A stretch of DNA of 64,000 nucleotides from an uncultured Enterorhabdus sp. Its GTDB lineage: Bacteria; Actinomycetota; Coriobacteriia; Coriobacteriales; Eggerthellaceae. Shown here one piece after another: positions 1-64,000 of this stretch. Made by a program: the position numbers and the translations under genes. The DNA lies in assembly GCA_947649205.1 (NCBI GenBank), contig CANSQM010000002.1, forward strand, positions 62,001 to 126,000, written 5' to 3'. Within the stretch, counting starts at the first letter, position 1; every line of letters begins with the position of its first letter. The notes below the pieces were generated by a model. It made no database searches, had not been told where the DNA came from, and worked only from the letters and a program-made list of their open reading frames with translations.

Positions 1-221
1 GAAAGAACGTTACCGCTCGCAGTTTGGAGGCTTACCGCAAGGCCTACAACCCTTCCCTCGTGTATCGGCTCTCAACCAAGGAATTTGGCCTCGAAGGCGG
101 CATACGGAGTGTCCCCCTTTATGCCGCCTTCTGCTTGGGGAGCGAGATTTCCCCCTATCGACCTTGCTGGGAGGGACTTGGCCAGCAGGGGCGTCTCACG
201 AGCACTGATGTCCATTCCTAA
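1..221 (+). CDS. C-terminal end of an ATP-binding protein (AAA/DUF4143-like), cut by the window start
   Basis: The reading frame is open from the first complete codon at position 3 to the stop at 219-221. The readable part contains KNVTARSLEAYRKAYNP, then a YRLS segment and GGIRSVPLYAAFCL. This resembles the end of the AAA ATPase plus DUF4143 proteins, which typically finish with a xVPLYxx strand. About 27 extra residues follow that strand. The stop overlaps the convergent histidine kinase stop by 4 bp. The N-terminal ATPase domain lies outside the window, so function rests only on this tail. Confidence 0.5.
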   Translation, partial: KNVTARSLEAYRKAYNPSLVYRLSTKEFGLEGGIRSVPLYAAFCLGSEISPYRPCWEGLGQQGRLTSTDVHS

Positions 222-1129
222 GCAAGGGCCGTCTCGTCGGTGGGGAAGGTGAGAGTGATGGTCAGCTCGTTGCCTTCCAGCGCGGCCGTGACCTCCATGT
301 CCTGGGCGGCGGCGAGGCTCGCTACCACGGCCAGGCCGAGGCCCGCGCCACTGCGGGCCCGGGCGGCATCGGCCCGGTAGAAACGCTCGAAAAGGCGGTC
401 GACGTCGAGAGCCGCCGGGTCTTCCACCATGTTGGCGAAGGTGATGGCGCGGCCCTCCTGGGTGATAGCGGGCGCCGCCGTGCCATAGCGCAGGGCGTTG
501 CTGATGAGGTTCTCGAAGATGCGGGCGAGAGCCTCCTCGTCGGCCTCCACCACTAGGGACTCGTCGGAGATGCGCACCTCCGGCTCCCAGCCGCGCTCCT
601 CGAAGGCGGGAAACTGCCCCGTGAGCACCGAAGCCAGCACGGGCATCACCGCCGTGGGCCGCAGGTCCAGCGCAGCGGTCGGGTCGGTGGCCCGGGCGTA
701 GGCGAACAGGGCGTCGAGCAGCCCCTCCATGTCGTCGAGCCGGGCCGAGGCCGCGCCCAGGTAGTGGGCCCGCCGCTCGCCGTCGGCCTCGTCGGCCGCC
801 AGGGCCACGTAGCCCTTGGCCCCCATGAGCGGCGTGCGAATATCATGGGACAAACTCGCCAAGTCGCGCTGGAACTGGCGCTGCTCGGCGGCCGCCTCGC
901 GGCGCTCCGCCTCGGCATCGTCCAGGGTCTCGTTCACGGCCCGGGCCAGGGCCGCAAAGCCCGGACCCGGCATCTCGGTGGATAATCGTCCGTTGGAGCG
1001 CTGCTCGCGTCCCCGCAGGAAGGCGGCCATGCGGCGCAGCTCGCGACCGTACAGCACCACCGTCGCGAAGGCGCACAGGGCCAGGGCTCCCATACCCAGC
1101 GCAAACGTCATGAACCGCTCCTTTCCCAT
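218..1129 (-). CDS. Sensor histidine kinase of a transporter-linked two-component system
   Basis: This 303-residue membrane kinase has one hydrophobic segment at about residues 8-27. A linker follows, then a HisKA domain with the H-box SHDIRTPL around residue 95, the N-box ENLISNAL and a G-box GAGLGLAV near the C-terminus. These are the dimerisation/phospho-acceptor and ATPase domains. Almost no extracytoplasmic sensing domain is present. This is typical of kinases that sense through a partner ABC transporter. The ABC permease and ATPase lie directly upstream on the same strand and the response regulator is divergent beyond them. The likely job is sensing a peptide antibiotic or an envelope signal; the signal itself is inferred. 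Confidence 0.9.
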   Translation of the reverse strand: MGKERFMTFALGMGALALCAFATVVLYGRELRRMAAFLRGREQRSNGRLSTEMPGPGFAALARAVNETLDDAEAERREAAAEQRQFQRDLASLSHDIRTPLMGAKGYVALAADEADGERRAHYLGAASARLDDMEGLLDALFAYARATDPTAALDLRPTAVMPVLASVLTGQFPAFEERGWEPEVRISDESLVVEADEEALARIFENLISNALRYGTAAPAITQEGRAITFANMVEDPAALDVDRLFERFYRADAARARSGAGLGLAVVASLAAAQDMEVTAALEGNELTITLTFPTDETALA

Positions 1130-1214
1130 CGGCGCCCGGGGCGCCGCTACTCACTTGCACGACGCCCGTGCGCCCTACCTCACTCTTACAACGCTCGGGG
1201 TGCCCCGCCTCACT

Positions 1215-1247
1215 CCGTAGGGCAAGGGCATGGCCCTTGCCCTACGG
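1215..1247. repeat. Perfect 15-bp inverted repeat with 3-nt loop between permease and kinase genes
   Basis: Arms CCGTAGGGCAAGGGC and its exact complement flank ATG. The hairpin sits in a 169-bp spacer (1130-1298) that also carries four degenerate copies of a short CTCACT-containing unit. No T-run follows on either strand, so it is not a standard terminator. It may set the level of kinase mRNA relative to the transporter genes by stabilising or processing the transcript. Confidence 0.6.
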
Positions 1248-1298
1248 GAGGGCGCCGCTCCTCACTTTCAGCAGCCCCAACACGGAGGGGCGCCCTAC

Positions 1299-2402
1299 TT
1301 ACACGTCCCGCTTGCGCAGCACGCCCAGGGCCAGGGCGCTGCACAAACCGGCCACGATCGCGCCCACAAGGAGCACCTGCACCGCCACGGGCACCATGGT
1401 CAGAGGTGCGGCTGCCGGGCCGCTGAGCAGCGTGCCGGCGTTCGAGCCCAGGGCTTGCACACAGGAAGCGAGCAGCCACGGCTCCAGAGCGCCGAGCCAC
1501 GGCACCGCCGTGCCCAGCAGCAACAGCACCTGGCCCGCCATGGCCCCCAAGAAACCCGAGCATACCACGATGGCCCAGGCCACACCGGCTCCCGCGCTGC
1601 GGCTGATCCATACGATAACCGCCGCCGAGCAGCCGTAGGCGAAGACGACCAGCCACGTCAGACCGAAGAACGCCAACAGGTCGGCCGGACTGTTCATGTC
1701 CCCGTAGGTAAAGCCCGCCGCGGCGAAGGACACCACGCTGACCAGCGAGACCACGGCCACAAAGAACGCCGCCAGCACCCCCACGAGCACGATCTTCCCC
1801 CCGTAGTAGCGCACGCGACCGCGCCGGTCCATCACGAGGTTGCGGGCAAACCGCGTCGTGAAGTCCTGAGCGCAGAACAGCGCCGTCACCAGGGCGACGA
1901 CCAGGGTCAGCAAGCCGCCCGACACCACCGAGTCGCCCAGCATATCCGCAGGGGTAGCGAAGGTGCGCATCTCCCGGGACACGCCCTCGAAGTCGGCCTC
2001 GCTCAGGGCCTGGGGGCTCTCCTCGACCAGGGCCCACAGCTCCGCCGAGGCGGAACCGGGCGCGGCCCCCTCCCCGGCTTCCGCAGCCTCTTCCATGGCA
2101 TCCTCGGCCGTCTCCACCGCGGTGTCGGCCGTAGCCCCCAGCGACGCCCCGGGCACAGACTGGCCGCCACTCTCAGCGCCCGCGCGCTCACCGCCCCCAG
2201 CCGAACCCTCTGCCGTCTCGTCGTCGCAGGCCGTAACCGTCATATCCATGGCAGACGCGGACATGGAAAGGAACTCCGGCGACGACACCGCGTACATCGC
2301 GACGGCCGCGAGGATGGACAGCGCCACCACGACGACCGTCACCACCCAGAGCATCTTGCCGTGGACCAAACGGTACAGATCGCTCTTCATCAGGTTAAAC
2401 AT
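1299..2402 (-). CDS. ABC-2 type transporter permease
   Basis: This is a 367-residue membrane protein. A hydrophobic helix at about residues 17-38 is followed by a loop of roughly 110 residues, rich in Ala, Gly, Glu and Ser, and then five more hydrophobic helices. This is the ABC-2 permease layout with a large external loop after helix 1. Its start overlaps the end of the upstream ATPase gene by 8 bp, which implies translational coupling and a 1:1 complex. With the kinase downstream and the divergent response regulator it forms a typical peptide-resistance or lantibiotic-immunity style module. The exported substrate cannot be read from the sequence. Confidence 0.88.
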   Translation of the reverse strand: MFNLMKSDLYRLVHGKMLWVVTVVVVALSILAAVAMYAVSSPEFLSMSASAMDMTVTACDDETAEGSAGGGERAGAESGGQSVPGASLGATADTAVETAEDAMEEAAEAGEGAAPGSASAELWALVEESPQALSEADFEGVSREMRTFATPADMLGDSVVSGGLLTLVVALVTALFCAQDFTTRFARNLVMDRRGRVRYYGGKIVLVGVLAAFFVAVVSLVSVVSFAAAGFTYGDMNSPADLLAFFGLTWLVVFAYGCSAAVIVWISRSAGAGVAWAIVVCSGFLGAMAGQVLLLLGTAVPWLGALEPWLLASCVQALGSNAGTLLSGPAAAPLTMVPVAVQVLLVGAIVAGLCSALALGVLRKRDV

Positions 2403-3336
2403 GGGTCGCGCCCCCTTCCATCAACGCAACGAAGTAGTCTTCGATATCCCGGTGGTCCTGGGAGAATTCCAGGACCACCTGGCCCGCACCGGCCAAGGTG
2501 CGGGCCACCGCCTCGGCATCGTAGTCACCCGACACCACGATGGTGCCGCCCGGCTCCGCGCGGAACGCCGCAGCGGGATAGGCCTCCTCCAGCAGGGCCA
2601 GGGCCCGGGGGCTGTCGGCCGTGCGCACCCGTAGGCTGCCCCCGCACTCGGCCGCCACCTCCTCGGCGCTCATCTCGCGCACCATGCGGCCGTTGGCGAT
2701 CACGCCGTAGCGGGTGGCCATGCGATCCAGCTGGTCGAGCACATGGGACGAGATCACCACGGTAATGCCGAAGGTTTGGGCCAGGCGCACGATGAGGTTG
2801 CGCATGGCGCGGGTAGCCTCGGGGTCCAGCCCATTGAAGGGCTCGTCCAGCAGCAGCACGTCGGGGTTGCCCAGCAGGGCCAGGGCCAGGCCGAGGCGCT
2901 GGCGCATGCCGAGGGAGAACCCGCGCACCTTCTGCTTGCCCGCGCCGGATAGCCCCACGAGCCGCAGCACCTCCTCGCATCGGGCCGGCCCATCCACAAT
3001 GCCCCAGGCCAGAGCCTTGGCCTGCAAGTTCTGATAGGCCGTCAGGTTCGGCAGCAGCCCCGGCTGCTCGATGAGCACGCCGATGCGCCGGGCCTGATCG
3101 CCCTCGCCGGGCGCCCCCTGCGCGGGGCCAACGCCCGTCGGCACGCCGAACAGCGCCACCTCGCCGGCCGTCGGCGTCACCTCCCCGCAGATCATCTTCA
3201 TCACCGTGGACTTGCCGGCCCCGTTCTTTCCCACAAAACCGTAGATATCGCCCGCGGCCACGGTCATGGCGAAATCATCCACCACGCGCCGACCGCCGTA
3301 GGCCTTGGCCAGACCGCGCGCCTCAATCACATTCAT
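2395..3336 (-). CDS. ABC transporter ATP-binding protein
   Basis: The protein has 313 residues. It carries Walker A GKNGAGKST at about residue 37, the signature FSLGMRQRLGLA, Walker B VLLLDEPFNGLD and an H-loop in VISSHVLDQ. The C-terminal extension of about 90 residues is common in CcmA/BcrA-like ATPases that partner ABC-2 permeases. It energises the permease encoded immediately downstream. The first gene of the minus-strand operon starts at ATG 3334-3336 with a purine-rich GGAGAGAG Shine-Dalgarno sequence. Confidence 0.93.
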   Translation of the reverse strand: MNVIEARGLAKAYGGRRVVDDFAMTVAAGDIYGFVGKNGAGKSTVMKMICGEVTPTAGEVALFGVPTGVGPAQGAPGEGDQARRIGVLIEQPGLLPNLTAYQNLQAKALAWGIVDGPARCEEVLRLVGLSGAGKQKVRGFSLGMRQRLGLALALLGNPDVLLLDEPFNGLDPEATRAMRNLIVRLAQTFGITVVISSHVLDQLDRMATRYGVIANGRMVREMSAEEVAAECGGSLRVRTADSPRALALLEEAYPAAAFRAEPGGTIVVSGDYDAEAVARTLAGAGQVVLEFSQDHRDIEDYFVALMEGGATHV

Positions 3337-3511
3337 GGCTCTCTCCTTTCTCCGTACAGGTATACCCCATTTCCGACGCGTTCCAGTGTGGAGGGGAACA
3401 TTAAAGAAAGTTCTGGCGAAGCGTTAAGAATGTTTGAAGATGGCGCCTCGCGCCCGCGCGCCGTATTATGCTGCCAGAAAAGCACCTGGCGAAGGAGGCC
3501 CGAACCGCCCG
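3337..3511. promoter_or_regulatory. Divergent control region between ABC operon and response regulator
   Basis: This 175-bp region lies between the divergent starts. It contains TTAAAGAA at 3401-3408 and TTAAGAAT at 3424-3431, a same-strand pair 23 bp apart. This is about two helical turns, the arrangement expected for OmpR-family dimers. TATTAT at 3464-3469 could be a -10 for the response regulator. The binding-site reading is inference from spacing only. Confidence 0.4.
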
Positions 3512-4258
3512 ATGGACACCCCCTTGGACATACTGGTTATCGAAGACGACCCTTCCATCAACGAGGTGGTGACCGCCCATCTGGAACGTCAGGGCCATCG
3601 CTGCCGCCAGGCCTTCTCGGGCACCGAGGGCACCCTGCTTCTGCGCGAGCAGCGCCCCGACCTGGTCATCACCGACCTCATGCTGCCGGGCATCACGGGC
3701 GAGGAGATCGTCCGGACCATCCGCGCCACCGACGGTGCGCTGCCCATCATCGTCATCTCGGCCCGCATCACCGCCGCCGACAAGATCATGCTGCTGCAAG
3801 AAGGGGCCGACGACTACCTGACCAAGCCCTTCGACCTGGACGAGCTGAGCGCGCGCATCGCCGTGCAGTGCCGCCACCGGGCCGCCCGCAGCCGCGACAG
3901 CGCTTCTACCTCAGATGACGCGGCCGCCGATGGGCGCGGGCCCGACAGCCCCGAAACCGCCGTGCTGCGCTTCCGCGATTGGGAGCTCAACAGCGACGAG
4001 CGCACCTTCGCTGTGGCCGGCACCCCCGTGGCCCTCACGCGCACCGAGTTCAACATCCTGGAGCTGCTCATGGCCCGTCCGCGCAAGGTGTTCACCAAGC
4101 AGGAACTGTTCGAGCTGGCCTGGGGCGAGCCCTATTCCGTGGAAGACTCCACTGTGAACGTCCACGTGTCGAACCTCCGCCGCAAGCTGAAGCCCACAGG
4201 CACCGACGGCTACCTGCAAACAGTCTGGGGTATGGGATTCAAACTGACAACCCAGTAG
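3512..4258 (+). CDS. OmpR-family response regulator
   Basis: The protein has 248 residues. The receiver domain has the acidic pair EDD at 11-13, the phospho-acceptor Asp55 in LVITDLMLPG, and the conserved Lys in TKPFD. A linker of about 35 residues leads to a winged-helix domain with RTEFNILELL and VNVHVSNLRRKL. I chose ATG 3512 because GAAGGAGG lies 13 nt upstream and the sequence beyond M1 of this start has no family similarity. It is the cognate partner of the kinase at 218-1129 and probably controls the divergent ABC operon. Confidence 0.93.
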   Translation: MDTPLDILVIEDDPSINEVVTAHLERQGHRCRQAFSGTEGTLLLREQRPDLVITDLMLPGITGEEIVRTIRATDGALPIIVISARITAADKIMLLQEGADDYLTKPFDLDELSARIAVQCRHRAARSRDSASTSDDAAADGRGPDSPETAVLRFRDWELNSDERTFAVAGTPVALTRTEFNILELLMARPRKVFTKQELFELAWGEPYSVEDSTVNVHVSNLRRKLKPTGTDGYLQTVWGMGFKLTTQ

Positions 4259-4323
4259 GACTCCCGAAGCCCCGGCCCCGCGCCCCGCGTCGCCCCGGCC
4301 GCCGTCACTCTCGTTCCGCGCAA

Positions 4324-4418
4324 AATCCGTGCAAAGTAACGCCTCTTCGCTCGAAACATGCATGTTTTGCCCCGCTTTGCAAGTTTCGGTGTCAGGCGGG
4401 CGTCACTTTGCACGGATT
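4324..4418. repeat. 95-bp nested inverted-repeat element
   Basis: The 20-bp ends at 4324-4343 and 4399-4418 are complementary at 19 positions. A second pair (CGAAAC 4352-4357 with GTTTCG 4383-4388) and a palindrome AAACATGCATGTTT at 4353-4366 lie inside. The element sits in the 294-bp gap between the response regulator and the TPR gene. It looks like a small palindromic or MITE-like repeat or a structured transcript. No coding potential was seen. Confidence 0.6.
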
Positions 4419-4552
4419 CCCCGCCTCGCTCCGTCTCGCCCCCAGCGCTCCATAAATACAGGTCGCCTTTCGCCGTTGCGCTGGCTATTGTCGTGGCAAT
4501 GTGGGACAATGATACGACTTGACTTTCTCGACTTCCCCATGGGAAGGAGCCT

Positions 4553-6604
4553 ATGATGTTTGACTTTTTCCGCAAGAAGAAAAGCGGTGGCAGTGACGGC
4601 CAGGGCTCTGCGCCGGCCGCGGACGGCAACACCCCCACTGGGGACAAGACCACCCGCGATGTGCTGGGCGAGTTCATCACCGCACCGCTGCCCGACGCCG
4701 TGGACGGCCTGCTGTTCCGCGTGTCCATGGCCGACGCCGCCAACCCGGCCCCGGGCTTCGAGGCCTATGCCGCCCGCCTGCTCTCCGATGCCGAGGCGCC
4801 CACCCTGCGCGCCATCGCCGTGGAGCACCCGGTGGAGCTGCGCCGCCTGAACACCACCGAGCTGTTCTGGTCGGTCTTCGACGACAGCACCATCAGCGCT
4901 GGCGCCCGCGGCACCATCCTGCGCATCGAGTCGGTGCTCGACCGCCTGGCCCTTATCTCGAAGCTCATGGAAGACGGCAACGGCGCCGTGGCCGCTACCG
5001 CCTACAGCGAGGAACAGTGCAGCGAGGCCGACTGGCGCGTGCTGCGCTCCATCGCCAACGATGCCGGCGACTACCTGAGCGCCGCCGACCGCGACAACAA
5101 GCTGAATACCCAGTACGGCACCACGGGCACTCGCGGCGGCAACTGGGACCTGGCCACCCGCTTCGCCGCCTCCTGCGAGGCCATGGTGCTCCCCTTCCGC
5201 CTGGAGTACCGCTTCGTCTGCGACGCGAGCACCGGCACCATCGTGGCCGACGTGTCCACACCGGCCCCCGACGTGTTCCCCAAATCGCGCTACGATGCCG
5301 CAACCGACCAGTGGGTCGACAACACCCTGCGCCGCGCCGATGCCGCTGCGGCCTACGGCCTACGCCTGGCGGCCCTCATCGCCGCGGCGGCCTTTGGCTG
5401 CTCCGTGGGCGTCACCCGCGTGGTGGTAAACGAGAAGGAGGGCTCCATCGCCGGACCCACGGTCATGTCCCTCGAGTTCGGCCGCATCCCCTTCACCATG
5501 GGCACCATGGCGAAGATCCGCAGCGGCGAGTTCGCCTCGCCCGAGAGCGAGTGCAACCCAGGGCTGCTCTTCGACATGCTGCACCTCCAGAACCGCGCCA
5601 TCGACCTGGCCGATGACGGCACGCTGCGCCCCGTCGAGCCCCTGGCGGTGGAGCTGGGCACCGTGCGCACCCCCGTGGCCGAAGACGACCGCGAGCTCTC
5701 CCCAGAGCTGCGCGACCTGCTGCATGCCGATGTGGTACGCGACCTGGACGTGATGAGCGAGCAGAATGCCGACCTGGCCGCCCGCTACCGCGCCATCATG
5801 GACGAGAAGGACGATTCCCTGCTGTTGGCCGTGGCCCAGCTGGAGGACATCGTGGCCGAGACGAGCAAGGCCACCGAAGAGGAGGAAGTCGCCCGCGCCC
5901 TGCGCGAGACCGGCGTGACCGTGAAGCCGCTGTACTGCGAGAACGTCTTCGCCCGGTACCTCACGAGCGTCGTGGAAAGCGACCCCGCGGTGCGCTACCA
6001 GCGCCTGTCCGACATTGGCCAGGCAGCCCGCTCGTCGCTGTCGCGCATCTACCGCGATATGGGCGATCTGGATGCCGCCGAGGCCCAGGCCCGCGTGTGC
6101 ATCGAGCTGGCTCCCACAAGCGCCCCGGCCTTCAACGACCTCATCACCTGCTTCGCCGAGGGCGATCACTACGACCGCATCATCGAGGTGGCCAAGGACG
6201 CCCTGCGCGTGGCCGTGACCGGCAACGACATCTCCTATATCTTCTACCGTCTGGCCTTCGCCTACTGGCAGACCGGCCGTTTGCGCGAGGCTCTTGCCTG
6301 CTATCTGCGGGTGCCCGAGGCGAGCCCCATGGGCGAGGCCGCCCTGCGCGAGCGCAACGACCTGCTGAGCGAGATGGGCAACAACGTGCCCGGCAACGAC
6401 TGGGATCCCACGGCCTGCCTGCGCACCGCCGGCGTGCCCCTGGCCCCCTTGGACGATGTCATGGAAGTGGTCGGCCGCGCCCTCGTGCTGCTGTGCGACC
6501 AGAACATGCCCCTGGCTGCCGCCCCGCTCGCGAGCCTCGTGGCCAGCACCCAGCGCAACGACATCCTCCACGCCGTAGCCGCCAGCCTCCGCCAAGGCGT
6601 GTAG
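4553..6604 (+). CDS. Large tetratricopeptide-repeat protein of unknown function
   Basis: This is a 683-residue soluble protein with no signal peptide. The N-terminus is a short basic stretch (FFRKKK) followed by a Gly/Ser-rich linker. The middle 400 residues are not recognised. From about residue 490 to 600 there are helical repeats with TPR character (YRDMGDLDAAEAQARVCIEL, then AYWQTGRLREALACYLRV). The start is ATG 4553 or 4556, with GGAAGGA just upstream. It is transcribed alone and ends at a strong terminator. TPRs imply a scaffold or protein-binding role; nothing indicates a catalytic activity. Confidence 0.8.
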   Translation: MMFDFFRKKKSGGSDGQGSAPAADGNTPTGDKTTRDVLGEFITAPLPDAVDGLLFRVSMADAANPAPGFEAYAARLLSDAEAPTLRAIAVEHPVELRRLNTTELFWSVFDDSTISAGARGTILRIESVLDRLALISKLMEDGNGAVAATAYSEEQCSEADWRVLRSIANDAGDYLSAADRDNKLNTQYGTTGTRGGNWDLATRFAASCEAMVLPFRLEYRFVCDASTGTIVADVSTPAPDVFPKSRYDAATDQWVDNTLRRADAAAAYGLRLAALIAAAAFGCSVGVTRVVVNEKEGSIAGPTVMSLEFGRIPFTMGTMAKIRSGEFASPESECNPGLLFDMLHLQNRAIDLADDGTLRPVEPLAVELGTVRTPVAEDDRELSPELRDLLHADVVRDLDVMSEQNADLAARYRAIMDEKDDSLLLAVAQLEDIVAETSKATEEEEVARALRETGVTVKPLYCENVFARYLTSVVESDPAVRYQRLSDIGQAARSSLSRIYRDMGDLDAAEAQARVCIELAPTSAPAFNDLITCFAEGDHYDRIIEVAKDALRVAVTGNDISYIFYRLAFAYWQTGRLREALACYLRVPEASPMGEAALRERNDLLSEMGNNVPGNDWDPTACLRTAGVPLAPLDDVMEVVGRALVLLCDQNMPLAAAPLASLVASTQRNDILHAVAASLRQGV

Positions 6605-6633
6605 AAGCCCGCACTACCCCCCCCCGAACGCAC

Positions 6634-6676
6634 GAAGGGCCCGCATCACGCGGGCCCTTCCCTTATATTCTTCTTT
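6634..6676 (+). terminator. Rho-independent terminator of the TPR gene
   Basis: Perfect 11-bp stem GAAGGGCCCGC (6634-6644) with its complement (6650-6660), a 5-nt loop and a T-rich tail through 6676. Confidence 0.9.
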
Positions 6677-6709
6677 TTGTCCCCGGAATGCGCCCTAGGA
6701 AGTCAGCGA

Positions 6710-6852
6710 GGTTCCGACCGGCGCCTGGAATTGCGCTAAAGAGCGGCTGAGCGGCCTTTGCGCCGCGAAGGAAAGCTCTGAAGCGCAAGGCCAGGTGCCC
6801 GTCGGAACCGCAGCGTCAGGCGTAGTTAGAAGCGGAAAGCTTCTAACTACGC
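6710..6852 (-). ncRNA. Long nested hairpin in the 3' region of glutamine synthetase; possible structured RNA or palindromic repeat
   Basis: Outer arms 6710-6728 and 6791-6809 pair at 17 of 19 positions. Inside them TTGCGC (from 6732) pairs with GCGCAA (to 6788), and AGAGC pairs with GCTCT. A separate perfect 13-bp stem, 6820-6832 with 6840-6852, overlaps the glutamine synthetase stop codon. No T-run follows either structure. The region lies between two genes transcribed toward each other. The structure is directly visible; calling it RNA rather than a DNA repeat is inference. Confidence 0.5.
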
Positions 6853-8937
6853 GTAAAACAAAATCTCATTGTAGGTCGGCACCGGCCAGGCCTCGCGCTC
6901 GACGATGATCTCCAGGCTGTCCACGGCCTCGCGCAGCGCGTCCATCACCGGTACGATCTCGTGGGCGTTCATGTTCGCCCGCTCCTGCTGATCGGCGATC
7001 TCGCGGGAGGCGTGGTGCAGGTCGTTCAGCTTCTCCAGCTGGCGGTTGATCTCGGCAGCCCCGGCCACCAGGCGACGCAGCTTGTCTTCCATGAACGAGG
7101 TGTCGCCATCGGGCAGCACGCCGCGAATGGCGGTGATACCGTTGGCCAGCTTCGCCGCGTAGCGGTTGATGGCCGGCAGGTAATCGCGGCGCACGAGGCG
7201 CTTCATCACCCGGCACTCGATGTTCATGATCTTGTTGTACTTCTCCAGCTTCACCTCGTAGCGGCTGCGCACCTCGGTTTCGGTGAGCACGCCGAACTCG
7301 GCGAACAGCGCGATGGACTTCGGATCCACGTAGCAAGGCAGCGCCTCGGCTGTGGTACGGTGGTTCGCCAAGCCGCGACGGGCCGCCTCGGCCTCCCACT
7401 CGGCGGAATAGCCGTCGCCGTTGAAGATAATGCGCTCGTGATCGCGCAGGGTCTGCTTGATGTAGTCGATGGCCGCGGCCTCGAACTCGTCGCCGGTCTT
7501 GCCCTCCATGGCATCGGCGAAGCCCTTGAGCGAGGCGGCCATGGCCGTGTTCAGCACCATGTTCACATCCGACAGGTTCTGGGCACTCCCCGGCATGCGG
7601 AACTCGAACTTGTTGCCGGTGAAGGCGAAGGGGCTCGTGCGGTTGCGGTCGGTGTTGTCCTTGATGAAGTTCGGCAGCACATCCACGCCGAGATCCATGG
7701 CCACGCGCTCGGCCGAGGAGTAGTCGTGCTCGTCCACCAGGGCCTCCACGATGGCCCCCAGCTCGTCGCCGAGGAACATGGACACGATGGCAGGCGGCGC
7801 CTCGTTGGCCCCCAGGCGATGGTCGTTGCCGGCGCTGGCGGCCGACATGCGCAACAGCTCCTGGTACTCGTCCACGGCCTCGATCACGCAGGTGAGAAAC
7901 ACCAGGAAACGCAGGTTCTCCATGGGGTTCTCGCCGGGATCGAACAGGTTCTTGCCGTCGGCGGAGATGGACCAGTTGTTGTGCTTGCCACTTCCGTTGA
8001 TGAACTCGAAGGGCTTCTCGTGCTGCAGGCACACCAGGCCGTAGTGGCTGGCCAACAGCTTCATCTTCTCCATGGTGAGCAGGTTCTCGTCTACGCCGCG
8101 ATTCGTCTCTGCGAAGATGGGCGCCAGCTCGTGCTGGGCCGGGGCCACCTCGTTGTGCTTGGTGCGGGCCGATACGCCCAGCGCCCACAGCTCGTCATCG
8201 AGCTCCTTCATGAACTCGTTCACCGTGGGGCGGATGGCGCCGAAGTAGTGCTCCTCCAATTCCTGGCCCTTGCAGGGGGAATAGCCGAACAGGGTGCGGC
8301 CCGTGAGCATGAGGTCGAGGCGCTGCTCGTAGTCCTTCTCGGAAACGAGGAAGTACTCCTGCTCGGCGCCCAGCGTGGTGGTCACGCGCTCCCCCGCCTC
8401 GCCGAACAGGGCCAGCACGCGCTTGGCCTGAATCTCGATGGCCTTCATGGAACGCAGAAGCGGCGTCTTCTTATCCAGGGCCTCGCCGGTGTAGGAGCAG
8501 AAGGCCGTGGGGATGCACAGCACTTCGTCCTTGATGAAGGCGTAGGAGGTGGGGTCCCAGGCCGTGTAGCCGCGGGCCTCGAAGGTGGCGCGCAGGCCGC
8601 CCGAGGGGAAGCTGGAGGCGTCGGGCTCGCCCTGGATGAGCTCCTTGCCCGAGAAGGTCATGATGGCCCGCCCGTCGGGGGTGGGGTCGATGAAGCTGTC
8701 GTGCTTCTCAGAGGTGATGCCCGTCAGCGGTTGAAACCAGTGGGTGAAGTGGGTGGCGCCCTTCTCGATGGCCCATTCCTTCATGGCGTGGGCAACCACG
8801 TTCGCCACGTCGATGTCGAGCGGCTCGCCGCCCTTGATGGTGCGCATGAGCTGCTTGTAGGTGGCAGAAGGCAAACGCTCCTGCATGGTGTGCTCGTTGA
8901 ACACCATGGAGCCATACAGATCGGTCACTTTCGACAT
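6847..8937 (-). CDS. glnA: Glutamine synthetase type III (GlnN family)
   Basis: This enzyme makes glutamine from glutamate, ammonia and ATP in the cytoplasm. At 696 residues it has the length of the large type III enzymes rather than the 440-470 residues of types I and II. The type III opening [11 protein letters not shown] and the active-site segments [20 protein letters not shown] and [20 protein letters not shown] are present. ATG 8935-8937 ([10 protein letters not shown]) was chosen because GAGGAG lies just upstream and the family starts there; a longer frame begins upstream without support. It is monocistronic. No riboswitch or nitrogen regulator site was recognised. Confidence 0.95.
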
Positions 8938-9213
8938 AGCGGGCACGCTCCTCACTCGGATCGATGATCGGACAAAGATACCACGTTGCCGCGAAGTCGG
9001 CGAGCCGAGCCGCCCGTTTACCAAACTAACGGCGCATCGTTTCGGGAAGTTTCCGGTCAGGAAAACCGAGATTGCGAAACAGGAGCCCTCGGAGAAGCTG
9101 CCGCTCCCTTAAAGGATAAAGGAGCCAGTGCGGGCAAAACGGCGCCCGCACATTTGCTACGAACGGCAGTTACGAGGACTGCACTTCATCAACTGAAATG
9201 AGGTAGAGCCTTG
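8938..9213. other. Intergenic region upstream of glutamine synthetase
   Basis: 276 bp without a convincing gene. It presumably contains the glutamine synthetase promoter. A weak GTTTCG/CGAAAC inverted pair near 9042-9078 is the only structure noted. Confidence 0.5.
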
Positions 9214-10125
9214 CTATAGGCCATAAACCTGGAAAAGACTCTCCGCCACTGCAGGATCAGCCATAGCAGCAAGGGCGTCCTCGGCACGATCTTCCTCCGC
9301 AAGTCGGCCAGCGAGGGCCGCCATACGTGCAGCAAACTCCGCGCGACCTTCCTCGCGCCCTTGGGCCATGCCCTGAGCCATACCCTGAGCCATACCCTGA
9401 GCCATACCCTGAGCCATACCCTGAGCCATACCTTGGGCTATGCCCTCCGCCCGACCTTCAGCCAGACCCTGCTCTTGAGCATCGAGGCGAACCTCCTCCA
9501 TCAAGTCTCTCGCAGTCATCACGGAGCCCACCCACTTTCTGTCCTTGTTGGCCGTGGAAACCTCGGCGTCCATGGCAGTAACGAGCCTGTCGCCTGGGGC
9601 CACAGCACCCTTTCGGATGTATTCTAGCAGATTACGCATTCCCTCGGTGGGAGCGCAGGCGGCGGCCCGAGCGTTCAGGATCTTCCAAACGGCGCCTGTG
9701 GCGGCACTGAGCGTCGGGTCCTCGCGGCACAGACTCTCGAAGGTATAAACGGGAAGCCCCGCGCCGAACCAGTCGAAGTCGCAAGCGAAGATGATATAGC
9801 TGTCGCGCAGTTCCCTCCATGCGGCACCCTGATCCATAAGTCCCGAGTCGATGCCAGCTTGATAGTAGCGCAACCGTCGCCCTGGGGCGGCGTGGGGATT
9901 CGCCTGCATCTCCACATCGACGACGCCTGCGTCCGTCTCGGCGTACACATCCAGCCGCACGCCACGCGCATCGACAGCCGGTTGGAGCACCTGCTCCCGG
10001 TTGAGGTAGGCGATGTCGCCCACCTCGATGCCCAAGACACGTTCCAGAAAGCCGCGACACACCTCCTCGTTGCAGAGCACGCGCCCGAACATGAAGTTGT
10101 CGGATATAGGAAGTCGACCGGCCAT
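9214..10125 (-). CDS. Rpn-family PD-(D/E)XK nuclease / recombination-promoting protein
   Basis: The protein has 303 residues. The opening SDNFMFGRVLCNEEVCRGFL and the motif RLDVYAETDAGVVDVEMQ (Asp followed by Glu-x-Gln) fit the PD-(D/E)XK core of the Rpn/YhgA-like group, which are DNA endonucleases linked to RecA-independent recombination. The C-terminal third is a Gly/Gln/Ala repeat, seven xAQG units encoded by 12-bp tandem repeats, then an acidic helix. It stands alone. Such proteins are often present in many copies per genome. Start ATG 10123-10125 has AAAGGGGC upstream. Confidence 0.85.
   Translation of the reverse strand: MAGRLPISDNFMFGRVLCNEEVCRGFLERVLGIEVGDIAYLNREQVLQPAVDARGVRLDVYAETDAGVVDVEMQANPHAAPGRRLRYYQAGIDSGLMDQGAAWRELRDSYIIFACDFDWFGAGLPVYTFESLCREDPTLSAATGAVWKILNARAAACAPTEGMRNLLEYIRKGAVAPGDRLVTAMDAEVSTANKDRKWVGSVMTARDLMEEVRLDAQEQGLAEGRAEGIAQGMAQGMAQGMAQGMAQGMAQGMAQGREEGRAEFAARMAALAGRLAEEDRAEDALAAMADPAVAESLFQVYGL
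9365..9448 (-). repeat. Coding 12-bp tandem repeat, seven units
   Basis: Seven 12-bp units on the pattern GCCATACCCTGA, the first five nearly identical and the last two diverged. They encode MAQG six times and IAQG once in the Rpn-type nuclease. The unit length keeps the frame, so copy-number change would lengthen or shorten the linker without frameshift. Confidence 0.95.
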
Positions 10126-10236
10126 GACAGCCCCTTTCCCTCGGCGGCTGTCCCCGCGAACGGGTTAGGGGCTCCCCAGCCTAGATTCCCACTGAAGGGA
10201 ATCTTACGAACGTTTGTTTCATTATAGCCTCAAAAG

Positions 10237-10527
10237 TTAGCCAATGCAAGAAAAATAGAACATTAGTTTTATTTTGAGAGGCTTGGCGAGCTGAGGTAAA
10301 GCCAAATCGCGGTCGACGAGGCGGCGGAGGCAGTCGGATCGGCTCATGCCCCCGCGTTTGGCGCGGGCATCCATCTCGGACAATTCCCGCCGAGGACTCT
10401 TGAAGGCGATCGAAGCCAGCTCTTCCCCGAACTTGGGGGGGTCATCCGCGCACAATGCGCGTCTCGTCCGCAGGTCATTCACCGCGCTCGAACATCTCGG
10501 CCAGCGCCCCAGCTGTTCATCGCTCAC
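10237..10527 (-). CDS. Small ribbon-helix-helix-like protein, possibly a degraded antitoxin
   Basis: The frame gives 96 residues. Residues 50-75 (LSEMDARAKRGGMSRSDCLRRLVDRDL region) match the ribbon-helix-helix pattern of CopG/Arc-type antitoxins, including the GxSRSxxLRxL helix. The N-terminal half and the hydrophobic tail after residue 82 do not look like a known family. No clear Shine-Dalgarno precedes the start. No toxin gene is adjacent. It may be a remnant of a toxin-antitoxin locus. Confidence 0.45.
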   Translation of the reverse strand: MSDEQLGRWPRCSSAVNDLRTRRALCADDPPKFGEELASIAFKSPRRELSEMDARAKRGGMSRSDCLRRLVDRDLALPQLAKPLKIKLMFYFSCIG

Positions 10528-10845
10528 AACAGAACCGCTCTTCGTTATAAGGGTGGGGCTGGGTATCGCCTCATGTATCGTTAGCCCCTATCGCACGAAC
10601 GGCAGAACAATACATATACCCAAAGGTATTTCAAATTGTGCAGTAGTACGAGCGTCATATTTATACAAGTTTTCGCGACCAGCGCAAGACGCAGCATGCC
10701 TCGCCAAAAACCCACTTAGCCATGCTGCTTTGCAGAAAAGGGTGCAGCGCGTAGACACAAAACGGCCCCGCCGAAGCGGGGTCGTCGCAGAGCCAAATCA
10801 GAAACGGCAAACGCCAGGGGAGCGCTCACTAGCGAGACGCCTCCC
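10528..10845. other. AT-richer intergenic region with the rhamnose-operon terminator at its right end
   Basis: 318 bp with no supported gene. It contains a short ATACC/GGTAT inverted pair near 10616-10629. At the right end, GGCCCCGC and GCGGGGTC (10764-10782) form a stem that is followed on the minus strand by TTTTGT. This is the likely terminator of the transporter gene that ends at 10846. Confidence 0.7.
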
Positions 10846-12204
10846 CTAGTCGATATGCTTCCCGTAGCGCTCATCGGTGATCTCGTCGAGGGTGCGGCCC
10901 TGGGTGTTGGGGCACCACACGACGCCCACCACGAGCGACACCAGCAGAAAGCCGCACATGATGATGCCGGCGGTCACGAAGCCCGCGGGCGCTTCCACGC
11001 CCAGGCCCGCCACGGCCACGAGCGACCAGATGCCCAGCACGCCGCGCACCAGGAAGAACATGATGCCCTGCACGCCGCCACGGTACAGCGTGGGGAACAG
11101 CTCCGTGGACCACAGGGCGTAGAAGCACTGGGCCGAGAAACCGGCCGAGATGCCCCACAGCGCCACGAACACCCACAGAAGCCAGCCCCAGGCATCAGCG
11201 GTGCCGGCCTGCAGCTGCATGCCGAAGAACACCATGACCGCCCAGGCCGCCAGGGCCATAAGGGCCGTGGCCGCGAACAGGATGCGGTGCGGAATCTTGT
11301 CGCCGAACTTCGAGAAGATGGCAAGCGACCCCACGGCCGTGAGGATCCACATGACCGCCTGCAGAAGCGAGATGGTGGTGTCGTCCAAATGACCGGCGGC
11401 CGCATACATGTAGGGCATGAACTGGCCCATGGTGCCGGCCACGATGTTCCAGGTCAGGTACACCGCCACCAAAAACACGATGGACTTCACGTTCACCGAG
11501 TTCGTCAGCGCCCGGCGCATCATCTGCACGAAGGTGTCGCGCTGGCCGGCCGCGTCCTGCTTCTCGGTCCAATCCTTCGACTCCTCCAGCTTACGCTGCA
11601 AATTCCACGCAACGAGCGCCACCACGAACAGGATGAGGAACAGAAGGCGCATAGCGAACAGGCCGTCGAAGGGCCCGTAGGTGCCCGCGGGCAGAAGCGC
11701 GCCGTCCGGCCCGAAGGTGGGGAACACGAAGGAGAACACCAGCGCGATGAGGAAGATGGCCGCCGGGCCGCAGGACCAGGCGAACTGGCTGATGCCGATG
11801 TTGGCGGCACGGCTCGTGGAGGAGGACATCTCGGAAATGTAGCTCCACGACGAGGGCACGCCGGCGCCCACGGACAGGCCGGAGATGACGATGCCGATGC
11901 ACAGCATGGACAGGTTCACCGCGCACATGATGATGAACACGCCCGCCGCGTACACGAGCAGGTTGTAGGTGTAGATGAACTTGCGGCCAAAGCGGTCGGC
12001 CAGAAAGCCGCCGATGAGCGCACCCACGGCAGCGCCGAAGGCGTTCGCGCCCACGGCGCCTAAGATGGACACCCACACGTTGTCGAAGTTGAACGCCACG
12101 GCCCAGGCGGCCAGCGCCACGGCCGAGGCCACGATGCACCCGGAATCGAGGAAGTTGGTCATCGAGACCGCGATGGTGCCCTTTTTCTCTTGAGACAGTG
12201 CCAT
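10846..12204 (-). CDS. MFS sugar transporter, probably for L-rhamnose
   Basis: The protein has 452 residues and about 12 hydrophobic helices. The loop 2-3 motif GGFLADRFGRKFIY is characteristic of the major facilitator superfamily, and a related GDKIPHR loop follows the middle of the protein. It is the last gene of the rhaB-rhaA-rhaD operon, 18 bp after rhaD, so L-rhamnose (or a rhamnoside) is the most likely cargo. It is not RhaT-like in length or motifs. The substrate is inferred from context; transport with H+ or Na+ is likely but not visible. Confidence 0.85.
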   Translation of the reverse strand: MALSQEKKGTIAVSMTNFLDSGCIVASAVALAAWAVAFNFDNVWVSILGAVGANAFGAAVGALIGGFLADRFGRKFIYTYNLLVYAAGVFIIMCAVNLSMLCIGIVISGLSVGAGVPSSWSYISEMSSSTSRAANIGISQFAWSCGPAAIFLIALVFSFVFPTFGPDGALLPAGTYGPFDGLFAMRLLFLILFVVALVAWNLQRKLEESKDWTEKQDAAGQRDTFVQMMRRALTNSVNVKSIVFLVAVYLTWNIVAGTMGQFMPYMYAAAGHLDDTTISLLQAVMWILTAVGSLAIFSKFGDKIPHRILFAATALMALAAWAVMVFFGMQLQAGTADAWGWLLWVFVALWGISAGFSAQCFYALWSTELFPTLYRGGVQGIMFFLVRGVLGIWSLVAVAGLGVEAPAGFVTAGIIMCGFLLVSLVVGVVWCPNTQGRTLDEITDERYGKHID

Positions 12205-12222
12205 AACCGTTGTGAACCTTTC

Positions 12223-13155
12223 TTAGTTGTTGCCCTCCAAGGCCACGGGGAAGCCCAGCATGGCCTCGTTGATCTTGATGTTGAACTCGCGGCCGATAGC
12301 CCGCAGTCCCTCATCGGTGATGGTGTTCATGAAATCGTCGGAGCCGCCGTTCATAGAGCGGGCGCGCACGTAGATGTCGGCGGCCTTCTCCACGGTGTGC
12401 ATGAGCCCGAAGGTGGTGTCGAAATCGGGACCGGCGGCGAACAGGCCGTGCTGCGCCCAGATAACGGCGTCGAAGGTCTCCATCATAGCCGCGGTCTCCC
12501 GGGCGATCTCGGCACCGCCCGGCACCATCCACGGCACCACGCCCACGCCGCCGGGAAACACCACCACGCACTCGGTCATGGCCTTCCACAGTGCCCGGGT
12601 GAAGGCGCGCGATTCCAGGGGCAGCACGAAGGTCATGGCAATGACGTTGTTCGGGTGCGCATGGTACAGCACCCGCGACGCCCCGTCCGTGGCCCGCATG
12701 CGCACGGCGTGGCACATGAAGTGGCTTGGGAACTCCGAGGTGGGCTTGCCGCCGTCGGTGAGGCCCCACACGATGCGCCAGGCGCTGCCAGCCGGGTCGA
12801 TCTCCACGATACCGATGTTATGGGCCGGGTCGGCGGCCACGTTACGCATGTAGCGACCCGAGCCCGTGGTGAGGAAGAAGGCCCCGCCCAAGTCGGCAGC
12901 CTCCACACCCATGGGCACCCACGCGCCGGGCGCTTCGTTGAAGAAGGGGCGAGCGGCGCTCACGTCCTCGTCGCGCATACGATAGGTGAGGTTGCCGCCG
13001 TTGCGCTCGTGCCAACCCTGGCCCCAGCCATCATCGCACAGGCGCACGAAGCCGCGCACGAAGCCGAGCTGCTCCACGGCCACGCCCGACACCGCCCCGC
13101 GAGCCGCACTGGCCCCCTTCGCCAACAAATCCTGTGCCTGATCGATAAATGCCAT
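12223..13155 (-). CDS. rhaD: L-rhamnulose-1-phosphate aldolase
   Basis: This zinc class II aldolase splits L-rhamnulose 1-phosphate to dihydroxyacetone phosphate and L-lactaldehyde. The 310-residue protein has HERNGGNLTYR near residue 49, the metal ligands His165 and His167 in YHAHPNN, and a third His at 236 in WAQHGLF, matching the RhaD pattern. ATG 13153-13155 has AAGGAG directly upstream; a longer frame runs into the structured spacer. The protein is about 35 residues longer than the E. coli enzyme. It follows rhaA after a 294-bp structured gap and precedes the transporter. Confidence 0.93.
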   Translation of the reverse strand: MAFIDQAQDLLAKGASAARGAVSGVAVEQLGFVRGFVRLCDDGWGQGWHERNGGNLTYRMRDEDVSAARPFFNEAPGAWVPMGVEAADLGGAFFLTTGSGRYMRNVAADPAHNIGIVEIDPAGSAWRIVWGLTDGGKPTSEFPSHFMCHAVRMRATDGASRVLYHAHPNNVIAMTFVLPLESRAFTRALWKAMTECVVVFPGGVGVVPWMVPGGAEIARETAAMMETFDAVIWAQHGLFAAGPDFDTTFGLMHTVEKAADIYVRARSMNGGSDDFMNTITDEGLRAIGREFNIKINEAMLGFPVALEGNN

Positions 13156-13214
13156 CTTAACTCCTTGTCGTAACTCTCCCCGATCGGGACCACCGGGTAT
13201 TCCAATTCGCTCAA

Positions 13215-13406
13215 ACAGTCCTCGCTTTGTGAAACAGGACATTAGGTCCTGTTTCAGTCGCTGCGGAACTCGCTCGGTTGGAACACCCGCTGTTCCCTCT
13301 GCGCTCAACCTTGGTTGAGCAGGCGGGGGACACGGGGTGTGCCTCCACGCGCAGTTCCGCAGCGAACGGAACAGTCCGGTGGACTGTTCCGCCGAGCGAG
13401 GACTGT
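13215..13406. repeat. 192-bp multi-branched inverted-repeat element between rhaA and rhaD
   Basis: Outer arms ACAGTCCTCGCT (13215-13226) and its exact complement (13395-13406) enclose several hairpins: a perfect 10-bp stem 13231-13240/13246-13255; a near-perfect stem about 13259-13273/13349-13364; GGAACA/TGTTCC 13280-13285/13291-13296; GCTCAACC/GGTTGAGC 13303-13310/13313-13320; and a perfect 10-bp stem 13368-13377/13381-13390. All fit one nested fold without conflict. No open frame or T-run was seen. Confidence 0.75.
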
Positions 13407-13449
13407 CTGAGCATGGAGGTATACCCCGCGGCCCCCGCCGAACAACCCG

Positions 13450-14703
13450 CTACTGTCGGGTCGGCAGAATCTTTGCCTCGTAGGCGGCAACGAGAGGATA
13501 CACCTCGCCGTCGGTGGGGCAGCCCTCGCGGCGGCAGTACTCGTCCCATACGGCGCCGAAGGGCATGCTCTTCGCCTGCTCGGCCAGGGCCATCTTCTCG
13601 GTGAAGCGGTAGGTGTCCTGCATCTCCTTCAGCTGAGCCGCCGGCTGCAGCAGGGCGTACAGCAGCGACTTCTCCATGGCGCGGGTGCCGATGGCCCAGG
13701 CGCCCACGCGGTTGATGGAGGCGTCGAAGAAGTCCAGGCCGATGATGACCTTCTCCCAGGCCCCGGGGCAGTGGGCGATCTCCATGGCCATTTCCTTCAC
13801 CGGGTCGTCGAAGAGCACCACGTGGTCGGAATCCCAGCGGATGGGGCGCGTCACGTGCAGCGGCACCTTGTCGAAGAACAGCAGCAGGGCGGACAGCTTG
13901 TCGGCCACGTTCTCGGTCGGGTGGAAGTGCCCCAGGTCAAGCAGGTCGTACACGCCGGGGTGCGTGGCAGCGTAGGCCAGGTAGAACTCGTTGGAACCCA
14001 CGGTCATGGACTCCAGGCCGATGCCGAACACCTTCGACTCGCAGGAATCGATCACGCGGTCGTACTTCTCGGCGTAAATGGCGTCCAGCGAATCGCGCAG
14101 GCGCTCGCGCAGCCCGTAGCGGTCGGCCGGCACGTCCTTCAGGCCGTCGGGAATCCAGATGTTGCACAGGGTCTCGTCGCCCAGCGCCTCGGCGATCTGC
14201 TGGGAGATCTTGCGGCAGGCCTGGCAGTGGCGAATCCAGAAATCGCGCGTGGCCGCGTCGGGCGAGGAGAGCGACAGCTCGTTGTTCATCATGGGATGGC
14301 CGAAGATGGTGGGGTTGAAGTCGATGCCGAAGCCGTGTTCCTTCGCCCAGGTCACCCAGGGCTCGAAGTGCTTGTACTCCAGGGCGTCGCGATCGACCCA
14401 GGGGTTCTCGTCGGTGAACACGGCGTAGCTCGCGTGCAGGTTGATGCGCTTGGCACCGGGCACGAGGGCCATGGCGGCCTCGAAGTCGGCCGTGAGCTCC
14501 TCGAAGCTGCGGGCGCGACCGGGATAGTTGCCCGTGGTCTGGATGCCGCCGGACAGGCCGCCCACCTGATCGAAACCGAGCACGTCGTCGCCCTGCCAGC
14601 AGTGCACCGAGATGGGCTTGTCCGCCAGCTTCGCCATCACGGCCTCGGTATCGATACCGAGGGCCGCGTACTCCTCTTTCGCCAGTTCGTACATGGTGGT
14701 CAT
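13450..14703 (-). CDS. rhaA: L-rhamnose isomerase
   Basis: This 417-residue enzyme converts L-rhamnose to L-rhamnulose. Family landmarks are HCWQGDDVLGF near residue 34, the NYPGRAR segment, GIDFNPTIFGHPM, the metal-site region GLDFFDAS and the ESKVFGIGLESMTVGSNEFY stretch. The length matches RhaA (about 419). The start ATG abuts the rhaB stop, so translation is coupled. With rhaB, rhaD and the transporter it forms a complete uptake-to-aldolase rhamnose route. Confidence 0.96.
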   Translation of the reverse strand: MTTMYELAKEEYAALGIDTEAVMAKLADKPISVHCWQGDDVLGFDQVGGLSGGIQTTGNYPGRARSFEELTADFEAAMALVPGAKRINLHASYAVFTDENPWVDRDALEYKHFEPWVTWAKEHGFGIDFNPTIFGHPMMNNELSLSSPDAATRDFWIRHCQACRKISQQIAEALGDETLCNIWIPDGLKDVPADRYGLRERLRDSLDAIYAEKYDRVIDSCESKVFGIGLESMTVGSNEFYLAYAATHPGVYDLLDLGHFHPTENVADKLSALLLFFDKVPLHVTRPIRWDSDHVVLFDDPVKEMAMEIAHCPGAWEKVIIGLDFFDASINRVGAWAIGTRAMEKSLLYALLQPAAQLKEMQDTYRFTEKMALAEQAKSMPFGAVWDEYCRREGCPTDGEVYPLVAAYEAKILPTRQ

Positions 14704-16233
14704 TTAGATGTCCTTTCGCTCAGGTTCGATTTTTCTCACATCGAAAGATTCGGAAATAGCAGCCCGCACGGCTTTGAGGTGCGGGAACACGCCGTCGGCG
14801 AGCATCTGCACGGCCAGGTTGCCGAGGGCTGTGCCCTCCACGGGGCCGGCGTACACGGGCAGGCCGCACAGCTCGGCCGTGCGGCGGTTCAGGTGGCTGT
14901 CGCGGCAGCCGCCGCCGACGATGTTGATGGAGGCGTAGCCGTGGCCGGCCAGGGTCGCCAGCCCCTCGATGGCGTCGCGGTAGCACCGCGCCAGGCTCTC
15001 GTACACGCAGAGCATGAGCTCGCCCAAGGTCTCGGGCACCGCCTGGCCCGACTCGTCGCAGGCCGCGCAAATCTCCTCGATCATGGAGTCGGGGGCCAAG
15101 AACCGGTCGTCGTTCACGTTCACGATGGAGGCCACCACGCCGGCGGCCTCGGCCTCGTCGGCGGCCTTGATGAGATCGGCGAATCCCACCTCGTGGCCGA
15201 GCCCTTCCACGCGCATGTACTGGTGCAGGCGCCCCTTGCGCATGGCCTTCTCGTCCACCACGTAGGTGATGCCGTTCAGTTCGCGGCGGATGGACTGGAT
15301 CATCCACAGGCCCATGATGTTCTTCAGGAAACGGTAGCGGAAATGGTAGCCGCCCTCGTTGGTGAAGTTCGCGCGGAAGGCCGCCTCCGAGCAGATGGGG
15401 CTGCGGTTCTCCACGCCGAGCAGGCTCCAAGTGCCCGACGAGAGGAACACCGCCGGCGGCTCGCAGGCGGGCACGGCCAAGTAAGCGCTGCCCGTGTCGT
15501 GGGTGGCCGGCAACACCACGCGCGGCTCGTAGCCGATGGCCGCGGCGATCTCGGGGCGCACGGGCCCCAGGCTGGCTCCGGCATGGGTCACGTTGGGGAA
15601 CAGCCGCCGCGGAATGGAGAAGGCGGCCATGACGGCCTCGTCCCAGGCGCCGGTTTCCGCGTTCAGCAGGCCCGTGGTGGAGGCGTTGGTGTACTCCACG
15701 GCCTTCTGGCCCGTGAGCAGGAAGTTCAGGTAGTCGGGAATCATGAGGAAGGTGGCGGCTGCCTCCAGCTGCTCGGGATGTTCCCGCTGCAGGGCCAGCA
15801 GCTGGTAGACGGTGTTGAAGGGCTGCCGCTGCAGGCCCACGCGACGGTACAGCTCCTCGGGGGCCATAATGGCGTCGGCCACCGCGTACATGCCCGCCGT
15901 GCGACCGTCGCGGTAGGCCACGGCATCGCCCACCAGGTTGTCATCGCCGTCCAGCAGCACAAAATCGACGCCCCAGGTGTCGATACCCACGGTCTTGGGC
16001 GCAAAACCGGCCTCCTTGCAGCGGGCCAAGCCGCGCACCAGCTCGCTCGAGAGCAGATCCAGGTCCCAGCAATCGTGGCCGTCGCGGCGCACCTGGCGGT
16101 TGTCGAAGCGATGGACCTCTTCCAGGCGGATGAGCCCCTCTTCCACGTACCCGACCACCACGCGCCCCGACGACGCGCCGATATCCACCGCCGCGTAGCA
16201 ATCGTCCCGCAGCCTCGGTGTGCGATGAGCCAT
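14704..16233 (-). CDS. rhaB: Rhamnulokinase
   Basis: This FGGY-family sugar kinase phosphorylates L-rhamnulose at C1 with ATP. The 509-residue protein has the N-terminal phosphate-binding segment AAVDIGASSGRVVVG, TVGIDTWGVDFVLLD, the ATHDTGSAYLAVPA region and the C-terminal INIVGGGCRDSHLN segment. It is the first gene of the rhamnose operon. No AraC-type RhaR/RhaS regulator is present in the window, so the operon's control is unknown. Start ATG 16231-16233. Confidence 0.95.
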   Translation of the reverse strand: MAHRTPRLRDDCYAAVDIGASSGRVVVGYVEEGLIRLEEVHRFDNRQVRRDGHDCWDLDLLSSELVRGLARCKEAGFAPKTVGIDTWGVDFVLLDGDDNLVGDAVAYRDGRTAGMYAVADAIMAPEELYRRVGLQRQPFNTVYQLLALQREHPEQLEAAATFLMIPDYLNFLLTGQKAVEYTNASTTGLLNAETGAWDEAVMAAFSIPRRLFPNVTHAGASLGPVRPEIAAAIGYEPRVVLPATHDTGSAYLAVPACEPPAVFLSSGTWSLLGVENRSPICSEAAFRANFTNEGGYHFRYRFLKNIMGLWMIQSIRRELNGITYVVDEKAMRKGRLHQYMRVEGLGHEVGFADLIKAADEAEAAGVVASIVNVNDDRFLAPDSMIEEICAACDESGQAVPETLGELMLCVYESLARCYRDAIEGLATLAGHGYASINIVGGGCRDSHLNRRTAELCGLPVYAGPVEGTALGNLAVQMLADGVFPHLKAVRAAISESFDVRKIEPERKDI

Positions 16234-16408
16234 GGCCCCATCCTATCTATGAGTGTATTTCTCAGCTTTTACCTGGCGAAATACGCGGTCGAAGAATAAT
16301 GCGCGGGACAGTGTAGCATCACACGGGGCCCTGCAGGCGCACAGCGCCAAAGCGGCGACCGTCTGTAGCAAATCAACAATAATGGCTTCACGGAAGGCGT
16401 TCTTCGAC

Positions 16409-17284
16409 TCATTCGCTGTCTTCCAGACCCCGACGCTTTTCCATAAGGTAGCCTTCTAGCTCCTCCACGCTGGGGAGCTCAAATTGGTAGCGAGATGCGA
16501 ACATCTGCCTACCATCTGCGAGGGTCGAGTACTTCGCAATGGCCTCGTTCTTCTCCGAGCACAGGATAAGCCCGATCGTAGGATTGTCGTCCGGCTGCCG
16601 CATGAGGTCGTCGAACATACGAATATAGCCGTCCATTTGACCTACGTCCCCATGGGTCAGCTTTCCCACTTTCAGATCAATGAGCACATAGCATTTCAAA
16701 ATGCTATGATAGAAAACCAGGTCAACGTAGAAATCGTCATCGTCGTAGCGCATCAGCTTCTGACGGGCGACGAAGCAGAAGCCTCGACCCAACTCAAGGA
16801 GAAACTGCTGCAGATGATCGATCAGCACCTGCTCCAAGCCTGATTCGCGCAGCGCCGGATAATCCTTCAGATCGATGAATTCTAGAACGTAGGGGTCCTT
16901 GATAAATTGCACCGGCTCTACCGCTGCGAGCTTTTCGACCGCCTCAGCAACGACCGATTCCTTCTCGGCACTTGCCAGAAGCCGCTCATAATACAGCGTC
17001 GAGATTTGACGTTCAAGCTGACGGCTCGACCAGTGATTCCGCACGGTTTCCTCAATGTACCAGTCTCGGGCGTCGGGGTTCTCAACCCGGAGAAGGGCCC
17101 GGTAGTGTGTCCATGTCAAATGCGAACGCAGTGCGTTCGCATTTGGGAACAAGTCGTAGAATTTCTTCATTTGCTGCAAGTTGCGAACGCTATAGCCCTT
17201 TCCGAACTCGACGGTGAGCCGATCGGAAACACTCTTCAACACGCCTTTTCCGTAGGCACTTCCCTTCCCCTCTTCCCCAAACAC
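16409..17284 (-). pseudogene. 5'-truncated DUF1016/YhcG-type PDDEXK nuclease
   Basis: The frame encodes 291 residues that match the YhcG family from its second segment onward: YGKGVLKSVSDRLTVEFGKG, YSVRNLQQMKKFYDLF, then the nuclease core DLVFYHSILKCYVLIDLK. Family members have roughly 50-70 further N-terminal residues. Here the frame starts at GTG 17282-17284, right against the rpsI terminator, with no ribosome site. The missing N-terminal helical domain is not found nearby. The gene was probably truncated when it landed beside the ribosomal operon. A functional short form is possible but unlikely. Confidence 0.7.
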
Positions 17285-17286
17285 GA

Positions 17287-17318
17287 AAAAAGCCCGCTCC
17301 GGGGAGCGGGCTTTCTGC
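17287..17318 (-). terminator. Terminator of the rplM-rpsI operon
   Basis: On the minus strand AAAGCCCGCTCC pairs with GGAGCGGGCTTT and is followed by a T-run (TTTTTT). Confidence 0.92.
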
Positions 17319-17338
17319 AGGTTGTATCTCGCTGCGGC

Positions 17339-17731
17339 TTAGCGCTTGGAGAACTGCGGGCGCTTGCGGGCCTTCTTCAGACCGTACTTCTTGCGCTCCA
17401 CCATACGGGCGTCGCGGGTCAGGAAGCCAGCCTTCTTCAGCTCGGCGCGGTAGTCGCCGGCCTCCAGCAGAGCGCGGGAGATGCCGTGACGCAGAGCGCC
17501 GGCCTGGCCGGACACGCCACCACCGTCGATGCGGGCCTTCACGTCGAAGTGACCAGCGGTGTCGGTCACCTTGAAGGGGGTCATCGCGTAGTTGAACAGC
17601 GCCTCACGACCGAAGTACTCCTCGCCGTCGCGGCCATTGATGGTCACCTTGCCGGTGCCGGGAACGAGACGGACGCGCGCCACCGCGTTCTTGCGGCGGC
17701 CAGTGCCGTAGTACAAAGCCTCATCTGCCAT
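17339..17731 (-). CDS. rpsI: 30S ribosomal protein S9
   Basis: The protein has 130 residues with the classic features [55 protein letters not shown] split over the middle, and the basic tail ending RPQFSKR. The tail reaches the P-site in the ribosome. It follows rplM by 2 bp, the usual L13-S9 operon order. Confidence 0.98.
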
Positions 17732-17733
17732 GA

Positions 17734-18168
17734 TTAACCCTCCAACTCAATCTTGCGGGGCTTCTGAGCAGCATGGGGATGCTCAGCGCCAACGTACACC
17801 TTCAGCTTCTTGCCCATCGCACGGCCCAGCGTGTTCTTCGGCAGCATGCCCTTGACGGCATGCTCGATGACGCGCTCGGGGTGCTTGGTCATGGCCTCGG
17901 TGAACGTCTCCTGCTTGAGACCACCCGGGAACCCGCTATGACGATAGTAGGTCTTGGTGGCAGCCTTGGTACCGGTGACCTTGATCTTGTCAGCATTGAT
18001 GATGATGACAAAGTCGCCCGTGTCCACGTGGGGGGTGTACTGCGGCTTGTGCTTGCCCTTCAGAATCTGAGCGGCGCGGGCAGCCACGCGACCGAGGACC
18101 TGATCCTCAGCGTCGATGATGACCCATTCGCGCTCAACCTCACCGGGCTTTGCATAATACGTCTTCAC
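17734..18168 (-). CDS. rplM: 50S ribosomal protein L13
   Basis: The protein has 144 residues with [39 protein letters not shown] and the C-terminal [27 protein letters not shown] chose GTG 18166-18168 because GGAGG lies just upstream and the family begins at this KTYYAKP segment. An ATG four codons earlier has no ribosome site. It heads the rplM-rpsI operon behind a roughly 240-nt leader. Confidence 0.96.
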
Positions 18169-18416
18169 TGTTTCCTCCATTAACTTGCAGGTTCTGTCCG
18201 ACGGGTGAAGCCTCCGCTTCTCCGTGCGTTGCGACCTTGCGGCCGCGCTGCCTGGAAGCGCGGAACCGTCTTCCAGAGTGTTTGTTTTCAAAAGTGCACG
18301 ATCCGTGGAAGTCGGTTTCCTACGCCGACACGCGGTGCCGCGGGCCTGGACAACCCTTGGCGGTTGCGTTTCCTTGAACCCATGCGTTTACGGGGCTTTT
18401 GAAAGCGAACTTTTGC

Positions 18417-18445
18417 ATTCTCACCCGCCCGCGCGTATATGTCAA
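18417..18445 (-). promoter_or_regulatory. Predicted sigma-70 promoter of rplM-rpsI
   Basis: On the minus strand there is a perfect TTGACA (18440-18445), a 17-nt spacer and GAGAAT (18417-18422). Transcription would start near 18410, leaving a 5' leader of about 240 nt before rplM. The leader contains a CCGCGCT/AGCGCGG hairpin near 18242-18263. Length and position would suit autogenous control by a ribosomal protein, which is inference. Confidence 0.65.
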
Positions 18446-18566
18446 CGGACGACTTCGCCGAACGGCCAGAAATGCAGAAACTCTCCGCGAAGGGCGGAGG
18501 CGTCCACCAGCGGTCGGCTATCTGGGAGGCCTCACGGTCACTCAGTCGACGAACGCGCCGATAATT

Positions 18567-18726
18567 GCACGAGATCTCGAGTTATGAGCGTCCCCGGGGG
18601 CACTTCCGGGCAAGCTGCCGGAGTATAGCCCCACGAGTGACGCCCCGATCGGGCTTTTTCCGAAATCGCCTTCTAGTCGCAACTCGCCTTGAGCCGGCCA
18701 GACGCTCATAACTCGCGATCTCATGC
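18567..18726. mobile_element. MITE-like element, 160 bp with 26-bp terminal inverted repeats
   Basis: The ends 18567-18592 and 18701-18726 are complementary at 24 of 26 positions. The interior has no gene. The right end supplies the stop codon of the truncated PemK-like gene. Left of the element, the minus strand still encodes a fragment resembling the lost toxin C-terminus (RRLSDREASQIADRW). No convincing target-site duplication was seen. It has the size and form of a non-autonomous transposable element. Confidence 0.7.
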
Positions 18727-18873
18727 AAAAATGCCCTTCCTGGCAATCGCTATGCACATTTCCTTCTGGACGTCGATAACAAACACCGGACGAACTTTGC
18801 CCATGCCCGGGTGGTCGAGAAAATCAACATAGGCGAGCCAAATCTCTCCTGGCCTTGGCTCACAGGAGGACAT
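18721..18873 (-). pseudogene. PemK/MazF-like toxin, truncated by the MITE-like element
   Basis: Fifty residues remain: RPGEIWLAYVDFLDHPGMGK followed by VRPVFVID, the N-terminal half of a PemK/MazF-like endoribonuclease fold (about 110 residues when whole). The last residues and the stop come from the inverted repeat at 18701-18726. ATG 18871-18873 overlaps the antitoxin-like gene by 14 bp. The C-terminal catalytic parts are lost, so toxin activity is unlikely. Confidence 0.7.
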
Positions 18874-19033
18874 CGTAGACCCCCTTGTCTTCTTCGTCGT
18901 CCCAATCAGCGGGCAGGAAGGTGCGTCGTGTTTCCGGATCAACGCGAATAACATCCTGCCTCGCCCAGTCGATACTCGGAACATGATCGCTGCAGCTACA
19001 CTCAATATGTATTTGAGGCAGTTTTTTATCCAT
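18860..19033 (-). CDS. Antitoxin-like small protein upstream of the broken PemK-like toxin
   Basis: This is a 57-residue acidic protein (DKKLPQIHIEC start, ADWDDEEDKGVYDVLL end). No family was recognised with certainty. The antitoxin call comes from the small size, the acidic C-terminus and the 14-bp overlap with the toxin start. It begins 2 bp after the stop of the upstream membrane protein. An alternative GTG start at 19043-19045 would overlap that gene by 10 bp. Confidence 0.5.
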   Translation of the reverse strand: MDKKLPQIHIECSCSDHVPSIDWARQDVIRVDPETRRTFLPADWDDEEDKGVYDVLL

Positions 19034-19035
19034 TG

Positions 19036-19350
19036 TCAAATCCACAATCCCCAGATAAGGGCATTGAAGGCTGCAGCGGCAGCAACGCCGAGCGCGGCAA
19101 CATAGCGCTTGGCCCTAACCTCATAAACAAAAAGAATAGCCAGATAGCCATAGAAAATTACGTTTACGATCGCATTGGCTACCATGCGAGGCATTTCCCA
19201 GAGGAACGTCGCAGCCATGCAGAGCACAATGAGAACCGTCGCGACCATTGCGATAACGATCCAAGGATTTTTCGCACTCCAGAACGTGTTGGTGTTCTCT
19301 CGTTCGAGCCACCATAAAAGATCTTTGCGCTCCGACTCTTTCTCGCCCAT
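19036..19350 (-). CDS. Small membrane protein, function unknown
   Basis: The protein has 104 residues. An N-terminal charged part (KESERKDLLWWLERE) precedes three hydrophobic segments at about residues 30-48, 53-75 and 82-103. No family was recognised. It is followed directly by the antitoxin-like gene and may be in the same transcript. GAGTCGGAGC-like purine codons are present but no strong Shine-Dalgarno precedes the ATG. Confidence 0.6.
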   Translation of the reverse strand: MGEKESERKDLLWWLERENTNTFWSAKNPWIVIAMVATVLIVLCMAATFLWEMPRMVANAIVNVIFYGYLAILFVYEVRAKRYVAALGVAAAAAFNALIWGLWI

Positions 19351-19629
19351 GGCCAGCCACCTTCCGTTGTTGGGCTACGTCAGACAGATGCCGCTAATTT
19401 TGATTATACTCCCACAAGTCTCGGGGAAGCGAGCGTATCCCCTCCCGGTCTCACGCCGCTGCGGGAGAAAAAGTTACCTTCGACTAACGTTTGGGGGCTA
19501 AGCGGTGGGCTTTCGGCCGTCGTTGGCGCACAATAGGGGCCGTGCCCGAGCGGGCGACGTGCCCGAAACGTCGCTGGCCCGCAACGGACAGCGCAGCACG
19601 ACAGCCATTCGAGTTAGCAAAGGTCTTTC

Positions 19630-20496
19630 ATGGAAGCAATGGATCCGTTCCTCTTCATCACCTTGGTCACCCTCGTCTCCGGCGCGGGAGGCACGGGGCT
19701 CGGGGGCCTCATCGGCGCCTTGTTCAAGAGCGAGAGCAACCGCACCATCAGCCTGCTCCTGGCCTTTGCCGGCGGCGTGATGACCGCCATGGTGTGCTTC
19801 GATCTGCTGGCCGAGGCCGAAGAGGCCGCCAACCAGATCACCGAGCACGGCGTGCTGCTGGTCATCTTCGCCGTGGCCCTGGGCGTGGCCGTGGTGTACC
19901 TGCTGAACCACCTGATCGACCGCAAGACGCGCAAGGAAGTGTCCCACACCGCCGACGCAGCACACCCCGAGACCCACGACGACATCGACGAGCTGGTGCA
20001 CGCCGACCACCTGAACATGCACAAGCGCCATAACGACTCGCGGCTGTCGCTGTTCGTGGCCGGCGTGGTCATGGCCTGCGCCATCGCCCTGCACAACATC
20101 CCCGAGGGCATGACCATCGGCGCGAGTTTCGCCGTGTCGAGCGATTTGGTCTGGGGCACCGGCATGATCATGGCCGTGCTCATCGGCCTGCACAACATCC
20201 CCGAGGGCATGGCCGTGGCCGTGCCGCTCATCTCCGGCGGCACGAGCCGCGTGAAGGCCACCCTGCTCACGGCAGCCTGCGGCTTGCCCACGGTGCTCGG
20301 CGCGTGGCTCGGCTTCTGGCTCGGCGACATCGGGCCTTTGGGCCTCACCATGTCCCTCGGCTTCGCCTCGGGCGCCATGCTCTACGTGGTGTTCGGCGAG
20401 ATCATGCCCGAGAGCTACCTCATCTACCGCAGCAAGCTGCCCGCCTTCGCCGTCATGGTCGGCCTCGCCCTGGGCATGCTGATGATCTTCTTCTAG
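19630..20496 (+). CDS. ZIP-family divalent metal transporter
   Basis: The protein has 288 residues and about eight hydrophobic helices. Two copies of the ZIP hallmark HNIPEG occur, in helices 4 and 5, forming the binuclear metal site. A His-rich loop (TADAAHPETHDDIDELVHADHLNMHKRH region) lies between helices 3 and 4, as in zinc transporters of the GufA group. It probably brings in Zn2+ or another divalent metal. It is a single gene whose stop overlaps the convergent PIN gene by 4 bp. ATG 19639 is an alternative start. Confidence 0.92.
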   Translation: MEAMDPFLFITLVTLVSGAGGTGLGGLIGALFKSESNRTISLLLAFAGGVMTAMVCFDLLAEAEEAANQITEHGVLLVIFAVALGVAVVYLLNHLIDRKTRKEVSHTADAAHPETHDDIDELVHADHLNMHKRHNDSRLSLFVAGVVMACAIALHNIPEGMTIGASFAVSSDLVWGTGMIMAVLIGLHNIPEGMAVAVPLISGGTSRVKATLLTAACGLPTVLGAWLGFWLGDIGPLGLTMSLGFASGAMLYVVFGEIMPESYLIYRSKLPAFAVMVGLALGMLMIFF

Positions 20497-20864
20497 GACA
20501 GCTTTTCCAGCAGCTGGTTGAGTCTCTTGTCAAAGGTGAGCACTGGAACACCTTCGATCACCGAGCGGGCGGCGAGGACGCAGTCGGCGAAATCGAGATT
20601 GTGGTCCCGGTAGAGCTCGAGTGCATAGCGCATAGCGGCCTCATGCTCGCAGGCAATATCATCGAGAAGGAAGCCCATGGTGCTCGCCACATCGGCCCGG
20701 TCGAAGCCGTAAACCGATCCGCCGAGCACGTACACGCATTCCGCTATGAACTCCGGCGCGGTGCACGCGCCCTGCTCCACGCAGCGGCGCACCATCTCGA
20801 ATTGGTCTTCGATGTCGGCGAGCAGATAGCGCAGGAGGCAGTTGGTATCAAGGAAGGTCGACAT
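20493..20864 (-). CDS. PIN-domain ribonuclease toxin (VapC-like)
   Basis: The protein has 123 residues. The acidic PIN residues are visible at Asp6 (FLDTNCLLRYLL), Glu42 (IAECVYVL), Asp94 (DFADCVLAAR) and Asp112 (LTFDKRL). Such toxins cut tRNA or rRNA when free of antitoxin. It overlaps the preceding Phd/YefM-like gene by 17 bp, the normal antitoxin-first order. Confidence 0.9.
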   Translation of the reverse strand: MSTFLDTNCLLRYLLADIEDQFEMVRRCVEQGACTAPEFIAECVYVLGGSVYGFDRADVASTMGFLLDDIACEHEAAMRYALELYRDHNLDFADCVLAARSVIEGVPVLTFDKRLNQLLEKLS

Positions 20865-21105
20865 ACTTGGCCTCCAACGCCTCCCGATAGGCGGCTTTCT
20901 CAGCCTCGCGCGATACCACCGGCCGTTTTCCGGCCAAGGCCCCTGCCGCCTTCAGCTTCCGCGGCGCAGGCTTGGGAATGGGCACGATCATGGCGCAGGG
21001 CCGGTTTCTCACTGTCACTACGAACTCCGCCCCCGTCTCATCCACGCGCCGAACGACGGAGGAGAGGTTCGCCTTCGCCTCCGCCAAGGCAATGTTCGCT
21101 GCCAT
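20848..21105 (-). CDS. Phd/YefM-type antitoxin
   Basis: The protein has 85 residues. IALAEAKANLSSVVRRVDET is the Phd/YefM DNA-binding and dimerisation start; VVTVRNRPCAMIVPI follows, then a Lys/Arg/Ala-rich tail that should bind the toxin. ATG 21103-21105 was chosen because AAAGGGGG lies upstream and the family starts there. It is translationally coupled to the PIN toxin and should repress its own operon. Confidence 0.88.
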   Translation of the reverse strand: MAANIALAEAKANLSSVVRRVDETGAEFVVTVRNRPCAMIVPIPKPAPRKLKAAGALAGKRPVVSREAEKAAYREALEAKYVDLP

Positions 21106-21178
21106 GGAGCCCCCTTTCCAAGATGGATCCCATGCCACCGATTCTACCACCTATCTGACCATTTGACTAGTTAGATGG

Positions 21179-22753
21179 TCAATACAGCTTCTCGTAGATG
21201 AGGCGGTGGGACTGGTGGCCGAGCCAGTCGGAGAGGTCGATAGTGCCGGCCACGGTCCAGCCCTCGCGGGCGAGCAGGTCGCGCATGGGGCCGTTGGTGG
21301 CGTACACGTCGCAGCAGAGGTTGCGGCAGCCGCCGTCGCGGGCGATGCGCTGGGCCGTGCCCAGAATGTAGGCGCCCACGCCGCAGCGACGGGCCTCCGG
21401 CTCCACATTCACCCAGTGCAGGGCCCCGTAGTTGCCATCGCCCTCGGTGAGCCAGGTGAGGCCGCGGCCGCGCTCGTAGGCCGGGTCCCCGGTCACGTCC
21501 ACATCGAACATGGCGATGATGCGGCTCTCGCCGTTCGGCTCCGCCGGCGCCTCGCCGCCGTCCACGCCGAGCCATCCGGGGTTGCTCACCACCACGTACA
21601 CGCCGCCGGCATCCACCGCGCGCAGCAGACGGCGCGACGAGGGATAGCGCTTCGTGCCCTCCTTCACCCCGAGGGCGGCCATGGCGTGGCGCCCGTCGGC
21701 CAGCAGCTCCTTGAGCCGCGGCACATCGTCGCGCGTGGCCTGGCGGGCGGCGTAGTAGCCCAGCTCGCTCGCCCGGCCCTGGAACAGGGGCATAGGCCCG
21801 CGGGCGCCATCGTAGGGCGTGGCCTCGCGGTCGGCACTATCCTCCCGCTCGGTCACGAGAAACACCATGGCCACGATCATGGCGCAGCCGATAATATCCA
21901 TCACCGACACCGTCGTGCCCAGCCACACCGCCGAGATGATGGTGGCCGACACCGGTTCCACGCACCCCACCAAACCGGCGCGCACCGGGCCCGCATCGGC
22001 GATGCCCTGAAGGTAGAACAAGTAGGCCGCGAAGGTGCCGACGAGCACCATGAGCGCCATGACGCCCACCACTTCCGGCGTCACCGTCACATTCAGGTTC
22101 CACGGCTGCACCGCTACCATGGACACCGAGCCGCCCAGGGCCATGGCGATGCCCGTCACGATGAAGCTGCCCCATTTCGCCAGAGGCTTGCCGGGCATCA
22201 GCGTGTAGAAGGCCAGGGCCACGGCGGAAATAAGCCCCCACATGAGCCCCATGGGAGCGATAGAGAGCCCCGTGAGATCGCCCTGGGTGGCGATGATGAC
22301 GGTGCCGCCGATGGCGAGCACGAGACCGACCGCCTCGCGGGGATGGGGCAGGCGTCGGGTGCGCAGGCAGACGTAGCCCATGATGAGCACGAGGCCCGTG
22401 CGCTCGAGCACAGTGCCCGTGCCGGCGTTGGTGTAGGCGATGGCCGAGAGGTAGCTCACCTGGGTGAGCAGCACGCCGAGCAGGGCGAACCCGGCAATGT
22501 AGAGCAGCGAGCGGCTGTCACGCAGGGCCGCCAACAGGTTGCGCGGCTCGCGCACCACGCAGACGAGCAGGAAGATAACAGCAGCGGCCGTCAGGCGAAA
22601 CGGGGTGATCCACATGACCGGCACGCCGAGACCGGCCGTGAGCAGCTGGGCACAGTTACCGGAAAACCCCCAGCAAATGCCCCCGAGGGCTGCAAAGACA
22701 ATACCGCGCAGGGCGTGATTCTCCGCCGCGCCCGCCTGGCCCCGATTCCCCAT
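21179..22753 (-). CDS. EamA (DMT) transporter fused to a GNAT acetyltransferase domain
   Basis: The protein has 524 residues. Residues 15-300 form ten hydrophobic helices in two EamA repeats (AALGGICWGFSGNCAQLL, then LVGTFAAYLFYLQG and GCVEPVSATIISAVWLGT), typical of metabolite exporters. After a charged linker, residues 330-524 are a GNAT-like domain with YYAARQATRDDVPRLKELL, WVNVEPEARRCGVGAYIL (the acetyl-CoA loop) and NLCCDVYATNGPMRDLLARE. The frame is continuous with no internal ribosome site noticed. A natural hypothesis is acetylation and export of one amine or amino acid. Confidence 0.88.
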   Translation of the reverse strand: MGNRGQAGAAENHALRGIVFAALGGICWGFSGNCAQLLTAGLGVPVMWITPFRLTAAAVIFLLVCVVREPRNLLAALRDSRSLLYIAGFALLGVLLTQVSYLSAIAYTNAGTGTVLERTGLVLIMGYVCLRTRRLPHPREAVGLVLAIGGTVIIATQGDLTGLSIAPMGLMWGLISAVALAFYTLMPGKPLAKWGSFIVTGIAMALGGSVSMVAVQPWNLNVTVTPEVVGVMALMVLVGTFAAYLFYLQGIADAGPVRAGLVGCVEPVSATIISAVWLGTTVSVMDIIGCAMIVAMVFLVTEREDSADREATPYDGARGPMPLFQGRASELGYYAARQATRDDVPRLKELLADGRHAMAALGVKEGTKRYPSSRRLLRAVDAGGVYVVVSNPGWLGVDGGEAPAEPNGESRIIAMFDVDVTGDPAYERGRGLTWLTEGDGNYGALHWVNVEPEARRCGVGAYILGTAQRIARDGGCRNLCCDVYATNGPMRDLLAREGWTVAGTIDLSDWLGHQSHRLIYEKLY

Positions 22754-22864
22754 GAACGCCCTCCTTCTCGGTTCGAGATGTCGTCGTCAGGGCGATTGTG
22801 ACAGGTCGCCGCACCCCCGTAAAGGGGCCGCGCCCGAAGGCGTTTCGCGAACCGCGAGCGGGCT

Positions 22865-23095
22865 CTAGGCCCAGGGATCCTCCTGGAAGAGAGGCTCGGG
22901 TCGCGCGGGGCGGTCGGAATAGGGGTCGTAACCGTCGTCGTCCTCGTTGGCGGCCCGCAAGAAGGGGTCGGCCGGCGGGGCAGCCGAGCCGGCGGCACCC
23001 GAGCGCGCGTCCGCCCCCGTCGCCTTCCGCCCTTGGCTCGGCAGCGGCTTCACCACGAAGTGGGCGTGGGGATCATGCTTCGGATCGAGGGCCAT
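22865..23095 (-). CDS. Small hydrophilic protein downstream of metA, function unknown
   Basis: The protein has 76 residues (starts [17 protein letters not shown]) and is rich in Pro, Ala, Asp and Arg, with no membrane segment. It overlaps the end of metA by 23 bp and has GGAAGG about 12 nt before its ATG. No family was recognised. The high GC third positions and the ribosome site support a gene, but the composition is low-complexity. Confidence 0.5.
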
Positions 23096-24032
23096 GGAAC
23101 ACGTCGCCTTCCTTCTCGCCGGCGCGGGTAATATCGTAGGGGGTCGTCTGGTACACATAGTAGTTCAGCCAGTTGGTGTACAGCAGCTGGGCATGGGAAA
23201 ACCACGTGGCCGCGGGCTCGGCGGCCGGGTCGTCGCCCGGGAAGTAGTGGGCCGGCAGCGCCATGGCCATACCGGCCTCCACGTCGCGCTCGTACTCGCG
23301 CAGAAGCGTGTCGCGATCGTACTCGGGGTGCCCGAATACGAAGAAGTTCGACGAATCGGTGGACTTCGCCACGTACACCCCCGCCTCGTCGGACACGGCG
23401 ATCAGCTCCAGTTCGGGATGGGCCTCGATGTCGGCCGCCCGCACCTCGGTGAACCGGGAATGGGGCGCCCAGAAGGCATCGTCGAACCCGCGCACGAGGG
23501 GCGACGTGCGCTTCACCACCTCGTGGGGAAACACGCCGAACATCTTCTCGGGCAGAGCGTGCTTGGGCACCCCGTAGTGGTAGTAGATGCCCGCCTGGGC
23601 ACCCCAGCAAATATGGAACGTGGAATGCACATGGGTCTTCGACCATTCCATGATCTCGCACAGCTCGGGCCAGTAGTCCACCGCCTCGAAATCGAGGCGC
23701 TCCACGGGGGCGCCGGTGATAATGAGCCCGTCGAAATGCTCGTCGCGCACGGCGTCGAAGGTGGTGTAGAAGGCCTCCAGATGCTCGGCCGCCGTGTTCT
23801 TCGCGGCGTGGCTGACGGTCTGGAGCAGTTCCACTTCCACCTGCAGCGGCGTGTTCGACAGCTTCCGCAGAATCTGGGTCTCAGTGGTGATCTTGGTGGG
23901 CATGAGGTTCAGCAGCAGCAGCCGCAAGGGGCGAATATCCTGGTGCATGGCGCGATGCTCCGTCATCACGAAGATGTTCTCGCTTTCCAAGGCGGCGGTG
24001 GCGGGCAGGGCGTCGGGAATGCGGATGGGCAT
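23073..24032 (-). CDS. metA: Homoserine O-acetyltransferase (MetA family)
   Basis: This enzyme acylates homoserine in methionine synthesis. The 319-residue protein aligns by position with E. coli MetA: nucleophile Cys142 in FHICWGAQ, His235 and Glu237 in FGHPEYD. Residue 111 is Glu ([11 protein letters not shown]). In this family Glu111 specifies acetyl-CoA and Gly111 succinyl-CoA, so the product should be O-acetylhomoserine. ATG 24030-24032 has AAGGAG upstream. It lies 89 bp after metY, which uses exactly that product. Confidence 0.94.
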
Positions 24033-24060
24033 AAAGGGCTCCTTTATCGAGCGACGGGTT

Positions 24061-24096
24061 CGGCGCGGCATTGCGCAGAGCGGGAATGCCGCGCCG
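24061..24096 (-). promoter_or_regulatory. Intercistronic hairpin between metY and metA
   Basis: Perfect 12-bp arms CGGCGCGGCATT (24061-24072) and their complement (24085-24096) with a 12-nt loop. No T-run follows, so it is more likely a processing or stability element, or a partial terminator, within the metY-metA transcript. Confidence 0.6.
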
Positions 24097-24121
24097 GCGC
24101 GAACGGGCGAGTGCAGTGCGC

Positions 24122-25405
24122 CTACCGCACGGCGGCCAGGGCCTGGTCGATATCGGCGATGAGGTCGGCGGCGTCCTCGATGCCACAAGACAGGCGGATG
24201 AGGTCGGCGCTAATGCCCGCAGCCTCGAGCTCGCCGTCGTTCATCTGGCGATGGGTGGCGTTGGCCGGGTGCAGCACGCAGGTGCGCGCGTCGGCCACAT
24301 GGGTGGCGATCTGGGCCAGCTTCAGGTTCGCCATGAAGGTCTCAGCCGCGGCACGGCCCCCGGCCACCCCAAAGCTCACCACACCGCAGCTGCCCTCGGG
24401 CAGGTACTTCTCGGCCAGGGCCGCCTCGGAATCGCCCGCCAGCGAGGGATGGCGCACCCAGGCCACCTTCGGGTGGGCCGCCAAATGCTCAGCCACCGCG
24501 CGGCCGTTGGCGGCGTGCCGGGCCATGCGCAGGTGCAGGCTTTCCAGGCCCAGGTTGATGAGGAAGGCGTTCTGCGGCGCCTGGATAGACCCCAGATCGC
24601 GCATGAGCTGGGCCGTCGCCTTGGTGATGTAGGCGCCTTCCAAGCCGAAGCGCTCGGTGTACACCACGCCGTGGTAGCTCTCATCGGGCGTGGTGAGCCC
24701 GGGGAACTTGTCGGCGTGGGCGTTCCAGTCGAACGTTCCCGCGTCCACGATGACACCGCCGACGGAAGCGCCGTGACCGTCCATGTACTTGGTGGTGGAG
24801 TGGGTCACGATATCGGCACCCCACTCGATGGGGCGGCACAGCACCGGCGTGGGGAAGGTGTTGTCCACGATGAGCGGCACCCCGTGGTCGTGGGCCGCCG
24901 CCGCGAAGCGCTCGATGTCGAGCACCGACAGGGCCGGATTCGCGATGGTCTCGCCGAAGACGCACTTGGTGTTGGGGCGGAAAGCGGCCGCCAACTCTTC
25001 ATCGGTGCAGTGCGGGTCCACGAAGGTGCACTCCAGCCCCATGCGGGCCATGGTGTGGGCGAACAGGTTGTAGGTGCCACCGTAGATGGCCGAGGAGGCC
25101 ACCACATGATCGCCCGCGCCGGCAATGTTGAACACGGCGAAGAAGTTCGCCGCCTGGCCCGAGGAGGTGAGCATGGCTGCCGTGCCCCCTTCCAGCGCAG
25201 CGATCTTGGCCGCCACCGCGTCGTTGGTGGGGTTGGCCAGACGCGTGTAGAAGTAACCGGACTCCTCCAGATCGAACAGGCGCCCCATGTGCTCGCTCGT
25301 ATCGTACTTCCACGTGGTGTTCTGATAGATGGGCACCTGGCGCGGCTCGCCATCGCCGGGCCGCCAGCCGCCTTGCACGCAGATGGTTCCAATGCGCTCG
25401 TCCAT
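24122..25405 (-). CDS. metY: O-acetylhomoserine sulfhydrylase
   Basis: This PLP enzyme of the Cys/Met metabolism family makes homocysteine from O-acetylhomoserine and sulfide. The 427-residue protein has the MetY-type start [20 protein letters not shown], the substrate loop [27 protein letters not shown] and the PLP lysine Lys206 in [10 protein letters not shown]. The length fits MetY rather than the shorter MetB/MetC. GGAGCC precedes ATG 25403-25405. With metA downstream it forms a direct-sulfhydrylation methionine route. Confidence 0.94.
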
Positions 25406-25451
25406 GGAGGGCTCCTTTGCTGATCTCTTGTCTCATAGAAGGGGTTCGCCC

Positions 25452-25490
25452 ATTATAGGGGCAACGGGCCCGTGCCCGTTATAGGAACTA
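25452..25490 (-). promoter_or_regulatory. Probable metY promoter with duplicated -10-like segment
   Basis: On the minus strand a consensus TATAAT lies at 25452-25457. A near copy of its surroundings (CCTATAACGGGC against CCTATAATGGGC) lies 26 bp upstream, separated by an AACGGGC/GCCCGTT inverted repeat. No clear -35 was found. No SAM riboswitch fold was recognised. Confidence 0.5.
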
Positions 25491-25545
25491 TCCGGCCAAT
25501 GCCATCGAAAAAACCGAGGAACGCGCTGCAACCGCAGGCCAGAGC

Positions 25546-25592
25546 AAAAACAGAACGGACCCCCGGATCGTCATATGACGTCCCAGGGGCCC
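25546..25592 (-). terminator. Terminator of the molybdoenzyme operon
   Basis: On the minus strand a G/C-rich imperfect stem (25557-25592) with an ACGTCATATGACG palindrome at its tip is followed by TCTGTTTTT. It lies about 80 nt after the stop of the membrane-anchor gene. Confidence 0.75.
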
Positions 25593-25670
25593 GATTTTCT
25601 ATCGGCTCGCTTTCGCAGCGCACCCGTTTGCAAGGGGGTTTGGGGAAAGGCGCCCTGCGAAAAGCGGCTT

Positions 25671-26606
25671 TTAGTAGAACATGAACACCGACGCACCCGC
25701 CGAGTAGAACACCATGCGCAGGCACACGGCACCCACGATCGCGCAGGCGAGGCCGACGCCGGCGAGGGGCACCGCGGGCGCACCCTTGCGACGGCCGAGA
25801 GCCGCGCATACGACCGGTACCGCGCAGCCGATGACCACCACGCCTATCCAGAACAGAAGCGATGCTTCTCCGGACAGAATGTTCGCCGCCTCGGCCGGAT
25901 TGACGATGGGATAGTTGGGATGGGTCGGATCCCAGTACAGGCCCACCTCGGTGAAGGACGCCGCGCTCATCATGACCGACGCGCCCCATGCCACCGAGAG
26001 CACGGCGTTGGCGACGGCACCGACCACACCGCTGGTGGCGAGCACCGATCCCGCTCGCACGACCGCTTTCGCCGAAGCGGCTTCCGGGGCATCCTCAGAG
26101 ACACCTTCCGCATCGGGGAAGGATGCAGCCAAGAGCGTCACCGTCAGCGGGCCGAAGAGGGCGGCGTTACCCAGGTAGGCCAGCCAAAGCAGGGGCGAAT
26201 CCCAGGCCGGACGGGCCGCCATGTTGTAAGAGTGGCTCATCACCACCACAAGCGCCACCGACACCACGATCGCGGCCACCGCCAGCCACCGGGGCACCAC
26301 AGGCTCCGGCTTGCGCAGGTACACGAAGTACACCACCATCACCACCGCCATCAGCACGATGACGATGAGCTCCTGGGTAATGCCCGACGTGGGGTTGCCG
26401 AAGCCGTTGAAGATGCGATCCCAGTGCTCCAGATGGAAGAACACCGCGATGCCGCCCACGGCCAGCAGCACGACCGACGTCACCAGCGCAGGCATTTGCA
26501 CCCGCTTGCCGCCGCCTGCCAAGGCAAGCACCGCTGCCGTTCCAAATACACCGGCCGACCACGCCATGAACAGCGTGAACAGAATAAGGGGCCATTGCAT
26601 TTCCAT
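25671..26606 (-). CDS. DmsC-like membrane anchor subunit of a molybdoenzyme
   Basis: The protein has 311 residues and about eight hydrophobic helices. FHLEHWDRIFNGFGNPTSG and the AWDSPLLWLAYLGNAALFGP region resemble DmsC, the quinol-oxidising anchor of DMSO-reductase-type complexes. It would pass electrons from menaquinol to the FeS subunit. It is the third gene of the operon, 3 bp after the FeS subunit. Confidence 0.88.
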   Translation of the reverse strand: MEMQWPLILFTLFMAWSAGVFGTAAVLALAGGGKRVQMPALVTSVVLLAVGGIAVFFHLEHWDRIFNGFGNPTSGITQELIVIVLMAVVMVVYFVYLRKPEPVVPRWLAVAAIVVSVALVVVMSHSYNMAARPAWDSPLLWLAYLGNAALFGPLTVTLLAASFPDAEGVSEDAPEAASAKAVVRAGSVLATSGVVGAVANAVLSVAWGASVMMSAASFTEVGLYWDPTHPNYPIVNPAEAANILSGEASLLFWIGVVVIGCAVPVVCAALGRRKGAPAVPLAGVGLACAIVGAVCLRMVFYSAGASVFMFY

Positions 26607-26609
26607 TGC

Positions 26610-27224
26610 CTACTCCTTTCCCTGCCAGGTGTGGTCGCGCAGGATATAGAGGAACGACGGCCTATTCCCCACATCGGTCAGCGTATGCACATCGTGCTCT
26701 CCATCGAAGGGCTCGCAGAAGTCGCCCATCGTTTCCCCGCAAGGCCCGCGGAAGCTCTCGATGCCCTCGTCCAAATCACCGAACCATTTGGCCATGCCCA
26801 CGCAGTTCGTCACGCACTGGGGCAACTCGCCCTGGGCGATCTGCTGCTCGCAGAGGGTGCACTTCTCCACGACGCGCTCTTCCTCGTTCAGGTAGCGCAC
26901 ACCGTAGGGGCAGCTCATGGCGCAGAACTGGCAGCCGATGCACTTCCCCTTGTCAATCTGCACCGTACCATCAGGCAGCCTATGGCTGGCGCCCGTGGGG
27001 CACACCTTCACGCATTCGGGGTTTTCGCAGTGCTGGCATTGCACGGGAAGGAAGTAGAAGTCGTGGCTCGGCACCTCGTCCTGCCCCGGCTCATTGGGGC
27101 CGATGCGCAGCACCTTGTTCCAGAAGCTGCCGATGGGCACATTGTTTACCATTTTGCACGCACCGTTGCAGGCCATGCAGCCCACGCACCGGTTGCAGTC
27201 GATGGCAAGTGCGTAACGCGCCAT
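26610..27224 (-). CDS. DmsB-like four-cluster ferredoxin subunit
   Basis: The protein has 204 residues with four cysteine groups, CNRCVGCMACNGAC, CQHCENPECVKVCPTGA, CIGCQFCAMSCPYGV and CTLCEQ with QCVTNC. This is the layout of DmsB/NrfC electron-transfer subunits carrying four [4Fe-4S] clusters. It has no signal peptide and would be co-exported with the Tat-bearing catalytic subunit. It overlaps that gene's stop by 1 bp and precedes the anchor gene. Confidence 0.94.
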   Translation of the reverse strand: MARYALAIDCNRCVGCMACNGACKMVNNVPIGSFWNKVLRIGPNEPGQDEVPSHDFYFLPVQCQHCENPECVKVCPTGASHRLPDGTVQIDKGKCIGCQFCAMSCPYGVRYLNEEERVVEKCTLCEQQIAQGELPQCVTNCVGMAKWFGDLDEGIESFRGPCGETMGDFCEPFDGEHDVHTLTDVGNRPSFLYILRDHTWQGKE

Positions 27225-30181
27225 TACTGATCCCTCCCCTCGTAGACGGGCGCCCAGTCCTTCAGGCGCGGGTCGCTGGCATCATGAATGATCTCCACCC
27301 CGTCATCGGAGCAGGGACATGGATTGCCGAACGGCGAATTCTCCGGAGTGGCCTTGTACACCTTCACGGGATAGCCGCGCACCACCGACGCACCGCAATG
27401 GGGGTCATCGATATCGTTGTTGACCAGCTGGTTGACCGCCGAGAGCCGCCAGCCGTGCTCGGGAGCGGGCATTTCCGGATACCACCACATATGCTCGGCG
27501 TTGATGACGCCGCGCGGAATACCATAGTAGAGATCGGCTGTTTGGCGAATCTTGCCGTGAGGGCTCTCGATCCACACCCAATCGCCCTGCTCGATGCCCC
27601 AGTCGGCCGCATCGTCCGGGTTGATTTCCACGCGCGGCACCGGCCACACTTCGCGGCACCAGGGCAGCTGGCGATGCTCGCTATGGAAGTACACGGGAAT
27701 GCGACGCCCCGTCAGACAATGCACGGGATACTCTTTCCAAAGCTCGGGATTCTTGTCTATCGTATCGGGATGGGGGCGATAATCGGGTAGCGCATCCTCA
27801 GCACCATGGTAGGTCTCCATAATGGTGCACCAAATTTCCTGCTTCATGGTGGGCGTGTTGAATCCCGGAATAACATTCGACGGGGTGGGGTCTTCCGCCA
27901 TCGACTTCTTCATAAAGCCAGTCTGGAATCGATAGTAGGTGCCCCAGTCGTCTGGACGCAGCTTCTTCACGTCCCACCAGCCGTTTTCCTGGAATTCCTC
28001 AACCAATTCCTTCCACGACGGACCCACTTTGCGCACAGTGTGGTCGAGAATCTCCTCCATCGTGGGATAAGGGTTGTCTTCGTCCCAACCCCAGGGTAGC
28101 CCCGCGCGCTCGTACAGATCCTCGACGATCTGCGGATCGTAACGCGTATCGGCTGGAGGCTCCACGCAAGGTACGCACAGTCCCAGCGCGCCACTCGACC
28201 CCTGGCTCTGGCGCGGCGAGGGCACCTCCAGCCAGTGCTGAGCCGGCAACAGAACATCGGCCATTTCAGCGGTGGGATGGTGCCACAGGTCGATGTCGAA
28301 CATGAAGTCCAGCTGGGCAAGGGTGTCCCACGCCATCGTGGTATTGCCCATGTTCAGAAAGTCTCCAGACTGGCACACGCATCCCTTCACCGGATAAGGC
28401 TCGCCCGTGACGCCCGCCTCCCAAACCGTATTGGCGTTCGCCCAGTTCGTCCACCACGCGAACAGCGGATGCGTGTCGCGCCCCAGTTGCTTCTCCATAA
28501 TTTCCGGATGGAACTTCGGGTTATCCAACAGGGGCGATTGGGGAAGGCTGTCGAAAGAGCCCATATACGTGACGTCTATCTTCGTGGAGCCGCGCTGACC
28601 GCCGGGGCCGTCGGTGTTCCCGGTAATAGCGGTGAGCAGCTCGATGGCCCGGCAATTCATGATGGCATTGCCGTGATGCTCTACCGCCAACTGGTACATG
28701 ATACCGCCATTGCCCCAACGCGGATCTACCCGCGTGCCGTACACAAGGGCCGCTTCGGTCACCTTTTCCGCAGGAACTCCGGTGATGGATTCCGATTTCT
28801 CGGGCGCATATTCAGCGCAACGTTCAGCGAACTTCTGCCAAACGGGAATGGCTGTGTGCTTCGTGCCATCGGCGAAAGTTACTTCGAATGCCCCCTCGGT
28901 AGCAGGATCAATGGACTCGAAATCATCTAGCTCGGGAGACCACGCCTGCATGTGGCCCTCCCGCACGTTCGCCTCTCCCCATTGACCCGGGAAGTTCTCC
29001 TTTGACCAATGCTCCTCGAAGCCGGATCCGTCATAGCGCTTGTAGGGCTTCTCCCCTTCCCAGATGCCGCACTCCGGATCGGTGGCGGGATCGTAGTCGG
29101 GATTGGCCTTTGCCTGGTCGGCCGAAGCGTTGAACCACTTCAACGAATTGGACGCCTTGTCCCACACCATGTACTTCCAGGGACTTCCGTCTTCCTGCAG
29201 ATCCGCTTGGGTCAGCAGCTTGGTCTTCACCATTGTCGTAGCATTGTACGTATGAGGAATGGGCGGTCCCGAAGGCTCCTTGTCATCTACCACAAGGAAG
29301 CACGCGTTGGTCCAGCGCTTTACGAACTTCCAATCCACCAGGTCGTTCTCGATAATGACATGGCACATGGCCAAGGCAAGCGGCGTATCCGTCCCACCCT
29401 TCAGCGCCAGATGGATGTCCGCCTCCTTGCCCAGGTTTGTCGTGCGTGGATCCACCGAGATAAATGTCTGAGCCTGCATGGCCTCATCGACGACCGAGCG
29501 GCCGGCCTCATCATAGTTGGAGCCCTCGGGCGTGGAGGCCCAGATGGTGAACACCGGAGGCCGTTCCACCGTGGCCGACCAGCTATGGTTGAATTCGGAG
29601 GTGAGTGCCGAAGCAAAGTGGCGAGGGCCCTTGCACACCTGCCATGCCACCACGTTGTTAGGGGTCATGAACCAGCTATCATAGCCGTTGTAAGGGGACA
29701 TGCTCCAGATGCGCCCCGTACCGCCCATGGTGAACAACGACTGGCCACCGTATTTGTCCTTTACCTGCTGAACGCCGGCCACAATGATGTCCAGCGCCTC
29801 ATCCCAGCTAATACGCACCCAGCCCGGATCCTCTCCCTTGGGATTGGTACGCTTCATAGGATGGTACAGGCGATCAGGATGGTAGCACGCCTGCAACGAC
29901 GAGACCGACTTGTTGCAGCAGCTGCCCATGGTGTGGGGCGCCGTCTCGTCGCCCTCAATCTTCACGGCCCGGCCATTCGCCACGGTCACCCACACACCGC
30001 ACTCCATCTTTCCACATCCGCGGCAGCAACTGCGAATGCGCTTGACTTCGCCCGCGCCATCTGCGGCAGTGTGCGAAGTTTCGGCCAGAGCGCTTTCCGC
30101 ATTCAGAGCGAGATTCGCCGCAACTGCCGTGGCCGCCGCCGTTTTCAGGAAGCTCCGTCGGGACAAGTTCAATGAGCCCAT
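27224..30181 (-). CDS. Tat-exported molybdopterin oxidoreductase, DMSO-reductase family, catechol-dehydroxylase-like
   Basis: The catalytic subunit has 985 residues. A twin-arginine signal (SRRSFLKTAAATAV, Arg8-Arg9) is cleaved near ALAE. The [4Fe-4S] cysteines lie in SCCRGCGKMECGV (residues 51-63) with a fourth at Cys88 or Cys89. Segments PGWVRISWDEALDIIV, WASTPEGSN and VDPRTTNLGKEADIHL mark the bis-MGD fold. It works outside the membrane with the FeS and anchor subunits encoded downstream. From memory, the CCRxCGKMECGVWV opening is shared with the large gut actinobacterial molybdoenzymes that include catechol dehydroxylases. The substrate is therefore open. ATG 30179-30181 follows GGAGGAGG. 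Confidence 0.9.
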   Translation of the reverse strand: MGSLNLSRRSFLKTAAATAVAANLALNAESALAETSHTAADGAGEVKRIRSCCRGCGKMECGVWVTVANGRAVKIEGDETAPHTMGSCCNKSVSSLQACYHPDRLYHPMKRTNPKGEDPGWVRISWDEALDIIVAGVQQVKDKYGGQSLFTMGGTGRIWSMSPYNGYDSWFMTPNNVVAWQVCKGPRHFASALTSEFNHSWSATVERPPVFTIWASTPEGSNYDEAGRSVVDEAMQAQTFISVDPRTTNLGKEADIHLALKGGTDTPLALAMCHVIIENDLVDWKFVKRWTNACFLVVDDKEPSGPPIPHTYNATTMVKTKLLTQADLQEDGSPWKYMVWDKASNSLKWFNASADQAKANPDYDPATDPECGIWEGEKPYKRYDGSGFEEHWSKENFPGQWGEANVREGHMQAWSPELDDFESIDPATEGAFEVTFADGTKHTAIPVWQKFAERCAEYAPEKSESITGVPAEKVTEAALVYGTRVDPRWGNGGIMYQLAVEHHGNAIMNCRAIELLTAITGNTDGPGGQRGSTKIDVTYMGSFDSLPQSPLLDNPKFHPEIMEKQLGRDTHPLFAWWTNWANANTVWEAGVTGEPYPVKGCVCQSGDFLNMGNTTMAWDTLAQLDFMFDIDLWHHPTAEMADVLLPAQHWLEVPSPRQSQGSSGALGLCVPCVEPPADTRYDPQIVEDLYERAGLPWGWDEDNPYPTMEEILDHTVRKVGPSWKELVEEFQENGWWDVKKLRPDDWGTYYRFQTGFMKKSMAEDPTPSNVIPGFNTPTMKQEIWCTIMETYHGAEDALPDYRPHPDTIDKNPELWKEYPVHCLTGRRIPVYFHSEHRQLPWCREVWPVPRVEINPDDAADWGIEQGDWVWIESPHGKIRQTADLYYGIPRGVINAEHMWWYPEMPAPEHGWRLSAVNQLVNNDIDDPHCGASVVRGYPVKVYKATPENSPFGNPCPCSDDGVEIIHDASDPRLKDWAPVYEGRDQ

Positions 30182-30420
30182 TTCCTCCTCCTTCTCTTTC
30201 CTAGTAGGGTTTTCCCGCATGGACCCGAGCCCGTACTCGCGCATCTCTTCCCAGTGAATCAGACCGGTCGGCCACAATGCCGAGAGCGGCACTCATCTAG
30301 CGGGCTGTGTAATTAGCCTATCGCGCTGCTCCCAGCGATGGTGGTGCAACCTTTCTAACCTTTATGCAGACCACGACGCCCTGTTGCGCAGCCGCCCAGC
30401 CCCCTGCACTTGCCTCCTGC

Positions 30421-30443
30421 GGTGATGCTATACTTGCATCACC
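30421..30443. promoter_or_regulatory. LysR-type operator candidate
   Basis: Perfect inverted repeat GGTGATGC (30421-30428) and GCATCACC (30436-30443) with a 7-nt AT-rich spacer; it contains ATGC-N7-GCAT, a T-N11-A LysR box. It lies 71 bp upstream of the LysR start, in the gap shared with the divergent molybdoenzyme operon. Confidence 0.7.
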
Positions 30444-30513
30444 AATTCCATGAAGCCGCGCCACCGAACGGAGCCCTATGGCATACTGCTCATGGTTGAG
30501 GGAAAGAGGGGAT

Positions 30514-31455
30514 ATGGAAATAGAGCATCTACGAGAATTCGCCATCCTCGCACGTCACTTGAATTTTCGCGAGGCCGCAGCAGACCTGCACATCTCGCAA
30601 TCGGCACTCAGCCGCCACATTGCCGCACTCGAGCAGTTCTACGGCACGGCCTTGTTCAAGCGCGATCGCCACGCCGTCTATCTCACCGATGCCGGAGCCT
30701 TCCTTCTCGATTACGCCGAGCAACTTTGGGAGCAGTTCTCCCTCTCCCGGGAACATCTCCAGCGTCTTTTTTGCGGAGAGCGCCACCTGCGTATCAGCGG
30801 CATCGTCGGGCACCCTTCGTTTTATCCTTACATCCTTAATGCGGAAACTCGTTTGCGCGCCGTCGATCCCACCGTCACCCTGCGGGTCGAGCGCAATGCG
30901 AGCGCCTCGCTCCTCGAGCAAGTCGAGGCGTTGCAGAGCGGTGAGACCGATTGTGCCCTGCTTCTCTCCTCCGTTGCCGGCACCAGGGAGGCCCGCGAAA
31001 ACATGGAGAGCATCCGCTTGGGCCATGTCCCCGTGTCCCTCATCGTGCGGCGCGACCATCCCCTCGCCCATGAGCCGCTCCTCACCGCCAACGCGCTCCA
31101 GAACGGCCGTTTCGTGCACTTTACCGGCCCCGATTTCTCACCTTACTGGCACGTTTTCAGCCAGTTGCTCGATGGGGCCGGAATAACTTATACGACCGCA
31201 CCCTACCCCGCCAACAGCGAGTATGATGTTATCCGGGCCATTGATGCCATGGGCACCGACCTCTATCTCTCGCCTCGGACTTCCATTCTGCCCGCCATCG
31301 CCCAAAACCCCGACGCGGCCATCATTCCCCTCGTCGGCGAAGAGCTTACCCTGGACCTGGATTTGCTCTACCGCCCGGGGCACAAGGAGGATCTTGTGCG
31401 CCTGGTCGCTCCGTGCCTCGAAGGTGCCTTCGCCGCATTCAACGCAACTCTGTAG
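30514..31455 (+). CDS. LysR-family transcriptional regulator
   Basis: The protein has 313 residues. The N-terminal winged helix shows EIEHLREFAILARHLNFREA and ADLHISQSALSRHIAALEQ, and LFKRDRHAVYLTDAGAFLL closes the DNA-binding domain. A periplasmic-binding-like effector domain fills residues 95-313. ATG 30514 has GAAAGAGGGG upstream. It is divergent from the molybdoenzyme operon with a T-N11-A box between, so it most likely senses that enzyme's substrate and controls both units. Confidence 0.92.
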   Translation: MEIEHLREFAILARHLNFREAAADLHISQSALSRHIAALEQFYGTALFKRDRHAVYLTDAGAFLLDYAEQLWEQFSLSREHLQRLFCGERHLRISGIVGHPSFYPYILNAETRLRAVDPTVTLRVERNASASLLEQVEALQSGETDCALLLSSVAGTREARENMESIRLGHVPVSLIVRRDHPLAHEPLLTANALQNGRFVHFTGPDFSPYWHVFSQLLDGAGITYTTAPYPANSEYDVIRAIDAMGTDLYLSPRTSILPAIAQNPDAAIIPLVGEELTLDLDLLYRPGHKEDLVRLVAPCLEGAFAAFNATL

Positions 31456-31529
31456 GTGGGCACCGCCGGCCCACCCCGCACCCCACTCGGATCGCCGCGT
31501 GGCCGCGCATCCCCAGGCTTACGACGCCC

Positions 31530-33116
31530 CTACTTCCCGCGCACGGCGTCGGCGGGGTGGATGGTCATGGACTGGAAGCGGTCGGCCATGACGGTGTCGT
31601 CGAAGTGCTGGTCGTAGAACTGCTGGATGGGCGTGTCCACCTTGTCGCCGGAGAGGCGCTCGTACCAGCAGTCCAGGGCCTGCAGGGTCATCACGGCATC
31701 GGCCAGCATGAACACGGCGGCCACCACGGTCAGCCCGTAGCGCCAGTTCCACGGAATGAAGTTCACAAGCCGCAGCATGAAGGGCAACGCCAGCTTGATC
31801 CACACCACCCCGAGCAGCCCCCAGCAGGCCATGAACGGCAGACAGGTGCGACCGCCGAACAGCGATCCGGGCATATTGGAGTAGTCCCACGCCACCGCGC
31901 CGTAGGCGTACTGCATGAACAGGCTGGTCAGTGCCTCGAAGCCACCGCCGATCACCGCGGCCACCACGAAGATGATGAGCCAGTTGCTCTTGTGGAAGCG
32001 GTTGAGGAACACGGTCATGAGCACCGCCCCGCAGCCGTAGATGGGCGAGAACGGCCCGAACAGGAGCCCGGCGCGGTCCTGCCACTGGCCCGGCACCACG
32101 ATCAGGAAATGCACCACCTCTTCCATGATGAGCCCCAGGATGCTGGCCACTACGAAGATCCAGAACAGGTTGAAGAAGTTCAGCGTGATGTAGCCCTTGC
32201 CCGTGAGGTCGCGGCCCAGGGTGCCGGCCTCGCCCTCGGCGTGCTCCTCGGCCTCGCGCTGCTGGCGGTGGCGACGGCGCTCTTCCAGAAGCGAGGGGTC
32301 CAGATAGCTTTGCAGCGCGATGGTCACCACGAAGGCCACCAGGTAGAACACCAGATTCGACGTAATGCCCTGCAGCATGATGGAGCACAGCACCCCGGCG
32401 ATCAGCAGCACGTACAGGCCGTAGGAGATGATGGCGGCCCAGCGGCGCTGGTTGCGGAAGAGGCGGTAGCCGAAGATGACCGCCGTCAGCGCCAAAACCG
32501 AGAGCACCCCCAGGTGCAGGAAGTTCACCACCACCGTGGAGACGCCCTCGGTGCCCACGCCATGGGCCTCCAGGCTCGTCGCTGACCGGTAGATGGCAGT
32601 GCCGATACCCGGCAATGTTGCGAGGGACACCAGGGCCAGCAGCACGCCGAACACCTTCAGCACCCGGGGCAGCTTGCGGGCGTCGGCAGGGCTCGTGAAC
32701 TCGGCGGCAATGGTGGCGGCGGTGCGGTCGAAGGCGGCCTTCTTGGCAGCCACGGCGCGCTCGGCATCAGCGACGATCACGCTGGGGTGCTCCACGGCGT
32801 GCATCATCGCGCCCGCTTCCGCGGCACCGTGCTCCAACCGCGCTTCGGCTGCGGCCACAAAGCGCTCGGGATGGCGCAAGTCGTCGACCGCCTGGGCCAC
32901 TTTCTGCTTGTCACGGGCCACATCGGCCCGCAGCTCGGCGCCATCGTTGTGCAGCTGCTCGCTCCACTCGTGCTCGGTCTCGGCCATATCAGCCCGCTCG
33001 AACGCCACGGCCTTTTCCAGCTCTTCGGCCACCTTCGCCTCGGCGGCGCGGATGGTCTTGGCAAGGCGTTCCTCGCGCTCGGGATGCTGACCGCTCTCGG
33101 GTTTCGACGGACTCAC
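31530..33116 (-). CDS. Multi-span membrane protein with PF06541-like (CmpB) domain and coiled-coil N-terminus
   Basis: The protein has about 528 residues. The first 160 are hydrophilic, Ala/Glu/Arg-rich and heptad-like (coiled coil). At least eight hydrophobic helices follow. The second half (ILGLIMEEVVHFLIVVPGQW and LLFGPFSPIYGCGAVLMT) resembles the putative ABC-transporter type IV group PF06541. GTG 33114-33116 was chosen because GGGAAGGGGGAGG lies upstream; a longer frame would reach into the divergent gene. The role is unknown. Confidence 0.7.
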   Translation of the reverse strand: MSPSKPESGQHPEREERLAKTIRAAEAKVAEELEKAVAFERADMAETEHEWSEQLHNDGAELRADVARDKQKVAQAVDDLRHPERFVAAAEARLEHGAAEAGAMMHAVEHPSVIVADAERAVAAKKAAFDRTAATIAAEFTSPADARKLPRVLKVFGVLLALVSLATLPGIGTAIYRSATSLEAHGVGTEGVSTVVVNFLHLGVLSVLALTAVIFGYRLFRNQRRWAAIISYGLYVLLIAGVLCSIMLQGITSNLVFYLVAFVVTIALQSYLDPSLLEERRRHRQQREAEEHAEGEAGTLGRDLTGKGYITLNFFNLFWIFVVASILGLIMEEVVHFLIVVPGQWQDRAGLLFGPFSPIYGCGAVLMTVFLNRFHKSNWLIIFVVAAVIGGGFEALTSLFMQYAYGAVAWDYSNMPGSLFGGRTCLPFMACWGLLGVVWIKLALPFMLRLVNFIPWNWRYGLTVVAAVFMLADAVMTLQALDCWYERLSGDKVDTPIQQFYDQHFDDTVMADRFQSMTIHPADAVRGK

Positions 33117-33260
33117 GGCCTCCCCCTTCCCTACTGACACTGATTCATGGTGCCAGTATAGAAAGGCCGCCCCTCCATTGATGACCGCCGCACCCAACAT
33201 CTGCCAACCTGGCACGCACCCGTCACGCGACCGAAACGTCACCGCGCCTCTCCCTTGACC

Positions 33261-33320
33261 AAATAGGAAAAAAAGGAAAAAATAGGAAAGAAAGGAAAAC
33301 TTAGGAAAGAAAGGAAAGGC
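33261..33320 (+). repeat. Purine-only tandem repeat upstream of the AAA ATPase gene
   Basis: Three degenerate units of 16-20 bp on the theme TAGGAAAGAAAGGAAA, all A and G on the plus strand apart from single C/T bases. A TTGACC (33255-33260) lies just before. The array ends 5 bp before the ATG at 33326, so it covers both the promoter spacer and the ribosome site. Confidence 0.8.
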
Positions 33321-33325
33321 CGAGC

Positions 33326-34444
33326 ATGCATCCCAGCGACACGGTATTCTCTCCATCCTTCGGAAACCGGCCCTCCTACCTCGTGGGCCGCGACGACATG
33401 CTCGACCAGCTCATGCGAGGGCTCACCTCAGCCCCCGGAAGTCGCGACCGCGCCGTGGTCCTTTTGGGGCAGCGCGGCTCGGGCAAAACCGTACTCCTCT
33501 GGGAACTGGCCGACCGGATGCGTCGGCAGAATTTCGTCGTCGCCACTCCCACCATCGTCTCAGAAAGCATGCTTGAGCGCATCGCCGAGAAGATCGTCGA
33601 CGACGCTGGCACCGCTGCAAAAGGGAAAGCCCACGTCAGCGGTGGCAGTCTCGGAGCGCTCGGATTCTCCGCGGGTCTTCAGTTCCAACACGACGCACCC
33701 GAGCCGCCCAGCATCCAGCACCGGCTCACCCAGCTGTGCCGCGCCCTCACCAAGCAAGGTCGCGGCGTGCTCATACTCGTGGACGAACTTCAGGCGAGCA
33801 ACCCCGAGGTGAGGCAGCTCATCATCACCTATCAGGAGCTCGTAGGCGAAGGGCTCAACGTGGCCATCGTGCTCGCCGGACTGCCCGGGGCGGTCTCCGC
33901 CACGCTGAACGACAAGGTGCTCACCTTCCTGAACCGAGCCCGCAAAGTGCCGCTGGAGCCCCTTGCCTTCGGAGACGTGGACGCCTTCCTCGCCCGATCT
34001 TTTCGGCAGATCGGCCTCGCCATCGATCCGGATCTGCGCCGTCGCGCGTCCAGCTTTACCGAGGGATCGCCCTATCTCCTGCAATTAGTGGGCCACAACA
34101 CCGTGCAGTACGCCCAGCCCGACGGGGAGGTTACGGAAGACACGCTCGAGGACGCCCTGCGCACATCCCAGGAAGACTTCGAGAACGACGTGTGCCGCAC
34201 AACCTTGGCGGCGCTTTCCGAAAAGGACATCGAGTTCCTTGACGCCCTCGCGGCCGAAAGCGGGGAAGAAGGTGAGGGCGCTACCGCGGCCATCGCCGAA
34301 CGCATGGGCGTCACCCACGATTACGCCCAGAAGTACCGCAAACGCCTCATCGATGCCGGTATCGTGCAGGCCTCCGGCCGGGGGCGCGTCGCCATGGCCG
34401 TACCGCACCTCGCCGATCACCTGCGACGCCAAGCCCAGGAGTAG
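33326..34444 (+). CDS. AAA ATPase of the Orc1/Cdc6-like archaeal-type ATP-binding group
   Basis: The protein has 372 residues. Walker A is GQRGSGKT at about residue 48, Walker B GVLILVDELQ near 150, and sensor-like LAGLPGAVSATL follows. The C-terminal 90 residues form a winged-helix-like domain (AIAERMGVTHDYAQKYRKRLIDAGIV). This architecture is shared by stand-alone ATP-binding proteins with DNA-binding tails. Partner and function are unknown. A purine-rich repeat provides the ribosome site. Confidence 0.82.
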   Translation: MHPSDTVFSPSFGNRPSYLVGRDDMLDQLMRGLTSAPGSRDRAVVLLGQRGSGKTVLLWELADRMRRQNFVVATPTIVSESMLERIAEKIVDDAGTAAKGKAHVSGGSLGALGFSAGLQFQHDAPEPPSIQHRLTQLCRALTKQGRGVLILVDELQASNPEVRQLIITYQELVGEGLNVAIVLAGLPGAVSATLNDKVLTFLNRARKVPLEPLAFGDVDAFLARSFRQIGLAIDPDLRRRASSFTEGSPYLLQLVGHNTVQYAQPDGEVTEDTLEDALRTSQEDFENDVCRTTLAALSEKDIEFLDALAAESGEEGEGATAAIAERMGVTHDYAQKYRKRLIDAGIVQASGRGRVAMAVPHLADHLRRQAQE

Positions 34445-34532
34445 GGCCGTCGTCGCATGGCCCCGCGCGGCACCTGGCACTCAGCTCAACCCGGCACCGG
34501 GTTCGCGATCCACTCCCTGGGCTGACGGCCTG

Positions 34533-35339
34533 CTAATCTCCGTAGGGAATGACGTTGGTGAAGGGGTAGGTGCCGTCGGTGGCGATGACGAGGTAGTTGT
34601 CGGCACCGCCGAACTGCTCGTCGGCGGCATCGATGACGTACACGTTAGCGAAATGTTCGCGCAGGCGCTCCACCTGCGCGAACAGCTGGTACATGGCGTT
34701 GCCGGTGAATTCCACTACACAGTTGGCCATCAGCAGACCACCTGGAACCAACCTCGCCTTGGCAGCGGCAATGCCCTCGTCGCTGGCGAAGAACGCCACC
34801 GGCTCGCGCCCCACAAAGGCATCGTTGATGATGACGTCGTAGCCTTCGGCCGCGCCGCCTTCGCCTCGCAGGAACTCGGCACCATCTTCCACGAAAATGC
34901 GCAGATCGTCGGCCCGATCCTCCGCCGCCAGCAACGCCTCCAGGCGATCCAGACAGAAGTGCTCGCGGGCTAGCGCCACCATGGCAGGATCAATCTCCAC
35001 CACATCCAGCCTCACGCCCGGATGGTTCACCAGCAGCGCCTTCGGGTAGGCGAACCCGGCCCCGCCGATCATGAGCACTGACCCAACGGCCAGCGGATGG
35101 GGCGCCGACGGGTCCGCAGCCTCGAAGAGATGGTCGAAGGCCCGCAGGTAGGCGAAGGGGCACACGGCCCAGCGCTCGTCGGTGTAGGTGGCCGACTGCA
35201 GCACGCCGCCCACATTCAGCATGCGCACGAGCGATCCGTCCTCGTCGGGCATCGTGTACACCGTGGCCTCGCCGAACCGCGTGGGAATCGTCAGCCGTCC
35301 CTCCCGCCGGCGCACCTTGCCCCACCACTCAGAAAGCAC
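34533..35339 (-). CDS. Spermidine-synthase-like protein
   Basis: The protein has 268 residues with a Rossmann methyltransferase-like core: VLMIGGAGFAYPKALL, the acidic LDVVEIDPAMVALAREHF, and YDVIINDAFVG. These match the spermidine synthase/fused methyltransferase family. The usual polyamine-binding residues cannot be confirmed, so the substrate is uncertain. A small membrane protein gene lies 9 bp upstream on the same strand and is likely co-transcribed. Confidence 0.8.
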   Translation of the reverse strand: MLSEWWGKVRRREGRLTIPTRFGEATVYTMPDEDGSLVRMLNVGGVLQSATYTDERWAVCPFAYLRAFDHLFEAADPSAPHPLAVGSVLMIGGAGFAYPKALLVNHPGVRLDVVEIDPAMVALAREHFCLDRLEALLAAEDRADDLRIFVEDGAEFLRGEGGAAEGYDVIINDAFVGREPVAFFASDEGIAAAKARLVPGGLLMANCVVEFTGNAMYQLFAQVERLREHFANVYVIDAADEQFGGADNYLVIATDGTYPFTNVIPYGD

Positions 35340-35348
35340 AGCGCACCC

Positions 35349-35591
35349 TCACATGCCCTGCGGCCGCGCCGAGCCGTCAGTCGGCTGCGCTGTCGCCGCA
35401 GGCTCGGCCGGTGCCGGCTGCGGCGCGGCGGGCGCCGGGCGGCCATTCTCCTGGACGTACTTCTTAATGCCCGCGTACACCGCCTGGCGCACCACGAAGT
35501 ACAGCGCCACGAACGCCACGGCCGCGGGAACCAGATATATCAACATATATACGGGGAGCAGCACCAATTCCATACCGCCAATGCCCATCAT
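35349..35591 (-). CDS. Small single-span membrane protein with Pro/Ala tail
   Basis: The protein has 80 residues: one hydrophobic helix at about 9-34, then a basic stretch and a Pro/Ala/Gln-rich tail (APAAPQPAPAEPAATAQP). GGGAGG precedes ATG 35589-35591. No family was recognised. Probably in one transcript with the spermidine-synthase-like gene. Confidence 0.65.
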   Translation of the reverse strand: MMGIGGMELVLLPVYMLIYLVPAAVAFVALYFVVRQAVYAGIKKYVQENGRPAPAAPQPAPAEPAATAQPTDGSARPQGM

Positions 35592-35736
35592 ACGATCAGC
35601 CTCCCATCGCCTCGGATAACGCCCTCATTATACCGCGCGCAGGATGCTTCCCCCGCACCTGGTTTCCCGCGGCTCCTGCCTCCCGCCAGAAACTCTGCGG
35701 AAAGCGAAAGAGGGCAGGACGGGGCACCGGCAGCCT

Positions 35737-35823
35737 CTACCCCCAGCAGGCGATCATCATGGCGATGGCCACGAACACGGTAGCCAGGCCCATCACGGCG
35801 AAAATGTCACTCAGCTTGTTCAT
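35737..35823 (-). CDS. 28-residue hydrophobic small protein
   Basis: The short frame starts MNKLSDIFAVMGLATVF and is almost entirely one hydrophobic helix ending in CWG. GAGGAG is 6 nt before ATG 35821-35823. A second ATG two codons earlier overlaps the ribosome site. The clean ribosome site and helix argue for a real small membrane protein; function unknown. Confidence 0.5.
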   Translation of the reverse strand: MNKLSDIFAVMGLATVFVAIAMMIACWG

Positions 35824-35978
35824 GGGCATCTCCTCACGCAGGCTGCGGCATGTGGGGCGCAGCGAACCCCTCACAGGCCGCCCCCGCCACCGCAGGCGCG
35901 GCCTCTCTCTACTTCTAAGACGCGCGGGACACCCCCTTTTGTTGCATCCCCCGCACCCATTCCACGAAAGCGCCATGA

Positions 35979-36911
35979 CTAGGAGGCCGGCTCGCCCGAG
36001 CGAATCCCGTCGAGATAGGCGTTGCGCACGCCCGCCCGAGCCGCATCGTGGGCGTTAGCGAGCTTCAAGGCAATGATGCGGCGGGGATGGTAGTCGACGT
36101 AGGAGATTTCCATGTTCGAGAGATCCGCGCCGTCGATGCCGTCCTCTTCCGCAAAGCTATTGCGGAAGATGCGGAATGCGTAGCTGATGACGCGCCTCTC
36201 CCCCGGCATCACCTGGTTGTAACCACCGCCGAGCGCCGCGGGTGCCTCTTCCCCTTCCAGGGGATACAAAGCAGCCTGTACAGCATTGTCGGGAAACATT
36301 CCCGTGTTGAACATCGTGTACGGCCCAAGAAACGCCGCGCTCTTCAGGATGGGGTCGGGCGGCGCGATCGCCTCGGGGCCGAGGTTCTCGACCTCAACGT
36401 CCACCACCACGATTCGCTCATCCTCTTCGGCAAACAGTACGCCAGAATGGTCGAGTTCGGGATACAGCGGGTACCATTCCGCAAAGGCCGAGGGCGACAC
36501 CATGGCGCAACCGACGACGCGGGCAGAGAAGGGAGCCCGCTCGAAATCCCAGTCCTCGCTTTCCCGACATTCCTGCCGCTCGGCCTCCGTCTTCTTTTCC
36601 CATTCGTCCTGCAAATAGGAGCTGGCCTCATAATCGTATTTCATTCCCCGGGTGAGATCGTCGAGCACCACGGTCTCGCCATAGGGAACTTCAACGATCT
36701 CGTCGGCCTCCACCGCCAATTCCCCGGAAAAGGCAACGCCTACGGGAGTCGGCTGGGTGAGGGTGGCTTGACGCGGCTGGGCGATGAAGCGACCGGCCAT
36801 CCACCAGAAAGCAAGCAAGAGGCCCACTACGGCGGCCGCACCCACTGCCACACGCATGATGCGGCGAGAGGTCCTTGATGCCGCCAGCCCGAGGTGTCTC
36901 CGTTCGACCAT
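35979..36911 (-). CDS. Membrane-anchored extracytoplasmic protein, function unknown
   Basis: The protein has 310 residues: a basic N-terminus, one hydrophobic segment at about 20-41, then a 265-residue external domain. The part IVVVDVEVENLGPEAIAPPD and the later beta-rich segment resemble an Ig-like DUF4352/DUF5027-type fold. The protein at 45362-46063 has the same plan. It is divergent from the membrane LuxR protein at 37066, which may control it. Confidence 0.6.
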   Translation of the reverse strand: MVERRHLGLAASRTSRRIMRVAVGAAAVVGLLLAFWWMAGRFIAQPRQATLTQPTPVGVAFSGELAVEADEIVEVPYGETVVLDDLTRGMKYDYEASSYLQDEWEKKTEAERQECRESEDWDFERAPFSARVVGCAMVSPSAFAEWYPLYPELDHSGVLFAEEDERIVVVDVEVENLGPEAIAPPDPILKSAAFLGPYTMFNTGMFPDNAVQAALYPLEGEEAPAALGGGYNQVMPGERRVISYAFRIFRNSFAEEDGIDGADLSNMEISYVDYHPRRIIALKLANAHDAARAGVRNAYLDGIRSGEPAS

Positions 36912-37065
36912 GGCGCGTCCTTCCCTTGCGATATCCGTCTTCTTCCATGGCCCAAGCTAGCATGCATCCTGGTCAGAGGGCAATGGTGATATTTTTCACC
37001 CTGGGGATTTCCCGCCCCATGGGGTAAAGTGGGAGGCGGTCAAATTCGGAAAGGAGACGCCCCTC

Positions 37066-37629
37066 GTGATTCCCCTCTCCAGCTTCATCGTCGTGCTGTG
37101 CGCCTTGGCTGGGGTGGTGGCGGCATGCTATGCCATCGGCCAGGCTTGCTTCCGACGGCACCGCGACGGTGCGGCTACGCAGCTCGCGCTGCTCTGGTCG
37201 GCCGTCAGTGTCGCGCTCACCATTGTCGTGCCGGCCCTCGACGGTTTTCGTGCCTCGGGAACCGCCGCCCTCGCCTCCATCCTGCTACTGGCGACAGCGG
37301 CTTTGCTCGCGTTCTTCCTCGGCCACCAGTGGCGCGAGGCGGCCATGGAGCGCGAGGTCCAGCGAATCCGGCTCCAGCGGGCGGAGAGTGCCGATGCCAA
37401 GACCGCCGACCCCGATCTTGAGACGCTGTGCGCCAAGGCCGCCCGTCGCTACGATCTCACCCGTCGCGAGGAGGACGTGCTGCGCCTGCTCGTCGAGGGG
37501 CGCACCGCCCCGCAAATCGCCGAGGACCTCGTCGTGTCCCCCAACACCGTGAAGACCCACGTGCGCAACCTCTATAAAAAGCTCGGCATCACCCGCCGCG
37601 ACGACCTCGCCAGCCGGCTGAAAGGCTAG
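37066..37629 (+). CDS. Membrane-anchored LuxR-type regulator
   Basis: The protein has 187 residues. Three hydrophobic segments (about 5-25, 38-57 and 65-85) precede a coiled linker and a LuxR helix-turn-helix: RYDLTRREEDVLRLLVEGRT, APQIAEDLVVSPNTVKTHVR. It is a compact form of the membrane-embedded LuxR regulators common in Eggerthellaceae. The start is GTG 37066-37068 with AAAGGAG upstream. The likely target is the divergent gene at 35979-36911. Confidence 0.88.
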   Translation: MIPLSSFIVVLCALAGVVAACYAIGQACFRRHRDGAATQLALLWSAVSVALTIVVPALDGFRASGTAALASILLLATAALLAFFLGHQWREAAMEREVQRIRLQRAESADAKTADPDLETLCAKAARRYDLTRREEDVLRLLVEGRTAPQIAEDLVVSPNTVKTHVRNLYKKLGITRRDDLASRLKG

Positions 37630-37746
37630 GAAATCCCCCTCGTTTGAGCGGCCCCCCACGCTACCACAACGATCCCCCAACGCAAGCAACGGCGGTTAAC
37701 ATGGCGATCGACCCCCTGTTGCAGAGGGGAACGTTCGCCTTCAAGA

Positions 37747-38268
37747 CTAGGCACCCACGTATTCCAGAATGCGACGCGCCGTAGCTCGGCTTACTTTGGA
37801 ACTGTCGCCCTTTCCGAGAAACGCATAGACGTTTCCCTTGTTCAGGCCCAGCTCTTCGCAAATCCGGTAGCCGGTGAGGCCGCGCTGCTCCATGGCGGTC
37901 AGAATCTTGCGCCGCATCAGGTCGATAACACGCCGGTCGGTGAGAACGGCATCGCGCTTCGCCACATAGGCACTCCACACCTTCTGATAGCGCTGCGGGG
38001 CACATTCCGACTGCAAGAAGGACGCAACCTCTTCGGGGGCGCCCAAGCACGACGCCGCCGCTTCGTAATCTTTCTCCATCCAAGTGCCCCGGCTAAGCGC
38101 AACCAGATACGGCGCTTTGCCCTGAATGGCAGCGAACACCATGATCGCCTCGGCAGCCGCAGGCGATCCATCGGCCGCTGCGGCACACAGCTTTTTCAAG
38201 CTATCTGTCTGCAATCCCGTCAGCTCGCGGCAATAAGAGCGGAGAAACCCCTTGAACGTCAGGTTCAT
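37747..38268 (-). CDS. HTH protein paired with a DUF6036-like nucleotidyltransferase
   Basis: The protein has 173 residues. Its C-terminal 60 residues carry a helix-turn-helix (LTGYRICEELGLNKGNVYAFL). The N-terminal part is helical and not recognised. ATG 38266-38268 overlaps the upstream gene's TGA (ATGA), showing tight coupling. As the DNA-binding partner of a nucleotidyltransferase gene it is the probable antitoxin and autorepressor, with the 12-bp inverted repeat at 38807-38840 as operator. A 129-bp piece of this gene is duplicated exactly at 38959-39087. Confidence 0.75.
   Translation of the reverse strand: MNLTFKGFLRSYCRELTGLQTDSLKKLCAAAADGSPAAAEAIMVFAAIQGKAPYLVALSRGTWMEKDYEAAASCLGAPEEVASFLQSECAPQRYQKVWSAYVAKRDAVLTDRRVIDLMRRKILTAMEQRGLTGYRICEELGLNKGNVYAFLGKGDSSKVSRATARRILEYVGA
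37829..37957 (-). repeat. 129-bp exact repeat, copy 1 (inside the HTH gene)
   Basis: Identical base for base to 38959-39087, same orientation, offset 1130 bp. It encodes the DRRVIDLMRRKILTAMEQRG and helix-turn-helix core. Confidence 0.98.
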
Positions 38269-38795
38269 CTCCCAATCCTTTCGCAAAAGCGCTCATAGGC
38301 GCCGAGCATCTCCCGATACCGACGTGCCGACAATGCCGAGGCTTGGGCTTCGTCGGAAGCACGAACTAAATGATCGAGCAATTCCCAATCCACCAGCCCT
38401 TGCCGGGCGGCATTGTCCATATCCTGAAGGTCATGGGGGCGCTCCGCATAGAGCTTCATGACGATCATGTCCTCGGTCGAAGGAGTGCAGTACGTGATCG
38501 CCCTCGCCCCCATATCCAAGGGCACAAGTCTGTCTTCGAAATTATAGGGTATCTGATCTGCATAGGTTGCAACAGCACCGTTGACATGGGGATAGGCGTT
38601 GAGTATCTCGCGAACTTGCCGACTTGCTTGCAGGACATCCACATCATGAGTGACAGGCCTTGAAGTAAGATCTCTCAACATGAAAGCCGCTCCACCAACA
38701 ATCACGACCACGGGTTTCGCCTTTGCGGGGTCAAGGACAAAAGATGCCTCTTCATCAATGGAGAGAAGCACTTCGACAAGATCGTTCTTATTCAT
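38265..38795 (-). CDS. DUF6036-like nucleotidyltransferase, probable toxin of a TA pair
   Basis: The protein has 176 residues. VVIVGGAAFMLRDLTSRPVT followed by HDVDVL gives the nucleotidyltransferase pattern GG...(ca. 15)...DxD; residues around EDMIVMKLYAERPHDLQDM match the same fold. Such enzymes act as toxins (AbiEii/MenT-like) when paired with a DNA-binding antitoxin. It is the first gene of the operon and shares an ATGA with the HTH gene. Confidence 0.8.
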   Translation of the reverse strand: MNKNDLVEVLLSIDEEASFVLDPAKAKPVVVIVGGAAFMLRDLTSRPVTHDVDVLQASRQVREILNAYPHVNGAVATYADQIPYNFEDRLVPLDMGARAITYCTPSTEDMIVMKLYAERPHDLQDMDNAARQGLVDWELLDHLVRASDEAQASALSARRYREMLGAYERFCERIGR

Positions 38796-38806
38796 GGCAC
38801 CCTCCG

Positions 38807-38840
38807 AATAGTATTATTAATCTAGATGAATAATACTATT
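38807..38840 (-). promoter_or_regulatory. Operator/promoter of the nucleotidyltransferase-HTH operon
   Basis: Perfect 12-bp inverted repeat AATAGTATTATT (38807-38818) and its complement (38829-38840), 10-nt spacer, 11-45 bp upstream of the start codon. AT-rich in a GC-rich context, with TATTAT able to act as -10. A natural site for autorepression. Confidence 0.8.
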
Positions 38841-39122
38841 GCCATTGGCTTCGTGCAATATCGTGTGCCTGATACATGCCCATCTTCGAGAGAGGAACGC
38901 TCTTGGCAGACCAGCCAGGCAGCGGAACCAGCGACGAGCAGGTGGCGGCACAAGGTGCACGTTTCCCTTGTTCAGGCCCAGCTCTTCGCAAATCCGGTAG
39001 CCGGTGAGGCCGCGCTGCTCCATGGCGGTCAGAATCTTGCGCCGCATCAGGTCGATAACACGCCGGTCGGTGAGAACGGCATCGCGCAGCTCGGTGCCGA
39101 TCGCGTTGGCCTCGCGAGACAA
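38817..39122 (-). pseudogene. Chimeric remnant carrying the duplicated HTH core
   Basis: The open frame joins an unrelated N-terminus (SREANAIGTELRD) to the exact HTH copy and then to out-of-family sequence after KGNV. No ribosome site was seen. It is best read as a fragment left by duplication or recombination. Confidence 0.7.
38959..39087 (-). repeat. 129-bp exact repeat, copy 2
   Basis: Identical to 37829-37957. The flanks on both sides differ completely from copy 1, giving sharp duplication borders. Confidence 0.98.
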
Positions 39123-39142
39123 CCGACGAGCCGAGGGACGCC

Positions 39143-39865
39143 CTACACCAAGGAGCCAACAGCGAACTCGCCAATTTGCGTCTTGCCATCCGATTCGTAA
39201 ACAGGAATATGTGTGGACACCTGGTCTTGCGCCGCCAGATACGCGTCATCGAGAACAGCCTGCACGTCCGTTTCCGGAAGGCCCGTTGCCTGGGCCAAAT
39301 CGGCAAGCCCCTGCTGGCACACAGATGCCAACCCCTCGTCGAAGGGATCGGGGATGGCCGCCCGCACCACCGTATCCAAGTATTGGGTCGCTTGCTCCAC
39401 CGTCACCTCCACACCCTCAGGCAACAGACGCGTCAGCTGTTCGGCAAGGGCCCGGTTACTTGCCGCCTCGGCATTTTCCATATATTGGACAGCCTCATCG
39501 GGACTGGTCGCATTCATGCCGGCGGCCTCTTGAAACGCATCAAAGTACACATAGCCCTCGCGACCATTGGTGGCCACCACCGCCACAAGATCCACCTGCC
39601 CGCCAGGCGCTTCGGCCTGATCTACGGTTCCATACACAAGCCCATCGTCGTTGATACGCGGCGGAATCGAATTCAGGTCAAGCCCATGATCCGCAACGGG
39701 CAACGACGCTTCAGCCACTTGCGAAGTGGCGGAGCTCTCCTCAGATACGGTCGTCGCGCCAAACGCCGACGAAACTCCTATCATGAGCCCCATGCCCAAC
39801 ACCGTTACGCCGAGCACGCGCACCACCGTTTTCCGAGAAATCAACTCCGAAGATTTCGCCTTCAT
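39143..39865 (-). CDS. Exported protein with a TYG/IPVY-type C-terminal module
   Basis: The protein has 240 residues with a signal peptide (basic KAKSSELISRK, hydrophobic VLGVTVLGMGLMIGV, cleavage near AFG-A). The mature part contains DDGLVYGTVDQAE, DLVAVVATNGREGYVYFD and ends HIPVYESDGKTQIGEFAVG. This pattern (GxxYG, then DLIAVxxxxGxEGY, then IPVYDxDGxTxIG) recurs in the genes at 40170 and 42219. ATG 39863-39865 has GAAGGAGG upstream. Function unknown. It is downstream of promoter site A. Confidence 0.75.
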   Translation of the reverse strand: MKAKSSELISRKTVVRVLGVTVLGMGLMIGVSSAFGATTVSEESSATSQVAEASLPVADHGLDLNSIPPRINDDGLVYGTVDQAEAPGGQVDLVAVVATNGREGYVYFDAFQEAAGMNATSPDEAVQYMENAEAASNRALAEQLTRLLPEGVEVTVEQATQYLDTVVRAAIPDPFDEGLASVCQQGLADLAQATGLPETDVQAVLDDAYLAAQDQVSTHIPVYESDGKTQIGEFAVGSLV

Positions 39866-39934
39866 GGCTACCAACCTCCTTCGCTCGATCAACTTTCCAG
39901 TTGCATCCCTGTGAAAACACCCTTGCGAAAGAAT

Positions 39935-40141
39935 CTAAACGTCAGCGTTGATGTAATCCATGACCCTTTGCCCATCAGCCTCATCTAGTGGCTCTGATCC
40001 AAAATTCTCATGTACCGCCGAGCCATCATCTCCGTAGACGGGAATATAGTCAACGACATTCGCTTGTGCCTCATCAATAACCTCATTAACAAGCTGCCCA
40101 TCAAGGGACGCGAACAGCACTGGATCCGCAGCCTTAATCAC
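39935..40141 (-). pseudogene. Fragment of a paralogous exported protein
   Basis: The 68-residue frame has the module's IPVYGDDGSA near its end but no start of its own. In the same frame the sequence continues upstream as SNRAKALLEV, echoing the SNRALAEQL of the 39143 gene, and then runs into the end of the lipoprotein gene. Probably a remnant left by recombination among paralogues. Confidence 0.55.
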
Positions 40142-40169
40142 CTCGAGAAGAGCTTTCGCACGGTTTGAA

Positions 40170-40547
40170 TTACATAGTTCCTAGAATGGTTTTTCCATCT
40201 TGGGCGTACAGTGTCACGCCGTCGAGCGTGCGAGGCGCAGCGGCTTCAGGAGAAGGAGGGTCCTCTCCAAAAAAGTCGTCGAGAGTGATGTAGCCCTCGA
40301 TGCCTTCAGTGTTCTGCGCCAAAATGAGGTCGGGATAGAAGACCTTCATCTCCTCCGTTGTCCCGCTGAAGCCCTCTGGAATGTTCGCGTCGAGTGCGCT
40401 ACCGTAAGTCTGGCCTACCTCGTTGACGGGAAAATCAACTCCATTGATGCTACGGTACTGCGTCTCTGACTGAGTACAGCCTCCACATACCATGCCGATC
40501 ACCAACACCACCAGCGCCACGCCAAAAATGCTCTTCCATTTCTTCAT
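40170..40547 (-). CDS. Small lipoprotein with TYG/IEGY module
   Basis: The protein has 125 residues. A lipoprotein signal (LVVLVIGMVCGGC, lipobox Cys near residue 23) is followed by VNEVGQTYGSALDANIPEG, PDLILAQNTEGIEGYITLDD and a C-terminal LYAQDGKTILG. The module is shared with the 39143 and 42219 genes. It starts 81 bp downstream of ECF-type promoter site A, with GGGGTGAG before the ATG. Confidence 0.75.
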   Translation of the reverse strand: MKKWKSIFGVALVVLVIGMVCGGCTQSETQYRSINGVDFPVNEVGQTYGSALDANIPEGFSGTTEEMKVFYPDLILAQNTEGIEGYITLDDFFGEDPPSPEAAAPRTLDGVTLYAQDGKTILGTM

Positions 40548-40627
40548 GAGAGCTCACCCCTTACGTCAGACTTGGGTAGCCGTCGCCACCCGTTTGAAGA
40601 AATCGGAGAATTTTCCCTTCACTGAGC

Positions 40628-40655
40628 CATACACTTGAGGCGGGCAATTCCTTAC
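40628..40655 (-). promoter_or_regulatory. ECF-type promoter site A
   Basis: Minus strand: TGTAAGGA (core 40651-40655) and GTGTATGG (core 40628-40632), start-to-start 23 bp, followed by CTCAGTGA. Reads into the lipoprotein at 40547. Confidence 0.7.
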
Positions 40656-40754
40656 AAATTTGATAAAATTTTTTGATAGATTTCTAAAGAAATTGTTCAC
40701 CGATATATCTCGGAGGCTTTGGTCAAACTTTTCGAAAAGTTTTTTCAAAAAGCT

Positions 40755-40782
40755 GTAAGAAAACAAGGGGGTTCGGGGTAAG
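40755..40782 (+). promoter_or_regulatory. ECF-type promoter site E, upstream of the sigma gene
   Basis: Plus strand: TGTAAGAAA (core 40755-40759) and GGGTAAGG (core 40778-40782), 23 bp apart, followed by CTTGTAG. It reads into the ECF sigma gene, so the factor would drive its own operon. Confidence 0.72.
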
Positions 40783-40905
40783 GCTTGTAGAAGAGATTGC
40801 GCAACTCTAGGAAGCACTCAGCGAGAGGAGTGTGGTGCTATCGACAATATCGATGACATTGAACGGGCATTCGATGCCTACGGAGACCGCGTCTCTTGGC
40901 TAGCT

Positions 40906-41364
40906 ATGCGTTACTTCAAGTCGCGGGATACGGCGGACGATATCGTTCAGGAGACGTTTCTCCGGCTCTGCCGCACCACTACCGTCTTCGCAAGCGAAAA
41001 GCATCTTGAGAATTGGCTGATTAAAACAGCGGCCAACCTTTGCAAAAACAGAATCCGTCATCTTTCGAATCACCCAGCCGCAGCATTTGACGATGCCGCC
41101 GTAGAAGCCCTCGATCAAAGGGCTTTCGACCAGTACTCCCTCGATGAGGTTGAAAAAGATGCCCGTGAATTCATAGGCGAGCATCTTGACGCGCTGCCAG
41201 AGGATCTGCGCGACATCATCAACCTGCGCTACTTCGACGAGAACGACACGGCTACCATCGCCGAAACCATCGGCATCAGCAAGAGAAACGTCTACGTCAG
41301 GCTACACCGTGCACGCAAATTTCTCAGAGAAAGGATTGAGAGGGAGGGGGTTTCCCATGCTTGA
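40906..41364 (+). CDS. ECF sigma factor (start uncertain, possibly frameshifted)
   Basis: From ATG 40906 the protein has 152 residues. Region 2 is YFKSRDTADDIVQETFLRL; region 4 is LRYFDENDTATIAETIGISK plus RNVYVRLHRARKFLRE. The same frame stays open upstream to 40759 and encodes typical region 2.1 sequence (DDIERAFDAYGDRVSWLA) but holds no ATG, GTG or TTG. A good GAGAGGAG site (40823-40830) precedes GTG 40832/40835, which is out of frame by two bases, or ATC 40840 in frame. The anti-sigma-like gene overlaps the stop by 8 bp. Confidence 0.82.
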   Translation: MRYFKSRDTADDIVQETFLRLCRTTTVFASEKHLENWLIKTAANLCKNRIRHLSNHPAAAFDDAAVEALDQRAFDQYSLDEVEKDAREFIGEHLDALPEDLRDIINLRYFDENDTATIAETIGISKRNVYVRLHRARKFLRERIEREGVSHA

Positions 41365-42214
41365 CCGGGATTCCGCATACCACGCAGCTGAACTTGAGCG
41401 CTGCAAACTGAGGCCCGAGAGCGCCCAAAGAATTCGGCAGCGGCTACGCCAAGAGTGCGCCATGAACAACCACAGAAAGTTGTTGCGAGGCAGAAGCCGT
41501 GCGTCTGCCGGTCGCATGGCGCACTCCGGGCAACGCGCAAAGACAGCTACGTTTCTAAAGGCGGTCGCCTGCCTTGCGATTATCGCCGGCATCGGCGTTC
41601 TCGTAAATACGGGCATGGTCGTCCACGAGACGACCACCCACTCTGTTGAACGCGCCATAGCAGGTACCCCCATGCGCCCCTATCAGCGCATCGAGTTGGA
41701 GGGTGGATTTTTTAGCTGTCCCGCAGCCGAACCGCCCTATCGCGAAACGAGAGTGTATACCCCATCCGCGCAGTACCAGTGTGGCGTAACAGCACGATTA
41801 TTCCTGCCTGGCATCTCTGCCGACCAGTGCGAAATAGCTTTAATGAATGCTGGCGACGCAAGGGTGTGCTGCGAAGACCTCTTAAGTCTGAACATGGAAA
41901 TCCCACCAGAAAGTACGCGAGCTATCGCCACTAAAGACACTGACTATCTTTTCAATATTACGTGGCCGATAGAAATGACCCAGAAAAAATTTGACGAAGT
42001 ATTCGGGGAGACACCGGGTTTCTCGTGGCTTAGCCGAGAACCTGCAACTTTTTTCGACTCAATTCGTGATGCCCAACTTCTTGTAACAGCTGATGGGATC
42101 ACGCACACCTATCGTTTTAACTTTGGCGATCTCACCGACGAACAATCTATTCGACGGGAATTCGCACACAATTACAAACCCGCTATTTTTGGTCTCATTG
42201 AGGAGAACAGGTGA
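41357..42214 (+). CDS. Membrane anti-sigma-like protein
   Basis: The protein has 285 residues. An N-terminal cytoplasmic part with many Arg/Lys (about 75 residues) could hold the sigma factor. One hydrophobic segment follows (FLKAVACLAIIAGIGVLV, about 65-85), then a 200-residue external domain with four or more Cys. ATG 41357 overlaps the sigma gene by 8 bp. Its position directly after an ECF gene is the main reason for the call. Confidence 0.72.
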   Translation: MLDRDSAYHAAELERCKLRPESAQRIRQRLRQECAMNNHRKLLRGRSRASAGRMAHSGQRAKTATFLKAVACLAIIAGIGVLVNTGMVVHETTTHSVERAIAGTPMRPYQRIELEGGFFSCPAAEPPYRETRVYTPSAQYQCGVTARLFLPGISADQCEIALMNAGDARVCCEDLLSLNMEIPPESTRAIATKDTDYLFNITWPIEMTQKKFDEVFGETPGFSWLSREPATFFDSIRDAQLLVTADGITHTYRFNFGDLTDEQSIRREFAHNYKPAIFGLIEENR

Positions 42215-42218
42215 TTTG

Positions 42219-42888
42219 ATGCAAAATTCCATACTCGATCGTTCGGCCACCCGCCGGTCTTTCTCCGTTCTAGCCGCTACCGCCATTTTCACCATGGCCT
42301 TCTCGCCCTCCCAGGCGCTTGCTGCCACCCTGTGGAGCACATCTTCTTCCCACTCGGATCAGGGCGTGAGGTTTACCTACCCAGTCTGGCCTAGATACCG
42401 GATCACCCGTCAAAGCCCACACCACCATCAGAGCTAGCCAGTCTGTACCCGCAGGAACGATGTACGCCCAGGCATGCATCGTCAAGGGCCTCGATCTTGC
42501 CATCATCGCCTCCAGCGCAGCAACTTCCAATAAGACTAAGACAGCATCATTGACGGCGACCGTGAGCCTCAACAGATTGGCCGCAGGATATCGATCAAAG
42601 GGCAAGGTGAAGACCTACAGCTCTGGCTGGAGATCATGCACTTCCACTGCAGTAGGCTACTCCCTATCTTCCGATCTCCCCATGAATGGCAGCGGCCAGA
42701 CTTACGGCACCTACGGAGATGTAGAGGCGGGCGCCATTCCCGATCTCATTGCCATCGTGGCCGATAGTGGCCTTGAGGGCTATGCGCTCTACGAGCAGTT
42801 CAGCGCGGTGGACGCGCCCGATGCCATTCCCGTCTACGACGTTGAGGGAACCACTCTCATCGGCATGTTCGCGTTTGGGGACAAATAG
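42219..42888 (+). pseudogene. Frameshifted exported protein, third member of the TYG/IPVY family
   Basis: ATG 42219 begins a clear signal peptide (FSVLAATAIFTMAFSPSQALA, first frame) and continues to about 42390. The next frame then carries DTGSPVKAHTTIRASQ and a coherent protein ending SGQTYGTYGDVEAG, DLIAIVADSGLEGYALYEQ and IPVYDVEGTTLIGMFAFG. The first frame stops at 42435 and the second has no signal of its own. A single shift near 42375-42395 would restore one 220-residue exported protein. It lies 4 bp after the anti-sigma-like gene. Confidence 0.75.
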
Positions 42889-42945
42889 CGCAGCGTCGCG
42901 AGCACCGGCACATCCAAACACCTAGCAACTTACCGACGGCAAAAA

Positions 42946-42987
42946 CGAGCGGGCCGGCTGCGCCATGAGGTGCAGCCGGCCCGCATC
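42946..42987 (-). terminator. Repeated GC hairpin, copy 1; terminator of the ABC operon
   Basis: GCGGGCCGGCTGC pairs with GCAGCCGGCCCGC. On the minus strand CTCGTTTTTG follows, making a terminator for the permease ending at 42999. It is 41/42 identical to 46781-46822. Confidence 0.85.
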
Positions 42988-42998
42988 ATCTATCCGAA

Positions 42999-43832
42999 CT
43001 ATCTGCTATAACTTGCCAGCCACTGCATTCGCCGTACCCTCATTAGGCCCAAAAGAACTGCAGACACCATGACGCCCAGGCATATTGCGAGCTCCAACTC
43101 AGGACATAGAGCGAAGTCGTCGAACTGGCGAGATCGCGCAAACATCCCATACTGAGGAAACAGCAGAGGATTCTCGAAAAACACCGAGACCAGCAGATAG
43201 GTCACCGCGCCCCCAAGCACATACGGAGCATCAACAAAAAGCGACAATGCGGTACACAGCATGCAGAGGGCTAATGACGACATATAGCATACTAAAATAT
43301 CGAGAATCAATTCCCTTGTTGAATAATTAGAATTTATTATAAGGTAATCATCATAATATAATAAATGATTATATGATACTTCAAAAACACCGCTACCATT
43401 AATTATCCCCACCGCAACACAGAATCCCAGAAGCACTATCCAAAGGATTGAGACAACCGTAAACACCCACAAGCACTTCGAGGCCCACCATGAAATGCGG
43501 CTCGTCCTGATAACAATCCCATTGCCATCACGTTCTCGCGCCCTTACAGGATAAGAGATAACGGAAAAAACAACTGCCAGCTGCACCACTATCCATGTGA
43601 CAGGCAATACGAGCACGTGATCAAGCCCAAAAACAACCGGCATGTTTCCTTCGCAAATACCCATTACGATACTTACTGCCGAGAGAGGTTCTGATGGCGA
43701 ATTGACCATACTGCGTGAGCAGATACTTACCAGTGCCGCACTTAGAATGAAGCAAGCCCCGAGAAGCCGCCATTTTGCCTCAGAAAAACCACGTTGCAAA
43801 TCATATATGTACAAGCGCATTATCTTCTTCAT
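42999..43832 (-). CDS. ABC-2 type permease (second subunit)
   Basis: The protein has 277 residues and about six hydrophobic helices (WRLLGACFILSAALVSIC first, AICLGVMVSAVLLGLMRV last), with no ATPase motif. It follows the ATPase gene by 17 bp. Codon use is less GC-biased than the genome around it, with an AT-rich stretch at 43300-43400, suggesting horizontal origin. It likely pairs with the 44499 permease. Confidence 0.8.
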   Translation of the reverse strand: MKKIMRLYIYDLQRGFSEAKWRLLGACFILSAALVSICSRSMVNSPSEPLSAVSIVMGICEGNMPVVFGLDHVLVLPVTWIVVQLAVVFSVISYPVRARERDGNGIVIRTSRISWWASKCLWVFTVVSILWIVLLGFCVAVGIINGSGVFEVSYNHLLYYDDYLIINSNYSTRELILDILVCYMSSLALCMLCTALSLFVDAPYVLGGAVTYLLVSVFFENPLLFPQYGMFARSRQFDDFALCPELELAICLGVMVSAVLLGLMRVRRMQWLASYSR

Positions 43833-43849
43833 AATCCGGCGAACCTATC

Positions 43850-44506
43850 CTACCCACCACAAAAGAGGCCTGCCCCCTCGACGTCAACAATAGACCCGTT
43901 TTCCATGAATATCGTAACGTCGGCTATTTCAGCAAGTTTTCCGACATCGTGACTAGCTACCAAAAGGCAGGCACCCCGCAAACGCTCTTCCTGAATGACT
44001 TTCAGAGTCTTCTGAACAGCCGCCTCGTCCAATCCGTTAAGGGGCTCGTCCAGCAGAATTAAATCAGGATGCTCAACAATTGCACCCGCAATCCCTAGCT
44101 TTTGCTTCATTCCCAGAGAATACTTCCGAAAAGGACGCTGATCAGCGGCATCGAGACCGACACGCTCGAGAGCAAGAGATATATCATCCGAGCTAGCCGT
44201 CTTTTTAATCGAACAAAGCAATTCTAAGTTTTTGCTTCCCGAATAGCCTCCCAGAAAAGCCGGACGCTCAATTAACAACCCGAGACTGCCGGGAAATTCA
44301 ATATCCCTCCCCAGAACTTGCCCTCCAACGATCACCTTGCCCCCCGAAGGGAATACCAGGCCTGCGATAACGCGCAAAAGCATTGTCTTGCCGCAACCGT
44401 TATGACCGCGCAGGCAATAGATTGATCCTCTCTCGAATGTAAAATCTATACTCGCAAGAATAGTATTACCCTCTATTATCTTGCTTACATCGACTACCTC
44501 AACCAT
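43850..44506 (-). CDS. ABC transporter ATP-binding protein
   Basis: The protein has 218 residues with Walker A GHNGCGKT, signature YSLGMKQKLGIAGA, Walker B LILLDEPLNGLD and H-loop ASHDVGKL. I chose ATG 44504-44506 with GAGG upstream; it overlaps the upstream permease by 8 bp. The protein is short, without the C-terminal extension seen in the 2395 ATPase. It serves the two permeases on either side. Confidence 0.9.
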   Translation of the reverse strand: MVEVVDVSKIIEGNTILASIDFTFERGSIYCLRGHNGCGKTMLLRVIAGLVFPSGGKVIVGGQVLGRDIEFPGSLGLLIERPAFLGGYSGSKNLELLCSIKKTASSDDISLALERVGLDAADQRPFRKYSLGMKQKLGIAGAIVEHPDLILLDEPLNGLDEAAVQKTLKVIQEERLRGACLLVASHDVGKLAEIADVTIFMENGSIVDVEGAGLFCGG

Positions 44507-45347
44507 ACATACCTCGATCCACTTTTCCTCTCCAAAATGACCTAATCGCGAGCAACTCTCCGATTGCAAGCAAACACAGCGCTGCACCTATAGGCGCGAA
44601 ACCGATGCCGCTATGAAAAGGTTGGTAAGGCTGCATAAACGTAATCGGAGAAAGAAACACGAACGCCTCAGTTCCTATCATTTCTCCTGCAAAGAGATAA
44701 AGGAGCCCCATGCAAAGGGCAAACGAGGAGCATGTCAAAACAATCCTGTTTCTCACAACTTGCGTACAAGCCAGAGGAAAACAGCTTAGCAAGCCACCAG
44801 TAACTGCGATCAGCGTTATATATGCCGCAGTGTACATATATGCGTTCTCATAGAAAAGCTCGCTCCACATATGGTATGCCGCAAGGGGAAATATCCCTGA
44901 GCTCGCATCTGGCTGAACCAAAGGCAAGATAAGGGAACACAGATAGAAGTTGAGCAGAAGCGGCATAGTCGAAACAGTGGCGCCAACGGCAAAGCACGCA
45001 GCCATTTTCGCCAAAATATACGCACGGATCCCTGATCGCACGCCCACCTGCTCACTCCACCCACTTCTCAAATCTTCATAAAGCGAAGACGAGAAAGGTA
45101 TGCAAACCAGCAGTGGGGTCAACATAAAATACAGCGTGGGCCAGACGCCCTCCCCCCATCCTCCAATCCATCGATTAAAAACCGACAGAGGATACTGCAC
45201 AAGATCTAAATACATGATCTGATCCTGCGCCTCGGGAAGAACGAAAAAGAAAATCTGCCCTATGGCGATCATGAAAGCCGCGGCAATCGCCGTAACATAT
45301 GCGCGGCTCAGAAAGGCTCTCTGGAACTCTTCTTTCAGCGCTCTCAC
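44499..45347 (-). CDS. ABC-2 type permease (first subunit)
   Basis: The protein has 282 residues and six hydrophobic helices (AYVTAIAAAFMIAIGQIFFF at the N-terminus, YTAAYITLIAVTGGLLSCFP in the middle). It follows the 45362 gene by 14 bp. Together with the ATPase and the second permease it forms a heterodimeric exporter or immunity transporter downstream of a small exported protein. Confidence 0.8.
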   Translation of the reverse strand: MRALKEEFQRAFLSRAYVTAIAAAFMIAIGQIFFFVLPEAQDQIMYLDLVQYPLSVFNRWIGGWGEGVWPTLYFMLTPLLVCIPFSSSLYEDLRSGWSEQVGVRSGIRAYILAKMAACFAVGATVSTMPLLLNFYLCSLILPLVQPDASSGIFPLAAYHMWSELFYENAYMYTAAYITLIAVTGGLLSCFPLACTQVVRNRIVLTCSSFALCMGLLYLFAGEMIGTEAFVFLSPITFMQPYQPFHSGIGFAPIGAALCLLAIGELLAIRSFWRGKVDRGMYG

Positions 45348-45361
45348 TGGCTAATCCTATC

Positions 45362-46063
45362 TCACGAGTGAAGGCTAACCTCTATTTTTCGTGGATAATC
45401 ACGAAACACGAGCTTGTAGTTCAAGTCTCTTACAAAGGCCCACTGACTGGAACTCATTCCAACTTGCCACAATTCGAAAGCAACTACCATATGATGCGTG
45501 GAGTGTGCCGGAGCGCGCCAATAGAATTCATTCTCTGCATGATAATTTTCATCAACCCAATATCCGTTAAGCGCCTCTGTGGCACTTTCATCATGACATG
45601 CCGAAAACGATCCGGCCTCCACGTCAAACCAAAGAGGACTGGTAGGAATATCGCTCTCGTTGCTAATCGTTAAGTCCACTAGAAGGTAAACATACTCGTC
45701 ATGAGAGCGGCCGGCTAGAGAGGCCATATCCCACTTTCCGCCGGTAAGAGAAAGCATTTCATCAACAGTCACGAAACGAGGATCGGAGAAAGAGAAGGTC
45801 ACCCCCTCCTGCATAAGATGATCGTGATCTCGACATCCCGCCACATCGATGGGCTCTCCCATACCATACTGCTCGATTACTTCTTTGCTGTCGGCAATTT
45901 CCTCTATTCCATTTGCGTCTAAAACTGCTTGCTTTTGTTCGGAGAGCAGTTGAGTGTTTACATACTGGATACGAAAATACGAAGCCATGAGCAGAGCAAC
46001 GCACACAGCAACGCCGACGACAACCTTGAGGGCGTTGCTGTGTTTTTTCAAGCCGCTGACCAT
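45362..46063 (-). CDS. Membrane-anchored extracytoplasmic protein of the ABC operon
   Basis: The protein has 233 residues: one N-terminal hydrophobic segment (VVVGVAVCVALLMASYF), a short linker and a beta-rich external domain (VYLLVDLTISNESDIPTS, then HHMVVAFELWQVGM). The plan is like the protein at 35979-36911, resembling DUF4352/DUF5027-type domains. It lies between the exported peptide gene and the permeases, so it may be an accessory or immunity factor. Family not confirmed. Confidence 0.6.
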   Translation of the reverse strand: MVSGLKKHSNALKVVVGVAVCVALLMASYFRIQYVNTQLLSEQKQAVLDANGIEEIADSKEVIEQYGMGEPIDVAGCRDHDHLMQEGVTFSFSDPRFVTVDEMLSLTGGKWDMASLAGRSHDEYVYLLVDLTISNESDIPTSPLWFDVEAGSFSACHDESATEALNGYWVDENYHAENEFYWRAPAHSTHHMVVAFELWQVGMSSSQWAFVRDLNYKLVFRDYPRKIEVSLHS

Positions 46064-46075
46064 TCCCCACCCATC

Positions 46076-46525
46076 CTAGTAACCAGAGGAGTTATCGGGG
46101 CTCCAAACGCCATCGGAATGATAGCGAGTAAGTGTATTGTTGTTCGAAAACTGCAAGTAGGCATAGGCTTCTTTGTATTGGTTAGGACGACTCTCTAGAA
46201 CATAATTAGTGAGATACTTTGTGCCTTTTGACCCAGCGTACTTCGGCCCATAGCTGTAAGTCTTGCCATCCTGGAGGCCATTGGCCCTAACGCTACCACT
46301 TCCCGTGACATTAACGCACTTCAGATACACCTTTGTCGTATTGCCTTTTGGCCGACTTGCTGTATTCTTACTCGTATTCGTCGTGATATCCACCATGTAG
46401 GTTGTATCAGCAGTATTTGCTGCATGTGCAGCAGTTGCCCCGAAAAACGACAGCATGAGCAAGAGAGCAATCCCAAAGCACATCATAGGCCGGATAATCC
46501 ACTTTTCTTTCCGCGCAAAGATCAT
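46076..46525 (-). CDS. Small exported protein, bacteriocin-like context (DUF2712-like)
   Basis: The protein has 149 residues. A long signal peptide (MMCFGIALLLMLSFFGATAA, cleavage near AHA-A) leads to a polar, Asn/Thr/Ser/Tyr-rich mature protein of about 110 residues ending SDGVWSPDNSSGY. The VWSPD ending and polar body recall exported Firmicutes proteins annotated DUF2712, often found beside ABC exporters. AAAAGGGGGG precedes ATG 46523-46525. It heads the operon of the ABC transporter and follows ECF site B. Confidence 0.65.
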   Translation of the reverse strand: MIFARKEKWIIRPMMCFGIALLLMLSFFGATAAHAANTADTTYMVDITTNTSKNTASRPKGNTTKVYLKCVNVTGSGSVRANGLQDGKTYSYGPKYAGSKGTKYLTNYVLESRPNQYKEAYAYLQFSNNNTLTRYHSDGVWSPDNSSGY

Positions 46526-46576
46526 GATCCCCCCCTTTTCGCTCCCATGGGCAATCGTCATTGCCCTTCACTATGC

Positions 46577-46604
46577 CTTACACCCGAACCGGCCCACTTC
46601 TTAC
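46577..46604 (-). promoter_or_regulatory. ECF-type promoter site B
   Basis: Minus strand: TGTAAGAA (core 46600-46604) and GTGTAAGG (core 46577-46581), 23 bp apart, then CATAGTGA. A GGGCAATGACGATTGCCC hairpin follows before the exported-protein gene; site C is followed by a close copy of that hairpin. Confidence 0.75.
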
Positions 46605-46780
46605 AGAATCTGACAACTCTTCCCAAAAAATTTTCGAGAAGGCAAGCCACTGTAGCCACCAGCGCATTCCCCTTGGCAATAAATGGCATTCGGCAAGCCG
46701 TCAAACACGGCAAGCGTATCTAGTCTTTCCCGCAATTAAAGTGGGGCACCAAAACACCCGGCAAGTCAGCAGCGACAACA

Positions 46781-46822
46781 CGAGCGGGCCGGCTGCGCCA
46801 TGGGGTGCAGCCGGCCCGCATC
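46781..46822 (-). terminator. Repeated GC hairpin, copy 2; probable terminator of the 27-residue peptide gene
   Basis: Same stem as 42946-42987 with one base change in the loop. On the minus strand it lies 33 bp after the peptide stop; the following tail is only weakly T-rich. Confidence 0.65.
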
Positions 46823-46854
46823 GTTCGGGCATCTTATTTCGACGCCGTGCGAAC

Positions 46855-46938
46855 TTACAGAGCCGCGGCTCCGACGCAGCCGGCGAGGGCGGCGGTGGCG
46901 AGGGCGAACAGGGCGGCTCCGGCAACAATGGCAATCAT
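46855..46938 (-). CDS. 27-residue hydrophobic peptide
   Basis: The peptide begins MIAIVAGAALFALATAALAG and has a single Cys followed by Val-Gly and four small residues. It is one membrane-spanning stretch of Ala, Gly, Leu and Val with no charge at all. AAGGAG lies 7 nt before ATG 46936-46938, ECF-type site D lies about 130 bp upstream and a strong hairpin follows. It may be a signalling peptide, a small bacteriocin-like peptide or a small membrane regulator. Confidence 0.55.
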   Translation of the reverse strand: MIAIVAGAALFALATAALAGCVGAAAL

Positions 46939-47068
46939 GGCAGATCTCCTTTCCGGGCAGGCGGGACAACCTCTTTCGGCGCCCCGCTTCCGTGCGGCTG
47001 GGGCGATCTCTTTCGATGCCCCGCCTTCATACGGAATAATTTCGATAAGACCACTATGACAGCCCCAC

Positions 47069-47095
47069 CTTACCGCCCCGTTGCGCGTCCCTTAC
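47069..47095 (-). promoter_or_regulatory. ECF-type promoter site D
   Basis: Minus strand: TGTAAGGG (core 47091-47095) and CGGTAAGG (core 47069-47073), 22 bp apart, one base shorter than the other sites. Reads into the 27-residue peptide gene. Confidence 0.6.
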
Positions 47096-47135
47096 AAAAA
47101 TGTCGCTTTGCGCCGAGCCCCGGGCAAAAAGCTCC

Positions 47136-48563
47136 CTACCACCCCGGCACAACGAGGCCACGCTCGGCGGCCAGCGTGTTCACCGTGGCGATCTGCCGCG
47201 CCGTTTGCTTCTGCACCGCAGCGATAAAGCGCTCGTCTATCTCGGGATTCTCCCCCAGCACGGCGGCGATGTCGTCGGCAAAGCCGTCAAGCGCCGACGG
47301 ATCGTACCAGCTGAGGTCTTCCACCAACGCCAGCTGCTGAGACGGGTACTCGCAGAACGGATGGCTCTCCCAGCCATAGGGACGCGCCTCCAGCTCGGCG
47401 GTGGTGGCCCGACTGTAGAATCCGCAACCGTGATCGAACAGCGGCGCGACACGGTAGCCATCGAGGACCTCGGCATTGCGAATGAGACCGAAGTTGTGGG
47501 TATGTCGGTCGAAGTTCGCCATAAGGTGATCGACCACGATCATCTTGTCGATGAGCCGCTGAGCACCTTCCACGCCCAAGTCCTCCAAAGCGTACAGATA
47601 GCCCCGATGCCCGTCGCGTCCCTCACTCACGGCGAAAGCGGTCAGCACATCTTGGGCGGGAATAAGCTCGGTTTCCGCCGTCACCATGTTCGCGCACGAC
47701 GAATAGGCCCTCCCCGCCCGCTCGGTCACCGTGTAGGGAACGAATTCCCCGGCCTCCAGGAGCCGTTCTAACAGCCGCGTCGCCAGCTTCTCGTTGTAGG
47801 GCTCACGGTTCTCGTTGCCCACGCCGCCCTTGATAAGATAATCCACCCCGCGCCGGCGCACCCAGGTCTTGCTGAGCATGCCGTTGGTGGCCGTATCGGG
47901 AGAATGGGTAATGGCCGGCCCGCGTCCCGATGGCACCTTGGCGGCACCTTCCCCGGGCGCCGCCCCTAGGCGAGGCGCCGGCGACAGCACCGCCAGCATG
48001 AGGTCGCCGAATGCCTCCTCATAGCCGTTCTCGAAGTAGTTCACCGCGGCCCACGTCGCCTCAGCGCCCTCGGGCCTGAACCAGTAGGGATCGGACAGGC
48101 TCAGGCCCCACGATTGGAACATGAGCGTTGGCGCGTTGCGGGCGGCCAAATCGCGCAATGCCACGGGTAGGTTGGGGCGCATGCCGGGGATGGCGCGGTT
48201 GCGCAGCCATTCCGCCATGTCATAGCGGTTCGGGGCCTTATCGCGACGGCCGATGCCGAAGGGCTTCCAGGCGATGCCGTCCAAGGGCTCGATGCCCGTA
48301 ACGGCACCGGTGCGGAAGTGATAGGTGAAGGCAAGCACCTCATGCTCGCGGCTCATGAGCGTATAGCGGGCGCTGTCGGCCGCATCATCGGCCCGGGGGC
48401 GTCCCGGCTGCGATCCGGCCTGAAGCCGCTCCCGCACCGAGGCCTCGTCCACCATCCACGCGCGGCCGAACTTCTGCGCGCGCAATGCCCCGGCCTCGAT
48501 AAGGTTGTTCACCCGCCGTGGGGTAACACCCAGCTTTTCCGCCGCCTCTTTCGTCGTCAGCAT
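47136..48563 (-). CDS. Helix-turn-helix plus HipA-like kinase protein
   Basis: The protein has 475 residues. Residues 1-50 are an excisionase/MerR-like DNA-binding domain (LTTKEAAEKLGVTPRRVNNL). The rest resembles a HipA-type kinase: LSKTWVRRRGVDYLIKGG for ATP binding and VDHLMANFDRHTHNFGLIRN for the catalytic Asp and metal site, then the DHGCGFY metal-binding part. HipA kinases phosphorylate tRNA synthetases; here no HipB partner gene is adjacent, and the fused DNA-binding domain may take its place. Confidence 0.78.
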   Translation of the reverse strand: MLTTKEAAEKLGVTPRRVNNLIEAGALRAQKFGRAWMVDEASVRERLQAGSQPGRPRADDAADSARYTLMSREHEVLAFTYHFRTGAVTGIEPLDGIAWKPFGIGRRDKAPNRYDMAEWLRNRAIPGMRPNLPVALRDLAARNAPTLMFQSWGLSLSDPYWFRPEGAEATWAAVNYFENGYEEAFGDLMLAVLSPAPRLGAAPGEGAAKVPSGRGPAITHSPDTATNGMLSKTWVRRRGVDYLIKGGVGNENREPYNEKLATRLLERLLEAGEFVPYTVTERAGRAYSSCANMVTAETELIPAQDVLTAFAVSEGRDGHRGYLYALEDLGVEGAQRLIDKMIVVDHLMANFDRHTHNFGLIRNAEVLDGYRVAPLFDHGCGFYSRATTAELEARPYGWESHPFCEYPSQQLALVEDLSWYDPSALDGFADDIAAVLGENPEIDERFIAAVQKQTARQIATVNTLAAERGLVVPGW

Positions 48564-48708
48564 ACGCGCCTCGCTTTCCCTGTGCCGCTCTGCTAACTAT
48601 ACCGAATGAGGAATAGTTTTTGCGCACGTATTCCCGAAAATAAAGGTTCCTCATAGTATAAAGCTGGCTTACTCGGCGCAAGCCTCGCCTGCATAATCAC
48701 CAGAGCCC

Positions 48709-49845
48709 TCAGCTCAAACCAGGGTCCGGTACCGCGAATAGATTCGTCAAATAGCTGTAGGCCTCACCCCTTGACTCAAGAAAAGAACTTGAGACTGTCT
48801 CTTTCGAAGAGACATCCCAGATAAATATCATCCGAGTTCTAACATCGAGGAAGTAGAGTTTGCCGTCCTTCGCGATCATTTGGTCCGCCCCATAGGGCAA
48901 CGGATACGACTCAACGGAACCTGAGGCAATGTCAAAAACGCACAAGGTTGCGCTATCGCCTGGATCACTTCCAACGATATCGTAGCAGGCTACATAGAGT
49001 TTCCCATTCTCAGCAATCACCCCGAAAGGGTAATCGCAGCCCAAGTTAATCTGCGTAATTTCTCCCGTTGATAAATCAAGGGATCCAAGTTGGGTCAACC
49101 CCTGCGGAGTCGAGTCGTCAAGGCCGGTAAAGTACAGCACACCCTCATCATAGGATGCCCGATATTGATTTGTCCCCAATGCACTAATATCAAAGGAGCG
49201 AATCTCGTTCAGGTCTGCATCGAACTGAATTACCCTTTCGGAACATGAGGGGGTTTGCCCGACACCGAAAGAATCGTTGGCGGAGAATGCCATGAGCGAT
49301 TCATTCGCCCAAAGAATAAGGCTGACGTATTCACCCGCGATAGTTTGCTCCGCAACGTCGCCAGTTATTTTGTCATAGCGCACGATATAAGAGTCGCCAT
49401 TCCTATTGCCTGCCACAAAAATATACTTGTCATGTGCTGCCACGGAAAGAATGCCGGGACGACCCACATCGTAGGATGTCATTGAGAGGTTTTGGAGAGA
49501 AAACTCAACGACCTCTTGGCCATCTTTGACATTGTAATAGCCAAGCGGCAGCGTGTAGAGCGACCCTCCCGAAATACATGGGTCGTAGAATGACTCCCCT
49601 AAGGTTGCCCTCGGAATAGGAACTTCCCACATTTCTTGCAAATCGTCATCGAGCAGCACTATTTTGCTATCAAGCCGGGTCCCGGACGTTTCAATGAAGC
49701 CTACTGCCGCGTTTTCCAAAACAGCGGCAATGTTCTCATCGGCCTCGTGCTCCCCATGATTTTTCAATACGGGAGAATCTCCCACGCAAGCAGAAAGAAA
49801 GAGAGGAACAGCCAACGCAATCAAATACAACAGCGCCCTTTTCAT
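48709..49845 (-). CDS. Lipoprotein with beta-propeller-like repeats
   Basis: The protein has 378 residues. A lipoprotein signal (LIALAVPLFLSAC, lipobox Cys near residue 20) is followed by repeated blades of the type DKYIFVAGNRNGDSYIVRYD, NGKLYVACYDIVG and DGKLYFLDVRTRMIFIWD. ATG 49843-49845 has GAGAGGA upstream. It follows the broken peptidase-like gene by about 57 bp and should be transcribed from ECF site C. A surface sensor or binding role is plausible. Confidence 0.75.
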   Translation of the reverse strand: MKRALLYLIALAVPLFLSACVGDSPVLKNHGEHEADENIAAVLENAAVGFIETSGTRLDSKIVLLDDDLQEMWEVPIPRATLGESFYDPCISGGSLYTLPLGYYNVKDGQEVVEFSLQNLSMTSYDVGRPGILSVAAHDKYIFVAGNRNGDSYIVRYDKITGDVAEQTIAGEYVSLILWANESLMAFSANDSFGVGQTPSCSERVIQFDADLNEIRSFDISALGTNQYRASYDEGVLYFTGLDDSTPQGLTQLGSLDLSTGEITQINLGCDYPFGVIAENGKLYVACYDIVGSDPGDSATLCVFDIASGSVESYPLPYGADQMIAKDGKLYFLDVRTRMIFIWDVSSKETVSSSFLESRGEAYSYLTNLFAVPDPGLS

Positions 49846-49902
49846 AGACACATCCTCTCGCAAGTAGAGGACTCCGCACAATAGCGGAGCTCTCCGCAAG
49901 CT

Positions 49903-50378
49903 CTATTTAGTGTAAACAATCATCGAAGTCTTGGGGCTTTTAAGAAGATCGGGCGGGTAGATGACCCCACCCGTCTTAACAGGACAAATGTCGATGAATG
50001 CCGTGCTCAAGTACGCCTGCCAGACCAATTGCGAACAATAGAATTGATCGGTTCTTTTTGGATTCAAGAAATCCATACTATAGGGCTTTCCTATCTGCTT
50101 TGCCGCCCAATCAGCAGCTTTAACTTGCTGGGACGACGATGCTGCGTAGATGTTAAGACCATAGCAAGTCTTTTTAGAGGTTGTCCAATTGTTCGGCCCT
50201 TTTTGCACCCCAGTTCCCAAAGACTCGATTACCGTATTTGACGTGTAGACAATTGCAGCATGGCCTGTGGGAATTAAGTCTTAATCCCCTCTTCGGCAAA
50301 AGCAATCCCTGGAGCGGCTACGGGAATGGCAAGCAATCCCACCAACGCGATTGCGAGAGTAGTTTTTCTTAATTTCAC
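49903..50378 (-). pseudogene. Frameshifted exported YiiX/papain-like peptidase-fold protein
   Basis: GTG 50376-50378 with AAGGAGG upstream begins a signal peptide (LAIALVGLLAIPVAAPGIAFA) that stops after a few residues. The next frame continues GHAAIVYTSNTVIESLGTG and then ADWAAKQIGKPY and FYCSQLVWQAY. His in GHAAIV and Cys in YCSQLV are the expected catalytic pair of the permuted papain (YiiX/YycO-like) fold. The junction at about 50275-50285 (ATTAAGACTTAAT) also seems to lack residues normally found before GHAA. Confidence 0.75.
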
Positions 50379-50738
50379 GATCGTCCTCCTTTTCGATCAG
50401 GTGAGCGATCGTCATCGCCCTTTACATCTCTCGGAAAATTTTCCTTTCACTAAGCCTTACACCGTGGACGATTGATTTCTTACAAAAATGCCGAACTTTT
50501 CGAGAATGCTTGAGTAGAAGTTCAATCTGTGTTCTTTGAAAAACATTCCGGACTCGCTGCTTCTCAGGAATTTCCTCATGTCACCACCGTGACAGCCTAA
50601 GCCTACCACGCTGTTACCAGTGCCTTACGGTTTTTGCCTTATCGGAATGCCGCGACGCCACGTGCCCTACGCAGAGGGGACAGCGCCCAACCAGCAGCCC
50701 TTAGCAACCTGCACATATTGTAAAAGGATAGAAGGCGC
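50379..50738. other. Intergenic region with ECF site C, no gene seen
   Basis: 360 bp. It holds the leader and promoter of the broken peptidase gene and a GTCAC/GTGAC pair near 50580-50593. No supported frame was found between the HAD phosphatase stop and the promoter. Confidence 0.55.
50456..50483 (-). promoter_or_regulatory. ECF-type promoter site C
   Basis: Minus strand: TGTAAGAAA (core 50479-50483) and GTGTAAGG (core 50456-50460), 23 bp apart, then CTTAGTGA. A GGCGATGACGATCGC hairpin follows, matching that after site B. Confidence 0.75.
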
Positions 50739-51410
50739 CTATTCCCTCGCCTTCGCGAGGAACTCGTCGGCGGTGAGGTCTTCCCAGCTGGCGATGAGGA
50801 AGTCGGCGCGGGCGAGCAGGTCGGCGCGGGGGCCGGAGATATCGTTGTCGTAGATGGCGCCGGTGCGAAAGCCCGCCGCTCGCAGGGTGTCCAGGGCGTA
50901 GGAGGCGTCCTCGAAGCCCCAAGTGCGGGCGCGATCGGTGCCGAGGAAGCCGCGGGCGTAATCGTACACCGCCGGCTCGCGCTTGCTCGTACCCAAGTCG
51001 TCCACGGATACGACGGCCTTCAGGTAGGGTGCGAACCCGCAGCGCTCGATGCAGGTGGCCAGCATGTCGGGCGGCGTGGACGAGGCCACGGCCATGGGCA
51101 CGCCGCGCTCGTGCAGCCCTTGCACGAAGGCGAGCGCCCCGGGCCGCGCCTCCACTTCATGGGCGTAGAAGGCGCGCATGCGGTCGAAGATCATCTCCTT
51201 CACCGCCGCCGTACTGGCGCCCAGGCCGCATTGTCCGTGCAGGTAGGCGCTGGCCTCGTCGAGCGACATGGTGGTGATGGCATCGGTATCCGCCTTCGTT
51301 AGCGCGATGCCCGCCTCGGCCGCCAGAGTGCGATCCACCTCGTGCCACGCGCCCATGGAATCCACAAGCGTCCCATCGCAATCGAAGATAACGCCGATAT
51401 TCTGCGCCAC
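50739..51410 (-). CDS. HAD-family phosphatase (beta-phosphoglucomutase/phosphatase-like)
   Basis: The protein has 223 residues. Motif I is FDCDGTLVDS, motif II VASSTPP, motif III Lys in TSKREP, motif IV GFEDASYALDTLRAAG. A helical cap lies between motifs I and II. The substrate is not predictable among sugar phosphates and phosphoglycolate. It is a single gene; a TGGGACA/TGTCCCA hairpin follows toward the homoserine dehydrogenase gene at 51476-51512. Confidence 0.92.
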   Translation of the reverse strand: MAQNIGVIFDCDGTLVDSMGAWHEVDRTLAAEAGIALTKADTDAITTMSLDEASAYLHGQCGLGASTAAVKEMIFDRMRAFYAHEVEARPGALAFVQGLHERGVPMAVASSTPPDMLATCIERCGFAPYLKAVVSVDDLGTSKREPAVYDYARGFLGTDRARTWGFEDASYALDTLRAAGFRTGAIYDNDISGPRADLLARADFLIASWEDLTADEFLAKARE

Positions 51411-51532
51411 AGCCTGCTCCTTCCAACAAAACGGGACGGAGTAGCACCCCGCCCCGCAACAATTTCATCCTATTGGGACACCGTTACCCGGTAAGACTGT
51501 CCCACTCCACCCGTCAGGCCACACGGAACAGG

Positions 51533-52816
51533 TTATTCCTCCACGCGGATGACCGAGGGGGTATCCAGCACCACGTTGTCCAGGGAGAGGGCCTCTTCCA
51601 AGGCCTCGCGGATATCGCGCTCGCTGCAGCGGTGCGTGACCACCACCTGGTCCACCCGCTCGGCGCCCGAGCGGCCGCGCTGCACGATGGACTTCACCGA
51701 GATGTTGTGACGGGCGAACACGCCGGCCATGGTCTCCAGAACGCCGGGGCGGTCGGTCACGGAGAAGCGCAGGTAGTAGCGCATGACGAGCTCGTCCATG
51801 GGAAGGATCGGCAGCTCGTCGGTGCAGGTGCAGCCCACGATGGGAGCCACGCCCTGCTGCACGTGACGGGCCACTTCCAGCACGTCTCCCATAACGGCGC
51901 TGGCCGCAGCACCAGCACCGGCCCCTTCGCCGAAGAACATGGTCTCGCCCACGAAATCGCCCACCACGTAGATGGCGTTGAACACGCCGTTCACCGTGGC
52001 CAGCTGATGGTTGGCGGGGATCATGGTGGGGTGCACGCGCACGTCGATGCCGCCCTCGCGGCGGTGGGCGATGGCCAGCAGCTTGATGACGTAGCCCATG
52101 TCGCGGGCCGCCTCAATGTCCACAGGCGAGATGTTGGTGATGCCGTCGGTGAACACATCGTCCAAGGTCACGCGCGAGTTGAAGGCGATGGAGGCCAGGA
52201 TGGCGATCTTGGCAGCCGCGTCGAACCCGCCTACGTCGGCCGTAGGATCGGCCTCGGCGAAGCCCTTCTGCTGGGCCTCGGCCAGCGCATCCTCGTAGGA
52301 CAGGCCGTTGTCGGCCATGCGGGTGAGCATGTAGTTGGTGGTGCCGTTCACGATGCCCATGACCGAGGTGATCTCATTGGCGATGAGCGAGTGCTTCAGC
52401 GGATCGATGATGGGAATGCCGCCGCCCACCGACGCCTCGAAGGCCAGCTCCTTGCCCGCGGCGGCCGCGGCGTCCATGACTTCCTTGCCATGGGTGGCCA
52501 TGAGCGCCTTGTTGGCCGTGACCACGTTCTTCCCCGCCGCCAGCGCGTTCAGCACCACAGTGCGGGCGATGGTGGTGCCGCCGATGAGCTCCACCACGAT
52601 ATCGATCTCGGGATCGTTGATGATGTTGTTGAAGTTGTCGGTGAACAGGTGCCCCACGCCATGGGCCTCGGCCTCGGCAGAAGACAGCGAGCACACGCGC
52701 ACCAGCTCCAGGTCGATGCCGAAATGGCGGCGGAACGCGTCGCCGTGCTTCAAAATGATATCAATGCAGCCGCCACCCACGGTGCCGGTGCCCACCAAGC
52801 CGATCTTAACTGCCAT
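51533..52816 (-). CDS. hom: Homoserine dehydrogenase
   Basis: This enzyme reduces aspartate semialdehyde to homoserine, the precursor of methionine and threonine. The 427-residue protein has the NAD(P) loop GLVGTGTVGGGCI, TANKALMATHGKEV, EASVGGGIPIIDPLKHSL and the catalytic Lys region YEDALAEAQQKGFAEADPT. A C-terminal ACT domain (FSVTDRPGVLETMAGVFAR) provides threonine feedback. It supplies homoserine to the metA-metY route at 23-25 kb. The upstream gap carries repeated complementary segments. Confidence 0.96.
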   Translation of the reverse strand: MAVKIGLVGTGTVGGGCIDIILKHGDAFRRHFGIDLELVRVCSLSSAEAEAHGVGHLFTDNFNNIINDPEIDIVVELIGGTTIARTVVLNALAAGKNVVTANKALMATHGKEVMDAAAAAGKELAFEASVGGGIPIIDPLKHSLIANEITSVMGIVNGTTNYMLTRMADNGLSYEDALAEAQQKGFAEADPTADVGGFDAAAKIAILASIAFNSRVTLDDVFTDGITNISPVDIEAARDMGYVIKLLAIAHRREGGIDVRVHPTMIPANHQLATVNGVFNAIYVVGDFVGETMFFGEGAGAGAAASAVMGDVLEVARHVQQGVAPIVGCTCTDELPILPMDELVMRYYLRFSVTDRPGVLETMAGVFARHNISVKSIVQRGRSGAERVDQVVVTHRCSERDIREALEEALSLDNVVLDTPSVIRVEE

Positions 52817-52960
52817 ACTGCGTCCTCTCCCGAGCGCGAAGTCTTGCGAATGGGACGATTATACGGGCAAAAGCCGCACCCCCGCCCGCAAAGCGGGGAA
52901 AGGCCTACCCAACCCCGCGAAACCCACCGGCCCCGTACGCGGCCGCCCGATCGCGGCCCG

Positions 52961-53058
52961 TTCGCTTCCGCTCTGGATAATTAGCGGAAGTGAAACTAAT
53001 TTCGCTTCCGCTATGCAAAAGGAACGGAAGCGAAACCCGGTTCGCTTCCGTTCCTTTT
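52961..53058 (-). promoter_or_regulatory. Five-segment complementary leader upstream of hom, including a strong terminator
   Basis: Segments TTCGCTTCCG and their complements alternate five times. The last pair forms a perfect 18-bp stem (53017-53034 with 53041-53058, loop ACCCGG) flanked by A- and T-runs, a bidirectional terminator that ends the MoaE-like gene's transcript. Upstream segments can pair with each other or with terminator arms, so alternative folds exist. Confidence 0.7.
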
Positions 53059-53102
53059 TACGGGATAGATCGTTGGCAGGGATCGCCGACGGAGCCGCAT
53101 GG

Positions 53103-53501
53103 CTACGCCGCGAAGATTTCCTTTTCCACGACGAGGTTGTTCTTAATGTGGCCGACGAGTTTCTGGAGAGCGTCGATGCAGTTGGGGCGAATGTCGGCGC
53201 CGATGAGCACGTACATGAGCGAATCGCCCACCTCGCAGCGGCCCTCGTTGAGCCAGGTGCGCACGTAGTACACGCCGGGCCAGGTGAGCGCCTCGGCCTC
53301 GGCAGCGGCCAGGCCTTCCGCGTCGTAGGAGAACTCCACGGCCACCACCTCGCCAAGGCCCTCCACGCCCTCGCGCACCTGCTGCTTCGGCGTGATGCGC
53401 ACCACGCCGTTATGGGTGAGGAACATGCCGCACTGGGCCGCCACCGGATCGGCCTTGGCCTCGGCCAGCCACTGGTCCACCGAAGGTTCTGTCTTCGCCA
53501 T
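53103..53501 (-). CDS. moaE: MoaE-like molybdopterin synthase large-subunit family protein
   Basis: The protein has 132 residues: MFLTHNGVVRITPKQQVREG, then EFSYDAEGLAAAEAEAL, GVYYVRTWLNEGRCEVGDSL and RPNCIDALQKLVGHIKNN, with an Ile/Lys/Glu ending. These match the MoaE fold (HxGxVR and the late KNN...E segment). MoaE inserts sulfur into precursor Z with MoaD; no moaD is adjacent. The gene is consistent with the molybdoenzyme at 27-30 kb. Confidence 0.8.
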   Translation of the reverse strand: MAKTEPSVDQWLAEAKADPVAAQCGMFLTHNGVVRITPKQQVREGVEGLGEVVAVEFSYDAEGLAAAEAEALTWPGVYYVRTWLNEGRCEVGDSLMYVLIGADIRPNCIDALQKLVGHIKNNLVVEKEIFAA

Positions 53502-53750
53502 GTCGCGTCCTTTCGCCGCGGCCGCGCCGCACCGAGCAACGGGGCCATATTATTCACTGGCGAGAATATACCACAGCCACCGTGTCGCGCTCGTGCCGCA
53601 GCCACGAATTTCCGCACCATTCGTTCCGAATTCTCATACGGACACCCACGGAATTTGCCCGCCGGAAATAAACCCTTGCTACCATGGGCGCGCACGGGGA
53701 ATCCACACGCGAGCCCGCGGGCCGCGTTTACCAGAAGAAAGGATGGGGAA

Positions 53751-55106
53751 ATGGCCCTGCCTGCCTCCGACTTGACCAAGAAGCCCGACCTGCGCACCAC
53801 CATGGAGCTGGGCGCCGTACTGCCCGAGACCGCCGAAGTGCGCGACGACCACCTGTTCATCGGCGGCGTCGACATGGTTCAGCTAGCCCGCGAAGAGGGC
53901 ACTGCGCTCTACGTGTTCGACGAGGCCGACCTGCGCCACCGCATGGAAACCTACCGCGAGGCCTTCCGCAGCCGCTACGAGAACTCCGACGTCATTTACG
54001 CCTCGAAGGCCTTCCTCAACAAGGAAGTGGTGCGCATCGCCCAGGCCGAGGGGCTGTGCCTGGACGTGTCCGGCGGCGGCGAGCTGGCCTGCGCCCTTTC
54101 GGTGGGCTTCCCCGCCGAGCGCGTGTTCGTGCACGGGAACAACAAGACGCCGCGCGAGCTGGAAGAGGCCATCGCCGCGGGCGTGGGCCGCATCGTGGTG
54201 GACAGCCGCATCGAGCTGGCCCGCGTGAACGAGATCGCCGGCCGCCTTGGCGTGGTGCAGGACATCTACATGCGCATCACCCCCGGCGTGGAAGCCGATA
54301 CCCACGAGTACATCCGCACCGGCTGCGAGGATTCCAAGTTCGGCTTCACCATGCGCGAGGACTTCGCCTTCACGTGCGTCGCCGACGTGCTGGCGGCGGA
54401 AAATGTGCGGCTTGTGGGCCTGCACTGCCATATCGGCTCGCAGATCTTCGCCCTGCACTCCTTCCGCGAGGCCGCGGCGGTCATGGTTGAGTTCATGGCC
54501 CGCATCCGCGACACCTACGGCCACGAGATCGCCGAGCTGGATCTGGGCGGCGGCCTCGGCATCGCCTACCTGGCCGATGACGCCCCCTCCTCCATCGACG
54601 ACTTCGCCGAGGTCACCTGCACCGCCGTGCGCGACCTGTGCGAGCGCCACGGCCTGGCGCTGCCCCGCCTGCTGGTGGAACCGGGCCGCAGCCTGGTGGC
54701 CAACGCCGGCGTGACCCTGTACACCGTGGGCATCTTGAAGACGCTGCCAGGCATCCGCAAATACGTGGCCATCGACGGCGGCATGTCCGACAACATCCGC
54801 ACGGCCCTGTACCACGCCGACTACGAGCCCACCATCGCCAATAAGGCTGGCCAACCGCGCACCGAGATCGTCACCTTGTGCGGCAAGCACTGCGAGAGCG
54901 GCGACGCCGTAGTGGTGGACATGCCGCTGCAGAAGGCCGATGTGGGCGACATCGTCTGCGTCTTCGGCACCGGCGCCTACAACATGACCATGGCCAGCAA
55001 CTACAACGGCCAGCCGCGCCCCGCCGTGGTGTTCGTGCGCGACGGTGAGGCCCGCGTGGTCACCCGCCGCGAAACCTACGACGACCTCTACCAGCGCGAC
55101 CTGTAA
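53751..55106 (+). CDS. lysA: Diaminopimelate decarboxylase
   Basis: This PLP enzyme makes lysine from meso-diaminopimelate. The 451-residue protein has the PLP lysine in VIYASKAFLNKEV, HGNNKTPRELEEAI, CHIGSQIF, ELDLGGGLGIAY and the C-terminal CGKHCESGD with the active-site Cys and GAYNMTMASNYN. ATG 53751 has AAAGGATGGGG upstream; the frame is open much further upstream, but the family starts here. No lysine riboswitch fold was recognised in the 249-bp gap before it. Confidence 0.96.
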   Translation: MALPASDLTKKPDLRTTMELGAVLPETAEVRDDHLFIGGVDMVQLAREEGTALYVFDEADLRHRMETYREAFRSRYENSDVIYASKAFLNKEVVRIAQAEGLCLDVSGGGELACALSVGFPAERVFVHGNNKTPRELEEAIAAGVGRIVVDSRIELARVNEIAGRLGVVQDIYMRITPGVEADTHEYIRTGCEDSKFGFTMREDFAFTCVADVLAAENVRLVGLHCHIGSQIFALHSFREAAAVMVEFMARIRDTYGHEIAELDLGGGLGIAYLADDAPSSIDDFAEVTCTAVRDLCERHGLALPRLLVEPGRSLVANAGVTLYTVGILKTLPGIRKYVAIDGGMSDNIRTALYHADYEPTIANKAGQPRTEIVTLCGKHCESGDAVVVDMPLQKADVGDIVCVFGTGAYNMTMASNYNGQPRPAVVFVRDGEARVVTRRETYDDLYQRDL

Positions 55107-55134
55107 GGACCGAGCGCAGTTCCTGTCCCACAGA

Positions 55135-55165
55135 CGGGCGACCTTCGGGCCGCCCTTTTCTTTTC
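55135..55165 (+). terminator. Terminator of lysA
   Basis: GGGCG(A)CC TTCG GG(C)CGCCC stem followed by TTTTCTTTT. Confidence 0.85.
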
Positions 55166-55349
55166 GGTTCCGTAGCAAAGGGTTCGCAGGTCAGTAATGG
55201 GAAGAACCTTCGCCACCTTCTGCGATCCGCGGCCGCTAAAGTGGGAATCCGATGCGATCATCGCGCCCTCGGCGCGTTCTCGCGGCAGTCCGCGCCCTGG
55301 GTGGCGCCCACCGCTGCGTCCCACCAGCGAAAAGGATCGAGGCAGTCTC

Positions 55350-55850
55350 ATGAACGCCATCTTCAAACGGAGCAGCGTGCGGCAATTCACCGACGAACCC
55401 GTGGCCATTGACGACATCGAGCGGCTTATGCGCGCCGCCATGGCCGCCCCTTCGGCGGGCAACCAGCAACCCTGGGAGTTCTATCTCGCCCGCGACGAGA
55501 CCACCCGCATGGCCCTGGCCGCCACGAGCCCCTATGCCGCACCCGCGAAGCTCGCTCCCTGCGTCATCGCCGCTTGTACGCGCACCGACGGCCTGCGCTT
55601 CGCCCCCTGCGCGCCTCTCGACATGAGCGCCGCCGTGGAGAACATCCTGCTGGAAGCGGCCAATATTGGTCTAGGCGCGGTCTGGCTCGGCGTGGCCCCC
55701 GACCGCGACCGCATGGCCGCCGTAGCCGTGGCCCTGGGCAGCCCCCGGGGCGCGGAGCCTTTCGCCCTCGTCGCCGTGGGACACCCCACCCATCGCCCGG
55801 AGCCCAAAGGCCCTAGCCGCTACGACGAGACCCGCGTCCACTGGATTTAG
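55350..55850 (+). CDS. Nitroreductase-family flavoprotein
   Basis: The protein has 166 residues. RSSVRQFTDEPVAIDDIERL and AAPSAGNQQPWEFYL are the FMN-binding opening of the family, and NIGLGAVWLGVAPD the later signature. It is of the short type. ATG 55350 has GATCGAGG upstream. The last 24 bases of the gene plus one recur exactly at 59273-59297, downstream of the flavoprotein/LuxR module. Natural substrate unknown. Confidence 0.9.
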   Translation: MNAIFKRSSVRQFTDEPVAIDDIERLMRAAMAAPSAGNQQPWEFYLARDETTRMALAATSPYAAPAKLAPCVIAACTRTDGLRFAPCAPLDMSAAVENILLEAANIGLGAVWLGVAPDRDRMAAVAVALGSPRGAEPFALVAVGHPTHRPEPKGPSRYDETRVHWI

Positions 55851-55851
55851 G
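55827..55851 (+). repeat. 25-bp direct repeat, copy 1 (3' end of the nitroreductase gene)
   Basis: Exact match to 59273-59297. It begins GAGACCCGCGTCC and ends GGATTTAGG, including the nitroreductase stop codon. Confidence 0.97.
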
Positions 55852-55898
55852 GAAGGACGCCCCCGGGGAGGAAGAGAGCGTCCTTCACGACCGCCGGT

Positions 55899-57542
55899 CT
55901 ACGCCCAGTCTTCGAGCGTAGCCGCATCTTTCGCCGCAATATACCCGAACACCTTGGTAGCGCCGATGGAGCCGCCGGCTCCAGGGTACACGCGGCCGGG
56001 AGCGCCGATGGCGGCGGCGTTGCTCGTCGCGTACAAGCGCGGCACGATGTCACCGAGCGTGCTCAGCACTTGGGCCTTCTCATTGACCTTGATGCCGCCA
56101 TGGGTGCCGTTGTAGAACTGCGTGCACTTCACCGCGTAGTAGGGGCCCTCTCCGAGCGGCGCGATGCCCATGCGGCCGTACTCGGTGTCGACGCCACCGT
56201 TCGCAGCATCGCTGTTCCAGCGATCGAAGGCCACCTGCAGATTGCGCCCATCGATACCGGAATTCTCGGCAAGCTCGGCGATGGTGTCACCCCGCGTCAG
56301 CCAACTCGGCAGAGGATCGAGCGTGTCGAATTGGGATGCCGCCGCTCCAGCCGCATCGAAGATAGCGAAGCTGTAGGGCAGGTACCGGTGCTGGAAATCG
56401 CCGTGGGCGTCCAGGCCCGCCCACGCATCCATAGACGAGTAGGTTCCCGGCTCCGCATAGAACCGCTGCCCCATACGGCTCACGACGAAATAGGTAGCGT
56501 CGAAGCCAATGCGGCGCCCCTGGAAATACGTGTCATGGAAATCGCCGGCCGAGGCATTGATGGGCAGCGGCACCGAACCGCTCTCGATTTCGTCATAGGC
56601 GTAGATCTCGACGGGACAGGCCCACCCTTGGGTAACCATGCCGCAATCGGCACCCACCGCCTGGGCCATCCTGAAGCCATCGCCCGTGCAGGTGTCGTTT
56701 TGGAAGGTGTAGGGCGTCGTATGGGGAAGGTACTGTTTGCACAGCTCCCGGTCCCAATCGAAACTGCCCGTGCCAATAATGACGGCCTTGCGTGCCTTAA
56801 TGGCAATGTCCGCCGCCCCATCGTTGGCTATGACACCTAGTACTTCCTGACGCCCGTCCTCCATGGGCCGAGCGACCAGCCGCACCGCCGGGGTCCCCGT
56901 AAGCAGCGTGCCGCCCAGAGCCTCGAAGGCCTCTATCTCGGGTACCGTGAAGTTGCCACCCGTCGACTTGGTGGGATCGTCGGCGTTGGGCACATTGAGG
57001 CTGCGCATGTTCGACGAGGCGCCGGGCCAATCAGGCTGCAAGTCCTTACGCTCGGCCACCTGCCAATTCGCCCCCGTCTTCTCAATGAGGAAGTCGATCA
57101 TCTCGGCACCGTTGTCCAGATAGGCGTCGATCATGGCCTCCGTGACGTAGTCGTCGACGTTACAGCGCATCATGTATTCCTTCGCAGCCGCTCTGTCGTC
57201 ATCGACCAAGGACGAGCAGCAGATATAGCATTTGCCTCCGGAAAATGCCGTGGTGCCACCTGCCATCGGCGCCTTCTCCAGCACGATAGTCTCAAGGCCA
57301 TCGGCGGCTGCCTTCACGGCAGCCGAGAGCACCGTGCCGCTTCCGAGGATCACCACGTCGGCTTCCCGATCCCATGCCTCAGGCACGCCGGCCACCATCG
57401 GGGTGCCCGTCCCGCTCAGTCCATCGGAGGATCCGGAATCCGTCGCCGAGCATCCGGCAAGCCCGAGGACCCCTAAAGATGCGACGCCCAAGGCAGTCGC
57501 CCCCAGAAAACCCCGTCGATCCATGTTGCATCCGCTCTTCAT
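55899..57542 (-). CDS. Tat-exported FAD-dependent reductase (fumarate-reductase flavoprotein-like)
   Basis: The protein has 547 residues. A twin-arginine/lipobox signal (DRRGFLGATALGV then LGLAGCS) predicts an exported, lipid-anchored enzyme. FAD binding is at DVVILGSGTVLSAAVKAAAD and LEKAPMAGGTTAFSGG, with the C-terminal GGIKVNEKAQVL and YPGAGGSIGATKVFGYIAAK. It belongs to the FAD_binding_2 group with fumarate and urocanate reductases. Many related gut proteins reduce dietary or drug alkenes; the substrate is unknown. It is divergent from a membrane LuxR regulator. Confidence 0.9.
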   Translation of the reverse strand: MKSGCNMDRRGFLGATALGVASLGVLGLAGCSATDSGSSDGLSGTGTPMVAGVPEAWDREADVVILGSGTVLSAAVKAAADGLETIVLEKAPMAGGTTAFSGGKCYICCSSLVDDDRAAAKEYMMRCNVDDYVTEAMIDAYLDNGAEMIDFLIEKTGANWQVAERKDLQPDWPGASSNMRSLNVPNADDPTKSTGGNFTVPEIEAFEALGGTLLTGTPAVRLVARPMEDGRQEVLGVIANDGAADIAIKARKAVIIGTGSFDWDRELCKQYLPHTTPYTFQNDTCTGDGFRMAQAVGADCGMVTQGWACPVEIYAYDEIESGSVPLPINASAGDFHDTYFQGRRIGFDATYFVVSRMGQRFYAEPGTYSSMDAWAGLDAHGDFQHRYLPYSFAIFDAAGAAASQFDTLDPLPSWLTRGDTIAELAENSGIDGRNLQVAFDRWNSDAANGGVDTEYGRMGIAPLGEGPYYAVKCTQFYNGTHGGIKVNEKAQVLSTLGDIVPRLYATSNAAAIGAPGRVYPGAGGSIGATKVFGYIAAKDAATLEDWA

Positions 57543-57791
57543 ATTCCTCTCCTTCTCACAACGATCTCACTGGTCGCGCCCTCAACGTTGCTGCGATCTG
57601 CCATGGGCGTCCGTAGAGCCGAGAGACATCCAGGGCCATCCATGGCCACCCTCGAAGCACCGAGAGCGCGATATGTATAATAGGAAGAGCGGCACGGAAT
57701 CGGCATCGTCCGAAATGGCGGTAACTCCATTTTGACGAGCCATTTCGATAATTTGCACCATTATGGTGGAGAACATGGGAGGGAATGCACG
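57543..57791. promoter_or_regulatory. Divergent control region of the flavoprotein/LuxR pair
   Basis: It contains TATAAT at 57676-57681 on the plus strand, a perfect inverted repeat CGAAATGGC (57711-57719) and GCCATTTCG (57739-57747), and a CACCAT-T-ATGGTG palindrome at 57757-57769. The inverted repeat is a candidate LuxR-type operator in the regulator's leader. Confidence 0.55.
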
Positions 57792-59273
57792 ATGGCCCGG
57801 GAAGTCACCCTACGGCAGCTGCTGGGAGGCGTACTGCGAAAGCAACGAAAAGCGCTCATTGCATCTGCCTGTTATGGCGTTTGGCTGTTTTCTATCCTCT
57901 TCAACAACATGTTCTTCGAGGGCGGCTCCGTCTTGATCGCTATCAGCGCCTATGGATGGGGAATCGTCATCAGCCTCGCTCTGCTCGGAGTCGCGCAGCT
58001 TGTATCATCCCGCTCTCAAAAACCGTTGTCGCCGAAGGCCCTGGTCATTGCATCTCTTGCCACGGCCCTCGGTTTCTGCGCCGTCGAGGCCGCTTGCTTC
58101 GCGCATCTGATTGATTCTGGCCTGGGAGCGGCACTGGCCATCATCGCTGCCGCGACAAGCCTCACTGCGGGAATGGCCGCTGCCTTCGCGCTTCTCGCTC
58201 CCTTATCCCTTGAAGAGCGCCTTGGCATGCTCATCCTCGGCCTGACCGCGGCCGGCCTGCTTTTTCTCGGAACACTCCTCGCGCCTTTCCGGGTCTTTCG
58301 ACTTGTCCTGATCGCCACCATCCTCATCGTCGGCCTCGGGGCCAGCGCAACAGAGAGCGGATACGACTCCCGAAACCGTCAAGAGGACTACCGCTTTGAC
58401 GCCCGTTCGCGAAGGGGCCTCATCCTCCTGCTCGCCGGCGGAGGCTTCCTCTGCTCCTACGAGCTGAACACAATGCAAAAGACCACGCATTTCGTGCAAG
58501 ACATATTCGGTCAAGCTGCAATCGGGGGCACCGCCGCGGCCTCGCTCTTGGCCGTGACCCTGCTCATCGTGCTGCTCTGCCTCATCTTGCGCGAGCTCAG
58601 ACGACCGCAACGCGCCATTGCGGCCATCGCCTTCGCCCTCATCCTGATGGCCATCTATTACTGTCTCCCCATTATGGAGAATCAGACTTTTCCCATTTCG
58701 TTCATCCTCATTCTTGCGCTGGGCAGCTCTTTTCTCGTCGGCGCCCTTCTCCTTTTCCTCGAAGGCCGACGAAGAAAAGATTGGCTCGTCGAAAAATCGC
58801 TCTCCCCGATAGGGGCCTGGGGCATCGTCCAGGCAGGTGCCCTCGGAGGCGCTACGCTCGCCTACTGGATCATGGAGAGTTTCAGCGCCGGGTCCCCAGT
58901 CGGCAAAATACTCTCTTTTCTGCCCTCCCTGACCATCTTCGCCATCCTCGGATGCTTTCTGTTCTATTGGAAGGACTTGCGGTCGCTGACCCAAGAGGCG
59001 CCCGACCTCGCATCACCGCCCCTACGAGATCTCGATACGTCCCGCATGGAAGATCGCTGTCAGTTTTTCTCCCAACAGTTCAAACTTACCCGGCGCGAGA
59101 GCGAGGTATTGCGGCTCGTCTCACAGGGACGGAATATTCCCGGCATAGCCGAAGCGCTCACGGTGTCCCAGGCCACGGCGAAGTCGCACCTGCTCCACAT
59201 CTACAAGAAGGCATCTGTCTCCTCGCGCCAAGAGCTCATCGATCTCCTCTACGCCAACGAGGGCGACCGATAG
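57792..59273 (+). CDS. Polytopic membrane LuxR-family regulator
   Basis: The protein has 493 residues. About twelve hydrophobic helices (residues 25-400) precede a cytoplasmic LuxR domain: FKLTRRESEVLRLVSQGRN, IPGIAEALTVSQATAKSHLL. This MFS-like-sensor plus LuxR architecture is characteristic of Eggerthellaceae and is usually next to Tat flavoproteins or molybdoenzymes that it controls. ATG 57792 has GGGAGGG upstream; a longer TTG start at 57732 has none. The stop abuts the 25-bp direct repeat. Confidence 0.92.
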   Translation: MAREVTLRQLLGGVLRKQRKALIASACYGVWLFSILFNNMFFEGGSVLIAISAYGWGIVISLALLGVAQLVSSRSQKPLSPKALVIASLATALGFCAVEAACFAHLIDSGLGAALAIIAAATSLTAGMAAAFALLAPLSLEERLGMLILGLTAAGLLFLGTLLAPFRVFRLVLIATILIVGLGASATESGYDSRNRQEDYRFDARSRRGLILLLAGGGFLCSYELNTMQKTTHFVQDIFGQAAIGGTAAASLLAVTLLIVLLCLILRELRRPQRAIAAIAFALILMAIYYCLPIMENQTFPISFILILALGSSFLVGALLLFLEGRRRKDWLVEKSLSPIGAWGIVQAGALGGATLAYWIMESFSAGSPVGKILSFLPSLTIFAILGCFLFYWKDLRSLTQEAPDLASPPLRDLDTSRMEDRCQFFSQQFKLTRRESEVLRLVSQGRNIPGIAEALTVSQATAKSHLLHIYKKASVSSRQELIDLLYANEGDR

Positions 59274-59297
59274 AGACCCGCGTCCACTGGATTTAGG
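59273..59297 (+). repeat. 25-bp direct repeat, copy 2
   Basis: Exact copy of 55827-55851. It starts on the last base of the LuxR stop codon and ends just before the stop of the convergent DUF2974 gene. Confidence 0.97.
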
Positions 59298-59298
59298 A

Positions 59299-60756
59299 CT
59301 ATTTCTTACTTGCGCGGCGGGCGTTGTTGCGGGCGGCGGTGACGTCGCTGAAGGCGCGGGTGAGACCGCGCAGGGCGTTGAGCATGGTGGTGCGGTCGGC
59401 CATGGGAGCCCGCATGACGCCGTCCCGCAGAATGGCCCACTCCCGTCCGCCGGCGAATAGCTGGGCCGCATCGGTGATGCCCGCGGCCTTCAAGGCGCTG
59501 AACAGGGCGTTCACCATGCGCTCGCGATCTTCCCCGTCCATGGAGGCAAGCCATGCCGCCAGCGCCTCGGCCCGACGCTCCGTGCGCTCGGGCAGCGCGC
59601 CTACCGTGGCGAAGTCAACGCCGCCCTCGGCCACAACCCAGCGGTACACCGTGTGCTGCTCGAAGCCCCGCCCTGTGGCCCGCACCACCTCCGTGGGCAT
59701 CAGGGACTCCATGAGAATGCCCACCATGGAATCTTCCGGCACCTGCTTGGTCATGCGGCCCGCCAACGGCTCGTAGTCGGCCGCCGTGAAGGTGCCGGGC
59801 ATGAACCCGGGGCCGTCGTGGTTGTACAGGCGGGCAATGCGCTCCTGCACCGCCGGCGATGCCTTCAGCGCCGCATATTCAGCCAGGTTGCCGCCCTTGG
59901 AATGGCCGCCCACGATGAGCCGTTCGGGCAACCGGCGGTCGGCGGCCACGGCCTCCAGATAGCGCACGGCCAAATCCTGGGCCGGCACCGGCACCATGTA
60001 GGCCATGTTGAAATCCTCGCGCCACCCAGTGAGCGTCGTGTCGGTGCCTCGGTACCCCACGTAGGTGAACTGCCCCGGGCACACGAAGGTCGTAGCGGCG
60101 AACTGCATGTCGAGGGCCTCATCGAAGGCGGCCTCGTGGTCGTAGATGAGCAGCTCGCGAAAGCGGGGGCTTGCGGCCATCCAAAACAGCTGCTGGACCA
60201 TCGAGGTCGCGTGCATGCCCGAGAACATCGTGGGGAACAGCTCGGCCCACAGCAGATCGGTGAAGCGAATGGGCTTCGTGGGAGCTCCGGCATCTTGGGC
60301 ATCCTCGGCCCGATCCAACGTTTCGGCCTTCGTGGCGCCCGGGATGGCCGCAACGCCATCGCCGGCCGCAGCCGTCTGGGTCGCCGCCCGCACCAAGCCG
60401 CCAGCCCCGACGCTCGCTGCAGCCGCCGCCTCGTTGGCCGCCGCAGCACCACCCGCCGCGCCTCCGGCAGTCGCCCCAGCTCCATCGCCGGTCGCGGCGC
60501 TGCCGGCCCCACCGCGCTCTCGCGGCCCCCGCGGCCCGTGGCCCCGGTGGCGCAAGCGCTCAAGCAGCGCCGTCAATCGATGGCGACCCCGTGGCGCGGC
60601 TCCATCCTCTTCCGGCGCCGGCGCCAGCATGCGGGGCATCACCCCCTCGCCCCGGGCCATGCAGAACTGGGCGAGCAGCGCCGAATCCACCGCATTGAAA
60701 GGCTCCTCGGCAAAGGAGGCCCGTTGGGTTTCCAAATATGTGAGCACATCGTTCAT
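59299..60756 (-). CDS. DUF2974 (Mbeg1-like) alpha/beta-hydrolase
   Basis: The protein has 485 residues. An Ala/Gly-rich low-complexity region at about 80-150 separates the N-terminus from a hydrolase domain with YVGYRGTDTTLTGWREDF and the nucleophile elbow VGGHSKGGNLAEYAA; GPGFMPG follows. These match the DUF2974/Mbeg1 lipase-like family. No signal peptide, so probably cytoplasmic. ATG 60754-60756 (NDVLTYLETQ) was chosen over a longer frame because family members begin there. Confidence 0.85.
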   Translation of the reverse strand: MNDVLTYLETQRASFAEEPFNAVDSALLAQFCMARGEGVMPRMLAPAPEEDGAAPRGRHRLTALLERLRHRGHGPRGPRERGGAGSAATGDGAGATAGGAAGGAAAANEAAAAASVGAGGLVRAATQTAAAGDGVAAIPGATKAETLDRAEDAQDAGAPTKPIRFTDLLWAELFPTMFSGMHATSMVQQLFWMAASPRFRELLIYDHEAAFDEALDMQFAATTFVCPGQFTYVGYRGTDTTLTGWREDFNMAYMVPVPAQDLAVRYLEAVAADRRLPERLIVGGHSKGGNLAEYAALKASPAVQERIARLYNHDGPGFMPGTFTAADYEPLAGRMTKQVPEDSMVGILMESLMPTEVVRATGRGFEQHTVYRWVVAEGGVDFATVGALPERTERRAEALAAWLASMDGEDRERMVNALFSALKAAGITDAAQLFAGGREWAILRDGVMRAPMADRTTMLNALRGLTRAFSDVTAARNNARRASKK

Positions 60757-60960
60757 GGTTGCATTATGCCCCACTTCCCCGCCGGGCGCACGGTTTCCTC
60801 CCCCGCCAGACACAAAGCCGTTGCCAAAGCCAACAACGCCCACCATGACCTTCGTCCTCACCTTCCGCTACAATGGCTCCTGCAATTTCGTTCAAACGCA
60901 CGGACGCGACGGAACACGGCCCCGGCCCGGGCCGCCGCGCCCCCAGTCCAAGGAGAACCC

Positions 60961-62460
60961 ATGGCAACCGATCCCGCCTCTATCCCCGCGCCGGCCCGCG
61001 ACGCCGCCGTCCCGGCCGCTGACAGCAACCCCGCCGGCGGCGACATCCCCACTGGCATCGGCAGCGCGGCCGCGCCCCGCGAGCACTTCGCCAGCCGCCT
61101 CGGCTTTATCCTCATCTCGGCCGGCTGCGCCATTGGCCTGGGCAACGTGTGGCGCTTCCCCTATATCGCCGGCGAGTACGGCGGCGCGGCGTTCATCCTG
61201 CTGTACCTGATCTTCCTCGTCATTCTGGGCCTGCCGGTCATGGTGATGGAGTTCGCCGTGGGCCGCGCCTCCCAGCGCTCGGCGGCCCTGGCCTTCGACG
61301 TGCTGCAACCCTCCCGCCGCTGGCACTGGTTTAGCTGGTGGGCCTACGCGGGCTGCATGCTGCTCATGATGTTCTACACCACCGTGTGCGGCTGGATGCT
61401 CGCCTACACCGCTAAGATGGCCACGGGCACCTTCAACGGGCTCGATCCCGAGGGCGTCGGCGGCGTGTTCGGCACTATGCTGGCGAACCCCTCCGAGATG
61501 GTGGGCTGGATGCTGGCCGTGGTGGTCATCGGCTTTTTCGTGTGCAGCTTCGGCCTGCAGAAGGGCGTGGAGCGCATCACCAAGATCATGATGATCTGCC
61601 TGCTCGGCGTCATGGGCCTGCTGGTCGTCCGCTCGGTCACCCTGCCCGGCGCCGCCGAGGGACTGGCCTTCTATCTCATCCCCGACTTCGGGCGCATGTT
61701 CGCCGGCGGCATCGGCGGCTTCGGCGAGGCGGTGTACGCCGCCATGGGCCAGGCGTTCTTCACGCTGTCGCTCGGCATCTCGGCCATGGAGGTCTTCGGC
61801 AGCCGCATCGGCAAGCAGAACTCGCTCACCGGCGAGGCCCTGCGCATCTGCGGCCTTGATACCCTGGTGGCCATCCTCGCGGGCCTCATCATCTTCCCCG
61901 CCTGCTTCGCCTTCGCCGTGGCCCCCGACCAGGGCCCCTCGCTCGTGTTCGTCACCCTGCCCAACGTGTTCAACCAGATGCCCCTAGGCCAGCTGTGGGG
62001 CACCCTGTTCTTCGTGTTCATGAGCTTCGCGGCCCTGTCCACCATCATCGCCGTGTTCGAGAACCTCATCACCTTCACCATGGAGAAGTGGGACCTCTCC
62101 CGCCGCGACGCCATCAAGCGCACGGCCATCCTCGTCACCGTGCTGAGCCTGCCCTGCGCGCTCGGCTTCAACGTGCTGGCCGGCGTCACCGTGCCGGGCA
62201 TCGGCGACATCCAGTCCATCGAGGACTTCATCGTGTCGAACAACCTGCTGCCCCTGGGCAGCCTCCTGTACGTGGTGTTCTGCGTGTCCCGCAAGGGCTG
62301 GGGGTGGAAGAACTTCCTGGCCGAGGCCGACACGGGCACCGGCGCGAAGTTCCCCCGCTGGGCCCGCGGATGGCTCGCCTTCGGCCTGCCGACGCTCATT
62401 ATCATCATCTTCATCATGGGCTACGTGCCGAAGATCATGCTGTGGCTGGGATTGGCCTAA
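60961..62460 (+). CDS. Sodium:neurotransmitter-symporter (NSS/SNF) family transporter
   Basis: The protein has 499 residues and about eleven or twelve hydrophobic helices after a 40-residue Pro/Ala-rich cytoplasmic start. The NSS helix 1 signature GFILISAGCAIGLGNVWRFP, then NGGAAF-like YGGAAFILLYL and the helix 6 region FTLSLGISAMEVFGS are clear. It should import an amino acid or amine with Na+. AAGGAG lies before ATG 60961. It is followed by tRNA-Leu. Confidence 0.94.
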   Translation: MATDPASIPAPARDAAVPAADSNPAGGDIPTGIGSAAAPREHFASRLGFILISAGCAIGLGNVWRFPYIAGEYGGAAFILLYLIFLVILGLPVMVMEFAVGRASQRSAALAFDVLQPSRRWHWFSWWAYAGCMLLMMFYTTVCGWMLAYTAKMATGTFNGLDPEGVGGVFGTMLANPSEMVGWMLAVVVIGFFVCSFGLQKGVERITKIMMICLLGVMGLLVVRSVTLPGAAEGLAFYLIPDFGRMFAGGIGGFGEAVYAAMGQAFFTLSLGISAMEVFGSRIGKQNSLTGEALRICGLDTLVAILAGLIIFPACFAFAVAPDQGPSLVFVTLPNVFNQMPLGQLWGTLFFVFMSFAALSTIIAVFENLITFTMEKWDLSRRDAIKRTAILVTVLSLPCALGFNVLAGVTVPGIGDIQSIEDFIVSNNLLPLGSLLYVVFCVSRKGWGWKNFLAEADTGTGAKFPRWARGWLAFGLPTLIIIIFIMGYVPKIMLWLGLA

Positions 62461-62511
62461 TTCCCCTCGACGGCGGCGCGGCCTTCCGCTATACTGCGTA
62501 GATGCGCTCAG

Positions 62512-62595
62512 GCCCGGGTGGTGGAACGGCAGACACGACGGTCTCAAAAACCGTTGCCGCAAGGTGTGCGGGTTCAAATCCCGCCCCGGGCACCA
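62512..62595 (+). tRNA. tRNA-Leu (anticodon CAA)
   Basis: Acceptor arms GCCCGGG (62512-62518) and CCCGGGC (62585-62591), anticodon loop CTCAAAA giving anticodon CAA, an extended variable arm and TTCAAATC T-loop; discriminator A and an encoded CCA end. A TATACT -10 box lies at 62490-62495. Confidence 0.96.
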
Positions 62596-62604
62596 TGAAA
62601 CTGC

Positions 62605-62636
62605 AAGCGGCTCCCTCTCGGGAGCCGCTTTTCGTT
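62605..62636 (+). terminator. Terminator of tRNA-Leu
   Basis: AAGCGGCTCC pairs with GGAGCCGCTT around TCTC-containing loop, then TTTTCG. Confidence 0.9.
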
Positions 62637-63193
62637 GAGAGTGTTGGGAGTGGGCCGGTTGGCAGAGTGTTTTGCCGTCGTTGCTACTCCGTGCGACCAC
62701 AGGAAAACCCGTCCAGTACCAGCAACTCAAAAGATGCCGGCACCAGCAACCCAAGAGACGCCTCCGAACGTCGGCAAAGGCCCGTGGCTCGTCCGTGCTT
62801 CCCTCTTGCCAGTTTTCGTGCAACAAACTCCGCGAAATAGACTCCGGAACCTTCCCCTCTCTCGACTCGCTGCGCTCTGCCCTGAGATTACCAGGGAAAA
62901 TGTCTTTTAGCTGGCGCCAAACACCCTGATCGACCAATTCTCGCTCCACAAACATCTATTTCGCGGAGTTTGTTGCACGAAAACACGATTATCAAAAACA
63001 CCACGCATCGTTTACTTCCCGTGCAGCCCCAGTACCCCGGAGCCGCCTTCTTTCGAGCGCTCCGTGCGCCCCGGCGCAGCACCGCTCGCCGCTCGACTCC
63101 GGCACCAAAAAAACGCCGCCGCGACAGCGACACCGCCAAAGCAGGCCCATCGCACGCAGCAACCCCGCAACAACTTGCGGCAGAGGGAGCGTG
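62634..63193. other. Non-coding stretch between tRNA-Leu and the right-end gene
   Basis: 560 bp without a supported gene on either strand. It holds the 29-bp inverted-repeat element (62812-62984). Short frames here lack ribosome sites and family similarity. Confidence 0.6.
62812..62984. mobile_element. 173-bp element bounded by 29-bp perfect inverted repeats
   Basis: The ends 62812-62840 and 62956-62984 are exact reverse complements (GTTTTCGTGCAACAAACTCC inward from the left end, continuing nine more bases). The 115-bp interior has no gene. No target duplication was recognised. It looks like a MITE or a pair of recombination sites, about 220 bp downstream of the tRNA. Confidence 0.7.
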
Positions 63194-64000
63194 TCAATCA
63201 CCGAGCGGAAAATGCTCACGATGAAACTTTCGAACCTGCTGCCTCAGCTTCATGTGCACTTCTATTTGACCCGGACCCCAACCTCGGAAACGCTTCCCCA
63301 CTTTTTCGGATACCTTGGCCATAATCTCAGAGAACTCATACACGCTGTCAAACTGGGCCGCGGTCACCGTCACCATCTCGACGCCTTCTGCAAGCAATGC
63401 GTCCCGGCGACGAGAATCGCGGGCGCGCGCGACGGCTCCCCCATGGGATGAGCGGCCGTCGTACTCAACCGCCACACTGCATTCCCACCAGCACAAGTCG
63501 CCCACAACGTATTTCTGCCGCGCAATGCGACGACCCTTCTCACCCAGACCAAACGCTTCGTTTAAAGAGCCCGCGGGCAGCCCTAAGCCGCCGCGCCGTC
63601 GCGAGGTCAGGGCTGTTATGGCGACCTCGGTCTCCATAACCGAAGCCGACTTGCGCCGAACCTGGGCCGCCGCCGAACGAGCTAACTTTACAGCCCGGAT
63701 GTCGGAAAGCTGTTCGAGGAAGGCCAGTAGTCGCTGCGGGGTCGTAAGCGGGCGCCGCACCAGAAAGCCACCTTGTCCGGGAATCGGGTAGCTGCCACAC
63801 AACTCGTATCCCAAAGCAAGAAGTTCTCCGTAAGTCAGGCGCGTGGCCATTTGCGCGAAAACCAGCTCCGGCGAAGAACTCCAGACCCCCGGCGCGATTT
63901 CGAGAAACGCCTTACGCGGCAAGTTTCGGTCGCACTGATGCCGCTTCACCGAGGACGAGGAACGCACACCGGGCCTGCGTCCCACCAGCACCTCGACCAG
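63194..64000 (-). CDS. PD-(D/E)XK nuclease-like (DUF559/Vsr-type) protein, 5' end beyond the window
   Basis: The readable part is about 268 residues and stays open to the window edge. The C-terminal domain contains VVGDLCWWECSVAVEYDGRS and RRRDALLAEGVEMVTVTAAQF, the Asp..Glu-Tyr-Asp-Gly and late arrangement of very-short-patch-repair-like endonuclease folds. The N-terminal 150 residues have a helical part of unknown role (GELLALGYELCGSYPIPG). Similar proteins in Coriobacteriia are usually annotated hypothetical. A GTG start at 63989-63991 is possible. Confidence 0.6.
   Translation of the reverse strand: MVEVLVGRRPGVRSSSSVKRHQCDRNLPRKAFLEIAPGVWSSSPELVFAQMATRLTYGELLALGYELCGSYPIPGQGGFLVRRPLTTPQRLLAFLEQLSDIRAVKLARSAAAQVRRKSASVMETEVAITALTSRRRGGLGLPAGSLNEAFGLGEKGRRIARQKYVVGDLCWWECSVAVEYDGRSSHGGAVARARDSRRRDALLAEGVEMVTVTAAQFDSVYEFSEIMAKVSEKVGKRFRGWGPGQIEVHMKLRQQVRKFHREHFPLGD

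What the first reader, a model, noticed from the sequence alone, without database searches (positions are those of the whole stretch)
39143..50483. An apparently autoregulated ECF sigma regulon built of exported proteins, an ABC exporter and a 27-residue peptide
Five sites (40628-40655, 40755-40782, 46577-46604, 47069-47095, 50456-50483) share TGTAAG and GTAAGG-like cores 22-23 bp apart, which fits ECF -35/-10 geometry. One lies on the plus strand upstream of the ECF sigma gene; the other four each precede an exported-protein, lipoprotein or peptide gene on the minus strand. The sites and spacing are seen in the sequence. That this sigma factor recognises them is inference. If right, the stretch is one envelope or peptide-export regulon of a kind I cannot match to a described system.
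Basis: partly seen in the sequence, partly recalled or inferred. Interest (0 to 1): 0.85.

Follow-up and report, generated by a model that had tools for sequence, protein, structure and literature searches.

The report
Self-regulated cell-surface sigma factor regulon
A gut-type actinobacterium carries a small self-switching control module (a sigma factor with its membrane anchor) that appears to turn on several sets of surface proteins and an export pump together; its start signals drift from species to species, and the messages it makes share an unexplained RNA hairpin.

Summary
The five sites exist, but are two kinds of element. Four (40627-40656 -, 40754-40783 +, 46576-46605 -, 50455-50484 -) share TGTAAG-N18-GTAAGG. 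Exact TGTAAG-N17/18-GTAAGG occurs only four times in the 2.7-Mb genome, all in this GC-poor island. Two congeners (G001, G008) have the orthologous island; their divergent promoters keep the geometry but have other letters (TGTAAT-N18-GTG; CGTTGC-N18-GTK). In G001 the one remote copy precedes a homologue of the window's lipoprotein. This supports an autoregulated ECF sigma/anti-sigma regulon covering NTY-domain exported proteins, a DUF2712/ABC-exporter operon and a C92 amidase-lipoprotein operon. The fifth site (47068-47096, 27-residue peptide) is N17 with 11-bp GTAAG repeats and N9 to CATAGT, a layout shared by unrelated family promoters; I exclude it. New here: the three target leaders in the window carry a 7-bp hairpin with an invariant GACG loop, kept by compensatory changes in congeners and absent from ECF-free DUF2712 cassettes. 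Signal, role and the hairpin's reader are unknown; no transcript data exist. New variant of a known kind.

The parts
40754..40783 (+). ECF-type promoter of the sigma operon, TGTAAG-N18-GTAAGG
   Evidence: G001 counterpart TGTAATAAAACCGCCTTCCCAAACGTG
40627..40656 (-). ECF-type promoter of the NTY lipoprotein operon, TGTAAG-N18-GTATGG
   Evidence: G001 counterpart TGTAATAATTCCCGCCTCCCGTTCGTG
46576..46605 (-). ECF-type promoter of the DUF2712/ABC exporter operon, TGTAAG-N18-GTAAGG
50455..50484 (-). ECF-type promoter of the C92 amidase/lipoprotein operon, TGTAAG-N18-GTAAGG
47068..47096 (-). Site upstream of the 27-aa peptide: TGTAAG-N17-GTAAGG with a middle core at 11 bp; different promoter type, judged outside the ECF regulon
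40840..41364 (+). ECF sigma factor gene; start codon apparently ATC
   Evidence: Pfam sigma70 r2 and r4_2, TIGR02937; start aligned with TTG of congeners
41363..42214 (+). Anti-sigma factor, one hydrophobic segment, extracytoplasmic domain shared with the G001/G008/G002 island anti-sigmas
   Evidence: G001 versus window E 2.7e-8
42220..42888 (+). Exported protein with C-terminal NTY domain; frameshifted here, single open frame in L221 and L223
40170..40547 (-). NTY-domain lipoprotein, orthologue in G001
39143..39892 (-). NTY-domain exported protein, downstream on the same strand; an NTY-like fragment lies at 39935-40141
46076..46561 (-). Exported DUF2712-like protein; likely start ATG at 46525
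   Evidence: PF10916 E 4.9e-4, just under the curated cut-off alone, reached with its frame neighbours
42999..46063 (-). Membrane-anchored exported protein 45362-46063, ABC permease 44499-45347, ABC ATPase 43850-44506, ABC permease 42999-43832
49903..50373 (-). Exported C92 (YiiX-like permuted papain) amidase; frame broken after the signal peptide
   Evidence: PF05708 E 2.5e-9
48709..49842 (-). Lipoprotein (377 aa) downstream on the same strand; G001 homologue 32% identical over 352 aa
40574..40591 (-). Leader hairpin GGGTGGC-GACG-GCTACCC
46549..46566 (-). Leader hairpin GGGCAAT-GACG-ATTGCCC
50403..50420 (-). Leader hairpin GGGCGAT-GACG-ATCGCTC
50433..50450 (-). Start-region element GTGAAAGGAAAATTTTCC
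40605..40622 (-). Start-region element GTGAAGGGAAAATTCTCC
46855..46938 (-). 27-residue peptide MIAIVAGAALFALATAALAGCVGAAAL; conserved in four congeners; judged outside the regulon

Best explanation
An autoregulated ECF sigma/anti-sigma module on a GC-poor island. The membrane anti-sigma (41363-42214) holds the sigma factor (40840-41364); a cell-surface signal is presumed to release it. RNA polymerase with this sigma then starts at four promoters with TGTAAG as -35 and GTAAGG/GTATGG as -10, N18 apart: its own operon, the NTY lipoprotein operon, the DUF2712/ABC exporter operon and the C92 amidase-lipoprotein operon. The transcripts of the three target operons, but not of the sigma operon, carry a short 5' hairpin with an invariant GACG loop, which suggests a second, RNA-level layer of shared control. 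The products form a cell-surface response with a pump resembling lantibiotic-immunity exporters. Shown by sequence: motif specificity, gene content, cross-species footprint, hairpin covariation. Inferred: that this sigma uses the sites, the transcript starts, the signal, the physiological function and the role of the hairpin.
For: Exact motif only in this island genome-wide. Sigma and anti-sigma adjacent. Orthologous islands in G001 and G008 have divergent promoter pairs of identical geometry but different letters. In G001, TGTAAT-N17-CGTG has 4 genome hits: 3 in the island and 1 upstream of a homologue of the window lipoprotein. NTY-domain genes lie beside an ECF gene in 8 of the 14 family genomes that have them. 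The start-region element GTGARRGGRAAATTYTCC matches exactly only in the islands of G000, G001 and G008 among 138 genomes. GACG hairpins with stems of 7 bp or more: only three in 64 kb, all in the three leaders; covariation score reached by 0/500 shuffles. No sigma-70 consensus hit at the sites.
Against: The -35 lacks the AAC, and the -10 the CGT, typical of the first-characterised ECFs (PMC8103513). The window sigma is only 27-33% identical to the sigmas of the orthologous islands, less than to some other ECFs, so a sigma replacement is possible. For G001's motif about 2.6 chance hits are expected and the reversed control gives 2. G001's own exported-protein/ABC operon lacks a recognisable copy. 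Two regulon genes are frame-broken and the sigma start is non-canonical, so the island could be decaying or contain assembly errors.
Confidence: 0.74

Rival explanations
1. All sites are direct-repeat operators of an OmpR-family response regulator, not ECF promoters.
For: GTAAGG-like direct repeats at 11-bp steps followed by N9 and a -10 hexamer occur upstream of a membrane-protein gene and of ABC-ATPase genes across the family, and the pattern search picks them up. The 47068-47096 site fits this fully and is conserved so in G008.
Against: The other four sites are 23 bp apart (not 22), have no consistent middle repeat and no -10 hexamer 9 nt downstream. In congeners the cores change in step at both divergent promoters of each island, to letters unlike GTAAGG (CGTTGC...GTK in G008).
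Confidence: 0.12
2. The sites are promoters of the housekeeping sigma (TTGTAA-N18-TGTAAG read as a weak -35/-10) or of another ECF of the genome, and the neighbouring sigma gene is incidental.
For: In two of the sites TTGTAA and TGTAAG each match 4 of 6 consensus positions by eye. The genome has further ECF candidates (6 first-look candidates). The window sigma is not the closest relative of the sigmas in the orthologous islands.
Against: The consensus scan finds no sigma-70 hit at any of the sites. G001 and G008 versions of the same promoters do not resemble TATAAT. The motif is confined to the island that holds this sigma gene and lies upstream of it.
Confidence: 0.12
3. The sites and leaders are alike only because promoter regions were recently copied along with paralogous genes, and the island is a decaying import without a working regulon.
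For: Three sites share flanks at 71-73% identity (D2). NTY genes are paralogues. Two genes are frame-broken and the sigma start is non-canonical.
Against: The sigma, NTY, DUF2712 and C92 genes are unrelated to each other. The spacers differ while the cores and hairpin pairing are kept, by compensatory changes. Counterparts are kept in two congeners.
Confidence: 0.1

Closest known systems
ECF sigma/anti-sigma controlled lantibiotic clusters (MibX/MibW of microbisporicin, PspX of planosporicin; PMC6001450)
   Same: Actinobacterial ECF sigma with a membrane anti-sigma and target genes in the same gene cluster; here a lantibiotic-protection-like ABC ATPase is among the presumed targets (TIGR03740, E 1e-40 but below that model's cut-off).
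   Different: No match to lantibiotic precursor or modification-enzyme families among the island proteins scanned. Presumed targets are exported NTY proteins, a DUF2712 protein, a C92 amidase and a lipoprotein; other promoter letters.
Envelope-stress ECF regulons of Gram-positive bacteria (sigma-E of Streptomyces, PMC6767563; sigma-V with RsiV, PMC5014341; both seen here only as abstracts)
   Same: Membrane anti-sigma, autoregulation inferred, surface and envelope targets.
   Different: Sigma matches no NCBIfam ECF equivalog above its cut-off; anti-sigma extracytoplasmic domain has no Pfam match; small, locally clustered regulon; target leaders share a hairpin.
DUF2712 ABC-exporter cassettes of the same bacterial family (L176-L180)
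   Same: DUF2712 exported protein, ABC ATPase, membrane-anchored exported protein and permeases; G106 cassette 37-48% identical for DUF2712, permease and ATPase.
   Different: Those cassettes have no ECF gene beside them and, where the upstream is available, no GACG leader hairpin.

Membership tests
ECF (group IV) sigma factor | sigma2 and sigma4 domains only, short linker | tested here: met
   Pfam r2 at residues 10-74 and r4_2 at 115-161 of a 173-aa protein; definition from PMC8103513
ECF (group IV) sigma factor | co-transcribed anti-sigma factor | tested here: met
   Overlapping gene 41363-42214 with one hydrophobic segment, homologous to the anti-sigmas of the G001, G008 and G002 islands; anti-sigma activity itself not tested
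ECF (group IV) sigma factor | promoters with AAC as -35 and CGT as -10 (hallmark of the first-characterised ECFs only) | tested here: not met
   TGTAAG and GTAAGG here, TGTAAT/CGTG in G001. Not a requirement of the current definition
ECF (group IV) sigma factor | positive autoregulation | tested here: inconclusive
   The same motif stands upstream of the sigma gene; expression not testable here
ECF-controlled lantibiotic cluster (MibX/PspX type) | lantibiotic precursor and modification enzymes in the cluster | tested here: not met
   No such family among the island proteins scanned
Lantibiotic-protection ABC transporter (TIGR03740) | score above the curated cut-off of 309.75 bits | tested here: not met
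   139.8 bits, though it is the best match
Response-regulator type promoter (11-bp repeats, N9, -10) | GTAAGG-like cores every 11 bp, then N9, then a -10 hexamer | tested here: met
Met only by 47068-47096; not met by the four N18 sites.
DUF2712 (PF10916) | curated cut-off of 22 bits | tested here: inconclusive
   21.2 bits alone, 22 bits with its frame neighbours; 37% identical over 131 aa to an L177 member

The most novel reading that the evidence does not exclude
The target mRNAs of one ECF sigma share a 5' hairpin with a GACG loop that is recognised by an RNA-binding factor, so that the regulon is defined twice: at the promoter by the sigma and on the transcript by the hairpin, with the sigma gene itself exempt. 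Across species the promoter letters drift with the sigma while the RNA mark stays.
Probability: 0.3. Interest if true: 0.75.

Novelty: new variant of a known kind. Interest (0 to 1): 0.56.

Why it matters
Orthologous ECF islands in one genus give a natural series in which the sigma and its -35 and -10 letters have changed while geometry, position and some target genes are kept, which makes ECF promoter co-evolution directly testable. A covarying leader hairpin confined to target operons would be an unusual RNA-level tag on a sigma regulon. The module also ties an undescribed exported domain (NTY), shared with BlaR1-like and HTH-type membrane proteins, to ECF signalling.

Tried and rejected
Orthologue search for the sigma factor in the family (138 genomes), GTDB contigs and plasmids: best about 39, 37 and 30% identity, no true orthologue. 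Pattern hits in other family genomes looked like support but most that could be read are a different, 11-bp-repeat promoter or chance. My first G001 pattern was one base too long and is void. Structure of the NTY domain: mean pLDDT 55, PDB search without a hit at E below 0.001; not used. PDB sequence search: nothing convincing. Rfam: only a tRNA in the window. A uORF reading of the hairpin ((A/G)TGACG in 5 of 6) was considered and set aside: by eye the G008 and G001-2808 cases lack a ribosome-binding site, one leader lacks a start, and frames differ. PADLOC: only ATPase and HipA-like matches. No paper on DUF2712 in the held library. G008 motif genome-wide: three exact hits, two of them the island pair; only moderately specific. 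Laying the whole genome in the Python box was not available, so no position-weight-matrix scan of the genome was made.
Full report
OBSERVATION. The five cores are in the sequence. With N18 and at most one mismatch there are four hits in the window against 0.03 expected in shuffles. In the whole genome (G000, 2.735 Mb, 70 contigs) exact TGTAAG-N17/18-GTAAGG occurs four times, all between window positions 40754 and 50484; the reversed control gives none. With one mismatch (N18) the site at 40627-40656 and one hit on contig C14 are added; with two mismatches the count (37) is below the control (96), so nothing further is claimed. The stretch is GC-poor (47-56% in most 1-kb windows, with a 59-63% block at 47-49 kb, against about 60-69% in most of the flanks).

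GENES. Plus strand: an ECF sigma gene, an overlapping gene for a protein with one hydrophobic stretch that is homologous to the protein in the same place in G001, and an exported protein that is frameshifted. Minus strand from 40627: an NTY lipoprotein, an NTY-like fragment, an NTY exported protein. Minus strand from 46576: DUF2712-like exported protein, membrane-anchored exported protein, permease, ATPase, permease. Minus strand from 50455: exported C92 amidase (frame broken after the signal peptide) and a 377-aa lipoprotein. NTY is my label for the pattern NxxGQTYG...PDL...GY...IPVYxxDGxTxIGxF; it has no Pfam match. The sigma frame has no ATG/GTG/TTG before 40906; ATC at 40840, nine bases after AGGAG, aligns exactly with the TTG starts of congeners.

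RELATIVES. The sigma has no close orthologue: best about 39% in 138 family genomes, 37% in GTDB contigs. But its nearest relatives (G059, G060) have NTY proteins beside the ECF gene, and of 14 family genomes with NTY domains 8 have an ECF gene within the fetched locus (rough binomial 2e-5 under an assumed ECF density). In G001 and G008 the island is orthologous: ECF, anti-sigma and NTY exported protein on one strand, NTY or other exported genes divergent. In G001 an exported-protein/ABC operon also follows on the minus strand, and the homoserine dehydrogenase gene is a neighbour as in the window.

PROMOTER FOOTPRINT. In G001 the divergent pair reads CTGTAATAA...CGTGATAGAG and CTGTAATAA...CGTGTCTAGG, with a third copy upstream of an exported 303-aa protein. 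In G008 it reads TCGTTGCGGTT...CTCGTGTTA and TCGTTGCGGTT...CTCGTTTAT. All have N18 between the first hexamer and the GT of the second. The letters thus change together at both promoters of each island while geometry and position stay, as expected when one sigma reads both. In G001 the pattern TGTAAT-N17-CGTG has four exact hits in 3 Mb: three in the island, and one about 50 kb away upstream of a lipoprotein that is 32% identical over 352 aa (E 2e-48) to the window lipoprotein at 48709-49842. About 2.6 hits are expected by chance and the reversed control gives 2; the strength of this test lies in which genes are hit.

THE FIFTH SITE. The 27-aa peptide is conserved at 81-89% identity in G008, G001, G003 and G004. 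G003 and G004 gave no NTY match, so the peptide does not depend on the island. In G008 its upstream reads TGTAATGGGCGTGCAAGGGGGCGGTAAGTTGGGGCTGTCATAGT, against TGTAAGGGACGCGCAACGGGGCGGTAAGGTGGGGCTGTCATAGT here: three cores 11 bp apart, N9, CATAGT (upstream regions of G001, G003 and G004 were not read). The same architecture (repeats, TTAAGG, N9, TATAAC) stands upstream of a membrane-protein gene in many family genomes. I therefore remove it from the ECF regulon; a response regulator as its reader is inference.

LEADER ELEMENTS. Just after the ECF sites of the NTY lipoprotein and C92 operons, in this genome and in congeners, lies GTGARRGGRAAATTYTCC. Exact matches in 138 genomes: four, all in these islands; the DUF2712 operon keeps only the GTGAAGGG part. 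Further down, the leaders of the three window target operons have a 7-bp stem with a GACG loop. In 64 kb, both strands, no other GACG loop has a stem of 7 bp or more, and one other has 6. Three leaders of G001 and G008 have it too. Over six sequences 95% of cells pair, five of seven pairs show changes on both sides, the covariation score is 0.857 against 0.389 in shuffles (0/500), and it vanishes on sliding. The six were chosen for having the hairpin, so the unbiased evidence is the window scan. RNA folding recovers the hairpin in each. The window and G008 sigma leaders lack it; G001's has only a wobble-rich 6-bp GACG match at the ribosome-binding site. The leaders of G001's NTY lipoprotein and remote lipoprotein show none, and the four ECF-free DUF2712 cassettes whose upstream is available lack it. 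A conserved asymmetric loop on a sequence-variable stem points to RNA rather than to a DNA operator; function unknown.

MECHANISM AND ROLE. Most likely a surface signal inactivates the anti-sigma, and the freed sigma transcribes its own operon and three surface or export operons. The ABC ATPase scores best against lantibiotic-protection transporters but well below their cut-off, and no lantibiotic genes were found among the proteins scanned, so protection against, or handling of, surface-active peptides is a guess (about 40%). Nothing here tests transcription.

COMPARISON. The general scheme is known (PMC8103513), and ECF control of peptide clusters in actinomycetes is known (MibX, PspX; PMC6001450). 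Different here: promoter letters without AAC/CGT, an NTY protein set, and the leader hairpin. The host family was not named by the tools; an Eggerthellaceae-type actinobacterium is my inference from gene content.

Noticed in passing
L065, L068-L079, L082, L088 (upstream of a roughly 250-aa membrane protein); L063, L064 (upstream of an ABC ATPase): A family-wide promoter layout of GTAAGG-like 11-bp repeats, N9 and TATAAC, probably a conserved response-regulator regulon in this bacterial family.
   Followed up: partly
window 40840: The sigma gene appears to start with ATC, a very rare start codon, at the place where congeners use TTG.
   Followed up: partly
window 37829-37957 and 38959-39087: 129-nt direct repeat at 100% identity: the second copy is a partial duplicate of the gene at 37747-38286, and the two copies flank a DUF6036 nucleotidyltransferase gene (38265-38795).
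   Followed up: no
window 42942-42987 and 46777-46822: Two nearly identical (96%) 46-nt GC-rich palindromes, after the sigma operon and after the 27-aa peptide gene, possibly terminators.
   Followed up: no
window 42220-42888 and 49903-50373: Two regulon genes have broken frames; intact orthologues of the first exist in L221 and L223.
   Followed up: partly
L092:8992-10891, L099:16001-17728: The NTY domain also occurs in Firmicutes, as the C-terminal part of an HTH-TM protein next to an ECF pair and of a BlaR1-like M56-type protein.
   Followed up: partly
window 47136-48563: Gene with an N-terminal helix-turn-helix and a weak HipA-like C-terminal match, GC-rich, sitting inside the GC-poor island between two regulon operons.
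   Followed up: no

Follow-up and report, generated by a model that had tools for sequence, protein, structure and literature searches.

The 3' end of a nitroreductase-family gene in the source genome is followed by a two-gene unit of 3421 bp, which encodes an exported flavoprotein and a divergent membrane LuxR-type regulator and is bounded by exact direct repeats of 25 bp. This arrangement is probably the product of a lineage-specific insertion at the nitroreductase 3' end, accompanied by a target-derived duplication of 25 bp. Relatives have the empty arrangement, the two repeat copies are specific to the recipient, and the locus has neither a recombinase nor inverted ends, nor a dyad in the repeat. 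Unless a contig is named, all coordinates are those of the window, i.e., the whole stretch of 64,000 nucleotides that was analysed.

The repeat, GAGACCCGCGTCCACTGGATTTAGG, is located at 55827–55851 and 59273–59297, and its copies are identical at 25 of 25 positions, as a previous reading of this DNA made without database searches (the sequence-only reading) had pointed out. The two copies are the only matches to this 25-mer in the whole 2.74-Mb draft genome, even at 3 mismatches. A matching 25-mer was obtained in none of 100 shuffles of the window, and about 1% of 1007 ORF-bounded intervals of the source genome, taken as a control, have an exact direct repeat of at least 18 bp across their flanks. 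The nitroreductase-family gene, the target of the insertion (55350–55850, + strand; Pfam PF00881, 2.4e-24), starts with ATG at 55350, terminates with TAG at 55848–55850, and is intact. The left copy (+ strand) consists of the final 24 bases of this gene and one G and is therefore the natural 3' end of the gene, as the same reading had it. The right copy (+ strand), which had been regarded as lacking gene context, in fact completes one stop codon and ends next to another. Its initial G, at 59273, doubles as the third letter of the TAG that ends the LuxR gene (59271–59273), and its final base is 1 bp short of the stop codon (59299–59301, − strand) of the convergent neighbour, an Mbeg1-like gene (PF11187, DUF2974; 59299–60756, − strand; 1.8e-65). 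No dyad was found in the 25-mer by fold analysis. A role of the 25-mer as a functional hairpin or terminator was ruled out, as it has no fold (z 0.22).

The inserted unit (55852–59272) has G+C content of about 61%, compared with about 67% in the flanks. It contains only two genes in its 3421 bp, the flavoprotein gene and that of its divergent regulator, as had been described before. The flavoprotein gene (55899–57542, − strand) codes for an FAD_binding_2 protein (PF00890, 2.9e-40) with a predicted export signal. The N-terminus of the protein, MDRRGFLGATALGVASLGVLGLAGC, has an RR motif and a lipobox-like LAGC, which is of the Tat/lipoprotein type, and the likely start is MDRRGF at about 57524. 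The LuxR-type regulator gene (57792–59273, + strand; PF00196, 5.7e-12) codes for a protein with a C-terminal GerE domain (432–485) and about nine N-terminal hydrophobic segments, as counted in a simple and crude hydropathy scan. The LuxR stop codon forms one edge of the unit. At the other edge, behind the flavoprotein stop codon, there is a hairpin, GAAGGACGC...GCGTCCTTC (55852–55886), located at the left inner edge of the insert just downstream of that stop. It has a fold energy of −23.2 kcal/mol (z −1.9), is without a T run, and was not called in a consensus terminator scan; it is a possible terminator. According to the ORF list and Pfam, no recombinase, relaxase, transposase, integrase, or Cas1 gene is present in the unit, and neither of its two genes is a recombinase, which agrees with the previous observation on this point.

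In all eight sampled congeners, none of which is conspecific with the source, the nitroreductase and Mbeg1-like genes are adjacent and convergent and the module is absent from the site. The nitroreductase orthologues are 76–96% identical across these genomes. An empty site with the nitroreductase gene next to the DUF2974 gene and with one repeat was what the sequence-only reading had predicted for relatives, and a single gene end was found in eight of eight; because the host genes are adjacent there with a single gene end, the insertion with gene-end duplication is supported. The spacer between the two host genes is 0 to about 290 bp long in the congeners. The stop codons of the two genes overlap in genome G001, so a short ancestral spacer is plausible, and the predicted empty junction would be TAG-GA-CTA, i.e., CACTGGATTTAG-GA-CTATTTCTT with one 25-mer. 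Genomes G004 and G005, which are the most similar by nitroreductase, have a homologous spacer of 250–290 bp that is absent from the source genome. Either the spacer of the ancestor was short, as in G001, or it was lost at the insertion event.

The second copy has its origin, as judged from nucleotide comparison, in the nitroreductase gene of the source lineage itself. When 138 genomes of the family were searched with the 25-mer at up to 3 mismatches, the hits were confined to the orthologous gene ends in three congeners (G002, G007, and G001), with 2–3 differences each, and no match with fewer than 2 mismatches was found in these genomes outside the source genome. The right copy is identical to the left copy and differs from the gene end of every sampled congener, which indicates copying from the lineage's own gene. 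Such recipient-specific copies are what duplication at insertion would give; a unit that arrived together with a gene end from another sampled species would not be expected to have them. The proposed search for further cassettes with these 25 bp at their end yielded none, either in the source genome at 3 mismatches or in the family.

By composition and kinship, the unit is most likely foreign to the source genome, since it has no close relatives, its paralogues are remote, and its G+C content and GC3 are lower. The GC3 values are 0.77 and 0.71 for the genes of the unit versus 0.84 for both neighbours. The nearest paralogues in the genome reach 139 bits, versus 1252 bits for the self match. No long DNA match to the module was detected in the 138 family genomes, with 165 bp as the longest, and no LuxR protein match was obtained there at E 1e-60. 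The best relatives of the flavoprotein among the family genomes are three proteins from two other genera, with 43–44% identity. G092 and G090, which account for two of the three, have a divergent LuxR gene adjoining the flavoprotein gene, with other genes beside; the pair is thus a real unit, which occurs in another genus as well. The search for a donor gave nothing in the wider genome contig collection, and plasmids gave matches of only about 30% identity.

In the mechanism proposed here, a foreign self-contained unit, consisting of a Tat-exported flavin reductase and a divergent membrane LuxR, would have been inserted once, in the source lineage. The insertion would have duplicated 25 bp of the recipient's gene end, so that both host genes stayed intact. 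Most likely, a break staggered by about 25 nt took up the foreign DNA and its ends were then filled in, or an equivalent short back-copy (template switch) produced the duplicate. For this step alone, i.e., that the copy arose at insertion by a staggered break or back-copy, we infer about an even chance. Target-duplicating capture accounts for the data without a recombinase. No Ku gene was found in the genus, and classical end joining was rejected for this reason; the mechanism would have to rely on alternative end joining or on replication. ComEC is present in nine of nine genomes of the genus, but this says little because most control genomes carry it too.

A possible but rather unlikely explanation is integration of att-like or Campbell type, in which circular or tandem DNA with a 25-bp piece of the nitroreductase end was inserted in a single crossover through a recombinase acting in trans, RecA, or short-homology recombination. 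The locus resembles integrative elements whose att sites lie at the 3' ends of genes in that the repeat is the 3' end of a gene and the target gene is left intact, and an insertion on contig 30 of the same genome is the mosaic that a single crossover is expected to produce. Unlike att-type integrative elements, however, the unit carries no integrase, recombinase, or relaxase, the 25-mer has no dyad, and there is no second cassette with the same core. The repeats of the other repeat-bounded insertions all have different sequences, and as the 25-mer is identical to no allele but the recipient's, a circle would need a source within the same species. The sequence-only reading had interpreted the locus as a cassette insertion that duplicated its site, as in att-type integration. 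The insertion with gene-end duplication is upheld by the eight congeners, but the att-type part could not be retained, as recombinase, dyad, and a site sequence common to other repeat-bounded insertions are all missing. We do not call the locus att-type because there is no recombinase and no second element with the 25-mer core.

The surveys of gene pairs and of repeats covered 1.98 of the 2.74 Mb of the source genome. Only one of the 16 flavoprotein/LuxR pairs in the 1.98 Mb has a long flanking direct repeat, and the remaining pairs have repeats of at most 15 bp; a rule that reductase/LuxR modules are generally repeat-bounded was rejected on this count. The insertion on contig 30 (2277–8020) is 5.7 kb long and lies between 53-bp exact copies of a gene end that reads as an MFS-CBS gene. 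Its genes are HipA_C, LuxR, and AAA-ATPase/PDDEXK_9, and the empty site is contiguous in G004, the closest relative. The tail of the right copy and the downstream sequence match G004, while the tail of the left copy is a different, non-native version of the gene end. These mosaic tails suggest that the incoming DNA carried a gene end of its own and entered by a crossover. As the sequences stand, single-crossover integration would fit this locus better than a staggered cut, and its origin may differ from that of the flavoprotein/LuxR unit. On contig 2 (27855–29446), a 50-bp terminator-containing repeat (27855/29397) surrounds a DUF4143/AAA_14 gene. The flanks of this site are 0.2–0.5 kb apart in G001, G003, G006, and G008, and the distance is larger in G002, G004, and G007. 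The repeats of all these insertions differ in sequence, which argues against one site-specific enzyme. It appears doubtful that the minimal metabolic cassettes of the genus travel in general as circles or fragments without a recombinase, entering gene 3' ends via short matches to the target gene end, and that this would be a routine but so far undescribed route for the exchange of reductase/sensor pairs and nuclease-ATPase genes. Isolated repeats of at least 24 bp in the source genome are direct in 19 cases versus inverted in 2, but this excess is weak as a genome-wide signal, as the direct set includes four rows of a single CRISPR-like array, repeats internal to coding sequences, and palindromic elements dispersed in the genome. 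Only three direct pairs and one inverted pair of at least 20 bp were counted in 400 kb of G001. On contig 4 (71625–75310), a DUF4143 gene and apparently truncated LuxR and flavoprotein frames are also enclosed by a direct repeat of 25 bp.

Three other explanations have a much lower probability. It is very unlikely that the right copy is what deletions left of a tandemly duplicated nitroreductase region, with the module entering otherwise. Duplication with deletion is able to leave short direct repeats, but two precise deletions would be required here, one of which would have had to stop right at the end of the LuxR gene, at its stop codon, and no nitroreductase sequence upstream of the 25 bp persists beside the right copy. 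Nor does the genome contain an extra nitroreductase fragment, as the only other match to the gene is a paralogue of 31% identity. Transposition with a target duplication of 25 bp, made by a trans-acting transposase or a Cas1-like integrase, would be in line with the size of the duplication and its location at a gene end, but it is hardly probable either: the inner ends of the unit, GAAGGACGCCCC and TATCGGTCGCCC, have no inverted repeat, and the unit has no transposase or Cas1 gene. None of the other repeat-bounded insertions has the same inner ends. An assembly artefact, with contigs joined via a common 25-mer in a draft genome of 70 contigs, or mere chance is likewise very unlikely, as both copies lie within one contig of 140 kb, the repeats of similar insertions vary in length (20–53 bp) and do not correspond to a single k-mer size, and the same 25-mer is not expected by chance on both sides of an unrelated insert.

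Insertion with target-derived duplication, the preferred reading, has a counterpart in another bacterium. Casposons target gene ends with long target duplications and are similar to the locus in these two features, but here there is no Cas1 and there are no terminal inverted repeats. Insertion with long target duplication was reportedly recognised by Nobusato et al. in 2000 (Gene 259:99) between Helicobacter pylori 26695 and J99. The H. pylori insertions of this type mainly involve restriction-modification genes (PMC1643837, PMC3031569). As outlined in these sources, the H. pylori cases have in common with the locus presence or absence at one place in comparison with relatives, a direct target duplication of tens of bp, lower G+C content, and the lack of a transposase, an integrase, and inverted repeats at the termini. 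The cargo in H. pylori is, by the same accounts, mostly restriction-modification genes, which is an association and not a defining feature, whereas here it is FAD_binding_2 and LuxR genes; also, strains were compared there and species within one genus here. The best reading is that the locus has the structural features of insertion with long target duplication; this mode of insertion is already known, and the cargo is unusual.

The flavoprotein was related in a homology search to flavocytochrome c, urocanate reductase, and 3-ketosteroid dehydrogenases, and it has an FAD_binding_2 domain together with an export signal, as do reductases similar to flavocytochrome c and urocanate reductase. LuxR regulators with 10–12 TM segments and neighbouring reductases are known in Coriobacteriia (Dong et al. 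2022, PMC9734109); genomes of multiple genera of this group each encode over 10 of these regulators, and membrane LuxR regulators of this type in Eggerthella lenta activate neighbouring enzymes upon sensing of the substrate. The regulator of the unit corresponds to those described there in its N-terminal membrane domain, C-terminal GerE/LuxR DNA-binding domain, and adjacent flavin-dependent enzyme. Direct repeats did not appear in the passages of PMC9734109 consulted, and only one of 16 such pairs has them here. By analogy with the characterised Eggerthellaceae pairs, the divergent membrane LuxR probably senses the substrate of the flavoprotein and activates the flavoprotein gene, and the function of the unit may be substrate-induced anaerobic reduction of some compound.

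Dozens of reductase/LuxR pairs in gut Eggerthellaceae determine which drugs, steroids, and polyphenols get reduced. One such pair keeps an intact insertion scar here, and neither neighbour was harmed. The unit is minimal, with an enzyme, a shared promoter region, and a sensor, and the locus represents a clean and testable case of the addition of one metabolic ability. It broadens the range of insertion with long target duplication, from restriction systems to metabolic genes.

Several other features were noted in the source genome. Three paralogous ORFs are located in the window at 62818–62978 and 63194–64000 (the gene runs to contig 2:126333), on contig 6 (40568–42283), and on contig 7 (39113–40623). 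They are 34–43% identical and have weak matches to MTES_1575/DUF559-type nucleases, below the cut-off. Paired inverted motifs of 20–25 bp, about 110–143 bp apart, are present on both sides of these nuclease-like genes. Each paralogue has its own motif, and 8, 6, and 7 pairs of the respective motifs are dispersed elsewhere in the 1.98 Mb. This organisation resembles that of REPIN-RAYT systems, except that the gene here is nuclease-like. Comparable pairs, of one motif, are present in G001 too, though not next to such a gene. A fourth nuclease-like paralogue on contig 1 (126449–127977) is likewise flanked by a direct repeat of 20 bp; this is part of a longer imperfect repeat and has no inverted partner. 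A CRISPR-like array with a 36-bp repeat and a period of about 66 bp was recognised on contig 21 (1359–2350). A tRNA-Leu (CAA) gene is located in the window at 62512–62595, between a transporter gene and the first palindromic element.
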